Source of the DNA: Myxococcota bacterium
Lineage (GTDB): Bacteria; Myxococcota_A; UBA796; UBA9615; JAKLKC01
Direction of reading: 5' to 3'
Assembly (NCBI GenBank): GCA_023150875.1
Contig: JAKLKC010000048.1
Span: 1 to 53,064 of the forward strand
DNA: 53,064 bases
Shown: positions 1 to 53,064 of the stretch, in pieces
Position numbering within the stretch: position 1 is the first letter of the stretch
Layout: the number at the start of each line of letters is the position of its first letter
The notes under the pieces: generated by a model
Seen by the model: only the letters and a program-made list of their open reading frames with translations
The model's database searches: none
Told to the model about the DNA's origin: nothing
Made by a program: the position numbers and the translations under genes

Positions 1-73
1 CGAAGGCGCGAGTGACGCCGCGAGGCGGGATGCATCGTCGCCCGGGCGGGTGACCGCATTTCGTGTTCGACTC

Positions 74-1150
74 TCAATCCTCCACGGCCTGGAGTCCGGT
101 GAAGCCCAGGTCCCGCTGGAAGACCAGGTCGTGGGGGTCGAAGCCCTCGATCACCCGGTAGGTCGCCAGGACCAGGTCCCCGCTCACCTCCACCTCCGGC
201 TCCGACCACAGCTCGCTGAACGGCCGGTCGGCGACCACGCTGTCCCGGGACCGGCTCCATGTGGGCAGGAAGGCCGCGCCCCGCACCGCCTGGTCGTTGC
301 TGGCGAAAAGCAGGGCTACGGTCATGATCGCCCCCTGCTCGGGCAGGGGCTTCACGCCGATGGCCATGGCCCGCCAGCGGGGATCGGGGCGCCGCTCCGG
401 GGGGAGGTCCGCGACGATCTGTTCCGCCAGCTTGGGCCCGATCACCGACACCGAGAGCTGGGGGCCCAGGGCGGCGACCAGCCGGGCCCGGGCGACCCGC
501 TCCGGCGTCGGCGTCTCGTCGGCCCGGGGCACCGTCAGGGCATCGATCAGCTCGTCCTCCCCCGCGGAGACCAGCAGGGTCCCCTCGTCGTAGGCGGCGA
601 AGGGCCACTGGGTCCGCCAGGGCAGGTCGCTGCGGGCCGGGAGCGCGAAGTACGACGTGCCGGCCTCCTCCCGGGGCTGGTACCCCATGCCCCGCAGGCG
701 GTCCCGAACCTGCGGCCCGATCTCCGGCCCCCGGGCGAGCTGGACGTAGCCCCCCGCCGCAGCGCACGAGACCGACACCTCGAAGGGCCCGAAGCCGAAG
801 CGCTCGATGAAGGTGGCCGACAGGAAGGTCTCGCCGAAGCGCCAGAACGTCAGGGGGTGGAGGGCGCGGGGGACCTTCCCCACCTCCCCCCGGAGGACCC
901 CCGCCGTCGTCGGCCGGGGGGCCCCGGTGCTCTGGTACACCGCGTCCTGGTCGGTGCACACCAGCTCCCCCACCTCCGGCAGGTCCGGGTAGCGCGCCAG
1001 CAGGTCGCGGATGGGGTTGGGCCCCGCGTCCGCGGCTACGGACGCCTTGGGATCGGGCCCTCCCGGGGGGCGGCACGCCACGGCCAGGGCGGCGACGGCG
1101 GCGACCGCTCCGGCGGCCAGGAGGGTGCGGCGGGGGGCGGCGGCGGCCAA
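74..1150 (-). CDS. Putative exported lipoprotein, function unknown
   Basis: The product is about 358 residues. It begins with an Arg-containing n-region, an Ala-rich hydrophobic stretch and the lipobox LAVAC near residue 26, so it is probably a lipid-anchored periplasmic or outer-membrane protein. I see no known catalytic motif in the mature part. The start chosen is TTG at 1150-1148, one base after the TAG stop of kbl, which implies translational coupling in the tdh-kbl transcript. Nothing ties it chemically to threonine catabolism, and it may simply share the transcript. No better in-frame ATG precedes the signal peptide. Confidence 0.75.
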   Translation of the reverse strand: MAAAAPRRTLLAAGAVAAVAALAVACRPPGGPDPKASVAADAGPNPIRDLLARYPDLPEVGELVCTDQDAVYQSTGAPRPTTAGVLRGEVGKVPRALHPLTFWRFGETFLSATFIERFGFGPFEVSVSCAAAGGYVQLARGPEIGPQVRDRLRGMGYQPREEAGTSYFALPARSDLPWRTQWPFAAYDEGTLLVSAGEDELIDALTVPRADETPTPERVARARLVAALGPQLSVSVIGPKLAEQIVADLPPERRPDPRWRAMAIGVKPLPEQGAIMTVALLFASNDQAVRGAAFLPTWSRSRDSVVADRPFSELWSEPEVEVSGDLVLATYRVIEGFDPHDLVFQRDLGFTGLQAVED

Positions 1151-1151
1151 C

Positions 1152-2357
1152 CTAGACCCCCGCCTCGGGCACGCCCCAGGCCCGGCCCACCTTCACGAAG
1201 GCGTCGACGCATCGGTCGACCTGCTCCGGGGTGTGGGCTGCGGAGAGCTGGACGCGGATCCGGGCCTTTCCCTTGGGCACCACCGGGAACGAGAAGCCGA
1301 TGACGTAGATCCCCTCGGCAAGGAGGTCGTCGGCCATCCCCTTGGCGAGGCGGGCGTCGTAGAGCATCACCGGGACGATGGGGTGGGTGCCCGGGGGCAC
1401 GTCGAAGCCGGCCGCGGCCATGCGGGACCGGAAGTGGACCGTGTTGCGCTCCAGGCGGTCCCGGAGCTCCGTGGAGCGGGACAGGCGCTCGAAGGCGGCG
1501 ATGGAGGCCCCCGCGATGGCGGGGGCGAGGGTGTTGCTGAACAGGTAGGGCCGGGAACGCTGGCGCAGTAGGTCGATCAGCTCCCTGCGGCCGGTGGTGA
1601 AACCCCCGGAGGCTCCACCCAGGGCCTTGCCCAGGGTCGAGGTCATCACGTCCACCCTCCCCTGGACCCCCCGGTGCTCGGGGGTGCCCCGGCCGGTGCG
1701 GCCGACGAAGCCGGTGGCGTGGCTGTCGTCCACCATCACCATGGCGCCGTACCGCTCCGCCACGTCGCAGAGCCGATCGAGGCGGGCGACGGTGCCGTCC
1801 ATGGAGAAGACGCCGTCGGTGGCCACCATCACCGTCCGGGCCCCCGCGTCCACCGCCTCCCGGAGCTTCGCCTCCAGGTCCTCGGCGTCGTCGTTGCGGT
1901 ACCGGTACCGCCTGGCCTTGCACAGGCGGATCCCGTCGATGATCGAGGCGTGGTTCAGCTCGTCGGAGACCACCGCGTCCTCCTCGTCCAGGAGGGTCTC
2001 GAAGAGGCCACCGTTGGCGTCGAAGCACGAGGAGTAGAGGATGGTGTCGTCGGTTCCCAGGAACCCCGAGACCGTCGCCTCCAGGCGCTTGTGCAGGTCC
2101 TGGGTGCCGCAGATGAAGCGGACCGAAGACAGGCCGAAGCCGTGATCGTCCAGGGTGGCCTTGGCGGCGGCGATCAGCTCCGGGTCGTTGGCGAGGCCCA
2201 GGTAGTTGTTGGCGCAGAAGTTCAGGACCTCCCCCGAGGCCACGCGGATCCGGGCCGACTGGGGAGAGAGCAGCACCCGCTCGTCCTTGTAGAGGCCGGC
2301 GGCGCGGATCTCCTCCAGCGTGCCGCGGTATCGCGCCCTTGCGGCGTCGGTCAGCAT
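1152..2357 (-). CDS. kbl: Glycine C-acetyltransferase (2-amino-3-ketobutyrate CoA ligase)
   Basis: A 401-residue fold-type I PLP enzyme of the alpha-oxoamine synthase family, close to the usual Kbl length of about 397. It cleaves 2-amino-3-oxobutyrate with CoA to glycine and acetyl-CoA in the cytoplasm, the second step of threonine degradation. Visible motifs are [10 protein letters not shown] near residue 47, [11 protein letters not shown], the cofactor-contacting [10 protein letters not shown], and the Schiff-base lysine in STLGKALGG near residue 245. The start is ATG 2357, [11 protein letters not shown]. The frame is open far upstream but that extension is antisense-like and unsupported. 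The gene follows tdh by 38 bases, which argues for Kbl rather than a BioF or HemA paralogue. Confidence 0.95.
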
Positions 2358-2395
2358 CTCTTCCTCCTCGGATGGGTGGGTCGCCGGGTGTCGGT

Positions 2396-3571
2396 TCAGC
2401 CCGCGAAGCGGATCACCGCCTTGGGGTGTTCCCGGATCACCCGCTCGAACGCCTGGGGGTCGAAGCCCTCGATGGGCACGATGGTCCCCTGCCCCCGGTC
2501 CAGGATCACGTTCCAGATGGCGTCCTGCACGCCGTTGGAGGGGTCCTCCAGGAGCCGACGGGTGACCTCCCACGTCCCGAAGATCCGCCTCCCCACCACC
2601 GCGTGCAACGTCAGCCCGTCCAGGACGATCCGGTCGAAGTCCTCGACCACCAGGTCGCCGGACTTGATGCCGAAGAGCACCACGTGGCCGCCCCGGCGGG
2701 TGGACTTGACGGCGTTGTTCACCGAGCCCGGGAAGCCGCTCATCTCCATCGACACGTCGGCCCCGACCCCCGCCGTGAGCTCCCGCACCTGCCGCCGCAC
2801 GTCGGGGTCGTGGCGCCAGCTCTCGGGGCCGATCCGGGCGAGGTCGGGCCGGATCACCGCGTCGCATCCCAGCGCCCGGGCCATCTCGGCGTGGCGGGGA
2901 TCGGGCTCGACCCCGATCACCTGCCTCGCCCCCATGCCCCGGGCGATGAGGACCGCGAAGAGGCCGATGGTGCCGCAGCCGAAGACGGCGACGCTGCGGC
3001 CGGCGAGGTCCACCTGGGTGCAGGCGTGGACCGCGTTGCCGAAGGGCTCCTGGACGGCGCCCACCTCGGGGCGGATCCGGGACAGGTCCGTGGGCCACAG
3101 GGCCTTGGCGGGGAGCTTGATGTACTCGGCGAAGCAGCCATCCATGGAGATCCCGATGATCCGGTCCCGGGCGCAGACGTGGGTGTCGCCGGCGCGGCAG
3201 GGGTAGCACTCGCCGCAGACGATGTGGCTCTCGGTGGAGACGGCGTCCCCCGGCCGGATCCCCCGGGCGGCGGCGGCCCGGGAGCCGATGGCGACGACCT
3301 CCCCCAGCATCTCGTGGCCGACGATCCGCCGGTCCTTCCCCTCCTCCGCCAGGGAACCCAGGATCATGTCCCCGAACGCCTGCCGGGACCAGATCCCGCG
3401 GTCCGAGCCGCAGAATCCGGCGAACCTCACCCTCACCAGGGCCATGTCCCCGTCCCCGGGGTCTCGGGACTCGTCCAGCTCGGGGCGGGGCTCGTCGGTG
3501 AGGCGGAGCCCCCGGGAGCTCTCCCAGGGGTCCCGGACCCGGTCGTAGGTCAGAGCGCGCATCGTCTGCAT
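2396..3571 (-). CDS. tdh: Zinc-dependent threonine 3-dehydrogenase-type alcohol dehydrogenase
   Basis: A 391-residue medium-chain dehydrogenase. The catalytic zinc ligands C54 (FCGSD) and H86-E87 (GHEMLGEV) are present, as is the structural zinc set C119, C122, C125 and C133. A Rossmann motif FGCGTIGLF lies near residue 215. The expected reaction is L-threonine plus NAD+ to 2-amino-3-ketobutyrate, feeding Kbl encoded directly downstream. The protein is longer than E. coli Tdh (341) because of a 30-residue insertion near the N-terminus (around [15 protein letters not shown]), so it may be a divergent family member and the substrate is inferred mostly from the kbl neighbour. The start is ATG 3571; ATG 3562 is an alternative. 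Confidence 0.85.
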
Positions 3572-3701
3572 GGGGCCACCCGCGGGAGGAGGATCGCCGT
3601 TCCGGCAAGGGGGGCCGGGGGCACAAAGAGATACGTCATCGGGGGGCGATCCGCAACGCGGACGGGAGGCACCGGCCCGCTCCCGGCGGCGAGGACCTAT
3701 C

Positions 3702-5336
3702 ATGCCCCCTGGAGGTCCCGTGTACCGTCGACTCCTGGAGTGGCGCCGGGGTGGGAGGCCGGGCCCGCGCCGCCTCCACCTGGTGCTCACCGAGCGCTGC
3801 AACCTGCGGTGCCTGTCGTGCTTCATGGCCGAGACCCCCGCGTCCGCAGCGGCGGGGGAGCTGCCCGACGCGGTGGTCCTGGACCTGCTGGAGGACGCCG
3901 TGGGCCTGGGGATCCGCGAGGTCTACCTGGTGGGCGGGGAGCCCTTCGTGCGGCGGGACCTGGTGCTGGAGGCGGCGGCCAGGGTGAAGGGCCACGGCCT
4001 GCGGGGCGAGATGACCACCAACGGCACGCTGCTCCGCCCAGGGGACGCTCGACGCCTGGTGGAGATCGGGTGGGACTACCTCCAGGTCAGCGTGGACGGG
4101 CCCGACGCCGAGACCCACGACGCGCTCCGGGGCGCGCCGGGCAGCTTCCACCGGATCGTCCGGTCCTTCGGGCACCTGCGGGAGGCCCGGCGTGGGGCGG
4201 GGAGGCGCCTTCCCCGGCTGGCCCTGTCCACGGTCGTCTCGAACCGCAACTTCCGGCGGCTCCGGGACGTGGTGGAGCTCGCGGCGACGGTGGGAGCCGA
4301 CGAGGCGATCTTCCAGAGCCTCAAGCCCATGAGCCGCCACTGTCCCTCCCTGGCCCTGGACGACGGCCAGAGGGCGGAGCTGCGGGGCGCCGCCGCGGAG
4401 GCCGTGGAGGCCGCGGCGCGTCTGGGGGTCCGCACCAACGCCCGGGACCTGACCGAGGCGCGGGTGGCGGGCGGGTCGGAGCGGCTCCACGCCGTCATGG
4501 CCCAGGACGTCCACGAGACCGGGGATCCGCTGCTGGGGGCCCACTGCTACGTGCCCTGGTACAACGTGGTGGTCCACTGGGACGGCCGGGTCGATCCCTG
4601 CTGGGAGTGGGACGGAGAGCCCATGGGGGACGCCCGCAGCCAGCGCCTCTCGGAGATCTGGCACGGCCAGGGGTTCGAGGCGTACCGGGCGGCCTTCGTC
4701 GCCCGGGAGATCCCCTCCCACTGCGCCCGGTGCTGCCTCGGGCACCTGGACCACACCCGCTGGCTCCGCCTGAAGGCCCTGCGGGCCGCCGGCGAGTGGG
4801 AGGAGCTGCTGCGGGTCGCCGATGGCCTGTTGGCGCATCAGCCCGACCACCCCCAGGCCGTGGACGCCCGCCTGGACGCCCTCTACCACCTGGGGAGGGC
4901 CGAGGAGGCCCGGGCGACCCTGCGCCGCACCTTCGTCCCCGGCCGCGCCGCGTGGCCCGAGGACCTGCTGATGGCCCTCTTCGTCCCCCACCGGGAGGGG
5001 GACGCGGAGGCGGTGGTGGGGGCCGCAGACCGCGTCCTCGCCGGGTCCCCGGACGCCGCCTACGCCTGGTGGGTGCGGGGCGCGGCGCTTCAGGGCGCCG
5101 GCCGCCTGGACGAGGCCCGGGAGTCCCTGGAGAGGGCCGCCTCGGGGCGCTGCGACTCCTTCCGGGACGCCGTCCTGGACAGCCTCGCCCAGCTCGCCCT
5201 CGCCGAAGGTCGCCCCCGGGACGCCGCCCGCCTCGCCGAGGCCGCCCTGGCGCTGGCGCCGGGCAAGGACCAGACCCGGCGCCTGCGCTCCCGCGCCTTG
5301 CGGGCGCTCAGGGAGGGGCGGCGGGGCGGGCCCTGA
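3702..5336 (+). CDS. Radical SAM/SPASM protein with C-terminal TPR-like helical region
   Basis: A 544-residue protein. The radical SAM cluster motif C33-x3-C37-x2-C40 is followed by the GGEP loop (LVGGEPFVRRD) and VSVDGPDAETHD. A SPASM-type cysteine region covers roughly residues 280-345, with CYVPW, DPCWEW and HCARCC, suggesting auxiliary Fe-S clusters. From about residue 350 there are degenerate TPR-like helix pairs. SPASM enzymes usually modify peptides or activate partner enzymes, but no small precursor peptide or sulfatase gene is adjacent, so the substrate is unknown. ATG 3702 has GAGGA six bases upstream; GTG 3720 behind GGAGGT is an alternative. The gene is divergent from tdh across about 130 bases. 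Confidence 0.88.
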   Translation: MPPGGPVYRRLLEWRRGGRPGPRRLHLVLTERCNLRCLSCFMAETPASAAAGELPDAVVLDLLEDAVGLGIREVYLVGGEPFVRRDLVLEAAARVKGHGLRGEMTTNGTLLRPGDARRLVEIGWDYLQVSVDGPDAETHDALRGAPGSFHRIVRSFGHLREARRGAGRRLPRLALSTVVSNRNFRRLRDVVELAATVGADEAIFQSLKPMSRHCPSLALDDGQRAELRGAAAEAVEAAARLGVRTNARDLTEARVAGGSERLHAVMAQDVHETGDPLLGAHCYVPWYNVVVHWDGRVDPCWEWDGEPMGDARSQRLSEIWHGQGFEAYRAAFVAREIPSHCARCCLGHLDHTRWLRLKALRAAGEWEELLRVADGLLAHQPDHPQAVDARLDALYHLGRAEEARATLRRTFVPGRAAWPEDLLMALFVPHREGDAEAVVGAADRVLAGSPDAAYAWWVRGAALQGAGRLDEARESLERAASGRCDSFRDAVLDSLAQLALAEGRPRDAARLAEAALALAPGKDQTRRLRSRALRALREGRRGGP

Positions 5337-5362
5337 TCCCCGCGACGGGGTCCGGAGCCGAA

Positions 5363-5380
5363 GGCGGGTGGCGGCCCGCC
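5363..5380. terminator. Possible hairpin between convergent genes
   Basis: GGCGGG-TGGCGG-CCCGCC forms a six-base-pair stem with a six-base loop in the 45-base gap between the convergent radical SAM gene and the VKOR fusion gene. There is no T tract, so this is at best a weak bidirectional terminator. Confidence 0.3.
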
Positions 5381-5381
5381 G

Positions 5382-7364
5382 TCAGCGGGCGTCCTTGCAG
5401 CAGCGGAAGCCCGAGGCGGCGCTGGTGTAGCCGGGGCCGAACTTGTCGTGGCGCTGGTAGCAGCGGGCCTTCTCCTTGAAGTACCAGGCGCCCCCCATCA
5501 GGGCCGCCTCGTCCTCGGTGGAGCCGACCCACTCCTGGGCGTTCCCGGCGAGGTCGTAGACACCGTCCCGACTCACGCACCGGGGCATGGATCCGGTGAG
5601 CAGGGGGCGCGTGCGCTCCTGGTCCCCCTGGTCGGCGCAGGCCCCGGGCTCGTAGAAGTCGCCGTAGGGGAACTCGGTGCCCTCCAGGTAGTCGTCCCCG
5701 AAGATCCCGTTCTTGTCGTCGTCCACGGGGGCCGCCCCCTGGCAGGCCGCCACCCACTCCATCTCGGAGCAGGTCCGCTTGCCCGCCGCCTCGCAGGAGC
5801 GCTTCGCGTCGTACCAGCTCGAACGCAGGGCCGGCACCTGGTCCGCCTGGGACAAGGCCTTGCCCTGGGCGCTCGCCGGGGTGGCCGCCTCGAAGGAGTC
5901 GATGAAGAAGTGCAGGTCTCCGTAGCGGATCTCGCGCATCTCGGGGGCGGAGGCCGGTGAGCCCGCGGCGGCGTCGGCCGCCCCGTCGGCCTTGGCCTCC
6001 CTCGCCTTCCGCTGGGCGTCCGCCGCCGACGCCCCCAGCTCCTGCTCGATGGCGGCCATCAGCACCTGGGGCGACTGGATCCCCTTGAAGAGGCGGTCGC
6101 CGACGAAGATCCGGGGCGTACCGTCCAGCTTGCGGTCCGCCCCCTGCTGGGCGTTCATCCGGACGCGCTCCATGGCGGCGGGATCGGACAGGCACGAGTC
6201 GAAACGGCGGGTGTCGAGGCCGGCCAGCTCGGCGTAGTGGGCCAGGTCCGAGGAGGCGAGCTTGTGCTGGTTCTTGAAGGTGACGTCGTGCCACTTCCAG
6301 AAGCCGTCGTTGCCCCCCACGACGTAGGCGCAGCGACCGGCGACGGCGGCGTCGCAGGCGTCCCGGTGCCGGTTGTTCTTCACCCCCGGGTTGCACGCCG
6401 GGTTCATGGGATAGTCCTTCCACACGAACTGGACCCGGTCGGCGTACCGCTCCTCCAGGTCCTTGAGCACGTACGACATCCGCTTGCAGTAGCCGCACTC
6501 GAAGTCGGCGAACTCCACCACCCGCACCACCGCGTCCTTGGCGCCGCGGTAGGGGTCGTCGGCGAGGATGTCCGGGGCGCCGTCGGCGCTCCCCGGGACC
6601 AGGGTGGCGCTGGAAGCCGGAGTGGCGCCCGGGACCGCGCCCCCTCCCGCCACTGCCGCCACCCTCCCCTCCTCCAAGGTGGCGTGGACCCGCTGCTCGA
6701 CGGCGACCGCGACCAGGAGCAGCCCCGCCAGGGCGCCGGCCACCCGGAGCGGCACCATGGGGGAGCGGCGCAGGTCCCCGAGCACCTCGCCCACCAGGGC
6801 CCCGGGGGTTCGCCCGGAGAGCTGCCAGGACAGGACCAGGGAGGCGAGGTTCACCCCGTAGAGGGCCACGCACCAGATGCACTTCTCGCCGATGACGAAC
6901 ACGGTGATCGCCGCCAGGACCGCGCTGTAGGCGACCGTGGCGGCGCTGAGGGCGAAGGCATAGGCCGGCCCCCGGCGCGGCCACGGCCCCTTGCCCTTCA
7001 GGCCCCGCCATGCGAGGCCCATGAGCACGAGGTACGTGGGGATGGCGGGGAGGGCGGTGGGGATCCCGAAGATCGCGCCGTAGTCGCTCGCCTGCACCTC
7101 GGCACAGTTCCACCCGGGGTCGTCTCCGCACCCGGCGACGAAGCCTTCGATCAGCCCGTGGACGCTGTAGTGGAAGCGGACGAGGTGGATGGCGACGGCG
7201 ATGCCGGCGGCCAGCACTGCGAAGAGGGCATGGGCGGCCCACGCCCGGGGCGCCTCGCCCCCCGGCGCTCCGCCCCCGGACGCGGCGGGCGGGGTGGCGG
7301 CCGCCCCAGGTCCGCGGTGGACGGGGCGGACCGGCGGTGAGCCGGACTTCTTCTTGCTGGCCAT
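5382..7364 (-). CDS. VKOR - DsbA-like thioredoxin - FGE-like fusion protein
   Basis: A 660-residue membrane protein with three modules. Residues 41-185 form a VKOR-type multi-helix domain with loop cysteines C79 and C87 and the CIWC pair at 162-165. After one more helix (about 205-222), residues 275-445 are a DsbA/DsbG-like thioredoxin with CGYC at 290-293 and the cis-Pro context GTPRIF. Residues 476-660 resemble the FGE/SUMF1 fold (GKRTCSEMEWVAAC, YDLAGNAQEWVG, GFRC). VKOR plus DsbA makes a self-recycling disulfide-forming enzyme facing the periplasm. In the FGE-like part the first catalytic cysteine position is F629 (GGAWYF), while C635 is kept, so formylglycine synthesis is doubtful. It follows the TlpA-like gene on the same strand, 46 bases away. 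Confidence 0.9.
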   Translation of the reverse strand: MASKKKSGSPPVRPVHRGPGAAATPPAASGGGAPGGEAPRAWAAHALFAVLAAGIAVAIHLVRFHYSVHGLIEGFVAGCGDDPGWNCAEVQASDYGAIFGIPTALPAIPTYLVLMGLAWRGLKGKGPWPRRGPAYAFALSAATVAYSAVLAAITVFVIGEKCIWCVALYGVNLASLVLSWQLSGRTPGALVGEVLGDLRRSPMVPLRVAGALAGLLLVAVAVEQRVHATLEEGRVAAVAGGGAVPGATPASSATLVPGSADGAPDILADDPYRGAKDAVVRVVEFADFECGYCKRMSYVLKDLEERYADRVQFVWKDYPMNPACNPGVKNNRHRDACDAAVAGRCAYVVGGNDGFWKWHDVTFKNQHKLASSDLAHYAELAGLDTRRFDSCLSDPAAMERVRMNAQQGADRKLDGTPRIFVGDRLFKGIQSPQVLMAAIEQELGASAADAQRKAREAKADGAADAAAGSPASAPEMREIRYGDLHFFIDSFEAATPASAQGKALSQADQVPALRSSWYDAKRSCEAAGKRTCSEMEWVAACQGAAPVDDDKNGIFGDDYLEGTEFPYGDFYEPGACADQGDQERTRPLLTGSMPRCVSRDGVYDLAGNAQEWVGSTEDEAALMGGAWYFKEKARCYQRHDKFGPGYTSAASGFRCCKDAR

Positions 7365-7410
7365 CGTGCGCTTCCGGGGAGGTTGCGGGGAGAGGTCGGG
7401 GGCGGGGCGC

Positions 7411-7974
7411 CTACTTGCGGGCCTCGGCGATCCACTGGGGGAGCAGGCCCAGGTCCTCGTCGCGGAAGCCGACGATCTGCCGCCGGATCACGCCGTTCGG
7501 GTCCACCAGGAACGAGGTCGGCATCCGGTCCACGGCGAAGCGGCCCAGCACCGCGCTCTTGTCGTCGACCCCGATGGGGAAGGTCATGGGCTTGCCCAGC
7601 TTCTTGAGGAAGGCCCGGGCGGAGGCGGCGTCCCGGTCGACGTTGATCGACAGCACCACGAAGCCCTTGCCTTTGTGCTGCTGGTAGAACGTGTCGAGGG
7701 CGGGCATCTCCCGCTGGCAGGGGCCGCACCAGCTCGCCCAGAAGTTCAGCAGGACCACCTTGCCCTTGTGGTCGGAGAGCCGGACCGTGCCGCCGTCGAG
7801 GCCGGGCAGGGAGATCTCCCCCGCGGGCTTGCCTACGAAGTCCAGGTCCGACGCGGGGACCATGCGGTCGGCGGGGGGCTGGGCGCGGGCCCCGGCCGGC
7901 AGGAAGAGGCCGAGGGTGGCGAGGAGCAGGGCGGCGAGGGGTGCGCGGCCGAGCCGACACGAGTTCCGGGACAT
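7411..7974 (-). CDS. TlpA-like thiol:disulfide oxidoreductase, exported
   Basis: A 187-residue protein with a signal peptide ending near AGARAQ, then a TlpA/ResA-type thioredoxin fold with WCGPC in NFWASWCGPCQREMP and the later strand MPTSFLVDPNG. Such proteins usually reduce disulfides in the periplasm, for example during cytochrome c maturation. Here the gene sits immediately upstream of a VKOR-DsbA fusion, so it may instead act in the same oxidative or isomerase circuit. The start ATG 7974 has GGAGGGAG about 12 bases upstream. The spacing to the fusion gene (46 bases, same strand) supports cotranscription. Confidence 0.9.
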   Translation of the reverse strand: MSRNSCRLGRAPLAALLLATLGLFLPAGARAQPPADRMVPASDLDFVGKPAGEISLPGLDGGTVRLSDHKGKVVLLNFWASWCGPCQREMPALDTFYQQHKGKGFVVLSINVDRDAASARAFLKKLGKPMTFPIGVDDKSAVLGRFAVDRMPTSFLVDPNGVIRRQIVGFRDEDLGLLPQWIAEARK

Positions 7975-8078
7975 CTGGGGAAGCTCCCTCCGGGGGGATG
8001 GCCCTGGGGAGGAACCCCACGGGACCGGCCGGTCCGCGGCCCCCCTGCAAGCCCTTCGGAACGGCCGGAGCGGGCAGG

Positions 8079-9908
<1,830 letters not shown>

Positions 9909-9983
9909 TCGGTGACCCCTCCTGGGTCGCCGGTCCTCACCGCGCGCCGGGCCCTCCAGCCCGCCGCCGGATCCCCGGACCGG

Positions 9984-10238
9984 CTACCCGTAGATCAGGC
10001 GGCGCAGCTGCCGCTCGGTGTAGGGGGGCGCCCGGAAGCGCCGCTCCTTCAGCTCCTCCTCGATCCGCACGAAGATCTGGGGGTTCCGCAGGCCCTCGCG
10101 CCGCAGCTCGGTGTGGCGCCTGCGGACGAACTGTTCGGCGCTCTCGTCGAGGTACGTGAGCAGCTCCGCCAGGATCTTGTCCAGATCCCGCTCGGACACG
10201 TCCGCGATCCGCAAGAGGTGTTCCCTGATCCGCCGCAT
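9984..10238 (-). CDS. Small charged helical protein, function unknown
   Basis: An 84-residue protein of mainly amphipathic helices, rich in Arg, Glu and Leu, with no cysteine, signal peptide or membrane segment, so it is probably cytosolic. It begins MRRIREHLLRIADV and ends RQLRRLIYG. It lies just upstream of glmS on the same strand with about 75 bases between them, so it may share the transcript. I do not recognise the family. The frame is open far upstream but overlaps the transglutaminase gene region only by antisense-like sequence, so the ATG at 10238 is preferred. Confidence 0.6.
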   Translation of the reverse strand: MRRIREHLLRIADVSERDLDKILAELLTYLDESAEQFVRRRHTELRREGLRNPQIFVRIEEELKERRFRAPPYTERQLRRLIYG

Positions 10239-10303
10239 CGGGAGTGGGGCCGGGCGGGAGTGCCCGAGCCGCACGTCGATGCTAGACCGCCATCGCGGCG
10301 GGC

Positions 10304-12523
10304 TCAACCGACTTGCCCGGATCCGGGCAAACCGTCCGCCGGGGGCCCGGGGGCGAGGGAAGGGCCCCTGCGGGATCCCCGCCGCCCCGTGACCCGGACC
10401 ACCGACCGGCACAGGGCGCGGGCCCGCCGGACCTCCTGGAGATCGGGGAGGGCGCCCCCGAAGCGCACGGCGTAGTACCGGTCGGCCAGGGCCACGAGCC
10501 CCGTCAGGTCCTGGGGCCAGCGCGCCTCCACGGCGGCGAAGAGTTCCCGGACGGTGGCCCCCGGTGGTGCCAGGTCCGGGAGCGCCGACGCCCGGTCCGC
10601 CGCCCGCAGGACCGCCCGACCCAGCGCCCGGGCGGCCGGGGTGGCGAGCTGGTGCGGACCGGGGGTCGCGGCCCTCTCCCGCGCCCGCCGGCCGAGGACC
10701 ACGAGTCCCAGCAGCGCGGCGAGCCCCGCCACCGCCCCGGCGACCTCCCGGCGCCGCCTCCCCGGATCGGGGGCGAAGGCCGCCTCGGGGACACGGCCGC
10801 GCCCTCCTCCGCCGGCTCCCCACCTCGAGAGCCCTTCCAGCCCCTCGCTGACGCGGCTCCACGCACCGAACTGAGCGCCCAGGTCATAGTCGAGGACCAG
10901 CCGGTCCCAGCGCTCCCGGAGGAGGTCCAGGTAGTGGCCCAGGGAGGTCAGGGCGTGGCCCCCCGCCCCGTCGCCGGCGGCGGGGGTGGGATCGAAGCGA
11001 GTCCATCCCCGGCCGGGCAGGTGGGCCTCGACCCAGGAGTGGGCGTCGCTCTGGCGCACCAGCAGGTACCCGCCCGGGGCGACGTACTCGTCCGCCAGGA
11101 AGCCGTTGACGATGCGCGACGGGATCCCCTCCGCCCGGAGCAGGACCGCCATCGCGGAGGCGAAGTACTCGCAGTGGCCCGCCCGGGCGGTGAACAGGAA
11201 GGCGTCCAGGGGGTCTTCGCCGCCGGGATCCGGCTGGATGAGGGTGTAGGTCAGGTCCCCCCGGGCCAGGTGGTCCTCCATCGCCCGGGCCTTCTCGCCG
11301 GGGGTCGCGCCCCGCGCCGCCAGTTCCCGGGCGAGGGCCCGGACACGAGCGCTGACGGGGGGGATAGCGAGGTAGCGCCCCCGCTCCTCGGCGCTCAGGG
11401 GCGCGGGATCCCCGGCGGGGGTCGTCCGCGCGTAGACGACGTAGGTGAGGCGGGGGGGAGGCGCGGGCAGGAACAGCCCCCCGGTCACCGTGGTCTCGAG
11501 TCCCCCGAAGGGGCCGAACACGGCCACCGGGTCCCCGGCGGTGAAGATCGCCCCGGTGTCGAGGCGCTCCCGGGTGACCTCCAGGACGAGATCGGCGTCC
11601 GGGGGCGGCTTGCGGGGAGGGGGCCAGGTGGGACGGCGGCCCCGGTGGGGCATCCGGACCTCGTCCGAGAGGGACCAGGAGCGGCCGTCGAAGCGGTCCA
11701 GAGCCAGCCCGAAGAGGTAGAGGGCGTCGATCCGCGCCTCGGCCCCAGGCCCCAGGCGCGCCGCCCTCACGCGCATCACCGGGTCGCGTCGGCGCTGGGC
11801 GAGACCCACCTCCCCGAGCCGCACCTCGTCGCTGAAGCCCGCGACGTGGACCGGGGGCCCGACGGCGGCCGCCGCACCGACCTGGAAGCGGGGGAGGAGG
11901 AAGAACAGCGCGACGGTGACGGCGAGCATGGCGAGGGTGGTCGCCCAGACCCCCAGCGCGAAGCGGGGGGTGAGCAGCCCATCCAGCTCCGCCAGGTCGG
12001 GCTCCCGCTCCCCGGTGCCGCTCCCCTTGCCCCGGCCCCGTTCCCCCGGCGGCGGGAGGTGGGCCCGCGCCTCCGTCTCGAGGCGGACGAGGAGGAGGAG
12101 CCACGCCGCCGCCACCAGGAACGCGACCGAGGCGACCAGGAAGAGGGGGTCCAAGGTCAGGATGCTCGCCAGCAGCAACTGGCCGAAGGCGATGACCAGG
12201 ACGTACAACCCGTCCCGGGGCCCCCTGCGGGACTCCAGGCGGTGGACCTGCACGAAGGACAGGAGATCTCCCCCCAGGGCCAGGGCCGGCTCGCCCGCCC
12301 ACAGCCTCGCCCCGCACCACGCCAGGAAGGCCATGGCCGCGGCGTTCCAGGCCCAGGGCGGGACGCGTAGACTCCGGGGGTCCCGGAGGCCCGCTCCCGC
12401 GGCGATCACCGCCGCCACGGCGACGGGGAGGGGGAGGGCACCGGCGGCTCCCACCGCCGCGAAGCCGACCGCGGCGACGGAGAGGCACGAGACCTCGCGG
12501 GCGGTCCGGAAGCGGGAGGCCAT
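10304..12523 (-). CDS. TgpA-like transglutaminase-domain membrane protein
   Basis: A 739-residue protein with several N-terminal membrane helices (about residues 10-215), a large extracytoplasmic region with the transglutaminase-like core, and a final helix near residue 610 before a cytosolic tail (DUF4129-like). The thiol-protease triad is visible as C451 (AGHCEYFASAMAVLLR), H495 (DAHSWVEAHLPG) and the Asp of RFDPTP about 15 residues later. It is the third gene of the conserved moxR-DUF58-transglutaminase module. Its ATG overlaps the DUF58 stop as TGATG. A linker near residues 155-170 is coded by a run of near-hexameric CCCCGN repeats. The substrate is unknown; an envelope protein is likely. 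Confidence 0.9.
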   Translation of the reverse strand: MASRFRTAREVSCLSVAAVGFAAVGAAGALPLPVAVAAVIAAGAGLRDPRSLRVPPWAWNAAAMAFLAWCGARLWAGEPALALGGDLLSFVQVHRLESRRGPRDGLYVLVIAFGQLLLASILTLDPLFLVASVAFLVAAAWLLLLVRLETEARAHLPPPGERGRGKGSGTGEREPDLAELDGLLTPRFALGVWATTLAMLAVTVALFFLLPRFQVGAAAAVGPPVHVAGFSDEVRLGEVGLAQRRRDPVMRVRAARLGPGAEARIDALYLFGLALDRFDGRSWSLSDEVRMPHRGRRPTWPPPRKPPPDADLVLEVTRERLDTGAIFTAGDPVAVFGPFGGLETTVTGGLFLPAPPPRLTYVVYARTTPAGDPAPLSAEERGRYLAIPPVSARVRALARELAARGATPGEKARAMEDHLARGDLTYTLIQPDPGGEDPLDAFLFTARAGHCEYFASAMAVLLRAEGIPSRIVNGFLADEYVAPGGYLLVRQSDAHSWVEAHLPGRGWTRFDPTPAAGDGAGGHALTSLGHYLDLLRERWDRLVLDYDLGAQFGAWSRVSEGLEGLSRWGAGGGGRGRVPEAAFAPDPGRRRREVAGAVAGLAALLGLVVLGRRARERAATPGPHQLATPAARALGRAVLRAADRASALPDLAPPGATVRELFAAVEARWPQDLTGLVALADRYYAVRFGGALPDLQEVRRARALCRSVVRVTGRRGSRRGPSLAPGPPADGLPGSGQVG

Positions 12524-13689
12524 CACGGAGGGACGTCCCCTTCGGCACGACGGCCCGTGGGACGGAGGGGGAGCTGGCCCGCGGGGGGCTGGAGGGCCAG
12601 GGCCCGGAGGACCCGGTCCTCGTGGGCAGGACCCGCGCCGGCGGGGATCCGGACCCCCGGCGCGTCCAGCCCCACCCGGTCGCCGGCCAGGACGTGGCGC
12701 ATCACCAGCGCGGTCGCCTCCCGCAGAGCCCTCTCGAACCGCGCGACCTCCGCGGGGATCCGGGAGTCCCCCGCGGCGTCCAGGCGGACGGTGACCGACA
12801 CCCGCTCCGCCGCCGACGTCTCCACCGCGACCGGGCGCCCCAGGCGGGCGGACGCCTTCCAGTGGACCCGGCGGACCGCCTCCCCGGGGCGGACCTCCCG
12901 GGGGCCGAGCACGTCCCCGTCCCCCGTCGCGGAGGTCGGGCGAGCCCCGTCGCCGGGCTCCCCGGAGGCGGCGCTCCGGGCCGCCGCCCCCCGCGCCGGC
13001 AGGACCACCACGTCGAGGCGCAGGGGGATCCGCGCCCGCTTCCGCACCAGTCCGAAGGGGTAGAGGGTCGAGACCTCGATCCCCAGGAGGCGATGCCGGC
13101 CCCGGCGGCGGAAGGTGTACTCCACGAAGCGGACGGCCTCGGATCCGGGTGGGATCGCGGCGAACCACGCGGGCTCGGCCCGGAGGTCGGCGTGGGGGGA
13201 CGACTGCTCAGAGAGCCGGAGGGCGACGTGGGCGAAGCGCCGCCGGGGGTTTACCACCCGCAGGGCGAACCGGGCCGGCTCCCCCGCGTGCACCCGCGCC
13301 GGAACCATCCTCTCGACCCGCACCCGGGACATGGCCACCTCGCTCAGCACCCCCGACACGGCGAAGAAGCCCAGCATCATCGACAGGACGAGGTAGAGCA
13401 GGTTGTTGCCGGTGTTCAGGGCCGCCAGGGCGACGATCAGGGCAATCCCCCCGAAGGCGAGCCCCTCCGATGTGGGGTGGAGCGTCCGGGGAGGGAGGAT
13501 CCAGGCCCCGATCCGCGCCAGGATCCGCCACCCGCCGGGCGGATCCCCCTGAGGAGCGATGAGGGGTCCGGCCGAGTCGTCCGCGAGGGGGCCACTCCCC
13601 TCTCCACCCCGGGGGACGCGCCGCCGGCCCCACCGCCCGCGGGGCGGGCGCGCCCCGATGGGGCCCGGGGGGGGCGCGCCCGGGGCCAC
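12523..13689 (-). CDS. DUF58 domain protein of the MoxR-associated operon
   Basis: A 388-residue protein. After a Gly/Pro/Arg-rich N-terminus come two hydrophobic helices (around residues 77-115: GGIALIVALAAL and LLYLVLSMMLGFFAVSG), then a beta-rich region and the DUF58 signature with REVRPGEAVRRVHWKASARLG near residue 265. DUF58 proteins are MoxR partners with a vWA-like fold. The start taken is GTG 13689, four bases after the moxR stop. The first 55 residues are low complexity, so the true start could be later. It overlaps the transglutaminase gene by one base. Confidence 0.88.
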   Translation of the reverse strand: MAPGAPPPGPIGARPPRGRWGRRRVPRGGEGSGPLADDSAGPLIAPQGDPPGGWRILARIGAWILPPRTLHPTSEGLAFGGIALIVALAALNTGNNLLYLVLSMMLGFFAVSGVLSEVAMSRVRVERMVPARVHAGEPARFALRVVNPRRRFAHVALRLSEQSSPHADLRAEPAWFAAIPPGSEAVRFVEYTFRRRGRHRLLGIEVSTLYPFGLVRKRARIPLRLDVVVLPARGAAARSAASGEPGDGARPTSATGDGDVLGPREVRPGEAVRRVHWKASARLGRPVAVETSAAERVSVTVRLDAAGDSRIPAEVARFERALREATALVMRHVLAGDRVGLDAPGVRIPAGAGPAHEDRVLRALALQPPAGQLPLRPTGRRAEGDVPP

Positions 13690-13693
13690 CGCC

Positions 13694-14668
13694 CTACCTC
13701 GGCGGCGAGACCGACTGGACCAGGACGGAGATCAGCCGGTCGGTGGGGATCCCCTCGCCGCGCCGCCCGTCCAGGGCCCCCGCGGGGACGACCCGGTGGG
13801 CCAGGACGGGGACGGCCATCGCCTTCACGTCGTCGGGGACGACGTACCCCCGCCCCAGGAGCAGGGCCCGGGCCCGGGCGGCCCTTCCGAGGGCCTGGGT
13901 CCCCCGGGGGGAGACTCCCAGGTCCAGGTCCGGGGACCGCCGGGTGGTCTCGACGATGGCCAGCAGGTAGTCCTCCACCTCCTCGGGGATCTCCACCCCG
14001 TCCGCGGCCTGCTGCAGGGACAGGAGGTCCGCCGTCCCCAGCACCGGGGACGCCGCGGGGGGGGCAGCACCCCCCTGGCGGAGCACCAGCCGCTCCGCCT
14101 CCCGGTCGGGGTAGCCGATCCTGAGCCGCACGAGGAACCGGTCGAGCTGGGACTCGGGGAGGGGGAAGGTGCCGACGTGCTCGACGGGGTTCTGGGTGGC
14201 GATCACCATGAAGGGACGGGGGAGCGGATGGGTGACGCCGTCCACGCTGACCTGGCCATCGTTCATGGCCTCCAGCAAGGCGCTCTGGGTGCGGGGCGTG
14301 GCGCGGTTGACCTCGTCGGCGAGCACCACGTGGGCGAAGATCGGGCCCGGGCGGAACCGGAACTCCCCCAGCGCGGCGTCGAAGACGCTCACCCCGACCA
14401 CGTCGGCGGGGAGCAGGTCGCTGGTGAACTGGATCCGCCGGAAGGTGCAGCCCAGGGCGCCGGCGAGGCCCTGGGCAAGGGTCGTCTTCCCCACCCCAGG
14501 GACGTCCTCGACGAGGAGGTGCCCCCGGGCGAGCATCGCCACCAGTACCTGCCGGACGACCTCGGGCTTGCCCCGGAGGACCTCGTCCAGGGAGGCGGCG
14601 ATCCTGTGGATCGCCCCGGGAGGGGCCGCGTCGCCGGAGAGATGCGGGCGGGAGAGAGGGGAGGACAT
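13694..14668 (-). CDS. MoxR-family AAA+ ATPase
   Basis: A 324-residue chaperone-like ATPase. Walker A is VPGVGKTTLAQ near residue 57, followed by the MoxR motif RIQFTSDLLPADVVG, Walker B VVLADEVNRA, sensor 1 ATQNPVEH, and the C-terminal lid with RGYVVPDDVKAMAVPVLAHRV. It is the first gene of a moxR-DUF58-transglutaminase operon and probably remodels or assembles partner complexes in the cytoplasm. The length matches the family (about 320-330). Confidence 0.95.
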   Translation of the reverse strand: MSSPLSRPHLSGDAAPPGAIHRIAASLDEVLRGKPEVVRQVLVAMLARGHLLVEDVPGVGKTTLAQGLAGALGCTFRRIQFTSDLLPADVVGVSVFDAALGEFRFRPGPIFAHVVLADEVNRATPRTQSALLEAMNDGQVSVDGVTHPLPRPFMVIATQNPVEHVGTFPLPESQLDRFLVRLRIGYPDREAERLVLRQGGAAPPAASPVLGTADLLSLQQAADGVEIPEEVEDYLLAIVETTRRSPDLDLGVSPRGTQALGRAARARALLLGRGYVVPDDVKAMAVPVLAHRVVPAGALDGRRGEGIPTDRLISVLVQSVSPPR

Positions 14669-14714
14669 CGCCCGGCCGCCTCGCCGGGTGGGTTCACCCG
14701 GACTCGCGGGGAGA

Positions 14715-15974
14715 TCAGGCGCGGCGGCGACCGCGCCGGAGGAGCCCGGCCAGGGCAGCGAGGGCGGTCGCCCCCAGCGCGGATGCGGCGCTCCCGCCCC
14801 GGGCCTGGGCGCAGGTGACCGCGCCGTCGGAGTCCAGGAAGTGGCCCTGGGCGTAAGCGTGGCCGGTGACCGTCACCGGCTCGCCGTCCTGGACGCCGTC
14901 GTTGACCGTGAGGGTCGCCCGGAAGTCCCAGGAGTCGTTCGGCGCGTCGCCGTCGAACACGATCTGGGAGGGATCGATCTCCAGCACCAGGACGGCCTGG
15001 GGGGAGTCGGCGCGGGCGTGGAACGACACGACCGTGACGCCGGGGTACTGGGGGGCGGGATCCTCGAGGGCCCAGGACCACGAGAGGGCGTCCCCCACCT
15101 CGGCGTCCACGCTCGCCCTCCCGTCGAAGACCAGGGAGAGGCGACCGCCGAAGTACTGCGCCTGGGGTCCGGTCCCGGCGTCCGCCGTGGGGGGCGCGTC
15201 GGCGCAGTCCGGATCGGCGCCGTCGGTCAGCGCATTGCAGTCGTTGTCCACCCCGTCGTCGCAGACCTCGGCGGCGTTGGGAGAGACGGCGGGATCCGCG
15301 TCGTCGCAGTCCTCGCACCCGATGCTCCCGTCGGCGTCCCCATCGGCCTCGTCCGCGGGCACCACCTCATCGCAGTCGTCGTCGACCCCGTTGCACGCCT
15401 CGACCGCCCCCGGGAACACCGCGGCGCTGGCGTCGTCGCAGTCGCCACCGCAGCCCGTGAAGCCGTCCCCGTCGGCGTCCAGCTCGTCCTCGGGGACCGC
15501 GCCGTCGCAGTCGCCGTCCAGGCCGTCGCACGCCTCGGCGGCGCCGGGATGCACCGCGTCGCTGGCGTCGTCGCAATCGCCGCCGCACGTGCTGACCCCG
15601 TCGCCGTCGGCGTCGGCGAGGTTGAGGGCGGGATCGGAGTCGTCGCAGTCGTAGGCGCAGGTGCTGGCGCCGTCCCCATCGGCGTCCAGGCCGTTCAGCC
15701 ACGCCTCGGCGTCGTCGCAGTCACCCTCGCAGGTGGACTGGCCGTCGGCGTCCGCGTCCGACTCCACCGGCGGGACGCTCCCGTCGCAGTCGGTATCGAC
15801 CCCGTCGCACAGCTCCTCCGCGCCCGGATAGACGTCCGGGTTGGCGTCGTCGCAGTCGTCGACCTCGTCGAAGCCGTCGCCGTCGCCGTCGGCGGCGAAC
15901 GCCGTACTCCAGGGCCCGAGGGCCGCCGTGCCGAACAGCGCCAGCGCAACCGCCAGCCGCCGCATGGATGCCAT
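14715..15974 (-). CDS. Exported MopE-repeat protein with MYXO-CTERM-like tail
   Basis: A 419-residue protein: a signal peptide (MASMRRLAVALALFG...AFA), then four complete and two shortened MopE-type repeats (DCDD...PGA.E.CDG.D.DCDG) over about residues 30-230. An Ig/PKD-like beta region (PPTADAGTGP...WSWALEDP) follows. The tail CAQARGG-hydrophobic helix-RRGRRRA resembles the MYXO-CTERM sorting signal, so the protein is likely anchored at the cell surface after processing. MopE repeats are Asp/Cys-rich and proposed to bind metal (copper or calcium). ATG 15974 has GGAG eight bases upstream. A good promoter lies at 16030-16058. Confidence 0.9.
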   Translation of the reverse strand: MASMRRLAVALALFGTAALGPWSTAFAADGDGDGFDEVDDCDDANPDVYPGAEELCDGVDTDCDGSVPPVESDADADGQSTCEGDCDDAEAWLNGLDADGDGASTCAYDCDDSDPALNLADADGDGVSTCGGDCDDASDAVHPGAAEACDGLDGDCDGAVPEDELDADGDGFTGCGGDCDDASAAVFPGAVEACNGVDDDCDEVVPADEADGDADGSIGCEDCDDADPAVSPNAAEVCDDGVDNDCNALTDGADPDCADAPPTADAGTGPQAQYFGGRLSLVFDGRASVDAEVGDALSWSWALEDPAPQYPGVTVVSFHARADSPQAVLVLEIDPSQIVFDGDAPNDSWDFRATLTVNDGVQDGEPVTVTGHAYAQGHFLDSDGAVTCAQARGGSAASALGATALAALAGLLRRGRRRA

Positions 15975-16029
15975 CTTGTTCGCTCCGTCCCGTGGGCGCA
16001 CCCAGGCGCGCCCCTGGGAGCTTTGGCCG

Positions 16030-16058
16030 GTTGTAGAGGATCGGCCGCACTCCGTCAA
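16030..16058 (-). promoter_or_regulatory. Sigma70-like promoter for the MopE-repeat gene
   Basis: On the minus strand TTGACG (16058-16053) is followed after exactly 17 bases by TACAAC (16035-16030). Transcription would begin near 16023, giving a leader of about 50 bases before ATG 15974. It lies in the 270-base divergent gap with the cyclophilin gene. Confidence 0.55.
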
Positions 16059-16244
16059 GCCAGTCCGGCGACACGCGCGACGGGACCGGCCCGGAACCCG
16101 AGAGCAAGAGGGTCGAGACGCGGAAAACGGCCCGGGCCGGGCTCAGCCCGCTTCCGCGCGGCGGGGCCCATCTGATACAAGGGACCCATCGGAGCGTCGC
16201 GGACCGGAGGGTCCGGGATCCGGCGGCGCCCCTGAGGAGCGGCG

Positions 16245-16850
16245 ATGGCCCCGTTCGGTCTCTTCGGCAAGAAGGCTTCACCCGCGGGCGCGGGAGCGTC
16301 GGGCGGCGGCGTCCCCGGCGAGGGGAGCCTGCACGCGCGCCTCGAGACCTCGATGGGGGACATCGTCGTGGCGCTCCACGAGGACCGCGCGCCCCGGACC
16401 GTCGGGAACTTCGTTGGCCTGGCCACGGGCACGAAGGAGTGGGTCGACCCCAGGACGCGCCGGCCGGTCCAGGGACGGGGTCTCTACGACTCGACCATCT
16501 TCCACCGGGTGATCCCGGACTTCATGGTCCAGGCGGGGGACCCCCTGGGGACGGGGACCGGGGGGCCCGGCTACCGCTTCGAGGACGAGTTCCACCCACA
16601 GCTCCGCCATGATCGGCCCGGGATCCTGTCCATGGCGAACTCGGGGCCCCACACCAACGGTTCCCAGTTCTTCATCACCGAGAAGCCCACCCCCTGGCTC
16701 GACGGGCGGCACTCGGTGTTCGGCGAGGTGGTCCAGGGCATGGACGTGGTGCGGGCCATCGCCCGGGTGCCCCGGGACGCCCGGGACCGTCCGAGGCAGG
16801 ACGTGGAGCTCCGCAGGATCGAGGTCTTCCGCAAGGCCGCCGAGGGCTGA
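16245..16850 (+). CDS. Cyclophilin-type peptidyl-prolyl cis-trans isomerase
   Basis: A 201-residue protein. After a Gly/Ala-rich 28-residue N-terminus, the cyclophilin fold shows [15 protein letters not shown] (with the catalytic Arg), the substrate-binding stretch [17 protein letters not shown], and the late [19 protein letters not shown]. There is no signal peptide, so it probably accelerates prolyl isomerisation in the cytosol. ATG 16245 follows GAGGAG at good spacing. The downstream lipoprotein gene starts one base after its stop, so the two are coupled. Confidence 0.95.
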
Positions 16851-16851
16851 C

Positions 16852-17373
16852 GTGCGCGGGACCCCGGCGTGGGGCGCCCTGGCGCTGGCCCTCGCTTGGG
16901 GCGCCCCCGCCTGTGGTCCCCCCCTGGATCCTCCCGCGGCGGGCCGATCGGTGGAGAGCGAGGCGGGCTTCTCGCTGGTGGTGGCCGAGGGGTGGGACGC
17001 CCGCCCCCTCCGCAGCGGCTTGCGGCTGGTGCATCGCACCGCCGTCGGCCGTGGCTTCCCCACCATGCACGTCGAGAAGTTGCCGGATGGGACGCCGGAC
17101 CTGGGGGCGGGCGGCCGCGGCTTCCGCCACCCCGCGGGACGGGGCGAGTACCGTTACTCCCGCTGGGCGAACCCCCAGGGCCACGGCTTCCGGCTCGACG
17201 TGGCGATCCGTGGAGAGGCCGCCGGCTTCACCGTCCGCTGCGACGTCTGGGACGAGCGCCTCTCGGTGGACCGGGACCTCTTCGAGACGCTCTTCTGGCC
17301 CATGATCGCCAGCATCCGGGACACCGCGCCCCCCCGGTCCAAGGCCCGGGTTGCGGGGTCGTCCGGCCGCTGA
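16852..17373 (+). CDS. Small exported lipoprotein, function unknown
   Basis: A 173-residue protein with a short signal peptide and lipobox GAPAC (Cys near residue 20). The mature part is a mixed alpha/beta domain (SEAGFSLVVAEGWDARPL...RYSRWANPQGHGFRLDVAIRG) that I cannot assign. The start is GTG 16852, one base past the cyclophilin stop, and the GAGGG before it serves as ribosome binding site. A periplasmic or membrane-attached location is inferred from the lipobox only. Confidence 0.75.
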   Translation: MRGTPAWGALALALAWGAPACGPPLDPPAAGRSVESEAGFSLVVAEGWDARPLRSGLRLVHRTAVGRGFPTMHVEKLPDGTPDLGAGGRGFRHPAGRGEYRYSRWANPQGHGFRLDVAIRGEAAGFTVRCDVWDERLSVDRDLFETLFWPMIASIRDTAPPRSKARVAGSSGR

Positions 17374-17412
17374 GAGCGGAACCGGTCGGCGCATCCGAGC
17401 ACCCCTTTCATT

Positions 17413-17455
17413 CCCGTGCCCGTGCCCGAGCCCGTGCCCGAGCTCCCGCTCGGCG
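17413..17455. repeat. Hexamer-like CCCGTG/CCCGAG low-complexity tract
   Basis: Degenerate units CCCGTG and CCCGAG are repeated back to back in the gap between two convergent lipoprotein genes. The same type of tract recurs at 19480-19625 and 41925-41965. Nothing else is evident in this 162-base gap. Confidence 0.6.
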
Positions 17456-17535
17456 AGCCCGCCAGGGCCCCGGGGGGAATCGGGTCGCCGGCGGATCGCA
17501 CGGATCCGCCCCCCCGCCCCCGGCCTCCCGGGCCC

Positions 17536-18804
17536 TCAGCCCCCCAGCCGGACCTCCCGGTCGACGGATCCGCCCTGGGGGAGTTCCAGCAACTCCCACG
17601 GAGACTGCCCGTGGTCGGGGCCGTCCTTGAACGTGACCTGCATCTCGTACCGGCCGGCGGGCACCACGATCTTCGTATCCCCCGCCGCGTTCACCACGTC
17701 GCTCGCGGCGCCGCGGTCGGCCCCGGCGTTGATCAGCCGGACCTGGGACTTCTCGGTGACGTCCTTGCCGCCGAAGACCGCCTTCACCTTCAGCGTGGCG
17801 ATGGGCTTCTCCATCTCCATCGCCAGGCTCACCTTCCCGTTCTCCGGCGTGGTCGCCACGGCCAAGCCCGGCATGCGCTTGTCGGCCCAGGTGTCGGTGT
17901 TGTCGCTGGGCTGGTACACCACCCGCAGGTCGTAGGTCCCGGACTCGACGGGGATCAGCTCCCCCGCCTTGCCCCGGGCGACGGCCACGGCGTAGGTCAT
18001 GTCCGCACCGGGCCGGTACAGGTACACCGACGTCCGCTCGTTCACCGCCTGCCCGTAGTTCGTCGCGGTGACCACAACGCCGTTGAGCTTGATGCCGAAG
18101 TCGCGGGACTCCGTCGCCTTCGACCCGTCCCCGGCGACGGCGATCCCCTTGATCCAGGCCTCCCCTCGGACGGAGGGCCCGTCCTCGTACACCGCGTGCA
18201 CGTCGTAGCTGCCCGCCGGTAGCACCAGGACCTGGCCGGGCACCTGCCGGGACACCACGGGGACGCTCACCTCCGGGTCGTCCCCGCTCTTGTACGCGGA
18301 GATCCGGGTCCGGGCGTCCACGTCGATGCCATCGTTGGTGAAGTGGAGCTCAAGCCCGCCGACCGGGTGCTCGATGTCCACCTTCACGTCGAGCTGCTTC
18401 CCGGCACGGACAGCGAGGTGGGACACCTTCCCGGTGGCCCGGGTCGCCTCAGTGGGAGCGTGCTCGATCTCGGCGGTGTAGGAGCCCGGCGGCACCACGA
18501 ACCGTTGGCCGGACTTGCCCTTCTCGACGGTCCCCGCCGTCTTGCCGACGCCGCGGACCTTCACCGTGACCGTGTCGTCCGCGGGCTTCCCCCCTTGCCG
18601 CACCTCGATGACCAGGGCGCCCTCCTCGTCCCCCAGCCCAGGCGCCTCCTGGTACGCGACGGCCGCGGTCTTGGCGATGCCCGATGCGGCGGCCACTCCC
18701 CCCGCCTCCTCGTCGCCGGAGTCGTCGCCGCCGCACCCGGAGAGGGCGAAGGTGGCCGCCGACGCGACCCAGAACGCTACGAAGAGGCCACGCACCGTCG
18801 CCAT
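17536..18804 (-). CDS. Lipoprotein with tandem beta-sandwich-like repeats
   Basis: A 422-residue protein with a signal peptide and lipobox ALSGC (Cys near residue 24) followed by an acidic linker. The rest consists of about four repeats of roughly 90 residues, each with a strand pattern ending in a VLPAGSYDV or VVPAGRYEM turn (I/V-x-P-x-G-x-Y), typical of carboxypeptidase-regulatory-like or PEGA-like beta domains. It is probably a structural or ligand-binding envelope protein. ATG 18804 has GGAGGAG six bases upstream. No enzymatic motif is visible. Confidence 0.82.
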   Translation of the reverse strand: MATVRGLFVAFWVASAATFALSGCGGDDSGDEEAGGVAAASGIAKTAAVAYQEAPGLGDEEGALVIEVRQGGKPADDTVTVKVRGVGKTAGTVEKGKSGQRFVVPPGSYTAEIEHAPTEATRATGKVSHLAVRAGKQLDVKVDIEHPVGGLELHFTNDGIDVDARTRISAYKSGDDPEVSVPVVSRQVPGQVLVLPAGSYDVHAVYEDGPSVRGEAWIKGIAVAGDGSKATESRDFGIKLNGVVVTATNYGQAVNERTSVYLYRPGADMTYAVAVARGKAGELIPVESGTYDLRVVYQPSDNTDTWADKRMPGLAVATTPENGKVSLAMEMEKPIATLKVKAVFGGKDVTEKSQVRLINAGADRGAASDVVNAAGDTKIVVPAGRYEMQVTFKDGPDHGQSPWELLELPQGGSVDREVRLGG

Positions 18805-18909
18805 GGGAACTCCTCCTGCCCTGGAAGGGTCGCCGGGCGGTCCTCGGAGCCCCGGCGTCGCGCGGGATGATACCAGGGTCGCGCCCCTGCGCGGCACCCC
18901 CGACCCGCA

Positions 18910-19344
18910 TCACTCCGGATCTAAACGCTCCGCGGCCGCGGGCGTCCGCTCCCGCCGATCCGGGCCGAGCAGGATCGTCACCGGCCCGCCACCCCTCCGG
19001 GCCGGTCCCGCCCGGACCACCACCCCCACGTCCCCCCGCGGGGTGGCGAGCCCGGGGGTCGGCGGGAGCACCAGGAAGGGGTCCAGGTCTTCGATCTCGG
19101 CGGGTGGCGGCGGAGGCGGTGGCGGGGGCGGGACACGCTGGGGAACCGGCGTCGGAAGCGCCCCCTCCATCGCCCGGAGGACCCCCGGATCCGACGGGCG
19201 GGCCAGGTCCACCGCCCTGCCGGGCGGCACGATGGTCGCGGGCAAGGGGGGGAGCCGCGGTCGGGCCCCCGACCGGGGCCGCGCCGCCCCGGCCCCAGCC
19301 CCTGCACCGAATCGGACGGCGGCGCACGAGGCGCGACGACGCAT
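18910..19344 (-). CDS. Possible Pro-rich hypothetical protein
   Basis: A 144-residue frame beginning MRRRASCAAVRFGAG with GGGGAG five bases before the ATG. It has a long proline run (about residues 85-95) followed by an acidic EIEDLDPFLVLPP segment and a basic end. A short hydrophobic N-terminus could be a weak signal. In DNA this rich in G and C such frames arise by chance, and no family is recognised. Codon third positions are mostly G or C, which is only weak support. Confidence 0.35.
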   Translation of the reverse strand: MRRRASCAAVRFGAGAGAGAARPRSGARPRLPPLPATIVPPGRAVDLARPSDPGVLRAMEGALPTPVPQRVPPPPPPPPPPAEIEDLDPFLVLPPTPGLATPRGDVGVVVRAGPARRGGGPVTILLGPDRRERTPAAAERLDPE

Positions 19345-19479
19345 GCGCTCCCCGGGGAAGTCCGGCGCCCGCCACGCCCGTGCCAGCGCCCCGCTTCCCG
19401 TGATGCCCTCGAGCTTCGCAGCCCCGCGCCAACCGGTCAACGGCCCCGTCCGCGCCGGTGCGGGCGGACCACCCCGCCT

Positions 19480-19625
19480 TCGTGCTCGCGCTCGTGACCG
19501 TGCCCGCGCCCGCGCCCGCGCTCGTGTTCGTGCCCGTGTCGGCGACCCGCGCCGTACTCGTGACCCTGCCCGTGGGCCTGCCCCCTCGTGCTCTCCCTCA
19601 CGCTCGTACGCGCGCTCCCATCCCC
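19480..19625. repeat. Intergenic hexamer-type tract (CGTGCC/CGCGCC/CGCTCG)
   Basis: The 323-base gap between the hypothetical gene and the glycoside-hydrolase-like gene is filled with degenerate six-base units such as GTGCCC, GCGCCC and GCTCGT. On the minus strand it reads as CACGGGCGCGGG runs. No gene or RNA is supported here. Confidence 0.6.
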
Positions 19626-19667
19626 CTCCCCTCCCCCGTCCCACGGGTTCCCGATATGCTCCCCGCC

Positions 19668-20627
19668 ATGTCCGGGACGGAACCGATGCGGTGGGGGGTC
19701 AGGACGCTGCGGCTCCTCACCCTGGACCAGTGCCGACTCCTGAAGGAGAAGGGGATCGACTGGGTGCGGATCCCCCTGCCGTGGTCCTTCGTCGAGAGAC
19801 GGCGGGGGCAACGGGACTGGGCTCCCACGGACCGGTGGCTGTCCGCCCCCCTGGAGAGCGGGCTCTCGGTCCTGGGCATCGTCGGGGAAGGATTCGCCCA
19901 CGCGACCCCCGCCTGGGTGGAAGGAGAGGGCGGCATCCAGGCCCCCGACCACGCCCGGCGGCTGGCGGACTACGTGTCCGACGTCGTGTCCCGATACCCC
20001 GCCGTCCGCGGGTGGCAGGTGGAGGAGTGCCTCAACGGCTGGGCGTGGGAGGTCCTGGGCTCCCGGCGGCGCAAGGGTCGGGGCTGGGCCGACGCGGCCA
20101 CGCGCCTCCGCCTGCTGCGAGAGGCGGCCGAAGCGGTGCGGCGCGCCGACGCCGGAGCGAAGGTCCACGTCACCGTCACCGCCGACCTGCCGGGGTGGCG
20201 GAGGTCCGCGGCGGAGTGGCGGGACGCGGGTCTGCGGATCGACGTCCTCGGGCTGTCCCTCTTCCCCTGCCGGGTCGTGCCCTTGCCCTCGCTGGCCTCC
20301 CGCGTGGGGGAAGCGGTCCACGCGGCCCGGGAGATCGCCGGGATCCCGGAGATCGAGATCTCGGCCACGGGCTTCCCCACCCACCGCGACCCGTGGACCC
20401 ACGCCCGCCAACGGGAGTACCTCGCCGGGGCCGCCCGGGAGGCCCGGGAGGCCGGCGCCGCCGGCTTCTTCGTGTCCCATCTCCGGGACCAGGCCCACGA
20501 CGACCCCGAGCTGGGGTACTGGATGCCGGATCAGGCCCGGAACCTCGGGATCTGGCGCTACGACGGGACCCCCAAGGCCGCGTTCGACGAGCTGAGGGTG
20601 GTGATCCGGGAGGACCGCTACGGCTGA
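19668..20627 (+). CDS. Glycoside-hydrolase-like TIM-barrel protein
   Basis: A 319-residue protein resembling clan GH-A enzymes. Early motifs are GIDWVRIPLPWSFVE and DWAPTDRWLSAPLESGLSVLGI, a typical beta2 strand and barrel core. A candidate acid/base Glu lies in RGWQVEECLNGW and a candidate nucleophile Glu in EIEISATGFPT, spaced as in GH5/GH39-type enzymes. The usual NEP signature is replaced by VEECLN, so activity is uncertain. There is no signal peptide from ATG 19668; ATG 19656 is possible, and neither has a clear ribosome binding site. Conserved late motif: AAGFFVSHLRDQ. Confidence 0.75.
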   Translation: MSGTEPMRWGVRTLRLLTLDQCRLLKEKGIDWVRIPLPWSFVERRRGQRDWAPTDRWLSAPLESGLSVLGIVGEGFAHATPAWVEGEGGIQAPDHARRLADYVSDVVSRYPAVRGWQVEECLNGWAWEVLGSRRRKGRGWADAATRLRLLREAAEAVRRADAGAKVHVTVTADLPGWRRSAAEWRDAGLRIDVLGLSLFPCRVVPLPSLASRVGEAVHAAREIAGIPEIEISATGFPTHRDPWTHARQREYLAGAAREAREAGAAGFFVSHLRDQAHDDPELGYWMPDQARNLGIWRYDGTPKAAFDELRVVIREDRYG

Positions 20628-20664
20628 CGATGGGCCGGCCCAGCCGCCCACCTCGCCCGCCCCG

Positions 20665-26295
<5,631 letters not shown>

Positions 26296-26418
26296 CAGGT
26301 GATCTCCCCTGCCGTGGCCGGGGCTCCCCGGACCCCCGGAGCGCCGCGCCGCGCGACCGAATCGGACCGGGAGCATACCGCCCCTTGCGTCCCCGGCGCC
26401 ACGGCGCGCCCCGAGGGA

Positions 26419-28608
26419 TCAGGCGGCGTCCTCTCCGGCTCCCACCGGGGTCCCCACCGCCACCGGGGACCTGGGAGCCGCGGACACCGGGAGGTAGAAC
26501 TCCGTGGCGTACTGGGCCACCATCCGATCGGTGTTGAACCGGGGCAGGGCGTCGGCGATGCTCGCCCGCATCGTCCGGATCCACTCCCGGGGGAGGCCCG
26601 CCGAGTCGCGGTCGAAGTAGCAGGGCACGACCACCTCCTCCAGCATCCGGAAGAGGCTCTCGCCGTCCCCCCGGTCCGCGACCTCGTCGTCGAGGCCGTC
26701 GTCGATGCCTCCGATGGCCCACCCGAGCCCCGGGCGATACCCCTCGACCCACCAGCCGTCCAGCACCGATAGGTTGGGCACGCCGTTCATCGCCGCCTTC
26801 TGCCCGCTGGTGCCCGACGCCTCCTTGGGCCGGCGCGGGTTGTTGAGCCAGACGTCCACCCCCTGCACCAGGGCCCGGCCCAGGGCGAGGTCGTAGTTCT
26901 CGAGGAAGACCACGTGACCCCGGAGGCGGGGGTCCCGGCTGGCGGCGACCACCCTCGCCATGACCTCCTTGCCGGGATGGTCCTTGGGGTGCGCCTTCCC
27001 GGCGAAGACCAGATGGACCGGACGGCCCGGGCGCGTGAGCAGGCGGGCGACCCGGTCGAAGTCCCGGAACAGCAGGTCCGCCCGCTTGTAGGTGGCGAAG
27101 CGGCGGGCGAAGCCGACGACCAGGCCGCCGGACAGCAGCGACGCGGCGGCCTCGACGTCCCCGGCGGGGGCCCCCCGGCGGCGCCGCTGCTCCGCCACCC
27201 GGTGGCGGGCCAGCACCACGAGGTGCGCCTTGCGGGCGCCGTGGGCGGTCCAGATCTCCTCGTCGGACACCCGGGAGAGGTCCAGGGGGGACCGGCCCTC
27301 CTCCAGGTCCCGCCCCCACCGGGGCCCCAGGTGCCGGTCCAGGGCCTCCTGGAGCTCCTCCCCGAGCCACGTCGGGGCGTGGACCCCGTTGGTGACGGAG
27401 CCGATGGGGACCTCCTCCACCGGCACGCCGGGCCAGAGGGAGCGCCACATCCCCCGGCTGACCTCCCCGTGGCGCTCGCTGACACCGTTGAACCGCGAGG
27501 CGAGGCGCAGCGCGAGCACGGTCATGCAGAGGGGCTCGCCCCCGTCGTCGGGCCGGACCCGCCCGAGCCCCATCAGCGCGCCGTGGGTCAGGCCGATCTC
27601 CTCCCGGACCACCTTCAGGGCGTGCTCCACCAGGTCGCCGGGGAAGCGGTCGTGGCCGGCGGCCACGGGGGTGTGGGTCGTGAACACGCTTCGGGAGGCG
27701 GCGGCGGCTCGGGCCTCGTCGACGGTCGCTCCCGCCAGCCGCTCCTGGCGCATCCACTCCAGGCCGAGGAAGGCGCTGTGCCCCTCGTTCATGTGGGTGA
27801 CCGAGGGGCGGATCCCCATGGCGAACAGCGCCCGCAGGCCGCCGATCCCCATCAGCACCTCCTGGCCGATCCGCATGCCCAGGTCGCCGCCGTAGAGGTG
27901 GCGGGTCAGCCCCCGGTCCTGGGGCAGGTTCTCCTCGACGTCGGCGTCCAGCAGGTACAGGGGGACCCGCCCCACGTCGGCGCGCCAGATCCCCAGGTGG
28001 ACGGTCCGGCCCCAGAGGGGCACCGGGACCCGGAGGGGGAGGCCGTCCACGTCCGCCACGGCGGCGAGGGCCAGGGAATCGGGACGCCGCGCCCGATAGG
28101 ACTCCACCTGCCACCCGTCCGCCCCCACCGACTGCTCGAAGTAGCCCTCCCGATAGAGCAGGCCGACGGCGACGAAAGGGATCCCCAGGTCCGACGCGGA
28201 CTTGCAGTGATCGCCCGCCAGGACGCCCAGGCCGCCGGCGTAGATGGGGAGGGAGGCGTGCACGCCGAACTCGGCGCAGAAGTAGGCGATGGGCCCCGGA
28301 GCCGCGGCGGCGCCGCTCCGGGCCCACCAGGTGTCCCCCGCCCCGAGGTAGCGGTCCAGGGCCGCCTCGGCCTCGGCGATCCGGCGCCGGGCGGCGGGGT
28401 CCCGGGACCACGCCTCGATCCGGGCCTGGGGGACCGCCGAGAGCCAGCGGACCGCGTCCTCGCCGGCGGCCTCCCAGCCCTCGGGGTCCAGGGCGGCGAG
28501 CCGCCGCCTCAGGGGGGCGTGCCAAGTCCACAGCAGGTTGGTGCAGGTGCGCGAGAGGGAGGCGAGGAGGTCGTGGGGGGAGGTGGAGTCGTTGGATCGA
28601 TGGGTCAC
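26419..28608 (-). CDS. glgP: Alpha-glucan (glycogen) phosphorylase
   Basis: A 729-residue GT35 enzyme of the shorter bacterial type, with an N-terminal DUF3417-like region (NLLWTWHAPLRRRLAALDPEGW). It releases glucose-1-phosphate from alpha-1,4-glucans using phosphate. Visible motifs are AEFGVHASLPIYAGGLG near residue 110, MNEGHSAF, THTPVAAGHDRF, FARRFATYKRADL, and the PLP region EASGTSGQKAAMNG with its Schiff-base lysine near residue 610. The start taken is GTG 28608 behind CCGAGGA; an in-frame ATG at 28677 would add 23 residues without a clear ribosome binding site. No other glycogen gene is in the window. Confidence 0.94.
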   Translation of the reverse strand: MTHRSNDSTSPHDLLASLSRTCTNLLWTWHAPLRRRLAALDPEGWEAAGEDAVRWLSAVPQARIEAWSRDPAARRRIAEAEAALDRYLGAGDTWWARSGAAAAPGPIAYFCAEFGVHASLPIYAGGLGVLAGDHCKSASDLGIPFVAVGLLYREGYFEQSVGADGWQVESYRARRPDSLALAAVADVDGLPLRVPVPLWGRTVHLGIWRADVGRVPLYLLDADVEENLPQDRGLTRHLYGGDLGMRIGQEVLMGIGGLRALFAMGIRPSVTHMNEGHSAFLGLEWMRQERLAGATVDEARAAAASRSVFTTHTPVAAGHDRFPGDLVEHALKVVREEIGLTHGALMGLGRVRPDDGGEPLCMTVLALRLASRFNGVSERHGEVSRGMWRSLWPGVPVEEVPIGSVTNGVHAPTWLGEELQEALDRHLGPRWGRDLEEGRSPLDLSRVSDEEIWTAHGARKAHLVVLARHRVAEQRRRRGAPAGDVEAAASLLSGGLVVGFARRFATYKRADLLFRDFDRVARLLTRPGRPVHLVFAGKAHPKDHPGKEVMARVVAASRDPRLRGHVVFLENYDLALGRALVQGVDVWLNNPRRPKEASGTSGQKAAMNGVPNLSVLDGWWVEGYRPGLGWAIGGIDDGLDDEVADRGDGESLFRMLEEVVVPCYFDRDSAGLPREWIRTMRASIADALPRFNTDRMVAQYATEFYLPVSAAPRSPVAVGTPVGAGEDAA

Positions 28609-28729
28609 GCAGTCCTCGGGTGCCGGGCGGCGACCGTCCCGTTGCCCCCCTCCCGCTCCGCCATCGTACCGCCTCATCGGCGCTGGGGGAACGAAGTCGC
28701 GTCCGGCACGCGACGGGGCGCCGCCCGCG

Positions 28730-29806
28730 TCACGGAGGCGGGGCGACGGGATCGCGCTCGCCCCCGACCCCCGGCGCGGCGGCCCGGCCCTCCCCGACCG
28801 GCGCCGCCAGCACTCGCCCCAGCAGGTCCCGGGCGTCGGCGCCGGGAAGCGTGCGGGCGTTGTGGGCGACGGCGATCAGCCCCCTTGAGGGCACCGATGC
28901 GAGGGCCCAGGTGTGGACCCGGGGCGGGGATCCGGGGTCCAGGACCACCGACGAGAGCACGGTCGCGCCCGGAGGGGGGGCGGGGCTCCAGGGAGTGGAG
29001 GCGGCGCGCTGGCGCAGGGCCTCGTGGAGCAGGGCTCGCCCGGTGTCCCAGGAGGGAAGTCCCCGGGGCCTGGGCTCCGGGGGGCTCCCCGTCCCGATGG
29101 GAAGGACCTGCCCGTCCCCCACCAGGGCCCCCCACGCCGCCAGCAACGCCCCGGGCGTCGAGAGGACGCCGGGGTGCCCCCCCGCTCCCATTCGCTCGAG
29201 CTCGCCGGGCCCCGGGGAGAGGGGAAGGGGCCGCGGGGCGTCGGGACCGCCCCCAGGGGGAACGAGGCCGAGGTCCGACCCGGTGGCCCGCCACCCGCCG
29301 GTCCCGAAGCGGGCGGAGATCCTCCCGAAGAAGTGGTCGCAACCCGCCGCCAGCGCCCCCCAGACGGCCACGCCGCCGTGTCCCCCGGGCGGGCCGCAGG
29401 GCTCCAGCGCGTCGCCCGGTCCCACCCGCCCCGAGCACACGACCACGTCGCCGGGGCGGAGGAGGAAGCGGTCCAGCAGGACCGCCGCCAGGAAGGGCTG
29501 GAGGAGGCTCCCGGGGGGCGCGGCCCTCCCCCAACCCGCGGGATCGGTGGCGGCGAGCACCTCCCCCGTGGCGGCGTCGGCGAGGACCATCTCGCCGTCG
29601 ATGCCCTCCATGGCCCGCTCCAGCGCCTCGCCGAGGTCGGTGGGGAGGGCCGGCAGGGGCTCGACGGGGTGAGGGGTCGTCACGGCCGAACCCCCGTCCC
29701 CGTCGCCCGACCCGCACGCCCCGGCGGCGGCCAGCGCGAGGCAGAGCGCCGCCCGCGCCAGCGGCCCCCTGCGGAACGGGTACGGAGAGGATGGGTTCGT
29801 CGCCAC
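28730..29806 (-). CDS. Penicillin-binding-protein-like lipoprotein lacking catalytic residues
   Basis: A 358-residue protein: signal peptide with lipobox AAGAC (C31), then a transpeptidase-like domain beginning MVLADAATGEVLAATDP. The stretch PPGS100LLQPFLAAVLL aligns with the PBP motif PGSxxKPF, but the lysine is Gln103. The second motif region ALAAGCDHFFGRISARFG resembles ALxxSCNxYF with Ser to Gly and Asn to Asp. A KTG box is not seen (PIGTGSPP at best). It therefore looks like a pseudo-transpeptidase that may bind rather than cut. The start is GTG 29806 with a weak ribosome binding site. It is divergent from the next gene. Confidence 0.72.
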   Translation of the reverse strand: MATNPSSPYPFRRGPLARAALCLALAAAGACGSGDGDGGSAVTTPHPVEPLPALPTDLGEALERAMEGIDGEMVLADAATGEVLAATDPAGWGRAAPPGSLLQPFLAAVLLDRFLLRPGDVVVCSGRVGPGDALEPCGPPGGHGGVAVWGALAAGCDHFFGRISARFGTGGWRATGSDLGLVPPGGGPDAPRPLPLSPGPGELERMGAGGHPGVLSTPGALLAAWGALVGDGQVLPIGTGSPPEPRPRGLPSWDTGRALLHEALRQRAASTPWSPAPPPGATVLSSVVLDPGSPPRVHTWALASVPSRGLIAVAHNARTLPGADARDLLGRVLAAPVGEGRAAAPGVGGERDPVAPPP

Positions 29807-29896
29807 GGGGGGCGATTGTAGGGCGTCGGGGCACCGGTACCCAGGGGGGTACTGCGGGGCGCAGAGAGATCGCCGGAGATCGGGTATGCTCGGCCC

Positions 29897-32800
29897 ATGG
29901 GGAACCCCGGGCGTCTCTTGACCGCGCTGGCGCTGGCCGCGGCGACCTCGCTCCCGAACGGCGCACCCGCCGTGGAGCGGCCGAACGCCCCCCTTCCGCC
30001 GTCCGCCGCGCAGGTCTGGGGGCGGAAGCCGGTGCTGCCGGTCCTGCTGGCACGGGAGGGCCGTACCGACGCGCTGGCCGCGGCCCTGGACCTGGACGCC
30101 CCCGGCCTCTCCCTGCTCCTGGACCTGGTGGCGGAGGAGCGGGATGTCCAGGACGCCCTGCTGCGCCGGTCCAACGAGGAGATCGACGCCGGGCAATTCG
30201 ACCCCGAGGCGTGGAACGACGAGGTCGCCGAGGCCGTCGCCGAGGCCGCCGCCTCCTTCGAGCGCCAGTTCCTCGGCACGCCGGCCCGCCGCCGGGCCTT
30301 CGGCGCCTGGCTCTCCGCCGCGTGGGAGGACGACCGCCGCCGGGCCGCCGAGCCCCCCCGGCGGGCGGCCCCCGCCGTCACCGGGCCGGACGGGGACCGG
30401 GCCGTCGCCGCGCTCTCGTACGAGGTGTTCGCCACCCAGTACGTCGCCCACACCGACTGGGAGATCGCCGTCCCCGACAAGTACGTGAAGTTCGCCAACC
30501 TCGGCTGGGAGAACCACGCCGGGTACGAGGGCAGCGACTACACCTGCGACCTCGACCGGTCCGGCGGATCCCTGGACGCGGTGTGGGTGGGGGACGTCGG
30601 TCCCTGGAACATCGAGGACAACTACTGGAACACCACCTCCGGGGACCGGCCCCGGCGCATGTGGACCGACCTGCCCCAGGGGACGCCCGAGTCCGAGGCC
30701 GCGTACTACGACGACTACAACGGGGGCCTGGACCAGTACGACCGGACCGTCACCAACCCCGCGGGGGTGGACCTCTCGCTGGACGTCGCCACGGGGATGG
30801 GCCTCGCCTACCTGGAGAACGCCTGGATTACCGTCACCTACAACTGGGAGGACGGCGGCGGCGGAGGCGGGTCCACCGACGGAGACGGCGACGGGGTGAC
30901 CCCCGCCGCGGGGGACTGCGACGACGGCGACGCCTCGGTCCACCCCGGCGCCGTGGAGCGCTGCGACGCGGTCGACAACGACTGCAGCGGCGCCCCCGAC
31001 GACGTGGACGGGTGCCGGGACGGCGACGGCGACGCCTGGACCCCCGAGGAGGGAGACTGCGACGACGGCGACTCCGGCGTCCACCCCGGCGCCCCCGAGG
31101 AGCCCGACGGGCGCGACCAGGACTGCGACGGGGTCGTGGACGAGCACACCGACGCCGTGGACGACGACGGGGACGCCTTCAGCGAGGCCGAGGGCGACTG
31201 CGACGACTACGATCCCGGGATCTTCCCCGGGGCGGCCGAGGTCGCCGATGGCCGAGACCAGGACTGCGACGGCCTGGCCGACGACGGCACCGAGGTCTTC
31301 GACGACGACGGCGACGGCTACTCCGAGGCCGCCGGGGACTGCGACGACGGCGACTCCGAGGTCCACCCCACGGCGCCGGAGCAGGCGGACCAGCGGGACC
31401 AGGACTGCGACGGCGTCGTCGACGAGGGCACGGAGCTCTACGACGACGACGGGGACGGCTTCGCGGAGGTGGAGGGGGACTGCGACGACTGGGACCCCGG
31501 CACCTGGCCCGGCGCGCCCGAGGTGCCGGACGGGGTGGACCAGGACTGCGACGGGGTCGCCGACGACGGGACCGACGCCTTCGACGACGACGGGGACGGC
31601 CGCTGCGAGGTGGGCCCCTGCGTGGACGGCGGCCCCGGCGGCGACTGCGACGACTCCGATCCCAGCGCCTTCGAGGGCGCGACGGAGGAGCCCGACGGCG
31701 TCGACGACGACTGCGACGGGACCGTGGACGAGACCACCCACGTCTACGACGACGACGGGGACGGCTTCTGCGAGATCGGCCCCTGCGTCGGCGGCGTTCC
31801 CGACGGCGACTGCGACGACCACCGGGCGGACGTCGCCCCCGGGACCGCCGAGATGGTGGACGGCGTCGACCAGGACTGCGACGGGGTGGTGGACGAGGAG
31901 ACGCCGGTCTACGACGACGACGGGGACGGCTTCTGCGAGCAGGGCCCCTGCCTCGCGGCCCTCCCCGACGGCGACTGCGACGACGCCGATCCCCGGGCCT
32001 TCCCCGGGAACCCGGAGCTCGCCGACGGCATCGACAACGACTGCGACGGGCGGATCGAGGACTACTTCGGGTGGGGTGCCGACGAGGCCGGCGGGTGCCG
32101 GACCGCCCCCGGGGCCGCTCCCTCGGGGTGGGCCGCCCTCGCGGCTCTGGTGGGGGCCGCCACGCGCCTCCGCCGCCGCCCCCGGGGACGGCGCGCCACC
32201 CTGGCCCTGCTCCTCGGCCTCGCCGGCTGCGAGGGGGTTGATCTCGATGCGGAGGGCGCGGCCCGGGCGACGGCACCCTCCGCGTTCAGCACCGACTACG
32301 GCCCTGCGGCCTGGGTACCGGCGTCCTCGTGCAACTACAGCAACTACTCCCGGAGCGGCTCGGACGTCCGGTACGTGATCATCCACACCGTCCAGGGGAG
32401 CTACTCCGGCTGCATCTCGTGGTTCCAGAACTGCTCCGCCGAGGTCTCGGCCCACTACGTCGTGGCCGGGGACGGGCGGATCACCCAGATGGTGCTGGAG
32501 GAAGACGTCGCCTGGCACGCGGGGAACTGGACCTACAACCTCCAGAGCGTCGGCATCGAGCACGAGGGCTACGTCAGCGACCCCAGCGACTACACCGACG
32601 AGCTGTACTGCGCCTCGGCCCTCCTCACCCGGGACATCGCCGACGATCACGGGATCCCCCTGGACCGGAGCCACATCATCGGCCACGTCGAGGTCCCCGG
32701 GGCCACCCACACGGACCCCGGCGTGTACTGGGACTGGGACCGGTACATGGACATGGTGATCCACGGCTGCGACGGCGGCGGGGGCGGCGGGACCGACGCC

Positions 32801-34510
32801 GACGGGGACGGGCACACCGCGGGATCGGACTGCAACGACGGCAACGCCTCGATCCATCCCGGCGCCGCCGAGGTCTGCAACGGCGTCGACGACGACTGCA
32901 ACGGCACCGTGGACGGCATCGACGGGGACGGCGACGGCCACGCCGGCTCCGGGTGCGGCGGGAGCGACTGCGATGACGGCAACCCGGGGGTCCACCCGGG
33001 CGCCGCCGAGACCTGCGACTCCCGGGACCAGGACTGCGACGGGATCGTCGACGAGGGGACCGAGTGCTACGACGACGACGGCGACGGCCTGGCCGAGATC
33101 CACGGAGACTGCGACGACGCCGACGCCTTGCGGCGCCCGGGCCTCTTCGAGGAGCCCGACGGCAAGGACAACGACTGCGACGGCGAGGTGGACGAGCACA
33201 CCGACACCCGGGACGACGACGGGGACGGCTACTCCGAGGCCGAAGGGGACTGCAACGACGCCGCCCCCTCCATCGCGCCGGGCAGGACCGAGGTGGGGAA
33301 CGGACTGGACGACGACTGCGACGGGCTCGCCGACGAGGGCACCTCCGCCTACGACGACGACGGCGACGGGGCGTCCGAGGACCAAGGGGACTGCGACGAC
33401 GCCGATCCCACCGTCCACCCCGGCGCCGAGGAGAGCCCCGACGGCGTCGACGACGACTGCGACGGCACGGTGGACGAGGGCACCGACGTCTTCGACGACG
33501 ACGGGGACGGCTGGTCCGAAGCGAGCGGCGACTGCGACGACTGGGACCCGATGGCCTTCCCCGGCGCCTCGGAGCTGCCCGACGGCACCGACAACGACTG
33601 CGACGGCCTGGTGGACGACGGCACCGACCTGTACGACGACGACGGCGACGGCTTCGCCGAGGTGGACGGCGACTGCGACGACGCCGATCCCATGACCCAC
33701 CCCACCGCCACCGAGGCGCCCGACGGCGTGGACGACGACTGCGACGGCGTCGTGGACGAGGGCACCCGGGTCTACGACGACGACGGGGACGGCTTCGCCG
33801 AGGTGGACGGCGACTGCGACGACGGCCGGGCCGACGCCTTCCCGGACGCCCCCGAGCAGGTGAACGACCTGGACGAGGACTGCGACGGCCGCGTGGACAA
33901 CGACACCCCCGTCTTCGACGACGACGGGGACGGCTTCTGCGAGGCCCTCACCTGCCTGGACGGCGCCATCCCCGGCGACTGCGACGACCTCGATCCCCGC
34001 ATCCACCCCCGCGCCCCCGAGGCCCCCGACGGCATCGACAACGACTGCGACGGCCGGGTGGAGGACTACCTGGGCTGGGGCGCCGGCCCCCAGGGAGCCT
34101 GCGCCCACGCCCCCGCCGGCCCCGCCGCCCCCGTCGGCCTCGGCCTGCTGGCCTTGGTGGCCCTGCGATCTCGCCGACCACGGCCTGTCTCTCGTTCTCC
34201 GCGCCGTGGACCGCGGTCTCGGCGGCGGGAAGGATGGATAGCGATGCGGGAGCACCTCCCTGGAGTCGCAGGTCTCGCGCGACGAGCGCAACGAGTACCA
34301 CGCGATCACCGTGGACCGGGCCACCAGGATCCTCGACGCGCTCGGCGTCGAACTGCGCAGCACGTTCGAGGAGCCGCGGCAGGGGTTCCGCAAGGACCCT
34401 CCCGGGGAGGGGCGCACGGGGATGGCGAGCGGGTGACGGCGCGGAGACCCTCGGATGGGGAGCGGGTACACCGCGTCCGGCACCGCCCTCGTCCCAGCGC
34501 CCTTCTTTAG
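29897..34510 (+). CDS. Fused double protein: MopE-repeat surface protein plus MopE-repeat amidase
   Basis: One uninterrupted frame of 1,537 codons with two parallel halves. Half 1 (1-766) has a signal peptide, an extracellular domain with VGPWNIEDNYWN, a Gly linker, eight MopE repeats and a MYXO-CTERM-like tail (GWGADEAGGCRTAPG, hydrophobic, RRRPRGRR). Half 2 (from 767) begins with a lipobox-like LLLGLAGC, then an Amidase_2/PGRP-type N-acetylmuramoyl-L-alanine amidase domain (YVIIHTVQG, VSAHYVV, IIGHVEVPGATHTDPG), a Gly linker, nine MopE repeats and a second tail (GWGAGPQGACAHAPAG, hydrophobic, RSRRPR). No stop or good start separates the halves; an in-frame GTG at 32150 is the only candidate. 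The last 100 codons run into rearranged DNA and are probably not native. Confidence 0.8.
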   Translation: MGNPGRLLTALALAAATSLPNGAPAVERPNAPLPPSAAQVWGRKPVLPVLLAREGRTDALAAALDLDAPGLSLLLDLVAEERDVQDALLRRSNEEIDAGQFDPEAWNDEVAEAVAEAAASFERQFLGTPARRRAFGAWLSAAWEDDRRRAAEPPRRAAPAVTGPDGDRAVAALSYEVFATQYVAHTDWEIAVPDKYVKFANLGWENHAGYEGSDYTCDLDRSGGSLDAVWVGDVGPWNIEDNYWNTTSGDRPRRMWTDLPQGTPESEAAYYDDYNGGLDQYDRTVTNPAGVDLSLDVATGMGLAYLENAWITVTYNWEDGGGGGGSTDGDGDGVTPAAGDCDDGDASVHPGAVERCDAVDNDCSGAPDDVDGCRDGDGDAWTPEEGDCDDGDSGVHPGAPEEPDGRDQDCDGVVDEHTDAVDDDGDAFSEAEGDCDDYDPGIFPGAAEVADGRDQDCDGLADDGTEVFDDDGDGYSEAAGDCDDGDSEVHPTAPEQADQRDQDCDGVVDEGTELYDDDGDGFAEVEGDCDDWDPGTWPGAPEVPDGVDQDCDGVADDGTDAFDDDGDGRCEVGPCVDGGPGGDCDDSDPSAFEGATEEPDGVDDDCDGTVDETTHVYDDDGDGFCEIGPCVGGVPDGDCDDHRADVAPGTAEMVDGVDQDCDGVVDEETPVYDDDGDGFCEQGPCLAALPDGDCDDADPRAFPGNPELADGIDNDCDGRIEDYFGWGADEAGGCRTAPGAAPSGWAALAALVGAATRLRRRPRGRRATLALLLGLAGCEGVDLDAEGAARATAPSAFSTDYGPAAWVPASSCNYSNYSRSGSDVRYVIIHTVQGSYSGCISWFQNCSAEVSAHYVVAGDGRITQMVLEEDVAWHAGNWTYNLQSVGIEHEGYVSDPSDYTDELYCASALLTRDIADDHGIPLDRSHIIGHVEVPGATHTDPGVYWDWDRYMDMVIHGCDGGGGGGTDADGDGHTAGSDCNDGNASIHPGAAEVCNGVDDDCNGTVDGIDGDGDGHAGSGCGGSDCDDGNPGVHPGAAETCDSRDQDCDGIVDEGTECYDDDGDGLAEIHGDCDDADALRRPGLFEEPDGKDNDCDGEVDEHTDTRDDDGDGYSEAEGDCNDAAPSIAPGRTEVGNGLDDDCDGLADEGTSAYDDDGDGASEDQGDCDDADPTVHPGAEESPDGVDDDCDGTVDEGTDVFDDDGDGWSEASGDCDDWDPMAFPGASELPDGTDNDCDGLVDDGTDLYDDDGDGFAEVDGDCDDADPMTHPTATEAPDGVDDDCDGVVDEGTRVYDDDGDGFAEVDGDCDDGRADAFPDAPEQVNDLDEDCDGRVDNDTPVFDDDGDGFCEALTCLDGAIPGDCDDLDPRIHPRAPEAPDGIDNDCDGRVEDYLGWGAGPQGACAHAPAGPAAPVGLGLLALVALRSRRPRPVSRSPRRGPRSRRREGWIAMREHLPGVAGLARRAQRVPRDHRGPGHQDPRRARRRTAQHVRGAAAGVPQGPSRGGAHGDGERVTARRPSDGERVHRVRHRPRPSALL
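34262..34436 (+). pseudogene. 3' remnant of an XRE regulator copy
   Basis: This stretch encodes ESQVSRDERNEYHAITVD and continues through RILDALGVELR to a TGA at 34434-34436. It is a diverged copy of the last 55 or so codons of the intact XRE gene at 36563-37033 and lacks the 5' two thirds. It lies in a different frame from the preceding fused protein gene, whose original 3' end it seems to have replaced. Confidence 0.8.
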
Positions 34511-34605
34511 AACTCCTCCGTATCGGCGTACAAGCTCCGACGGGGTCGCGGTGGCCCCCCCCCGGGGAAAGACCGTTCCCGCCGCCCCGTGCCCAGGAGG
34601 GATCC

Positions 34606-35679
34606 ATGCTCGCCCAGCAGCTCCGCACATCCAAGGAACGCACGCTCTTCGCCATCGCCGCCGTGGTCTCCGCGATGGCCTGGCTCGCCGTCGCCATCAC
34701 CATCGTCGGGCTCTTCTACGGCCTGTTCATCGCCCTCTTCGTCGTGATCGCCCACGCCCTCTTCATCGCCTGGATCTCCAACAACGGTGTGAAGGTCGGG
34801 CCCGACCAGTTCCCGGAGATCCACGCGCGCATCCTGGCCGCCTCGGAGCGCCTCGGGCTGAAGCGGCCCCCGGAGGCCTACGTGATCCAGGCCGGCGGTG
34901 CCCTGAACGCGCTGGCCACCCGCCTGTTCAGCCGGGACTTCGTGATCCTGTACTCCGACCTCCTCGACGCCAGCGAGGACGCGTCGAGGCGGCAGGACCC
35001 GGCACGCCCGTCCGTCGCCGACTTCGTCATCGGCCACGAGGTCGGGCACCTCGCCGCGGGCCACCTCAAGTGGAACGCCTTCCTCCTCCCCGCCCGTGTC
35101 CTGCCCTGGCTCGGGCCCGCCTACTCCCGGGCCTGCGAGTACACCTGCGACGCCTGCGGGCACGCGGTGGTGGAGGACCTGGAGACCTCCTCCCGGGCCC
35201 TGGCGGTCCTCGCCGCGGGGGGACGCCACGGGGCCCGGGTGGACCTGGACGCCTTCGTCCGCCAGAGGGAGGCGGCCTCCGGGTTCTGGGCCTCGGTGTA
35301 CGAGCTGAACGCCAGCCATCCCTTCCTGCCCAAGCGCATCGCCGCCCTCCGGGAGATCGCGAAGCCGGGGTCGGCGCCGGCCCCGGCGCGGCACCCCCTC
35401 TCGTGGCCCCTCGCGCCGTTCTTCGCCTTCGCCACGGGGGGCGGCGGCGGCCTCGGCGGCGTGATGGTGGTCTTCGCCATGGTGGGCGTGCTCGCCGCCA
35501 TCGCCATCCCCAACTTCGTCGCCATGCAGCAGCGCGCGAGGGAGGCGTCGCTGCGGGAGGCGTTGGAGGGCCTCGAACTGGATCCCGCTCCGGTGGGGGG
35601 CCGCGAGATGGTGACGGGCGAACCCGCCGGCCTCGTCCCGGATCCGGAGGCGGCGGGACAGACGGAGGACGCTCCCTAG
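34606..35679 (+). CDS. M48-type membrane metallopeptidase with pilin-like C-terminal helix
   Basis: A 357-residue protein. Two N-terminal membrane helices (about 12-55) precede the gluzincin motif HEVGH (144-148) with a likely third zinc ligand E178 (RACEYTCDACG), as in Ste24/HtpX peptidases. Residues 286-312 (VMVVFAMVGVLAAIAIPNF, then VAMQQRARE) closely resemble the N-terminal helix of type IV pilins and pseudopilins, placed unusually at the C-terminus. AGGAGG lies five bases before ATG 34606. The gene sits between two duplicated gene fragments (XRE remnant on the left, VIT/vWA remnant on the right), so it may have been inserted there. Confidence 0.9.
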   Translation: MLAQQLRTSKERTLFAIAAVVSAMAWLAVAITIVGLFYGLFIALFVVIAHALFIAWISNNGVKVGPDQFPEIHARILAASERLGLKRPPEAYVIQAGGALNALATRLFSRDFVILYSDLLDASEDASRRQDPARPSVADFVIGHEVGHLAAGHLKWNAFLLPARVLPWLGPAYSRACEYTCDACGHAVVEDLETSSRALAVLAAGGRHGARVDLDAFVRQREAASGFWASVYELNASHPFLPKRIAALREIAKPGSAPAPARHPLSWPLAPFFAFATGGGGGLGGVMVVFAMVGVLAAIAIPNFVAMQQRAREASLREALEGLELDPAPVGGREMVTGEPAGLVPDPEAAGQTEDAP

Positions 35680-35720
35680 CGTCACGGCCCCCGACCAATC
35701 CCGCGCCGCCCCTCCCTCCC

Positions 35721-35838
35721 CCACCCTCCTCAGCCCACCCCTCCCAGGCACTCCTCCGCCCGCGCCCGGACCGCCACCGGGTCCCCGAGGCGCGCCGCCA
35801 GGCCGGTCCCCGGCAGGTCCCGGATCGCCGCCTCCACC
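35721..35838. repeat. Left copy of a direct repeat shared with the VIT/vWA 3' end
   Basis: About 118 bases match 37053-37169 at roughly nine of ten positions by eye. The right copy is the functional 3' end of the VIT/vWA gene. The 320-base space 35680-35999 otherwise holds only the operator-like palindrome and a short minus-strand frame (MAHEYMLVMLDLRVKHD) that I cannot assign. Confidence 0.85.
35730..35838 (-). pseudogene. C-terminal remnant of a VIT/vWA gene copy
   Basis: Read on the minus strand this encodes VEAAIRDLPGTGLAARLGD and on to ECLGGVG plus stop, a copy of the last 35 or so codons of the intact VIT/vWA protein (VEAAIRALPGTDLAGRLGD...ECLGGVG). The rest of the gene is absent, and the sequence breaks off at 35838. 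Confidence 0.8.
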
Positions 35839-35845
35839 TGAGTCG

Positions 35846-35867
35846 TGCTTGACACGTAGGTCAAGCA
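35846..35867. promoter_or_regulatory. Palindromic operator overlapping a -35-like hexamer
   Basis: TGCTTGAC-ACGTAG-GTCAAGCA is an eight-base perfect inverted repeat. It contains TTGACA at 35849-35854, a consensus -35 box pointing toward the DUF6932-like/XRE operon, although no good -10 is evident. It is a plausible autoregulatory site for the XRE protein. Confidence 0.5.
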
Positions 35868-35999
35868 TGACCAGCATGTACTCGTGCGCCATCCCCTCCA
35901 CACAGCTCACGGCCGCCCGATCCGCACCGTCGAGGGTCCGCTCCACCATAGCGGGAACCGGGCCCCGCCGGGCGCGGCGCCACGATCCAAGGCTGCCTG

Positions 36000-36566
36000 A
36001 TGGGACGTCCGTGCCTCCCCGACTTCACCGGCGCTGGCTGCCTGCCACCGGGCGACTACGAGCTGACCCTCGACGAACTCCGCGCCTCGTTGCTCGTTGA
36101 GGGCCCGAAGCGCGGCTACCCGAACTGGGATCGGGCCTGGTGCGCACGGCTCGCGGACAGCGCCGCGGTCCTCGTCGGGCAGTTGTGGCAAGCGGGCATT
36201 GAAGAGATCTACCTCGACGGCTCCTTTGTCGAGGACAAGGACCATCCCAACGACATCGACGGCTACTTCGTCTGCGACGTGCACGACCTGGCCAGCGGGA
36301 AGCTCCAGACCAGGCTGAACCTGCTCGATCCGCACAAGGTCTGGACCTGGGACCCGGCGACGCGGCGCCCGTACCGCGGCTACCCGAAGAGGCAGTTGCC
36401 CATGTGGCACGTGTACCGGGTCGAGCTCTACCCGCACTTCGGGCAGCTCTCGGGGATCCGCGGCAGCCACGGCCACGAGTTGGAGTTCCCGTCGGCCTTC
36501 CGCCAGTCCCGCAGGGACGGCGAGCCGCGCGGGATCGTAAAGGTGATCCGGGGAGACAAGCCATGA
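36000..36566 (+). CDS. DUF6932-like nucleotidyltransferase-fold protein, first gene of an XRE pair
   Basis: A 188-residue cytosolic protein. The motif LDG-S75-FVEDKDHPND85-ID87-GYF matches the GS...DxD core of the nucleotidyltransferase fold as seen in MNT/AbiEii-type and DUF6932 proteins. The C-terminal half has WHVYRVELYPHFGQ and GSHGHELEFPSAFRQS, conserved-looking but of unknown role. The stop overlaps the XRE start (ATGA), so the two form a coupled operon. By analogy with AbiE-type systems this would be the effector and XRE the repressor or antitoxin; that is inference. ATG 36000 lacks a strong ribosome binding site. Confidence 0.8.
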   Translation: MGRPCLPDFTGAGCLPPGDYELTLDELRASLLVEGPKRGYPNWDRAWCARLADSAAVLVGQLWQAGIEEIYLDGSFVEDKDHPNDIDGYFVCDVHDLASGKLQTRLNLLDPHKVWTWDPATRRPYRGYPKRQLPMWHVYRVELYPHFGQLSGIRGSHGHELEFPSAFRQSRRDGEPRGIVKVIRGDKP

Positions 36567-37033
36567 TCCGCAATGAGAGCGAGTACCAGGAGGCCGTGCG
36601 CCGCCTTCGCGATGAGCGGGATCGGCTCGCGGAGCACGTGCGGCGTCTCGAAGGACTCGGCCTCGCCGCCGACGAGACGAAGCGGGCGCTCGATCCACTT
36701 CGCTCGTTCCACGACCAGCTCGCCGAGGAGGTCGAGAGCTACGAACACCTCAAGCGCGGGGAGATGGGCGAGCTGACGAACCTCCACGGCCTCGGCTCCA
36801 CGCTCGTTGCGCTGCGGATCGCGCTCGGGCTGACGCAGCGCGAGCTGGCCGAGCGCCTCGGGGTCCACGAGTCCCAGGTCTCGCGTGACGAGCGCAACGA
36901 GTACCACGCGATCAGCGTGGACCGGGCCAGCAGGATCCTCGACGCGCTGGGCGTCGAGCTGCGCAGCGCATTCGAGGAGCCGCTGCGGGGGTTCCGCAAC
37001 GAGCCTTCGGGGGCAGGGCAAACGGGGGGATAG
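36563..37033 (+). CDS. XRE-family HTH regulator, likely antitoxin/repressor partner
   Basis: A 156-residue protein. Residues 1-68 form charged helices (YQEAVRRLRDERDRLAEHVRRLE), probably a coiled coil. Residues 80-131 are a Cro/C1-type helix-turn-helix (LRIALGLTQRELAERLG, VHESQVSRDE). ATG 36563 overlaps the stop of the upstream gene. A truncated, diverged copy of its 3' end lies at 34262-34436, showing that this module was duplicated locally. It likely binds the palindrome at 35846-35867. Confidence 0.88.
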   Translation: MIRNESEYQEAVRRLRDERDRLAEHVRRLEGLGLAADETKRALDPLRSFHDQLAEEVESYEHLKRGEMGELTNLHGLGSTLVALRIALGLTQRELAERLGVHESQVSRDERNEYHAISVDRASRILDALGVELRSAFEEPLRGFRNEPSGAGQTGG

Positions 37034-37052
37034 GTGACCGCGCGGAGGCTCC

Positions 37053-37169
37053 CCACCCTCCTCAGCCCACCCCTCCCAGGCACTCCTCCGCCCGCGCCCG
37101 GACCGCCGGGGCGTCCCCGAGGCGACCCGCCAGGTCGGTCCCCGGCAGGGCCCGGATCGCCGCTTCCAC
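37053..37169. repeat. Right copy of the 118-base direct repeat
   Basis: This copy is the native 3' end of the VIT/vWA gene plus nine downstream bases. Its partner is 35721-35838. Together they bracket the DUF6932-like/XRE module. Confidence 0.85.
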
Positions 37170-39515
37170 GGTCCCCCGGGTCCTCGCCCCCGTGGCCACC
37201 CCCCACGCCGCCGCCAGGGCCGCCTCGGCCAGGCGGGGCTCCCGGTCGTGGGCGCGGCGGGCCAGCCGCACCACCGCCTCCACCGCCTTCCGCAGCAGGG
37301 CGCCGTGCAGGGGGTGGGCGGTGTCCAGCCCCAGGTCCCGGAGCCGGAGCAGGGCCCGGGCCGACGCCCGCAGCGCCCGCGCCTCGGGGCTCCCGTCGTC
37401 CCCCTCCCCTCCCCACAGGCCGTCGGCGCCGAGTCCGGAGAGGACCGCCAGGGCGGGATCGCGCAACCCCGACGGCCCGCCCGCGCTCCCGCCCACCGGG
37501 CCCCGGGCCGCCCGCTCGAAGGAGGCCGCGGGCGAGGGAGGAGCGGACATCTCCAGCGCGTCGATACACGCCTCGGTGTCGAAGGCCTCCATCACCCGGG
37601 CGGGGGACGCCATCCCGGGGAACGGCGCGGCGGGCGGAGGCGGCGCACCGGGGCGGGCGCGGGAGAACCTCGACACCCCTCTGCGCCGCACCGCCTCTTC
37701 CGGCGCGTGGTTCGCGAACATGTCCCACCCCGCGGGCACGCTCACCGGCACCACCCGGACCTCGGGCTGCCCCCGGGCGCGCCTCTCCCCCTCACGAGTC
37801 TCCACCACCACGAACGCGGTGTGCGGGCACGACACGCCGTGCTCCACCGCCAGGCGCACGATCCGCTCCCGCATCGCCGCCGCCCGCCTCCCCTCCACCC
37901 GGGCCTCCGACAGCGCGCGGATCCGCTCCGTCGCCCAGATCCGCGGCAGGATCGGCCGCTCCGCCGCCTCGGGGAGCGCCAGGGGGATCTCCAGCGCGAA
38001 GGGCCGCCCCCGCAGGGTCCCCCGGATCGTCGCCCTCCCCTCCCCCGGCGCCGCGTAGCGGCCCAGCAGGGTCCACGGCTCCCCGTCCACGATGGGAGGG
38101 TACTCGCCGTCGGGGGCCAGCTCGGCGACGTCCACCCCCTCGAACGCCACCCGGGGGTCCTCCACCCGGGGCGCCAGGGCCCGGGCGAACAGGGCCAGCA
38201 CCTTCTCGTCCACCCGCTCGCCGGGGTGGATGAACTCCACCGCGCCGCCGGTCCGCCGGGCCAGGTCCCGGAGCAGCGCGTCGCTTACGCTCGTCCCGAT
38301 CCCGATGCAGTGGACCCGCGTCCCCCGCCCCGCCGCCAGCGCCGCCTCCAGGACCTCCTCCTCGTCCCCCACTTGCCCGTCGGTCAGCAGCACCACGATC
38401 CCGCCGGGGACGGCGCGCACAGCCTCCACCAGCGGGCGCATCATCTCGGTCCCGCCGGTGGCCCGGAGCCCGCCCACGAAGTCGTCGGCCCGGGCGAGGG
38501 CCCCCGGGTCGAAGGCCACGGGCCGGCCGGCGAAGGCCCGGGACACGCTGTTGAACTCCACCACGTCGAAGCGGTCCCCCGCCCGCAGGTGCCGCAGGCA
38601 CAGGCGCAGGGCGGCCTTGGCTTCGAAGAGGGAGGCGCCGCCCATGGAGCCCGAGGTGTCCACCAGGAAGACCACGTCCCGGGGGGCGGCCTCCCCCTCC
38701 GCGTCGAACAGGTCCGGCACCACCGTCAGCGACACCGTCCCCTCCTCCCCCGGCCTCCGGTGGCAGGACACCGCCGCCCAGGGCTCCGCGGCCCCCTGGC
38801 CCCGGGCGGTGAGCACCAGGTCCCGGTCCAGGGCCACCACCTCCTTGGACAGGCGCACCCTCACCCTGCCCTCCCCCTCGTCCACGGCCACGATGGCGTG
38901 GGACGGGCTCTCCACCGCCGGGGCACGCCCCAGGTCGAAGACCAGGTCCAGGGTCAGCCCGTAGTCGGGGCGGCCGATGGGGGGGCTGATGCGGTCGGCG
39001 TCGGGCACCCGGTCGGTGGGGTCCGCGCGCCCGTGGCCGGTGCGGTCCCCCGAGGGATGGCCGGGGATGTATCGGGGCGCCACCAGGGTGGGGACCACCA
39101 GCCGCAGCGCCCCCTCGTCGGCGTGGACCCGCTGCACGTACTCCACCTCCACCAGCACCTCCTCCCCGGGGAGCAGGTTGCCCACGCTGGCGGTGAAGAC
39201 GTTGGGCCTCTCCTGCTCCAGCATGGCCGCGCCGTGGCCCCTGGAGACCGCCTCGTCGTACTGGCGGAACGCCTCCTCCCTCTCCTTGACCACCCCCTCC
39301 AACCGGCGACCGGCGCAGGTCATGGAGAAGCCCGCCAGGGTGGCGTCCGCGGGCAGGGGGAAGGTGTAGACCGCCTCCACCGGCCTCGCCTCGGCGTTCG
39401 CGTACCGCTGCCTCACCCGGATCCGGGCGTGGCCCCCCAGCACCTCGCCCACCACGTCCACCCCCCGCAGGGGGATCGCCGCGCCCGCCACCGTCGCCAG
39501 CCCCGCTCCGATCAT
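37062..39515 (-). CDS. VIT and vWA domain protein
   Basis: An 817-residue protein. The VIT domain covers about residues 12-135 (VEAVYTFPLPADATLAGFSM, VGNLLPGEEVLVEVEY), and the vWA domain starts near 279 with the intact MIDAS motif D286-T-S288-G-S290 and later TGGTEMMRPL and LLTDGQVGDE. The C-terminal third is Ala/Arg-rich and helical. No signal peptide is seen. VIT/vWA proteins resemble inter-alpha-trypsin inhibitor heavy chains and probably make metal-dependent protein contacts. ATG 39515 overlaps the stop of the merR gene (ATGA) and has GGGAGG upstream, so it is coupled to that regulator. Confidence 0.93.
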   Translation of the reverse strand: MIGAGLATVAGAAIPLRGVDVVGEVLGGHARIRVRQRYANAEARPVEAVYTFPLPADATLAGFSMTCAGRRLEGVVKEREEAFRQYDEAVSRGHGAAMLEQERPNVFTASVGNLLPGEEVLVEVEYVQRVHADEGALRLVVPTLVAPRYIPGHPSGDRTGHGRADPTDRVPDADRISPPIGRPDYGLTLDLVFDLGRAPAVESPSHAIVAVDEGEGRVRVRLSKEVVALDRDLVLTARGQGAAEPWAAVSCHRRPGEEGTVSLTVVPDLFDAEGEAAPRDVVFLVDTSGSMGGASLFEAKAALRLCLRHLRAGDRFDVVEFNSVSRAFAGRPVAFDPGALARADDFVGGLRATGGTEMMRPLVEAVRAVPGGIVVLLTDGQVGDEEEVLEAALAAGRGTRVHCIGIGTSVSDALLRDLARRTGGAVEFIHPGERVDEKVLALFARALAPRVEDPRVAFEGVDVAELAPDGEYPPIVDGEPWTLLGRYAAPGEGRATIRGTLRGRPFALEIPLALPEAAERPILPRIWATERIRALSEARVEGRRAAAMRERIVRLAVEHGVSCPHTAFVVVETREGERRARGQPEVRVVPVSVPAGWDMFANHAPEEAVRRRGVSRFSRARPGAPPPPAAPFPGMASPARVMEAFDTEACIDALEMSAPPSPAASFERAARGPVGGSAGGPSGLRDPALAVLSGLGADGLWGGEGDDGSPEARALRASARALLRLRDLGLDTAHPLHGALLRKAVEAVVRLARRAHDREPRLAEAALAAAWGVATGARTRGTVEAAIRALPGTDLAGRLGDAPAVRARAEECLGGVG

Positions 39516-39997
39516 CCCTCGCCTCCCGGACGGCCCGCGCGCCGCCTCTCGCTCGTCTTCCGGATCTCCCGGGCCAGCGCGCGGACCTCGTCGCCCGCGT
39601 CCTCCGAGAGGTGCAGTTCCAACCCCGGCGCCAGCTCGAAGCGCCACCAGCGTCCTTCAGCCCCCCGGGCCGACTCGACCGCATCCGCCGCCTCCGGCGC
39701 CCCGGCCGGCGCCCCCGGCGCCTCCTCCCCCCGGGCGAGGCGGGCGATCCCGTCCAGGTCCCGCCGCCCCAGCTCCGCCTCGATGGCGTCCAGGGACAGG
39801 AGCCCCGCCTGGAGGCGCCGGATCGCCCTCAGGCGCCACAGGTGCGCCTCGCCGTAGACGGTGTCCCGGCCACGGAACTCCGGCGAGGGGAGCAGCCCCC
39901 GCTGCACGTAGTACCGCACCGTCCGCGCCGAGACCCCCGCCGCCGCCGCCAGCTCGTCGAGCCTGTAGACCGTGCCGTCGTCCATGGACCGCATCAT
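39512..39997 (-). CDS. MerR-family transcriptional regulator
   Basis: A 161-residue protein with a winged-HTH MerR N-terminus (YRLDELAAAAGVSARTVRYYV, QRGLLPSPEF, VYGEAHLWRLRAIRRLQ) and a C-terminal effector region (WWRFELAPGLELHLSEDAGDEVRALAREI). No metal-binding cysteines are visible, so it is not a classical MerR/CueR metal sensor. It overlaps the VIT/vWA gene by four bases and probably controls that operon. ATG 39997 has AGGGG five bases upstream; ATG 39985 is an alternative start. Confidence 0.9.
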   Translation of the reverse strand: MMRSMDDGTVYRLDELAAAAGVSARTVRYYVQRGLLPSPEFRGRDTVYGEAHLWRLRAIRRLQAGLLSLDAIEAELGRRDLDGIARLARGEEAPGAPAGAPEAADAVESARGAEGRWWRFELAPGLELHLSEDAGDEVRALAREIRKTSERRRAGRPGGEG

Positions 39998-40012
39998 GCG
40001 GCCCCTGACCGG

Positions 40013-40036
40013 CACTGTCAAGTTGCCAGTGTCAAG
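40013..40036 (-). promoter_or_regulatory. Candidate MerR operator with two TTGACA elements
   Basis: Minus-strand reading gives two TTGACA copies 14 bases apart (40035-40030 and 40021-40016) and the inverted half-sites CACTG and CAGTG separated by nine bases. It ends about 16 bases before ATG 39997. Neither TTGACA has an obvious -10, so an operator is more likely than a plain promoter. Confidence 0.45.
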
Positions 40037-40126
40037 AAAGTGGAGGACTCGGTGAAGGCGGGGAATGGAGGAGAAGGAGGGCGGGCCGCGGGGCCCCAAC
40101 CGGAGTCCCGCGCCCCGCGGATCGGG

Positions 40127-40645
40127 CTACTCGGCCGCCTCGTCCTCGGAGACGTTCTCCAGGCGCACCACGGTCTTGCCCTCGGGGGTGGTGAAGATCA
40201 CCACCTCGGACTGCTCGCCGCCCTTGCTGACGTAGATCTCGTGGAGGCGGTCCTCCGCCTTGGAGGGGTCGTCGCCGAAGGTGACCTCGATGGACTCCAG
40301 CTTGAACCCCTCCTGGTCCAGGGCGCGCAGGTAGTAGCGGGCGACCTCGACGTCGGTCTTGGGGGTGGTGTAGGCGACGAGCACGTCGCCGGTGTTCGCC
40401 ACGTACTCCTTCGCCTCCTCGAAGGCCGCGGTGTAGTTGCCGACCTCGCCCTCGTCGATGGCGTTCCCCTCGGGGGGGACCGGCAGGCCGCGCACGCCGG
40501 TCTCCACCTCGACCTGGGGCTTCTCGCCCTGGGCCTTGCCCTCCCCGCCATGCATGCCGCCGCCGGCCAGGCCGGTGGCGGGGAGGGCCAGCGCCGCGAG
40601 CGCGCCCAGGGCCATCGAAAGGATCCCGCTCTTCTTGAGGCTCAT
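40127..40645 (-). CDS. Small exported protein, function unknown
   Basis: A 172-residue protein with a signal peptide (MSLKKSGILSMALGALAALALPATGLAG), a His/Gly-rich short segment (GGGMHGGEGK), and an acidic alpha/beta domain (VGNYTAAFEEAKEYV, ARYYLRALDQEGFKLESIEV, SEVVIFTTPEGKTVVRLENV) with the look of a small sensor or chaperone-like fold. No catalytic motif is visible. GGGAGGA lies seven bases before ATG 40645. It sits between the merR gene and a serine hydrolase, all on the minus strand but well separated. Confidence 0.85.
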   Translation of the reverse strand: MSLKKSGILSMALGALAALALPATGLAGGGMHGGEGKAQGEKPQVEVETGVRGLPVPPEGNAIDEGEVGNYTAAFEEAKEYVANTGDVLVAYTTPKTDVEVARYYLRALDQEGFKLESIEVTFGDDPSKAEDRLHEIYVSKGGEQSEVVIFTTPEGKTVVRLENVSEDEAAE

Positions 40646-40764
40646 GTCCCGTTCCTCCCGCCGGCGCGGGCCGGACCCATCCTGGACCGGACGGCCGCGC
40701 CGTGCCCCGCGGTGGGGCGTGGGGGGAGTTTGCAGCGGGCGTGCCGCCACCGGGACGGGGCCGC

Positions 40765-41838
40765 CTACCGCCCGCCCGCGACCCCGAGCGCGTCCAGGGC
40801 CGGACCGACGACGTCGGCGTGGGAAGAGTTGCTGGTGACGGCGGCGATCGCGCCGGTGTCGGCGTCCCGGACCCCGATGGCGATGAAGCCGTCGACCCCG
40901 CCCAGGTGGCCCTGGATCGTTCGCCCGTCCATCCCGATCACCATCACACCCAGGCCGTAGGCGGTCTCCATGCCCTCGTCGGTGAAGCCGATGTCGGCCT
41001 CGTTGCCGTCGAGCTGCTCCGCCACCAGGTCTTCCCCATACAGCTCGGCAGAGAACACCGCCTCGTAGAAGCGGGCGAGCTGGGTCGCGGTGGCGTAGGC
41101 GCTGCCGGCCGCCCACCCCACCGAGGGGTGATAGCGGGTGACCACGCCCAGGTCACCCCCCTCCCCCATGGCCAGGTGCCCCGGCACCGGCTTGCCCGCC
41201 GTGTGGACGCCGCAGCGGTCCAGCCCGAGGGGCTCGAAGATCCGCGCCTGGACCGCCACGTCGTAGGGGCGCCCGTCCACGGCCTCCACCACCCGCCCCA
41301 GGGCGATGAAGTTGGTGTTGGCGTAGGCCCCCCGGGACTGGGGCCCGTCGTCGCGAACCTCCAGGCCGAGCTGGATCAGCTCCTCGGGCGTCCACTCCTG
41401 GCCCAGGCCGGCCCCGTCGTCGGCGGTCATCGCGTCGTGGTCGAAGTACTCCCCCAGGCCGCTGGTGTGCTGGAGCAGGTGGCGCACGGTGATCTCCTCG
41501 CGGAGCTGGGGCACCCACGGGTGGGCGGGGTCGTCCAGGGCGAGACTCCCCTCCTCCACGAGCTGCAGCACCGCCGCGGCGGTGACCACCTTGGTGTTGC
41601 TGCCGATGAGGAAGGCGGTCTCGCCCGTCGTCTCCGCCTCGGGCCCGGCCAGGCCGGTGGCACCGGACCAGGTCACTCCACCGCTCTCGATGACTGCGAG
41701 CTGGGCCCCGGCGCTGCCCACGTGGCCGAGGGCGATCTGGTAGCGGTCCTCCGCGGAGCAGGCGGAGGCGAGCAGGGCGAGGGCGAGGGTGAGGGAGGGG
41801 GAGGCGGAGAGGGGGAGCGACGTCGGGGTGGGGGTCAT
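40765..41838 (-). CDS. Serine hydrolase of the beta-lactamase/DD-peptidase (class C-like) family, lipoprotein
   Basis: A 357-residue protein with signal peptide and lipobox LLASAC (C27). The family motifs are the S80-N-T-K83 nucleophile/base pair (LIGSNTKVVTAAAVL), HLLQHTSGLGEY, the YxN-type Tyr in GAYANTNFIALG, and a HxG-type third motif (GHLGGVDGF). Such enzymes hydrolyse esters, amides or D-amino peptides outside the cytoplasm; true beta-lactamase activity is not implied. Its DNA for the signal peptide is a low-complexity GAGGGC-type run. AGGAGGT precedes ATG 41838 at ideal spacing. Confidence 0.92.
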   Translation of the reverse strand: MTPTPTSLPLSASPSLTLALALLASACSAEDRYQIALGHVGSAGAQLAVIESGGVTWSGATGLAGPEAETTGETAFLIGSNTKVVTAAAVLQLVEEGSLALDDPAHPWVPQLREEITVRHLLQHTSGLGEYFDHDAMTADDGAGLGQEWTPEELIQLGLEVRDDGPQSRGAYANTNFIALGRVVEAVDGRPYDVAVQARIFEPLGLDRCGVHTAGKPVPGHLAMGEGGDLGVVTRYHPSVGWAAGSAYATATQLARFYEAVFSAELYGEDLVAEQLDGNEADIGFTDEGMETAYGLGVMVIGMDGRTIQGHLGGVDGFIAIGVRDADTGAIAAVTSNSSHADVVGPALDALGVAGGR

Positions 41839-41924
41839 GGCGACCTCCTTTCTTCGGGACCGATTCTGGCGCCGAGGACCTCACCGGCCCCTTGGCGGGA
41901 CGCGCCAGAGTGTTGGCTTGTCGC

Positions 41925-41965
41925 GCCAGGGGCGCGGGCACGGGCACGGACTTGGGGGCAGGGGC
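41925..41965. repeat. Short hexamer-type tract (GGGCAC/GGGGCN)
   Basis: The 252-base divergent gap between the serine hydrolase and beta-helix genes contains GGGCAC-GGGCAC units and the eight-base inverted repeat CGCCAGAG/CTCTGGCG about 55 bases apart. Nothing else is evident. Confidence 0.4.
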
Positions 41966-42090
41966 TCTGGCGCCACATCCGCTTGACCTCCACGGGGCGG
42001 GTGCGGCAGGCTTGTACTCGTCGTCAACCGAGGTGGACCTCGTCCGGGTGGGGCCGGGTCGGTGGTCCGGCCCGCCGCAAGGGAGCAGAA

Positions 42091-43701
42091 GTGAAGAAGT
42101 TGCACCGCCCGCCACTCAACCCTGGGCGATCCGTCGCCCTCCTCGCCGGCATGGCGGCACTGTGGACCGGGGGTCCCGCGGCGGCGGCGACCTTCACCGT
42201 CGATACCACCGCTGACGCCCACGACGACCTCCCAGGGGATGGGGTGTGCGCCGATGCCCTCGGGGACTGCACGCTGCGGGCGGCGGTGGACGAGGCCAAC
42301 GCCCTGGCCGGACCCGACGTCGTCGACATCCCCGCGGGGACCTACGTCCTCACCACCGACTGGGCCGACGGTCTCGGCGACGCCACATACGACAGCTTGG
42401 AGGTGACCAGCGACATCACGTTCTACGGTGCGGGCATGGGCCTGACGGTGGTGAGCGGCAACGGAGAAGGGCCCTGCTTCTCCTTCCTCGGAACGGCGGC
42501 CGATCCCCCGCTCGTCGACATCTACGACATGACGATCACGCGCGGCGGCTCCGAATACTGGCGGCTGGGAGGGAACATCTACAGCACGGACACGTACCTC
42601 CAGCTCCACTCGGTGGAGGTGTCGGAAGGTCACTCCGACAATCCCTGCTGCACCCGCCTTCAGTCGTACGGGGGCGGGATCGCGGCGTTCGGAACGGGCA
42701 CCGTCATCCTCGACTCCTCGTACGTCCACGACAACGTGGCCTACTCCGGCGACGAACACTGGGGGTACGCGGGGTTCGGCGGCGGGATCTACAGCGAGGG
42801 GGACCTCTACGTCGTCGAATCCACCATCGAGGACAACGTCGCGAGGGGCGATGGATGGATCGTGTGGGCGTACGGCGGCGGGATCTTCAACGCCGGCGTC
42901 CTGTACATGAACGACTCGGTGGTGACTGGCAACTGGGCGACCGAGGAGGGCGGAGGGATTTACAACTCCGGTTACGCCTTGGTGGAGAACTCCACGTTCG
43001 ACCGCAACCGGGCCGACGATGGAGCCATCCTGATCGAGTGGCGCGATTGGCCCATCGACGGCGGCGGGATCGTGAACACCGGGACCCTCGACATGTCGAG
43101 CTCCACCGTGAGCCGCAACTTCTCGGGTACGGGCGGCGGTGTGTATCAGGGAGGGACGGGAACTCTGAACCTGGAGAACGTCACCATCTCCAACAACGAG
43201 GCCGACACGGGCGGAGGGCTGGCCGCCGCCAGCGGGACCGTCACCCTGAGCAGCGTCACCATCGCCAGCAACGTCGCCACGGGGGCAGGCGACACCGGTG
43301 GCCTTCACGTGGTCTCCGCGGCGGTGAGCCTGTGGAACTCCCTCCTGGGCAGGAACAACAGCTACCCCAACGACCCCGACTGCTCCGGCACTGTCACCTC
43401 CTTCGGGAACAACCTGGTATCGGTGTCCGAGGTCGGGGGAGTCCCCAAGTGCGTAGGGCTGCTCGCCTCGGACCTGCGGGGGACGGACGCGGTGCCCATC
43501 AACCCTCGCATCCGCCCCCTCGGAAGTTACGGCGGCACCACCGAGACCCGCAAGCTGCTGCAAGGGAGCCGGGCGGTGGACGCGGGGAACGACGCCCTGT
43601 GTCCCCCCGACGACCAGCGCGGTCGTTCCCGCCCCTTCGACGCCAACGGTGACGGCGTGGCGACATGCGATATCGGGAGCTTCGAGATCTCCCCGCACTG
43701 A
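42091..43701 (+). CDS. Exported right-handed beta-helix protein with CSLREA-type N-terminus
   Basis: A 536-residue protein. The signal peptide ends near PAAAA. It is followed by a CSLREA-like segment (FTVDTTADAHDD...GDCTLRAAVDEANA), the signature of secreted polymorphic-outer-membrane-protein-like proteins. Residues 80-480 hold parallel beta-helix rungs with repeated GGGI, NSTFDRN and NVTISNN motifs. The end (GRSRPFDANGDGVATCDIGSFE) matches the usual C-terminus of this group. It is probably a surface or secreted adhesin or polysaccharide-binding protein. The start is GTG 42091 with GGAGC five bases upstream. Confidence 0.9.
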   Translation: MKKLHRPPLNPGRSVALLAGMAALWTGGPAAAATFTVDTTADAHDDLPGDGVCADALGDCTLRAAVDEANALAGPDVVDIPAGTYVLTTDWADGLGDATYDSLEVTSDITFYGAGMGLTVVSGNGEGPCFSFLGTAADPPLVDIYDMTITRGGSEYWRLGGNIYSTDTYLQLHSVEVSEGHSDNPCCTRLQSYGGGIAAFGTGTVILDSSYVHDNVAYSGDEHWGYAGFGGGIYSEGDLYVVESTIEDNVARGDGWIVWAYGGGIFNAGVLYMNDSVVTGNWATEEGGGIYNSGYALVENSTFDRNRADDGAILIEWRDWPIDGGGIVNTGTLDMSSSTVSRNFSGTGGGVYQGGTGTLNLENVTISNNEADTGGGLAAASGTVTLSSVTIASNVATGAGDTGGLHVVSAAVSLWNSLLGRNNSYPNDPDCSGTVTSFGNNLVSVSEVGGVPKCVGLLASDLRGTDAVPINPRIRPLGSYGGTTETRKLLQGSRAVDAGNDALCPPDDQRGRSRPFDANGDGVATCDIGSFEISPH

Positions 43702-43842
43702 CCCCGCCTGCCCGTGTGATCGAGAGTAGAAGCCTGTCCCCCGGAGGCTGCCGCGGGGAGGCCCGGGGGCCCGCCCCGGCGCCGCCGGTCGTGTGTCATG
43801 GACGCGCGGCCCCGCCCCACGGCGAGGGCCCCCGGAGGTCCC

Positions 43843-44289
43843 ATGGAGGCGTTCCCCGGCTCCTGCCTGTGCGGCGCAGTCCGGTTCGAGGTCGATCCGC
43901 CGACCCTGTGGTGCGCCCACTGCCACTGCTCCATGTGTCGGCGGGCCCACGGGGCGCCTTACGTGACCTTCGTGGGGGTGGACGCCTCGCGGTTCCGCCT
44001 CGTTGCCGGCCAGGACCGCCTCGTGCGCTACGCCTCGTCCGCGGGCGCGACCCGGAGCTTCTGCGGCGCGTGCGGGAGCACCCTGCTCTTCGAGGGGGAG
44101 CGGTGGGCCGGCGAGGTCCACGTCGCCCGCGCCGCGATCCCCGGCCCCATCGACCGCGAGCCCGAGGCCCACGCCTGGTACAGCGACCGGGCCCCCTGGG
44201 TCCACGTCGCGGACGGCCTTCCCCTGCGCGGCGGCCCGTCGGGCACCGAGCCCCTGGGCCCGGGCGGCGAGCCCCTCCCGGGCCCCTGA
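43843..44289 (+). CDS. GFA-family zinc-binding protein (CENP-V/GFA fold)
   Basis: A 148-residue protein with the GFA cysteine pattern: SCLCGAVRFEV (C8, C10), HCHCSMCRRAHG (C27, C29, C32) and the later SFCGACGSTLLF. The fold is that of glutathione-dependent formaldehyde-activating enzyme, but most members have no proven activity. It is cytosolic with no signal peptide. ATG 43843 is preceded by GGAGG at good spacing; an in-frame ATG at 43798 adds 15 residues without support. Confidence 0.9.
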   Translation: MEAFPGSCLCGAVRFEVDPPTLWCAHCHCSMCRRAHGAPYVTFVGVDASRFRLVAGQDRLVRYASSAGATRSFCGACGSTLLFEGERWAGEVHVARAAIPGPIDREPEAHAWYSDRAPWVHVADGLPLRGGPSGTEPLGPGGEPLPGP

Positions 44290-44507
44290 CCGCCCCGCGC
44301 CCGGGGCCGGGCGGCGTCCGTCCCTACCCCCCGGGTGGGGGACCGGAATCCAGTGGACGGACCGCGATCCCCCATGCAAACTGTGGCTCCGGGTGGTCAG
44401 GCGCAGTCAGGCGTTGCTCCCCGCCGCGCCGAGCGCCGCGGGCGGAGCCTCCGACCGGCCCACGGAGTGCTACCATGCTCGCGATCCGTCCCTGATCCGC
44501 CCGCGCC

Positions 44508-45836
44508 CTGGTCCGCTTCGCCCTGGCCGCGGCCCTCGTCCCCCTCCTCGCCGTCCCCGCCGACGCCACCGACTGCTCCTGCAACGTGTTCCCCGATGGC
44601 GTCACGGTCCGCAACGATGATGGCGGACAGGCGCTCATCATCACCGCCACCGGGTACCAGGGCCTCGGGGTCACGTCGGACCAGTACGGCATCACCGGCT
44701 ACACCACCGGGACGTCGATGATCGGGGTGCGGGGCTGGGCCACCAACGGCTACGGCGTCCACGGGCAGACGGACTCGACGCTGGCTGCCTCCACCGGCGT
44801 CTCCGGGCTGGCGTCCGCGACTTCCGGGGCCGTCCGGGGGGTGGCGGGCTCGTCGCTGTCCACGTCGGGGATCGGGGTGTACGGCCTCAACACCGCCACC
44901 TCGGGGTACACGTTCGGGGTCTCCGGCGGGGTGAGCTCCCCCGACGGCACGGGGGTCGCGGGGCTGAACAGCGCGACGACGGGAGGAGGCGCTGGAGTGC
45001 GCGGCACCACTTCGTCGACGAGCGGGTATGGCGTCTACGCCGAAGGCGTCGCCAGCACCGGCACCCACTACGGCGTGTACTCGAAGGTGACTTCCAACCA
45101 GGCGTACGCCATCTACGGGCGGAACAACGGCACGACCGGGACCTCGCCCGCGATCTACGGGACGAGTCCCAGCACCGGGGCCAAGGTGACCCAGGGGTAC
45201 GCCTCCGCCACCACCGGGTCCACCTACGCGGTGTACGGATCGGCGAAGTCCACTTCGGGGACCGGGATCTACGGCACGGCGACGGCGACGGCGACGAGCG
45301 GCACCACCTACGGAGCGCAGGGGGTTTCCTCCTCGACGTCGGGGCGAGGGGTCTACGGCAACGCCTCGGCCAGCAGCGGCACCACCTACGGCGTGTGCGG
45401 CAAGGCGACGTCGGCGACGGGGTACGGTGTCTACAGCGAGGGCAACTTCGCCGTCACCGGCTCGAAGAGCGCCGTGGTGGACAGCAGCTACGGCCCCACC
45501 GAGGTGTACAGCGAGGAGGCCACCGAGGTGTGGTTCACCGAGTACGGCGGCGGGCAGCTCGATGAGGGCCGGACCTGGATCGACCTCGACCCCGATTTCC
45601 TGGAGCTGGTGACCATCGACCAGGACAACCCCCTGCGGGTCTTCGTGCAGCTCGAGGGGGACGCCCGGGGCGTGTACGTGGAGCCGGGGCTCGACGGCTT
45701 CGAGGTGGTCGAACTGGCGGGGGGCCGCAGCAACGCCCGCTTCTCGTTCCGGGCGATGGCGCACCGGGCCGGGTACGAGGACCGGAGGCTCCGCCGCGTC
45801 GACGTGGAGTTGGGGAACGGGAGTCGGCACCCGTAG
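44508..45836 (+). CDS. Exported glycine-rich repeat protein with tail-fibre-like VYG/VSG repeats
   Basis: About 442 residues if read from CTG 44508. A plausible signal peptide (LVRFALAAALVPLLAVPADA) leads into repeats of 20-25 residues centred on GVYG, GVSG and GIYG with Ser/Thr linkers. The last 110 residues form a distinct domain (SYGPTEVYSEEATEVWF, RTWIDLDPDFLELV, LRVFVQLEGDARGVYVE). The architecture resembles secreted repeat proteins with tail-spike-like beta folds. The in-frame ATG at 44475 is cut off from the signal peptide by TGA 44493-44495, so the start is unresolved. The first internal ATG (44586) would lose the signal peptide. Confidence 0.75.
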   Translation: MVRFALAAALVPLLAVPADATDCSCNVFPDGVTVRNDDGGQALIITATGYQGLGVTSDQYGITGYTTGTSMIGVRGWATNGYGVHGQTDSTLAASTGVSGLASATSGAVRGVAGSSLSTSGIGVYGLNTATSGYTFGVSGGVSSPDGTGVAGLNSATTGGGAGVRGTTSSTSGYGVYAEGVASTGTHYGVYSKVTSNQAYAIYGRNNGTTGTSPAIYGTSPSTGAKVTQGYASATTGSTYAVYGSAKSTSGTGIYGTATATATSGTTYGAQGVSSSTSGRGVYGNASASSGTTYGVCGKATSATGYGVYSEGNFAVTGSKSAVVDSSYGPTEVYSEEATEVWFTEYGGGQLDEGRTWIDLDPDFLELVTIDQDNPLRVFVQLEGDARGVYVEPGLDGFEVVELAGGRSNARFSFRAMAHRAGYEDRRLRRVDVELGNGSRHP

Positions 45837-45941
45837 GGAGCCGTCCGCGGGGCCACATCTCCCCCCGCCCGCCACATCTCCCACCCTCCCCGCCCCCGTG
45901 CCCGCCCCCTGCGGCGTCCCCGCGAAGACCGGGACCCAGCC

Positions 45942-47567
45942 TCAGAACCTCTGGCTCAGCCCCCCCGTCACCCGGAGCAAAGGCCCCGCGGTGCCGTAGC
46001 CGCCGCCCCCCTGGACCGCCAGGGCCAGGGTGCGGGTGAAGAAGACGTCCACCCCCAGGGATCCCAGGGCAGACACGGCGTAGGGCACGAAGACGTCGGC
46101 GTCGATCTCGGCGAAGGGGCGCACCGGGCCCGACAGCCGGAAGTCGGCCCGGAGCCCGACGGCGACCTCGTAGAGGTGGGGGTCCACCCACTCGCGGTAG
46201 TAGAAGTACTCCCCCCGGGTCCGCCGCAGCACCCCCACCGCGACGCTGAGGCCGAGGTGGTGGGTGAAGGGCAGGTGGACGCCCACGGCGACGCCGACGT
46301 GGTCGAGCTCCCCCGCCCGCCCGTAGGCCGCCCCCAGCCGCACCGCGCCCCGGCCGGGCCCGACGGTGTTGCGGCCGGTGCCGTCCACGGGGGCCCGGGT
46401 GTCGAAGCGCCGCGCCTCGGGGATGTACCAGAGCTGCCGGAACCGCAGCACCACCCCCCTCGCCTTGGGCTCCCGGGACTCCATCAGGTCCGTCAGGTCC
46501 TCGTCGTAGGTGGTGGGGATCCCGGTGGCGTCCCTCGCCTTGGCCTTCCCCCCGAGGCCCCGCAGCTCCGCGGGCGGGAGGTCCCGGTGCACCACGTCCT
46601 CCCCGTCCTTGGCGTCCCGGTCCACGTACTCCGGCAGCAGCAGGCGCAGGGTGCGGAAGCGCGCGTTCGCCGCCCACTCCGACAGGGCGTCCTTCACGTC
46701 GTCGGGGGCGTCCCGCCGCGCGAACGCGCCCCGCAGCTCCGCCAACATGTAGGCGGGGTCCTCGGTGCGCTCGAACCAGGCCGCCACCTCGACCCCCTCG
46801 GCCCCCCGCACGTCGATGGTCTTCCGCCACGGCTTGACGTAGTTCGGGTGCTCGACGGTGACGCGGTGGACCCCCGGCATCACCGGCACCTTGAGCGGCG
46901 CCGGCCCGACCCTCACGCCGTTCACGTACACGACGGCGCCCCTCTCGCCCCCGATCCCCTCCTCCTGCTCGACGGTGGCGACCGAGAGGTCCGCCATGCG
47001 CTGGTGGTGGAGGATGCGGACCTGGTCCCAGAAGACCTGCCGCACCGACGACGGGATCACGTCCTCGGGGGTCTCCTGGTCCACCAGCGAGGCGATGGCG
47101 ATCCGGATCGTCGTCTCGTACGCCGGATCCCCCGCGAGGTACTGCGCCGCCCCCAAACCCGCGTAGATCCTGAAGATCAGCCGGTTCTCCACCGTGTACG
47201 GGTAGGCGTCCAGGGCCGCCCGCGCGCCGGTGAACGCCGCCGCCGCCGCCCCCGCCGCCCTCTTGTCCGTCAGGTACTGCTCCCCCGCCTCCACCCTCTT
47301 CCGGATCAGCGCCAGGGTCTCGGCCTGCCCGGACCGATCCGGGAGGTGCTCGTACAGCACCTCGTCCAGGGCCATCACCCGGGAGTCCCCGAAGCGGGGA
47401 TCCTTCCGGGCGTGGTACAGCTCCTCGGGGCAGCCCGTCTCGTCGGGGCAGACCAGCACCGTGGCGATGGCCCGCTCCTGGGCGGCGGCCGGGACCGCGA
47501 AGAGGGAGGCGACGAGGACGGCCCCGAGGGGCAGGGCGCCGAGGGAGGGAAGCTTCCAGCGTGCCAT
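45942..47567 (-). CDS. PEGA-domain protein with C-terminal outer-membrane beta-barrel
   Basis: A 541-residue protein with a signal peptide (ending near AVPAAAQ), a helical N-terminal region (TPR-like, about 40-190), and a PEGA-type beta domain (AVVYVNGVRVGPAPLKVPVMPGVHRVTVEHPNY without its usual name-giving residues) at about 205-260. From about 400 onward there are alternating beta strands (VRLGAAYGRAGELDHVGVAVGV, YEVAVGLRADFRL, LALAVQGGGGYG), ending in the aromatic residue of GGLSQRF as outer-membrane barrels do. It is probably an outer-membrane or surface protein. The gene is convergent with the repeat-protein gene across 105 bases with no clear terminator. Confidence 0.88.
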   Translation of the reverse strand: MARWKLPSLGALPLGAVLVASLFAVPAAAQERAIATVLVCPDETGCPEELYHARKDPRFGDSRVMALDEVLYEHLPDRSGQAETLALIRKRVEAGEQYLTDKRAAGAAAAAFTGARAALDAYPYTVENRLIFRIYAGLGAAQYLAGDPAYETTIRIAIASLVDQETPEDVIPSSVRQVFWDQVRILHHQRMADLSVATVEQEEGIGGERGAVVYVNGVRVGPAPLKVPVMPGVHRVTVEHPNYVKPWRKTIDVRGAEGVEVAAWFERTEDPAYMLAELRGAFARRDAPDDVKDALSEWAANARFRTLRLLLPEYVDRDAKDGEDVVHRDLPPAELRGLGGKAKARDATGIPTTYDEDLTDLMESREPKARGVVLRFRQLWYIPEARRFDTRAPVDGTGRNTVGPGRGAVRLGAAYGRAGELDHVGVAVGVHLPFTHHLGLSVAVGVLRRTRGEYFYYREWVDPHLYEVAVGLRADFRLSGPVRPFAEIDADVFVPYAVSALGSLGVDVFFTRTLALAVQGGGGYGTAGPLLRVTGGLSQRF

Positions 47568-47656
47568 GGGGGGAGACTACCACGCCGGGCCCCGCCGCGA
47601 GGGGGAGGAGGCGGGGTTCAGGGGCGATTGTCCGAGCGGTCGGTGTTGGCAATCAT

Positions 47657-47916
47657 GAGTTTCACCACGAAGGACACGAGGGGAACGAAGAGGTCAAAGG
47701 GCGAAGCGCCGGATGCCCCCCTCGGGCATCGCGACGCCGAGGGTGATCGGCCCGCCGGCCCTCACGCCCCGGTACCTCACGCCCCGGAGGCGAGCCGGCG
47801 GCGAACCGGCACCGTGCCCGCACACCCGCGGCCCGACCGGCTCTCCTTCCCGACCTGGATCGCCCGCTCGCCGGGACTCATCCTTGGTGTCCTTCGTGCT
47901 CTTCGTGGTGAACTCC
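47657..47916. repeat. Element bounded by inverted copies of the FTTKxTKxTK repeat
   Basis: TTCACCACGAAGGACACGAG at 47661-47680 recurs inverted at 47881-47912 (minus: TTCACCACGAAGAGCACGAA). Between them lie about 180 bases with a tandem CCTCACGCCCCGG pair and no gene. This covers most of the 410-base gap 47568-47978. The arrangement is MITE- or REP-like. Confidence 0.6.
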
Positions 47917-47978
47917 CCCGCGCCTCCTGGTGTCGCGACCACTCGCCCCCGCCGGCCCGCCGAACGCGCGGTCCGTAC

Positions 47979-48374
47979 TCAATGAGCACCCCGACCACCG
48001 AATCGGGCCCTGAACCCCTCCTGCGCCTCGCCGATGATGGGCGAGAGCTGCGCCTCCGCGACGCGAACCACGCCGATGCCCAGCCTCTCCGCCTCGACGA
48101 CCACGGCCTGCGCGGCCAGCTCGGAAGGAACGAAGAGCGTCGTCGGCCACCGCTTCTTGTGGACCTGGCCCTCCTTCAGCAGGCGCTTCGCCTCCAGCGG
48201 AGTCGGCTCCGACTGCGTCGCGGCGAAGGGCATGGAGGCGAGGATGAAGCAGCTCGCCGCGTCCATGAGCGCGAGGAAGTCGATGTCTCCGTCCTTCACC
48301 GTCTGGATGGGCTGGTCGTTCAACTTGAACGCGATCCACGCCTCGCCGACCTTGAACTGACTCGGATGGAGCAC
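47979..48374 (-). CDS. Small cassette protein, function unknown
   Basis: A 131-residue cytosolic protein (HPSQFKVGEAWIAFKLND, GDIDFLALMDAASCFILASM, KRLLKEGQVHKKRWPTTLFV). The middle resembles proteins in which an early Asp-rich loop is followed by a helix containing SEP, but I cannot name the family. The start is GTG 48374 with AAGGA six bases upstream. The gene lies just past an attC-like site, so it is the third cassette of the array. Its own downstream attC is not evident; the repeat element at 47657-47916 follows instead. Confidence 0.7.
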   Translation of the reverse strand: MLHPSQFKVGEAWIAFKLNDQPIQTVKDGDIDFLALMDAASCFILASMPFAATQSEPTPLEAKRLLKEGQVHKKRWPTTLFVPSELAAQAVVVEAERLGIGVVRVAEAQLSPIIGEAQEGFRARFGGRGAH

Positions 48375-48391
48375 GGGCGTTCCTTTCTTGA

Positions 48392-48454
48392 GCCACAACT
48401 GCGGTTCATCGGCAGGCGCCGCACGCGACCGCCCGCTGCGACGGATCGTTGGGC
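48392..48454 (-). other. attC-like recombination site 2
   Basis: Minus-strand reading starts with GCCCAAC (48454-48448, fits RYYYAAC) and ends with GTTGTGGC (48399-48392, imperfect GTTRRRY). The interior arms (TCGCAGCGGGC and GCGCCTGCCGA) pair imperfectly with bulged bases. It lies between the nucleotidyltransferase gene and the 131-residue gene. Confidence 0.5.
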
Positions 48455-48480
48455 GAGCCGCCAGGGTGAGCCGCCAGACG

Positions 48481-49068
48481 TCATGTTGCCCCGCTGTGCT
48501 CTTGCCTGGCACGGGCCAGCAGAACGTGGACGTCGAGCAACGGCGCCCACCGGTCGAGATAGTCCTGGTCCAGCGCCATTCCCTGGATCTTCAGCACTCC
48601 GAGGATGTCGCTCCACTGTCGATCTGACATCTCGTCGCCCAGCTTGTACCAGATCAGTTTGTGGAGCAGCGTATCCTCTGGACTTGCGAAGCGGATGGTC
48701 ACCTGCCCGCCCGGCATGTCGAGCTGCTCCGTCCGAGCTCGCTCCATCTCACCCCGTGACCACGAGTCTCCCTTCTGAATGAAGACGTCGGCTTTGAACA
48801 TGGTATCGAGGTGAATCACGTTGAATGAGGCGCGACGCTTTATGGCGTCGCGGATCATGTCGGCGTCGACATAGAACTCATCACCGAGCGCGCTGGTGAT
48901 GGCATCGACCTGGGAGAGCTGGACCGCGGCGACGAGGTCGACGTCCTGTGTAGCACGGGGGATCCCGTAGACCGAGCTGGCAAGTGATCCGCCCACCAGA
49001 TAGCGAATCCCGAGGGCGTCAAAGGCGCGCGCAAGCTTCGCCACGACAATGACCGGCTCGGAGAGCAT
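48481..49068 (-). CDS. Nucleotidyltransferase (AbiEii/DUF6036-like), cassette gene
   Basis: A 195-residue protein with the core motif YLVGGS-LASSVYGIPRATQD42-VD44-LV, the GS...DxD active site of minimal nucleotidyltransferases. Later motifs are VDADMIRDAIKRRASFNVIH, FASPEDTLLHKLIWYKLGDEMSDRQW and DILGVLKIQG, typical of the DUF6036/AbiEii group. These proteins often act as toxins or resistance factors in type IV-like modules. ATG 49068 overlaps the stop of the upstream 86-residue gene (TGATG), so both are translated together. It sits in the second integron cassette. Confidence 0.88.
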   Translation of the reverse strand: MLSEPVIVVAKLARAFDALGIRYLVGGSLASSVYGIPRATQDVDLVAAVQLSQVDAITSALGDEFYVDADMIRDAIKRRASFNVIHLDTMFKADVFIQKGDSWSRGEMERARTEQLDMPGGQVTIRFASPEDTLLHKLIWYKLGDEMSDRQWSDILGVLKIQGMALDQDYLDRWAPLLDVHVLLARARQEHSGAT

Positions 49069-49328
49069 CAGTACCCTTCTATTCGGACGTCCCAGCCGAA
49101 GGCACGTACCATCAGGTCGGGCTCGATCCACCGGGAGGCGACCCGGAGCGCCTGCTCGCGAGCATCCGCGTTGGGATGTCGGCGGCGGACATCCAGAAGC
49201 GCGAGTTCCTGCACGGCCCGGGTGAGTGCGCGGACGCGCTCGAGCTTCTGCATCACCGACATCTTGCGGTAGCCTTCCACCAGCAGGGCCTCAATCTTGG
49301 GGTGCGTGTCGTTCGGCTGGGTGCTCAT
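49068..49328 (-). CDS. Small partner protein of the nucleotidyltransferase
   Basis: An 86-residue helical protein (VEGYRKMSVMQKLERVRALT, VQELALLDVRRRHPNAD, VASRWIEPDLMVRAFGWDV). Its one-base overlap with the nucleotidyltransferase gene suggests a fixed functional pair, by analogy an antitoxin or cofactor. No HTH is obvious. I have not identified a named family. ATG 49328 follows a 400-base region with no intact gene. Confidence 0.8.
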   Translation of the reverse strand: MSTQPNDTHPKIEALLVEGYRKMSVMQKLERVRALTRAVQELALLDVRRRHPNADAREQALRVASRWIEPDLMVRAFGWDVRIEGY

Positions 49329-49559
49329 GCGCTCAGTCTACCACACTCAAGGCCACGTTTCGCCCCGCCACCGACCGCCGGACCGGACGACCTCGACTCA
49401 CCCCCGCCACCTCCGGGACCACGCCTCACGCTCCCGAGCCCGCTCCTTCGCTGGCCTCGGGCCTCGCCGCTGCGGCCGCCTCGCGCTCCTGCTGCACCCA
49501 GCTCCTCTTGCCCTTCCTGCGCGGATCTCCAGACCGAGGGGGATGATCCTGCCTGTCGG

Positions 49560-49672
49560 CGTCCACCTGGGTGAAAGGCATAGAGTAGCTCGACCGCATG
49601 CGCCAGGGGCGCGAGGTCGAAGGGGGCCGCGACGTCCAGGTCGACGTTCAGAAAGGCGCCCTGGGTCGGCCC
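49560..49672 (-). pseudogene. Start-less gene fragment inside the cassette leader
   Basis: The minus strand encodes GAFLNVDLDVAAPFDLAPLA followed by HAVELLYAFHPGGR, a convincing protein-like stretch that begins right after an in-frame TAG and has no start codon. Neighbouring frames upstream (KRSPVGADPG) could join it after a frameshift. It explains part of the otherwise gene-free 49329-49838 region; nothing else is evident there except the attC-like site. Confidence 0.35.
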
Positions 49673-49735
49673 CTACAGGCGATCGCTTGAACGACATGGA
49701 CGAACCGTCGGCTTGTTCGGAATCCGATAGCTGGT

Positions 49736-49796
49736 GCCCAACGTTCGCGCCCAGCGGCCGGACGAAGCCCGGTCCGCCGAAGCGCGTTCCTAGGCT
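49736..49796 (-). other. attC-like recombination site 1
   Basis: Minus-strand reading ends in GTTGGGC (49742-49736), an exact GTTRRRY core. The 5' end is GCCTAGGAAC, a degenerate RYYYAAC. The arms pair as CGGAC/GTCCG and GCGG/CCG(A) with an unpaired C, the extrahelical-base pattern of attC. It lies 43 bases beyond the stop of the nuclease gene. Confidence 0.6.
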
Positions 49797-49838
49797 CGCT
49801 CGACTTGCCGAGACACCCAACCTCCCGCGCTCCGGCGC

Positions 49839-50585
49839 TCAATTCGCAGAGGAGCCCGGGCAGCACGGCAGGCACGCCTCTGGCGGTGATGCGCAGAGCA
49901 GCCAGCCGTTGGCTTGTCGATGCAGCGCTAGCTCGAGAGCATGGAGTCCGCCTGTGCCTGTGGCGTTAGCCTTCAGGAAGTCCCTCGCATACCGAGTGAC
50001 ACGAGGAGCTACCAGCCAGCCGACGGGCGCCTTCGTCTCATCGACCTGGGGAGCTTCCCCGCGTGCGCCTTCGAGTGCTGAACTCAACTCGCGCGCTCGT
50101 TGCTCGATGTCGGACCGGTCGGCGGCCACCAGACTTCGTTCGGCGCCGGACCGAGTGACAGAGCGCGACCCGGCCTCGAATGCGAGGAGATACGAGGCGG
50201 TTGTCTCCCACTCCCGCATCGCCGCGTCAAAGCTCCCCCGTCCATCGCGAAGGCGGCGAACAAAGTCAAGCGTGCGCTCGCGACGCTCGGTGACGTATCG
50301 GACGAGCTGCCTGGCCGCGTCGCGTCGCGCGATGTCCTTCTTGAGTTCGAAGAGGTGCAAGCGGCCGTCCGGGTCGACCGCCAACACGTCTGCCTGCTTC
50401 TGAAGTTGTCGCGCTCGCATGAGGAACGTAAGCTCTCGACCCGCGACTGCCGGGAGGTGCAGGACAAGAGCAGTTTCCAGCATCTCCTCCCGAGGAGCAT
50501 TTGCGAGATCCAGTGAATCGTGCGTCGGGGCGAACTCGCTCATGCTACGTCCGAGCAAGTCCAATCTCATGGCTTTGCGGTTCAT
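49839..50585 (-). CDS. PD-(D/E)XK nuclease-like protein (DUF91/NucS-like), cassette gene
   Basis: A 248-residue protein. The nuclease core is visible as AD66-VLAVDPDGRLHLFE80-LK82-KD, followed by a helix DAARQLVRYVTERRERTLD, the arrangement of endonuclease NucS/DUF91. The first 50 residues (REEMLETALVLHLPAV) fit the N-terminal helix of that group. It probably binds or cuts DNA; it may serve repair or defence. ATG 50585 has GGGAGG six bases upstream. It is the first cassette after the attI-like core at 50632. Confidence 0.8.
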   Translation of the reverse strand: MNRKAMRLDLLGRSMSEFAPTHDSLDLANAPREEMLETALVLHLPAVAGRELTFLMRARQLQKQADVLAVDPDGRLHLFELKKDIARRDAARQLVRYVTERRERTLDFVRRLRDGRGSFDAAMREWETTASYLLAFEAGSRSVTRSGAERSLVAADRSDIEQRARELSSALEGARGEAPQVDETKAPVGWLVAPRVTRYARDFLKANATGTGGLHALELALHRQANGWLLCASPPEACLPCCPGSSAN

Positions 50586-50631
50586 CGTCCAACCTCCCAT
50601 CATCCGGCCACCACCACACCTGGCCCTCTTG

Positions 50632-50778
50632 CCTAACAGGGTGTAGACGGATCCGCGTAACCCCGCGATCCGCCCGAGTTGTCCGCATATGCGGCAGCCG
50701 CATCCTCGCGGATCCCGTTCGCCGCCGAGGGATTCCGGCGTGGCGTCGGAGTTATGCGGATCCGCATAAGCTGCAGCT
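50632..50778 (-). other. attI-like region with GTTAGGC core and palindromes
   Basis: GCCTAAC at 50632-50638 reads GTTAGGC on the minus strand, an exact integron core (GTTRRRY). Between it and the intI stop lie the perfect 18-base palindrome TTATGCGGATCCGCATAA (50752-50769), the 12-base palindrome CCGCATATGCGG (50683-50694), and a related CGGATCCGCGTAA (50648-50660). These may be integrase or accessory-protein binding sites. Confidence 0.6.
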
Positions 50779-51822
50779 TCACAGGTGGTCCATGGGGCTG
50801 CGCACGCCTCGTGGGCCCCGGTTGAGAACGTGGGTGTAGATCATTGTCGTGCGGACGTCCCGGTGCCCCAGCAGTTCCTGGACCGTGCGGATGTCGTAGC
50901 CGTCCTCCAGCAGGTGCGTGGCGAAGGAGTGGCGGAACGTGTGGCAGGTCGCGCGCTTGGTGAGGCCGGTGGCCGCCACGGCGTCGCGGACGGCCCGCTG
51001 GACCAGGGAGGGGTCCAGGTGGTGCCGGCCCTGCAGCCCCGTCTGCGCGTTGTACCAGCGGTGCTCCTGGGGGAAGACCCACTGCCACCTCCAGTCGGTG
51101 GGTGCGTTCGGGTACTTCCGGTGCAGCGCGTCGGGAAGGGTAACACGGCCCCATCCCTCGGAGAGGTCGGAGCGGTGGATCCGTCGAACCCGGTCCAGGT
51201 GCTCCCGCAGCGGGGACAGGAGAGCCGCGGGCAACATCGACACCCGGTCCTTCGATCCCTTGCCGTCCCGGACCGTCACCTGTCCGGCAGCGAAGTCCAG
51301 GTCCTGTACCCGGATCTGAAGGGACTCCGTCAGCCGGAGTCCGGCACCGTACATCAGGCCGGCGAGGATCCGGTACTGCCCCTCCATGTGGTCCAGGACG
51401 CCCCGGACTTCTTCCCGCGTCAGGACCACGGGCAGGCGGTGGGGCCTTCGGGCCCGGACCACCTCTCCCAGATCCCCAACGGCACGTTCCAGGACATGGC
51501 GGTAGAGGAACAACAGGGCGCTGAGCGCCTGGTTCTGGGTGGAGGCGCTGACCTTCTCCTCCACGGCGAGGTGCGTCAGGAAAGCGTTGATCTCCCGCTC
51601 ACCCATCCCCGCCGGGTGCCGGAGCCCGTGATGCCACACGAAGCGCTTGACCCACTGCCGGTAGGCGCTCTCCGTCCGAGGGCTGTAATGTCGCGCCCGG
51701 AGCGCGTCCCCGAGTTCATCCAGGAGCTTGCGCTTCGGGCCCGATGGAATTGCTCCAGCACCCCCAGCACGGGGCGGGGGAGGACGTTCACCGGCTCCGG
51801 AACCTCGTTCGAGGGCAGGCAT
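50779..51822 (-). CDS. intI: Integron integrase (IntI-type tyrosine recombinase)
   Basis: A 347-residue protein. The SAM-like N-terminal core-binding domain is [22 protein letters not shown]. The catalytic residues are R163 (GAGLRLTES), K188/K191 (GKGSKD), H294 and R297 ([12 protein letters not shown]), H320 ([10 protein letters not shown]) and Y329 (MIYTHV). The IntI-specific insertion is [20 protein letters not shown] at 229-248, absent from other tyrosine recombinases. It recombines attI with attC. ATG 51822 is chosen because the codons from this Met are conserved in the truncated copy at 52947-53024; an in-frame GTG at 51879 is possible. About 25 N-terminal residues precede the usual IntI start. 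Confidence 0.93.
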
Positions 51823-51888
51823 GGCGTCGGGGACCACCGGGGCGGGGACACAGATCCGGGGAACCGCCGCGCTCCACACGTTTGCTGG

Positions 51889-51917
51889 ACCCTAGATCGC
51901 GTCCCTCCCGGTGTCAA
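51889..51917 (-). promoter_or_regulatory. Promoter of the integrase gene
   Basis: On the minus strand TTGACA (51917-51912, consensus -35) is followed after exactly 17 bases by TAGGGT (51894-51889, four of six -10 positions). The transcript would start near 51882, leaving a 60-base leader before ATG 51822. No LexA-type CTGT-N8-ACAG box is obvious here. Confidence 0.6.
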
Positions 51918-52007
51918 CAGGTTAAGTTCGCCCGCTCCTTCAAGCCGCTAAGAATGTTGCGAGGCCCCCCGCCATCCCCACCCCCCACGCTCCCCCACCC
52001 ACCCACC

Positions 52008-52281
52008 TCACGGCACGATCAGCCGGATCGCCCGGGCCAGCACCTCGATCTCCACCCGCGGGCTTGCCCGGAACTCCTCGCCGTCGATCTGGGCTGCCAG
52101 TGCTACTCCCCCTTCCGGCACCCGGAAGGTCATCGAACAGCGGGAGATCCGGAAGGGGCGGGAGTGGGAGATCCGGATGGTGTTCAAGACCTCCTCGGTC
52201 GGGGTTGCCCTCCAGGTCGACGATGGCCTTCGAGGTCCAGTCCCTCTTGCCCCGGAACGGCACCATATCGGGAACGCCCAT
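52008..52281 (-). pseudogene. Frameshifted cassette gene of unknown function
   Basis: Minus-strand translation starts MGVPDMVPFRGKRDWTSKA...DLEGNP (ATG 52281), then must shift by one base in the CCCC run near 52206 to continue TEEVLNTIRISHSRPFRISR...GVALAAQIDGEEFRASPRVE...ARAIRLIVP to TGA 52008. The joined product is about 91 residues and reads smoothly through the join, so it was recently intact or carries a sequencing error. Confidence 0.6.
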
Positions 52282-52321
52282 TCAAGTAACGGAACGCTGC
52301 ACTCCCCCTCTTGCCCACAAC

Positions 52322-52385
52322 GCCCAACATCCGCGGCGGCGCGCAACGGTGCACAGCGCCGTCCGCGGCATGCTGCTGTCAGACC
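52322..52385 (-). other. attC-like recombination site 3
   Basis: Minus-strand reading ends in GTTGGGC (52328-52322). Its arms CCGCGG-A-CGGCGC and GCGCCG-CCGCGG pair fully except for one bulged A, as expected for an attC extrahelical base. The 5' outer box is degenerate. It separates the DUF2442 gene (whose last few codons it overlaps) from the frameshifted cassette. Confidence 0.55.
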
Positions 52386-52651
52386 GCCCGCCGTGATGCT
52401 TCTGAAGCCGCCGTTCCACGAAGCAGACCGCTCACGCTGAGATCTTCGTCAACATCGGGCCAGTGGATGCCCTGACCATCACCGAGGAGGCGCCAGTTCC
52501 GGCGTTGGTCCGGACTCGCATGGAGCAGCCGAGGAAACCATGCCAGCGGGACCGTCAAGCGCCGTCCGTCGGCGAGGTCGACCGTCAGGTCGTCGTCATC
52601 GGTCGCGACATCGACCGCTCGGGGGTCCACGCTAGGGCTGGTGAAAGTCAT
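52379..52651 (-). CDS. DUF2442-family protein
   Basis: A 90-residue protein with the family signature LTVDLADGRRLTVPLAWFPRL, ...ASPDQRRNWRLLGDGQGIHW and PDVDEDLSVSGLL. DUF2442 proteins are small, have a HTH-like fold, and are commonly encoded next to DUF4160 in toxin-antitoxin-like cassettes. Here it overlaps the DUF4160 gene by 20 bases (ATG 52651), so the two are coupled. Which member is toxic is not known. Confidence 0.88.
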   Translation of the reverse strand: MTFTSPSVDPRAVDVATDDDDLTVDLADGRRLTVPLAWFPRLLHASPDQRRNWRLLGDGQGIHWPDVDEDLSVSGLLRGTAASEASRRAV

Positions 52652-52868
52652 GCCAGGCCTCCAAGAACTCGTCTCGGTGTTCGGCCACGAGCTGCTCCAG
52701 GCGGCGGATCTCGTGTCCGCGGAGCCGGCTCGACGATGCCAAGGATACCGGCTCCAGCCAGAACTTCGCAACGGCGTCGCCCTGCTCCACATGAATGTGG
52801 GGCGGCTCGGTGCCTTCATTGCTGTAGAAGAAGAACCTCACAGCGCCGATTCGCTGGACCGTCGGCAT
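52632..52868 (-). CDS. DUF4160-family protein
   Basis: A 78-residue protein matching DUF4160: MPTVQRIGAVRFFFYSNEG, TEPPHIHVEQGDAVAKFWLE, LRGHEIRRLEQLVAEHRDEF. It is the first gene of the classic DUF4160-DUF2442 pair, often found in chromosomal integron cassettes and mobile regions. ATG 52868 lies about 50 bases past the attI-like remnant. Confidence 0.9.
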   Translation of the reverse strand: MPTVQRIGAVRFFFYSNEGTEPPHIHVEQGDAVAKFWLEPVSLASSSRLRGHEIRRLEQLVAEHRDEFLEAWHDFHQP

Positions 52869-52919
52869 ATCAGTCGACCGTCTCCGGCAAGGTCGTGCTC
52901 ACCAGTGCGCTGGCATTCA

Positions 52920-53024
52920 TCAGCTTACAGCGTGCAGACGGATCCAGGGAACTGCTCCTGCACCGCCAGCGCGGAGCAGGGTAGGACGTTCGCCGGATCC
53001 GGAACCCTGTTCGAGGGCAGCCAT
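52920..53024 (-). pseudogene. Truncated intI N-terminus joined to an attI-like remnant
   Basis: Minus-strand ATG 53024 encodes MAALEQGSGSGERPTLLRAG and GAGAVP, clearly homologous to the intI start [26 protein letters not shown]. At 52947 homology to intI ends. The next bases, GGATCCGTCTGCACGCTGTA, match the attI region of the intact integron (GGATCCGTCTACACCCTGTT), and the frame stops at 52920. The body of the gene has been lost. An 11-base G run at 53041-53051 lies next to the window end. Confidence 0.75.
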
Positions 53025-53064
53025 GGCGCAGGCGACCACCGGGGGGGGGGGAAGCAGCTCCCTG

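Follow-up and report, generated by a model that had tools for sequence, protein, structure and literature searches.

The window analysed here, a stretch of 53,064 nucleotides from a Myxococcota bacterium, contains a gene in which VKOR, DsbA and FGE-like domains are held in one intact, uninterrupted frame (Table 1). All three domains of the encoded protein exceed the curated Pfam cut-offs, with E-values of 1.5e-19 for VKOR (residues 47-180), 1.2e-18 for DSBA (residues 282-439, the related Thioredoxin_4 model spanning 270-440) and 3.2e-13 for FGE-sulfatase (residues 501-656). The initial annotation had placed this combination in a single membrane protein, and both the combination and the gene boundaries were borne out exactly; the minus-strand orientation had been left unstated. 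A tlpA gene lies directly upstream on the same strand, separated from the fusion gene by 46 bp. We observed the same domain order in homologues from 48 of 284 genomes of the phylum (E<=1e-60) and a second copy in the window's genome, which together rule out chance or an assembly artefact. These two fusions and one VKOR-DsbA protein without an FGE domain account for all the VKORs of this genome.

Table 1. Positions of the genes, domains and sites discussed, in window coordinates.
Feature	Residues	Position	Strand	Remarks
VKOR-DsbA-FGE fusion gene	660 aa	5382..7364	minus	ATG start
VKOR domain	47-180	6825..7226	minus	active cysteines C79, C87, C162, C165
Fifth hydrophobic helix	201-226	6687..6764	minus	from hydropathy; AF2 helix 203-238
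DsbA domain	270-440	6045..6557	minus	active site C290-GY-C293
FGE-like domain	471-660	5385..5954	minus	eight invariant Cys, without catalytic Cys pair
Acidic insert DDDKNGIFGDDYLEG	548-562	5679..5723	minus	specific to the fusion family; EF-hand-loop-like
C635 codon	635	5460..5462	minus	best match human FGE Cys346
TlpA/ResA-like secreted thioredoxin	187 aa	7411..7974	minus	WCGPC; signal-peptide-like N-terminus
Radical SAM/SPASM protein		3570-5336	plus	C-terminal TPR region; convergent to fusion gene
Secreted Cys-rich repeat protein		14715-16058	minus	DxDGDG...DCDD...CDG repeats

Hydropathy and the AF2 model both place five hydrophobic helices N-terminal to the DsbA domain, a pattern that fits the layout of bacterial VKOR proteins, with the other domains predicted to lie outside the cytoplasm. 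The fifth helix presumably brings the chain across to the periplasmic side. The AF2 model was built on the window protein together with loci found in the genome scan. It has a pTM of 0.43, with low confidence in the VKOR part and in the arrangement of the domains, and in a four-domain model of a fused homologue (L039) the pLDDT is often under 50 around TlpA.

The four VKOR cysteines are conserved in the homologues that cover those sites, and in an alignment of 29-31 homologues the redox cysteines of both domains are invariant or nearly so. The protein has the features of a VKOR-thioredoxin fusion, namely two loop cysteines and a CxxC motif in VKOR and, in the same chain, a partner of thioredoxin fold with its own CxxC. 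Structure comparison matched the DsbA part to Corynebacterium diphtheriae TsdA/DsbA, ScsC and BdbD. Four more cysteines of the DsbA domain (324, 337, 345 and 391) are invariant, probably forming two extra disulfides, and are shared with VKOR-DsbA proteins that have no FGE domain (L003, L120, L121). The proposal of a disulfide-catalysis machine is supported by the retention of the VKOR cysteines and the DsbA CxxC throughout the homologues, and this conserved chemistry gives good support to a predicted disulfide-forming core.

The upstream TlpA has the WCxPC motif and belongs to the AhpC-TSA/Redoxin family, scoring under the curated NCBIfam cut-offs for ResA (114.9 against 170 bits), TlpA (83.9 against 230) and DsbE. 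It is the counterpart of a TlpA domain that is fused to the C-terminus in most homologues. The homologues were collected with a query that did not contain TlpA, yet every informative locus (40/40), that is, each whose contig reaches far enough, carries a TlpA-like domain with CxxC: 31 as C-terminal fusions and nine, the window included, as separate upstream genes (a further locus, L195, seems split only through the end of its contig). The nine split loci form one clade with support of 100/98 in a tree of the DsbA-FGE part. The occurrence of the same parts in two arrangements argues strongly for a functional unit of VKOR, DsbA, FGE and TlpA. The TlpA-like neighbour reported in the initial annotation is therefore real, its partnership with the fusion much stronger than was stated there, and genome context gives good support to its role as a partner. 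A fused TlpA might be oxidised by its own oxidase, in which case it would not act as a reductase.

Other arrangements were also seen. In the phylum of a Bdellovibrio-named MAG, two loci (L200:208-2652 and L201:49-1878) have a (DsbA-)FGE gene and, directly after it, a gene whose secreted product contains a tandem pair of DsbA-like domains; these contigs end ahead of any VKOR. Another locus (L140:5600-8450, G221) encodes a five-domain VKOR-DsbA-DsbA-FGE-TlpA protein with a tandem DsbA pair. A contig scan with a single sequence returned no match, and an alignment-based scan returned mainly FGE-only matches together with two fusion loci. No homologue was found at E<=1e-40 in genomes named Sorangium, Minicystis or Polyangium, and none at 1e-50 in the phylum samples for Thiolinea (398 genomes) and Nitrospira (148), although such empty answers count only as weak evidence. 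The phylum of the Bdellovibrio-named MAG has relatives in 2 of 193 genomes, one a DsbA-FGE (46% identity) and one an FGE part (49%), both on contigs cut short ahead of any VKOR. A search in the phylum of a Polyangium genome retrieved the same contigs as the search in the window's own phylum, which places the window in the phylum of Polyangium, the Myxococcota. The architecture might have proved to be both widespread and already characterised; it is widespread in Myxococcota, and we found no published description of it. Searches that paired VKOR with FGE, TlpA or Myxococcota, in a literature holding only a minority of subscription papers, did not return the architecture. VKOR-thioredoxin fusions, non-catalytic FGE folds and TlpA are each known; their combination is undescribed in the searchable literature and common in the phylum.

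The third domain had been assigned an FGE-like fold, and structure prediction upholds this. AF2 pLDDT over residues 470-660 gave block means mostly of 75-97, falling to about 48-64 over the acidic insert, and VIA-align matched about 165 residues at 2.4-2.6 Å, with Z values of 20.0 for CalU17, 18.2 for Streptomyces coelicolor FGE and 17.4 for human FGE and SUMF2. With this model confidence and Z values of 17-20 the fold assignment stands. The Pfam match covers positions 82-254 of the 255 in the profile and falls short of a full-length domain, its late start pointing to an N-terminal third that is either absent or diverged. The acidic insert takes the form VDDDxNGxFADDxxEG. A lax version of this motif matches 41/41 FGE domains of the fusions but none of 86 others (0/86); the strict form, D-x-[DN]-x-[DN]-G, matches 26/41 and 0/86. 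The stretch that holds the insert has a median length of 26 residues in the fusions against 10 elsewhere. From its resemblance to an EF-hand-type loop the insert may be a putative Ca2+ site.

In a quick tree the FGE domains of the fusions fall on one side of a branch (SH-aLRT 99) against 64 other FGE domains, and as one clade they require only a single acquisition. The FGE domain also has the highest mean pairwise identity of the four modules, 52% compared with 45% for DsbA, 41% for TlpA and 33% for VKOR. The family is expanded in the window's genome, with about 37 FGE-like matches (for example L007 and L147-L176), and in at least one case (L007) the match lies at the C-terminus of a protein kinase. 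Elsewhere, FGE/C-type-lectin folds are used for binding (PMC8195603). This use of the fold and the number of matches in the genome would suit a domain that binds glycan, peptidoglycan or a signal peptide and does no more than anchor or target the oxidase, as a localisation module or as the substrate-presenting lid of the initial annotation, which would be compatible with the data. We consider such a role unlikely. The domain is better conserved than the catalytic ones and, in the fused form, always sits between DsbA and TlpA, features that suggest an internal function.

Human FGE uses Cys336 and Cys341 in catalysis, and both are named in PDB mutant entries (C336S, C341S). The initial annotation took C635 to be one of these two catalytic cysteines, which is most likely wrong. 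Across the aligned homologues C635 is the single cysteine between GG (624-625) and GFRC (652-655), so the Cu(I)-binding pair is absent however the sequences are aligned; the domain has the FGE fold and no equivalent of the Cys336/Cys341 pair. HMMER placed C635 at Cys341 in one human entry, at Cys346 in another and at the RC-A-R position in CalU17, so sequence alignment alone leaves both human cysteines as matches. The spacing from C635 to GFRC is 20 residues and that from C524 to C541 is 17. In human FGE the corresponding spacings are 19 from Cys346 and 24 from Cys341 to GFRC, and 17 between Cys218 and Cys235, and structural disulfides link Cys218 to Cys365 and Cys235 to Cys346. On spacing we favour C524-C655 as a likely equivalent of Cys218-Cys365 and C541-C635 as that of Cys235-Cys346, C541 being the probable partner of C635.

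Covariation points the same way. Among 86 other FGE domains C541 and C635 are both present in 25, one only is present in four and neither in 56, and for C524 and C655 the counts are 56 with both and 16 with one only. The eight-cysteine set is nearly all-or-none in these domains and the six less common cysteines behave almost as one set, which marks a Cys-rich FGE subfamily and leaves the individual disulfide pairs not independently resolved. From spacing and covariation C635 is most likely structural, not catalytic. We rejected C635 as a catalytic remnant, the pair being absent in the homologues and the best match being the structural Cys346. The clear homology to the FGE, EgtB and OvsA folds would allow an active oxidase, with formylglycine-type or other copper or iron chemistry, coupled to the disulfide machine. 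This is very improbable given the loss of the Cu(I)-binding pair in the aligned family, a Pfam match that begins at position 82/255, with the N-terminal third missing or diverged, and a best PDB sequence match to the non-catalytic SUMF2 (E=7.9e-11, family profile).

The neighbouring radical SAM/SPASM protein scores under the NCBIfam cut-offs of all 25 of its best matches and so belongs to an unnamed subfamily. It had been suggested as a functional partner of the fusion, and this was not supported. Neither the radical SAM gene nor glmS is adjacent in any of 40 other homologous loci (0/40), and both were rejected as members of the system; a partnership of the anaerobic sulfatase maturase kind has no conserved neighbourhood here. 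The secreted Cys-rich repeat protein encoded elsewhere in the window is a plausible kind of disulfide client, and a related gene adjoins the homologue in L124.

In four genomes of the same order (L132, L133, L135, L183) the gene for the fused form and ccmB-C-E-F are divergently oriented, and a stand-alone extra TlpA is encoded downstream of the fusion; on contigs that reach far enough, a ccmG-like TlpA and ccmH accompany the ccm genes. The adjacency makes cytochrome c maturation a plausible client in that lineage. It also favours reading the whole as a specialised thiol system for the maturation of cytochrome c, or of a similar metalloprotein, in which DsbA would oxidise the apocytochrome CXXCH, a CcmG/ResA-like TlpA would re-reduce it and the FGE domain would hold the client. 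We regard this as rather unlikely, because the ccm link is confined to one family of genomes; there are no ccm genes near the window gene, its split-clade relatives or the paralogue in its own genome, where ccmF is on another contig.

With moderate confidence we propose that the fusion is a disulfide-forming oxidase coupled to quinone and partnered by TlpA, in which the FGE-like domain is a non-catalytic docking scaffold. The domain content, the conserved redox cysteines, the absence of the FGE catalytic pair, the constancy of TlpA and the single clade of fusion FGE domains are direct observations. In the cell envelope the membrane VKOR domain would oxidise the DsbA domain of its own chain, which would in turn form disulfides in exported proteins. 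Electrons would pass from C290/C293 to the loop cysteines C79/C87, on to C162/C165 and then to quinone. The TlpA/ResA-type thioredoxin would be a constant second redox arm, a separate secreted protein here and a C-terminal fusion in most homologues. Between the two thioredoxin-fold arms the FGE-like domain may form a disulfide-caged scaffold of the C-type-lectin type, not an enzyme, which with its possibly Ca2+-binding insert would dock substrate or TlpA beside DsbA, a role we infer from fold, position and conservation only. A bolder version, to which we give little weight, is a single membrane polyprotein with a VKOR-DsbA oxidising arm and a TlpA reducing or isomerising arm, the dead FGE fold serving as substrate dock and insulator. 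If this were true, one machine would both oxidise and correct disulfides, for example in apocytochromes or Cys-rich surface proteins.

Outside the cytoplasm, thiol pathways that oxidise are normally separated from those that reduce. With VKOR-DsbA and TlpA bound together through a conserved FGE fold in much of a phylum, the question of whether a single machine can accommodate both becomes testable. The fusion also adds to the non-catalytic uses of the FGE fold, and is a warning that automatic labels would miscall the protein a sulfatase-modifying enzyme.

Among known systems, bacterial VKOR-thioredoxin fusions such as Synechococcus VKOR and the plant fusion LTO1 (PMC4307334) share with the fusion a VKOR, predicted here to be quinone-linked, that is joined within a single chain to a thioredoxin-fold partner outside the cytoplasm, likewise with four VKOR cysteines and a CxxC. 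In contrast, the partner here is of the DsbA type, with an FGE-like domain after it and a TlpA that is fused or adjacent. The window's own genome has the same VKOR-DsbA pair, with the same extra DsbA cysteines and a lipoprotein-like tlpA directly upstream, in a protein without the FGE domain (L003:862-2574), which is possibly an ancestral or stripped form. Human SUMF2 (pFGE, 1y4j), a non-catalytic FGE paralogue, likewise has the FGE fold without the catalytic cysteine pair, but is unfused to redox domains and has neither the acidic insert nor the eight-cysteine set. The window TlpA shares the WCxPC motif, the AhpC-TSA/Redoxin family and secretion with the TlpA/ResA/CcmG thioredoxins, but is tied to a VKOR oxidase and not to a reductase of the DsbD/CcdA type. 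DsbI of Epsilonproteobacteria is also a membrane disulfide-generating oxidase with a C-terminal periplasmic non-thioredoxin domain, in that case a beta-propeller (PMC5403849). Unlike the fusion described here, it is of the DsbB and not the VKOR type, its extra domain is a different one, and its chain contains no DsbA or TlpA.
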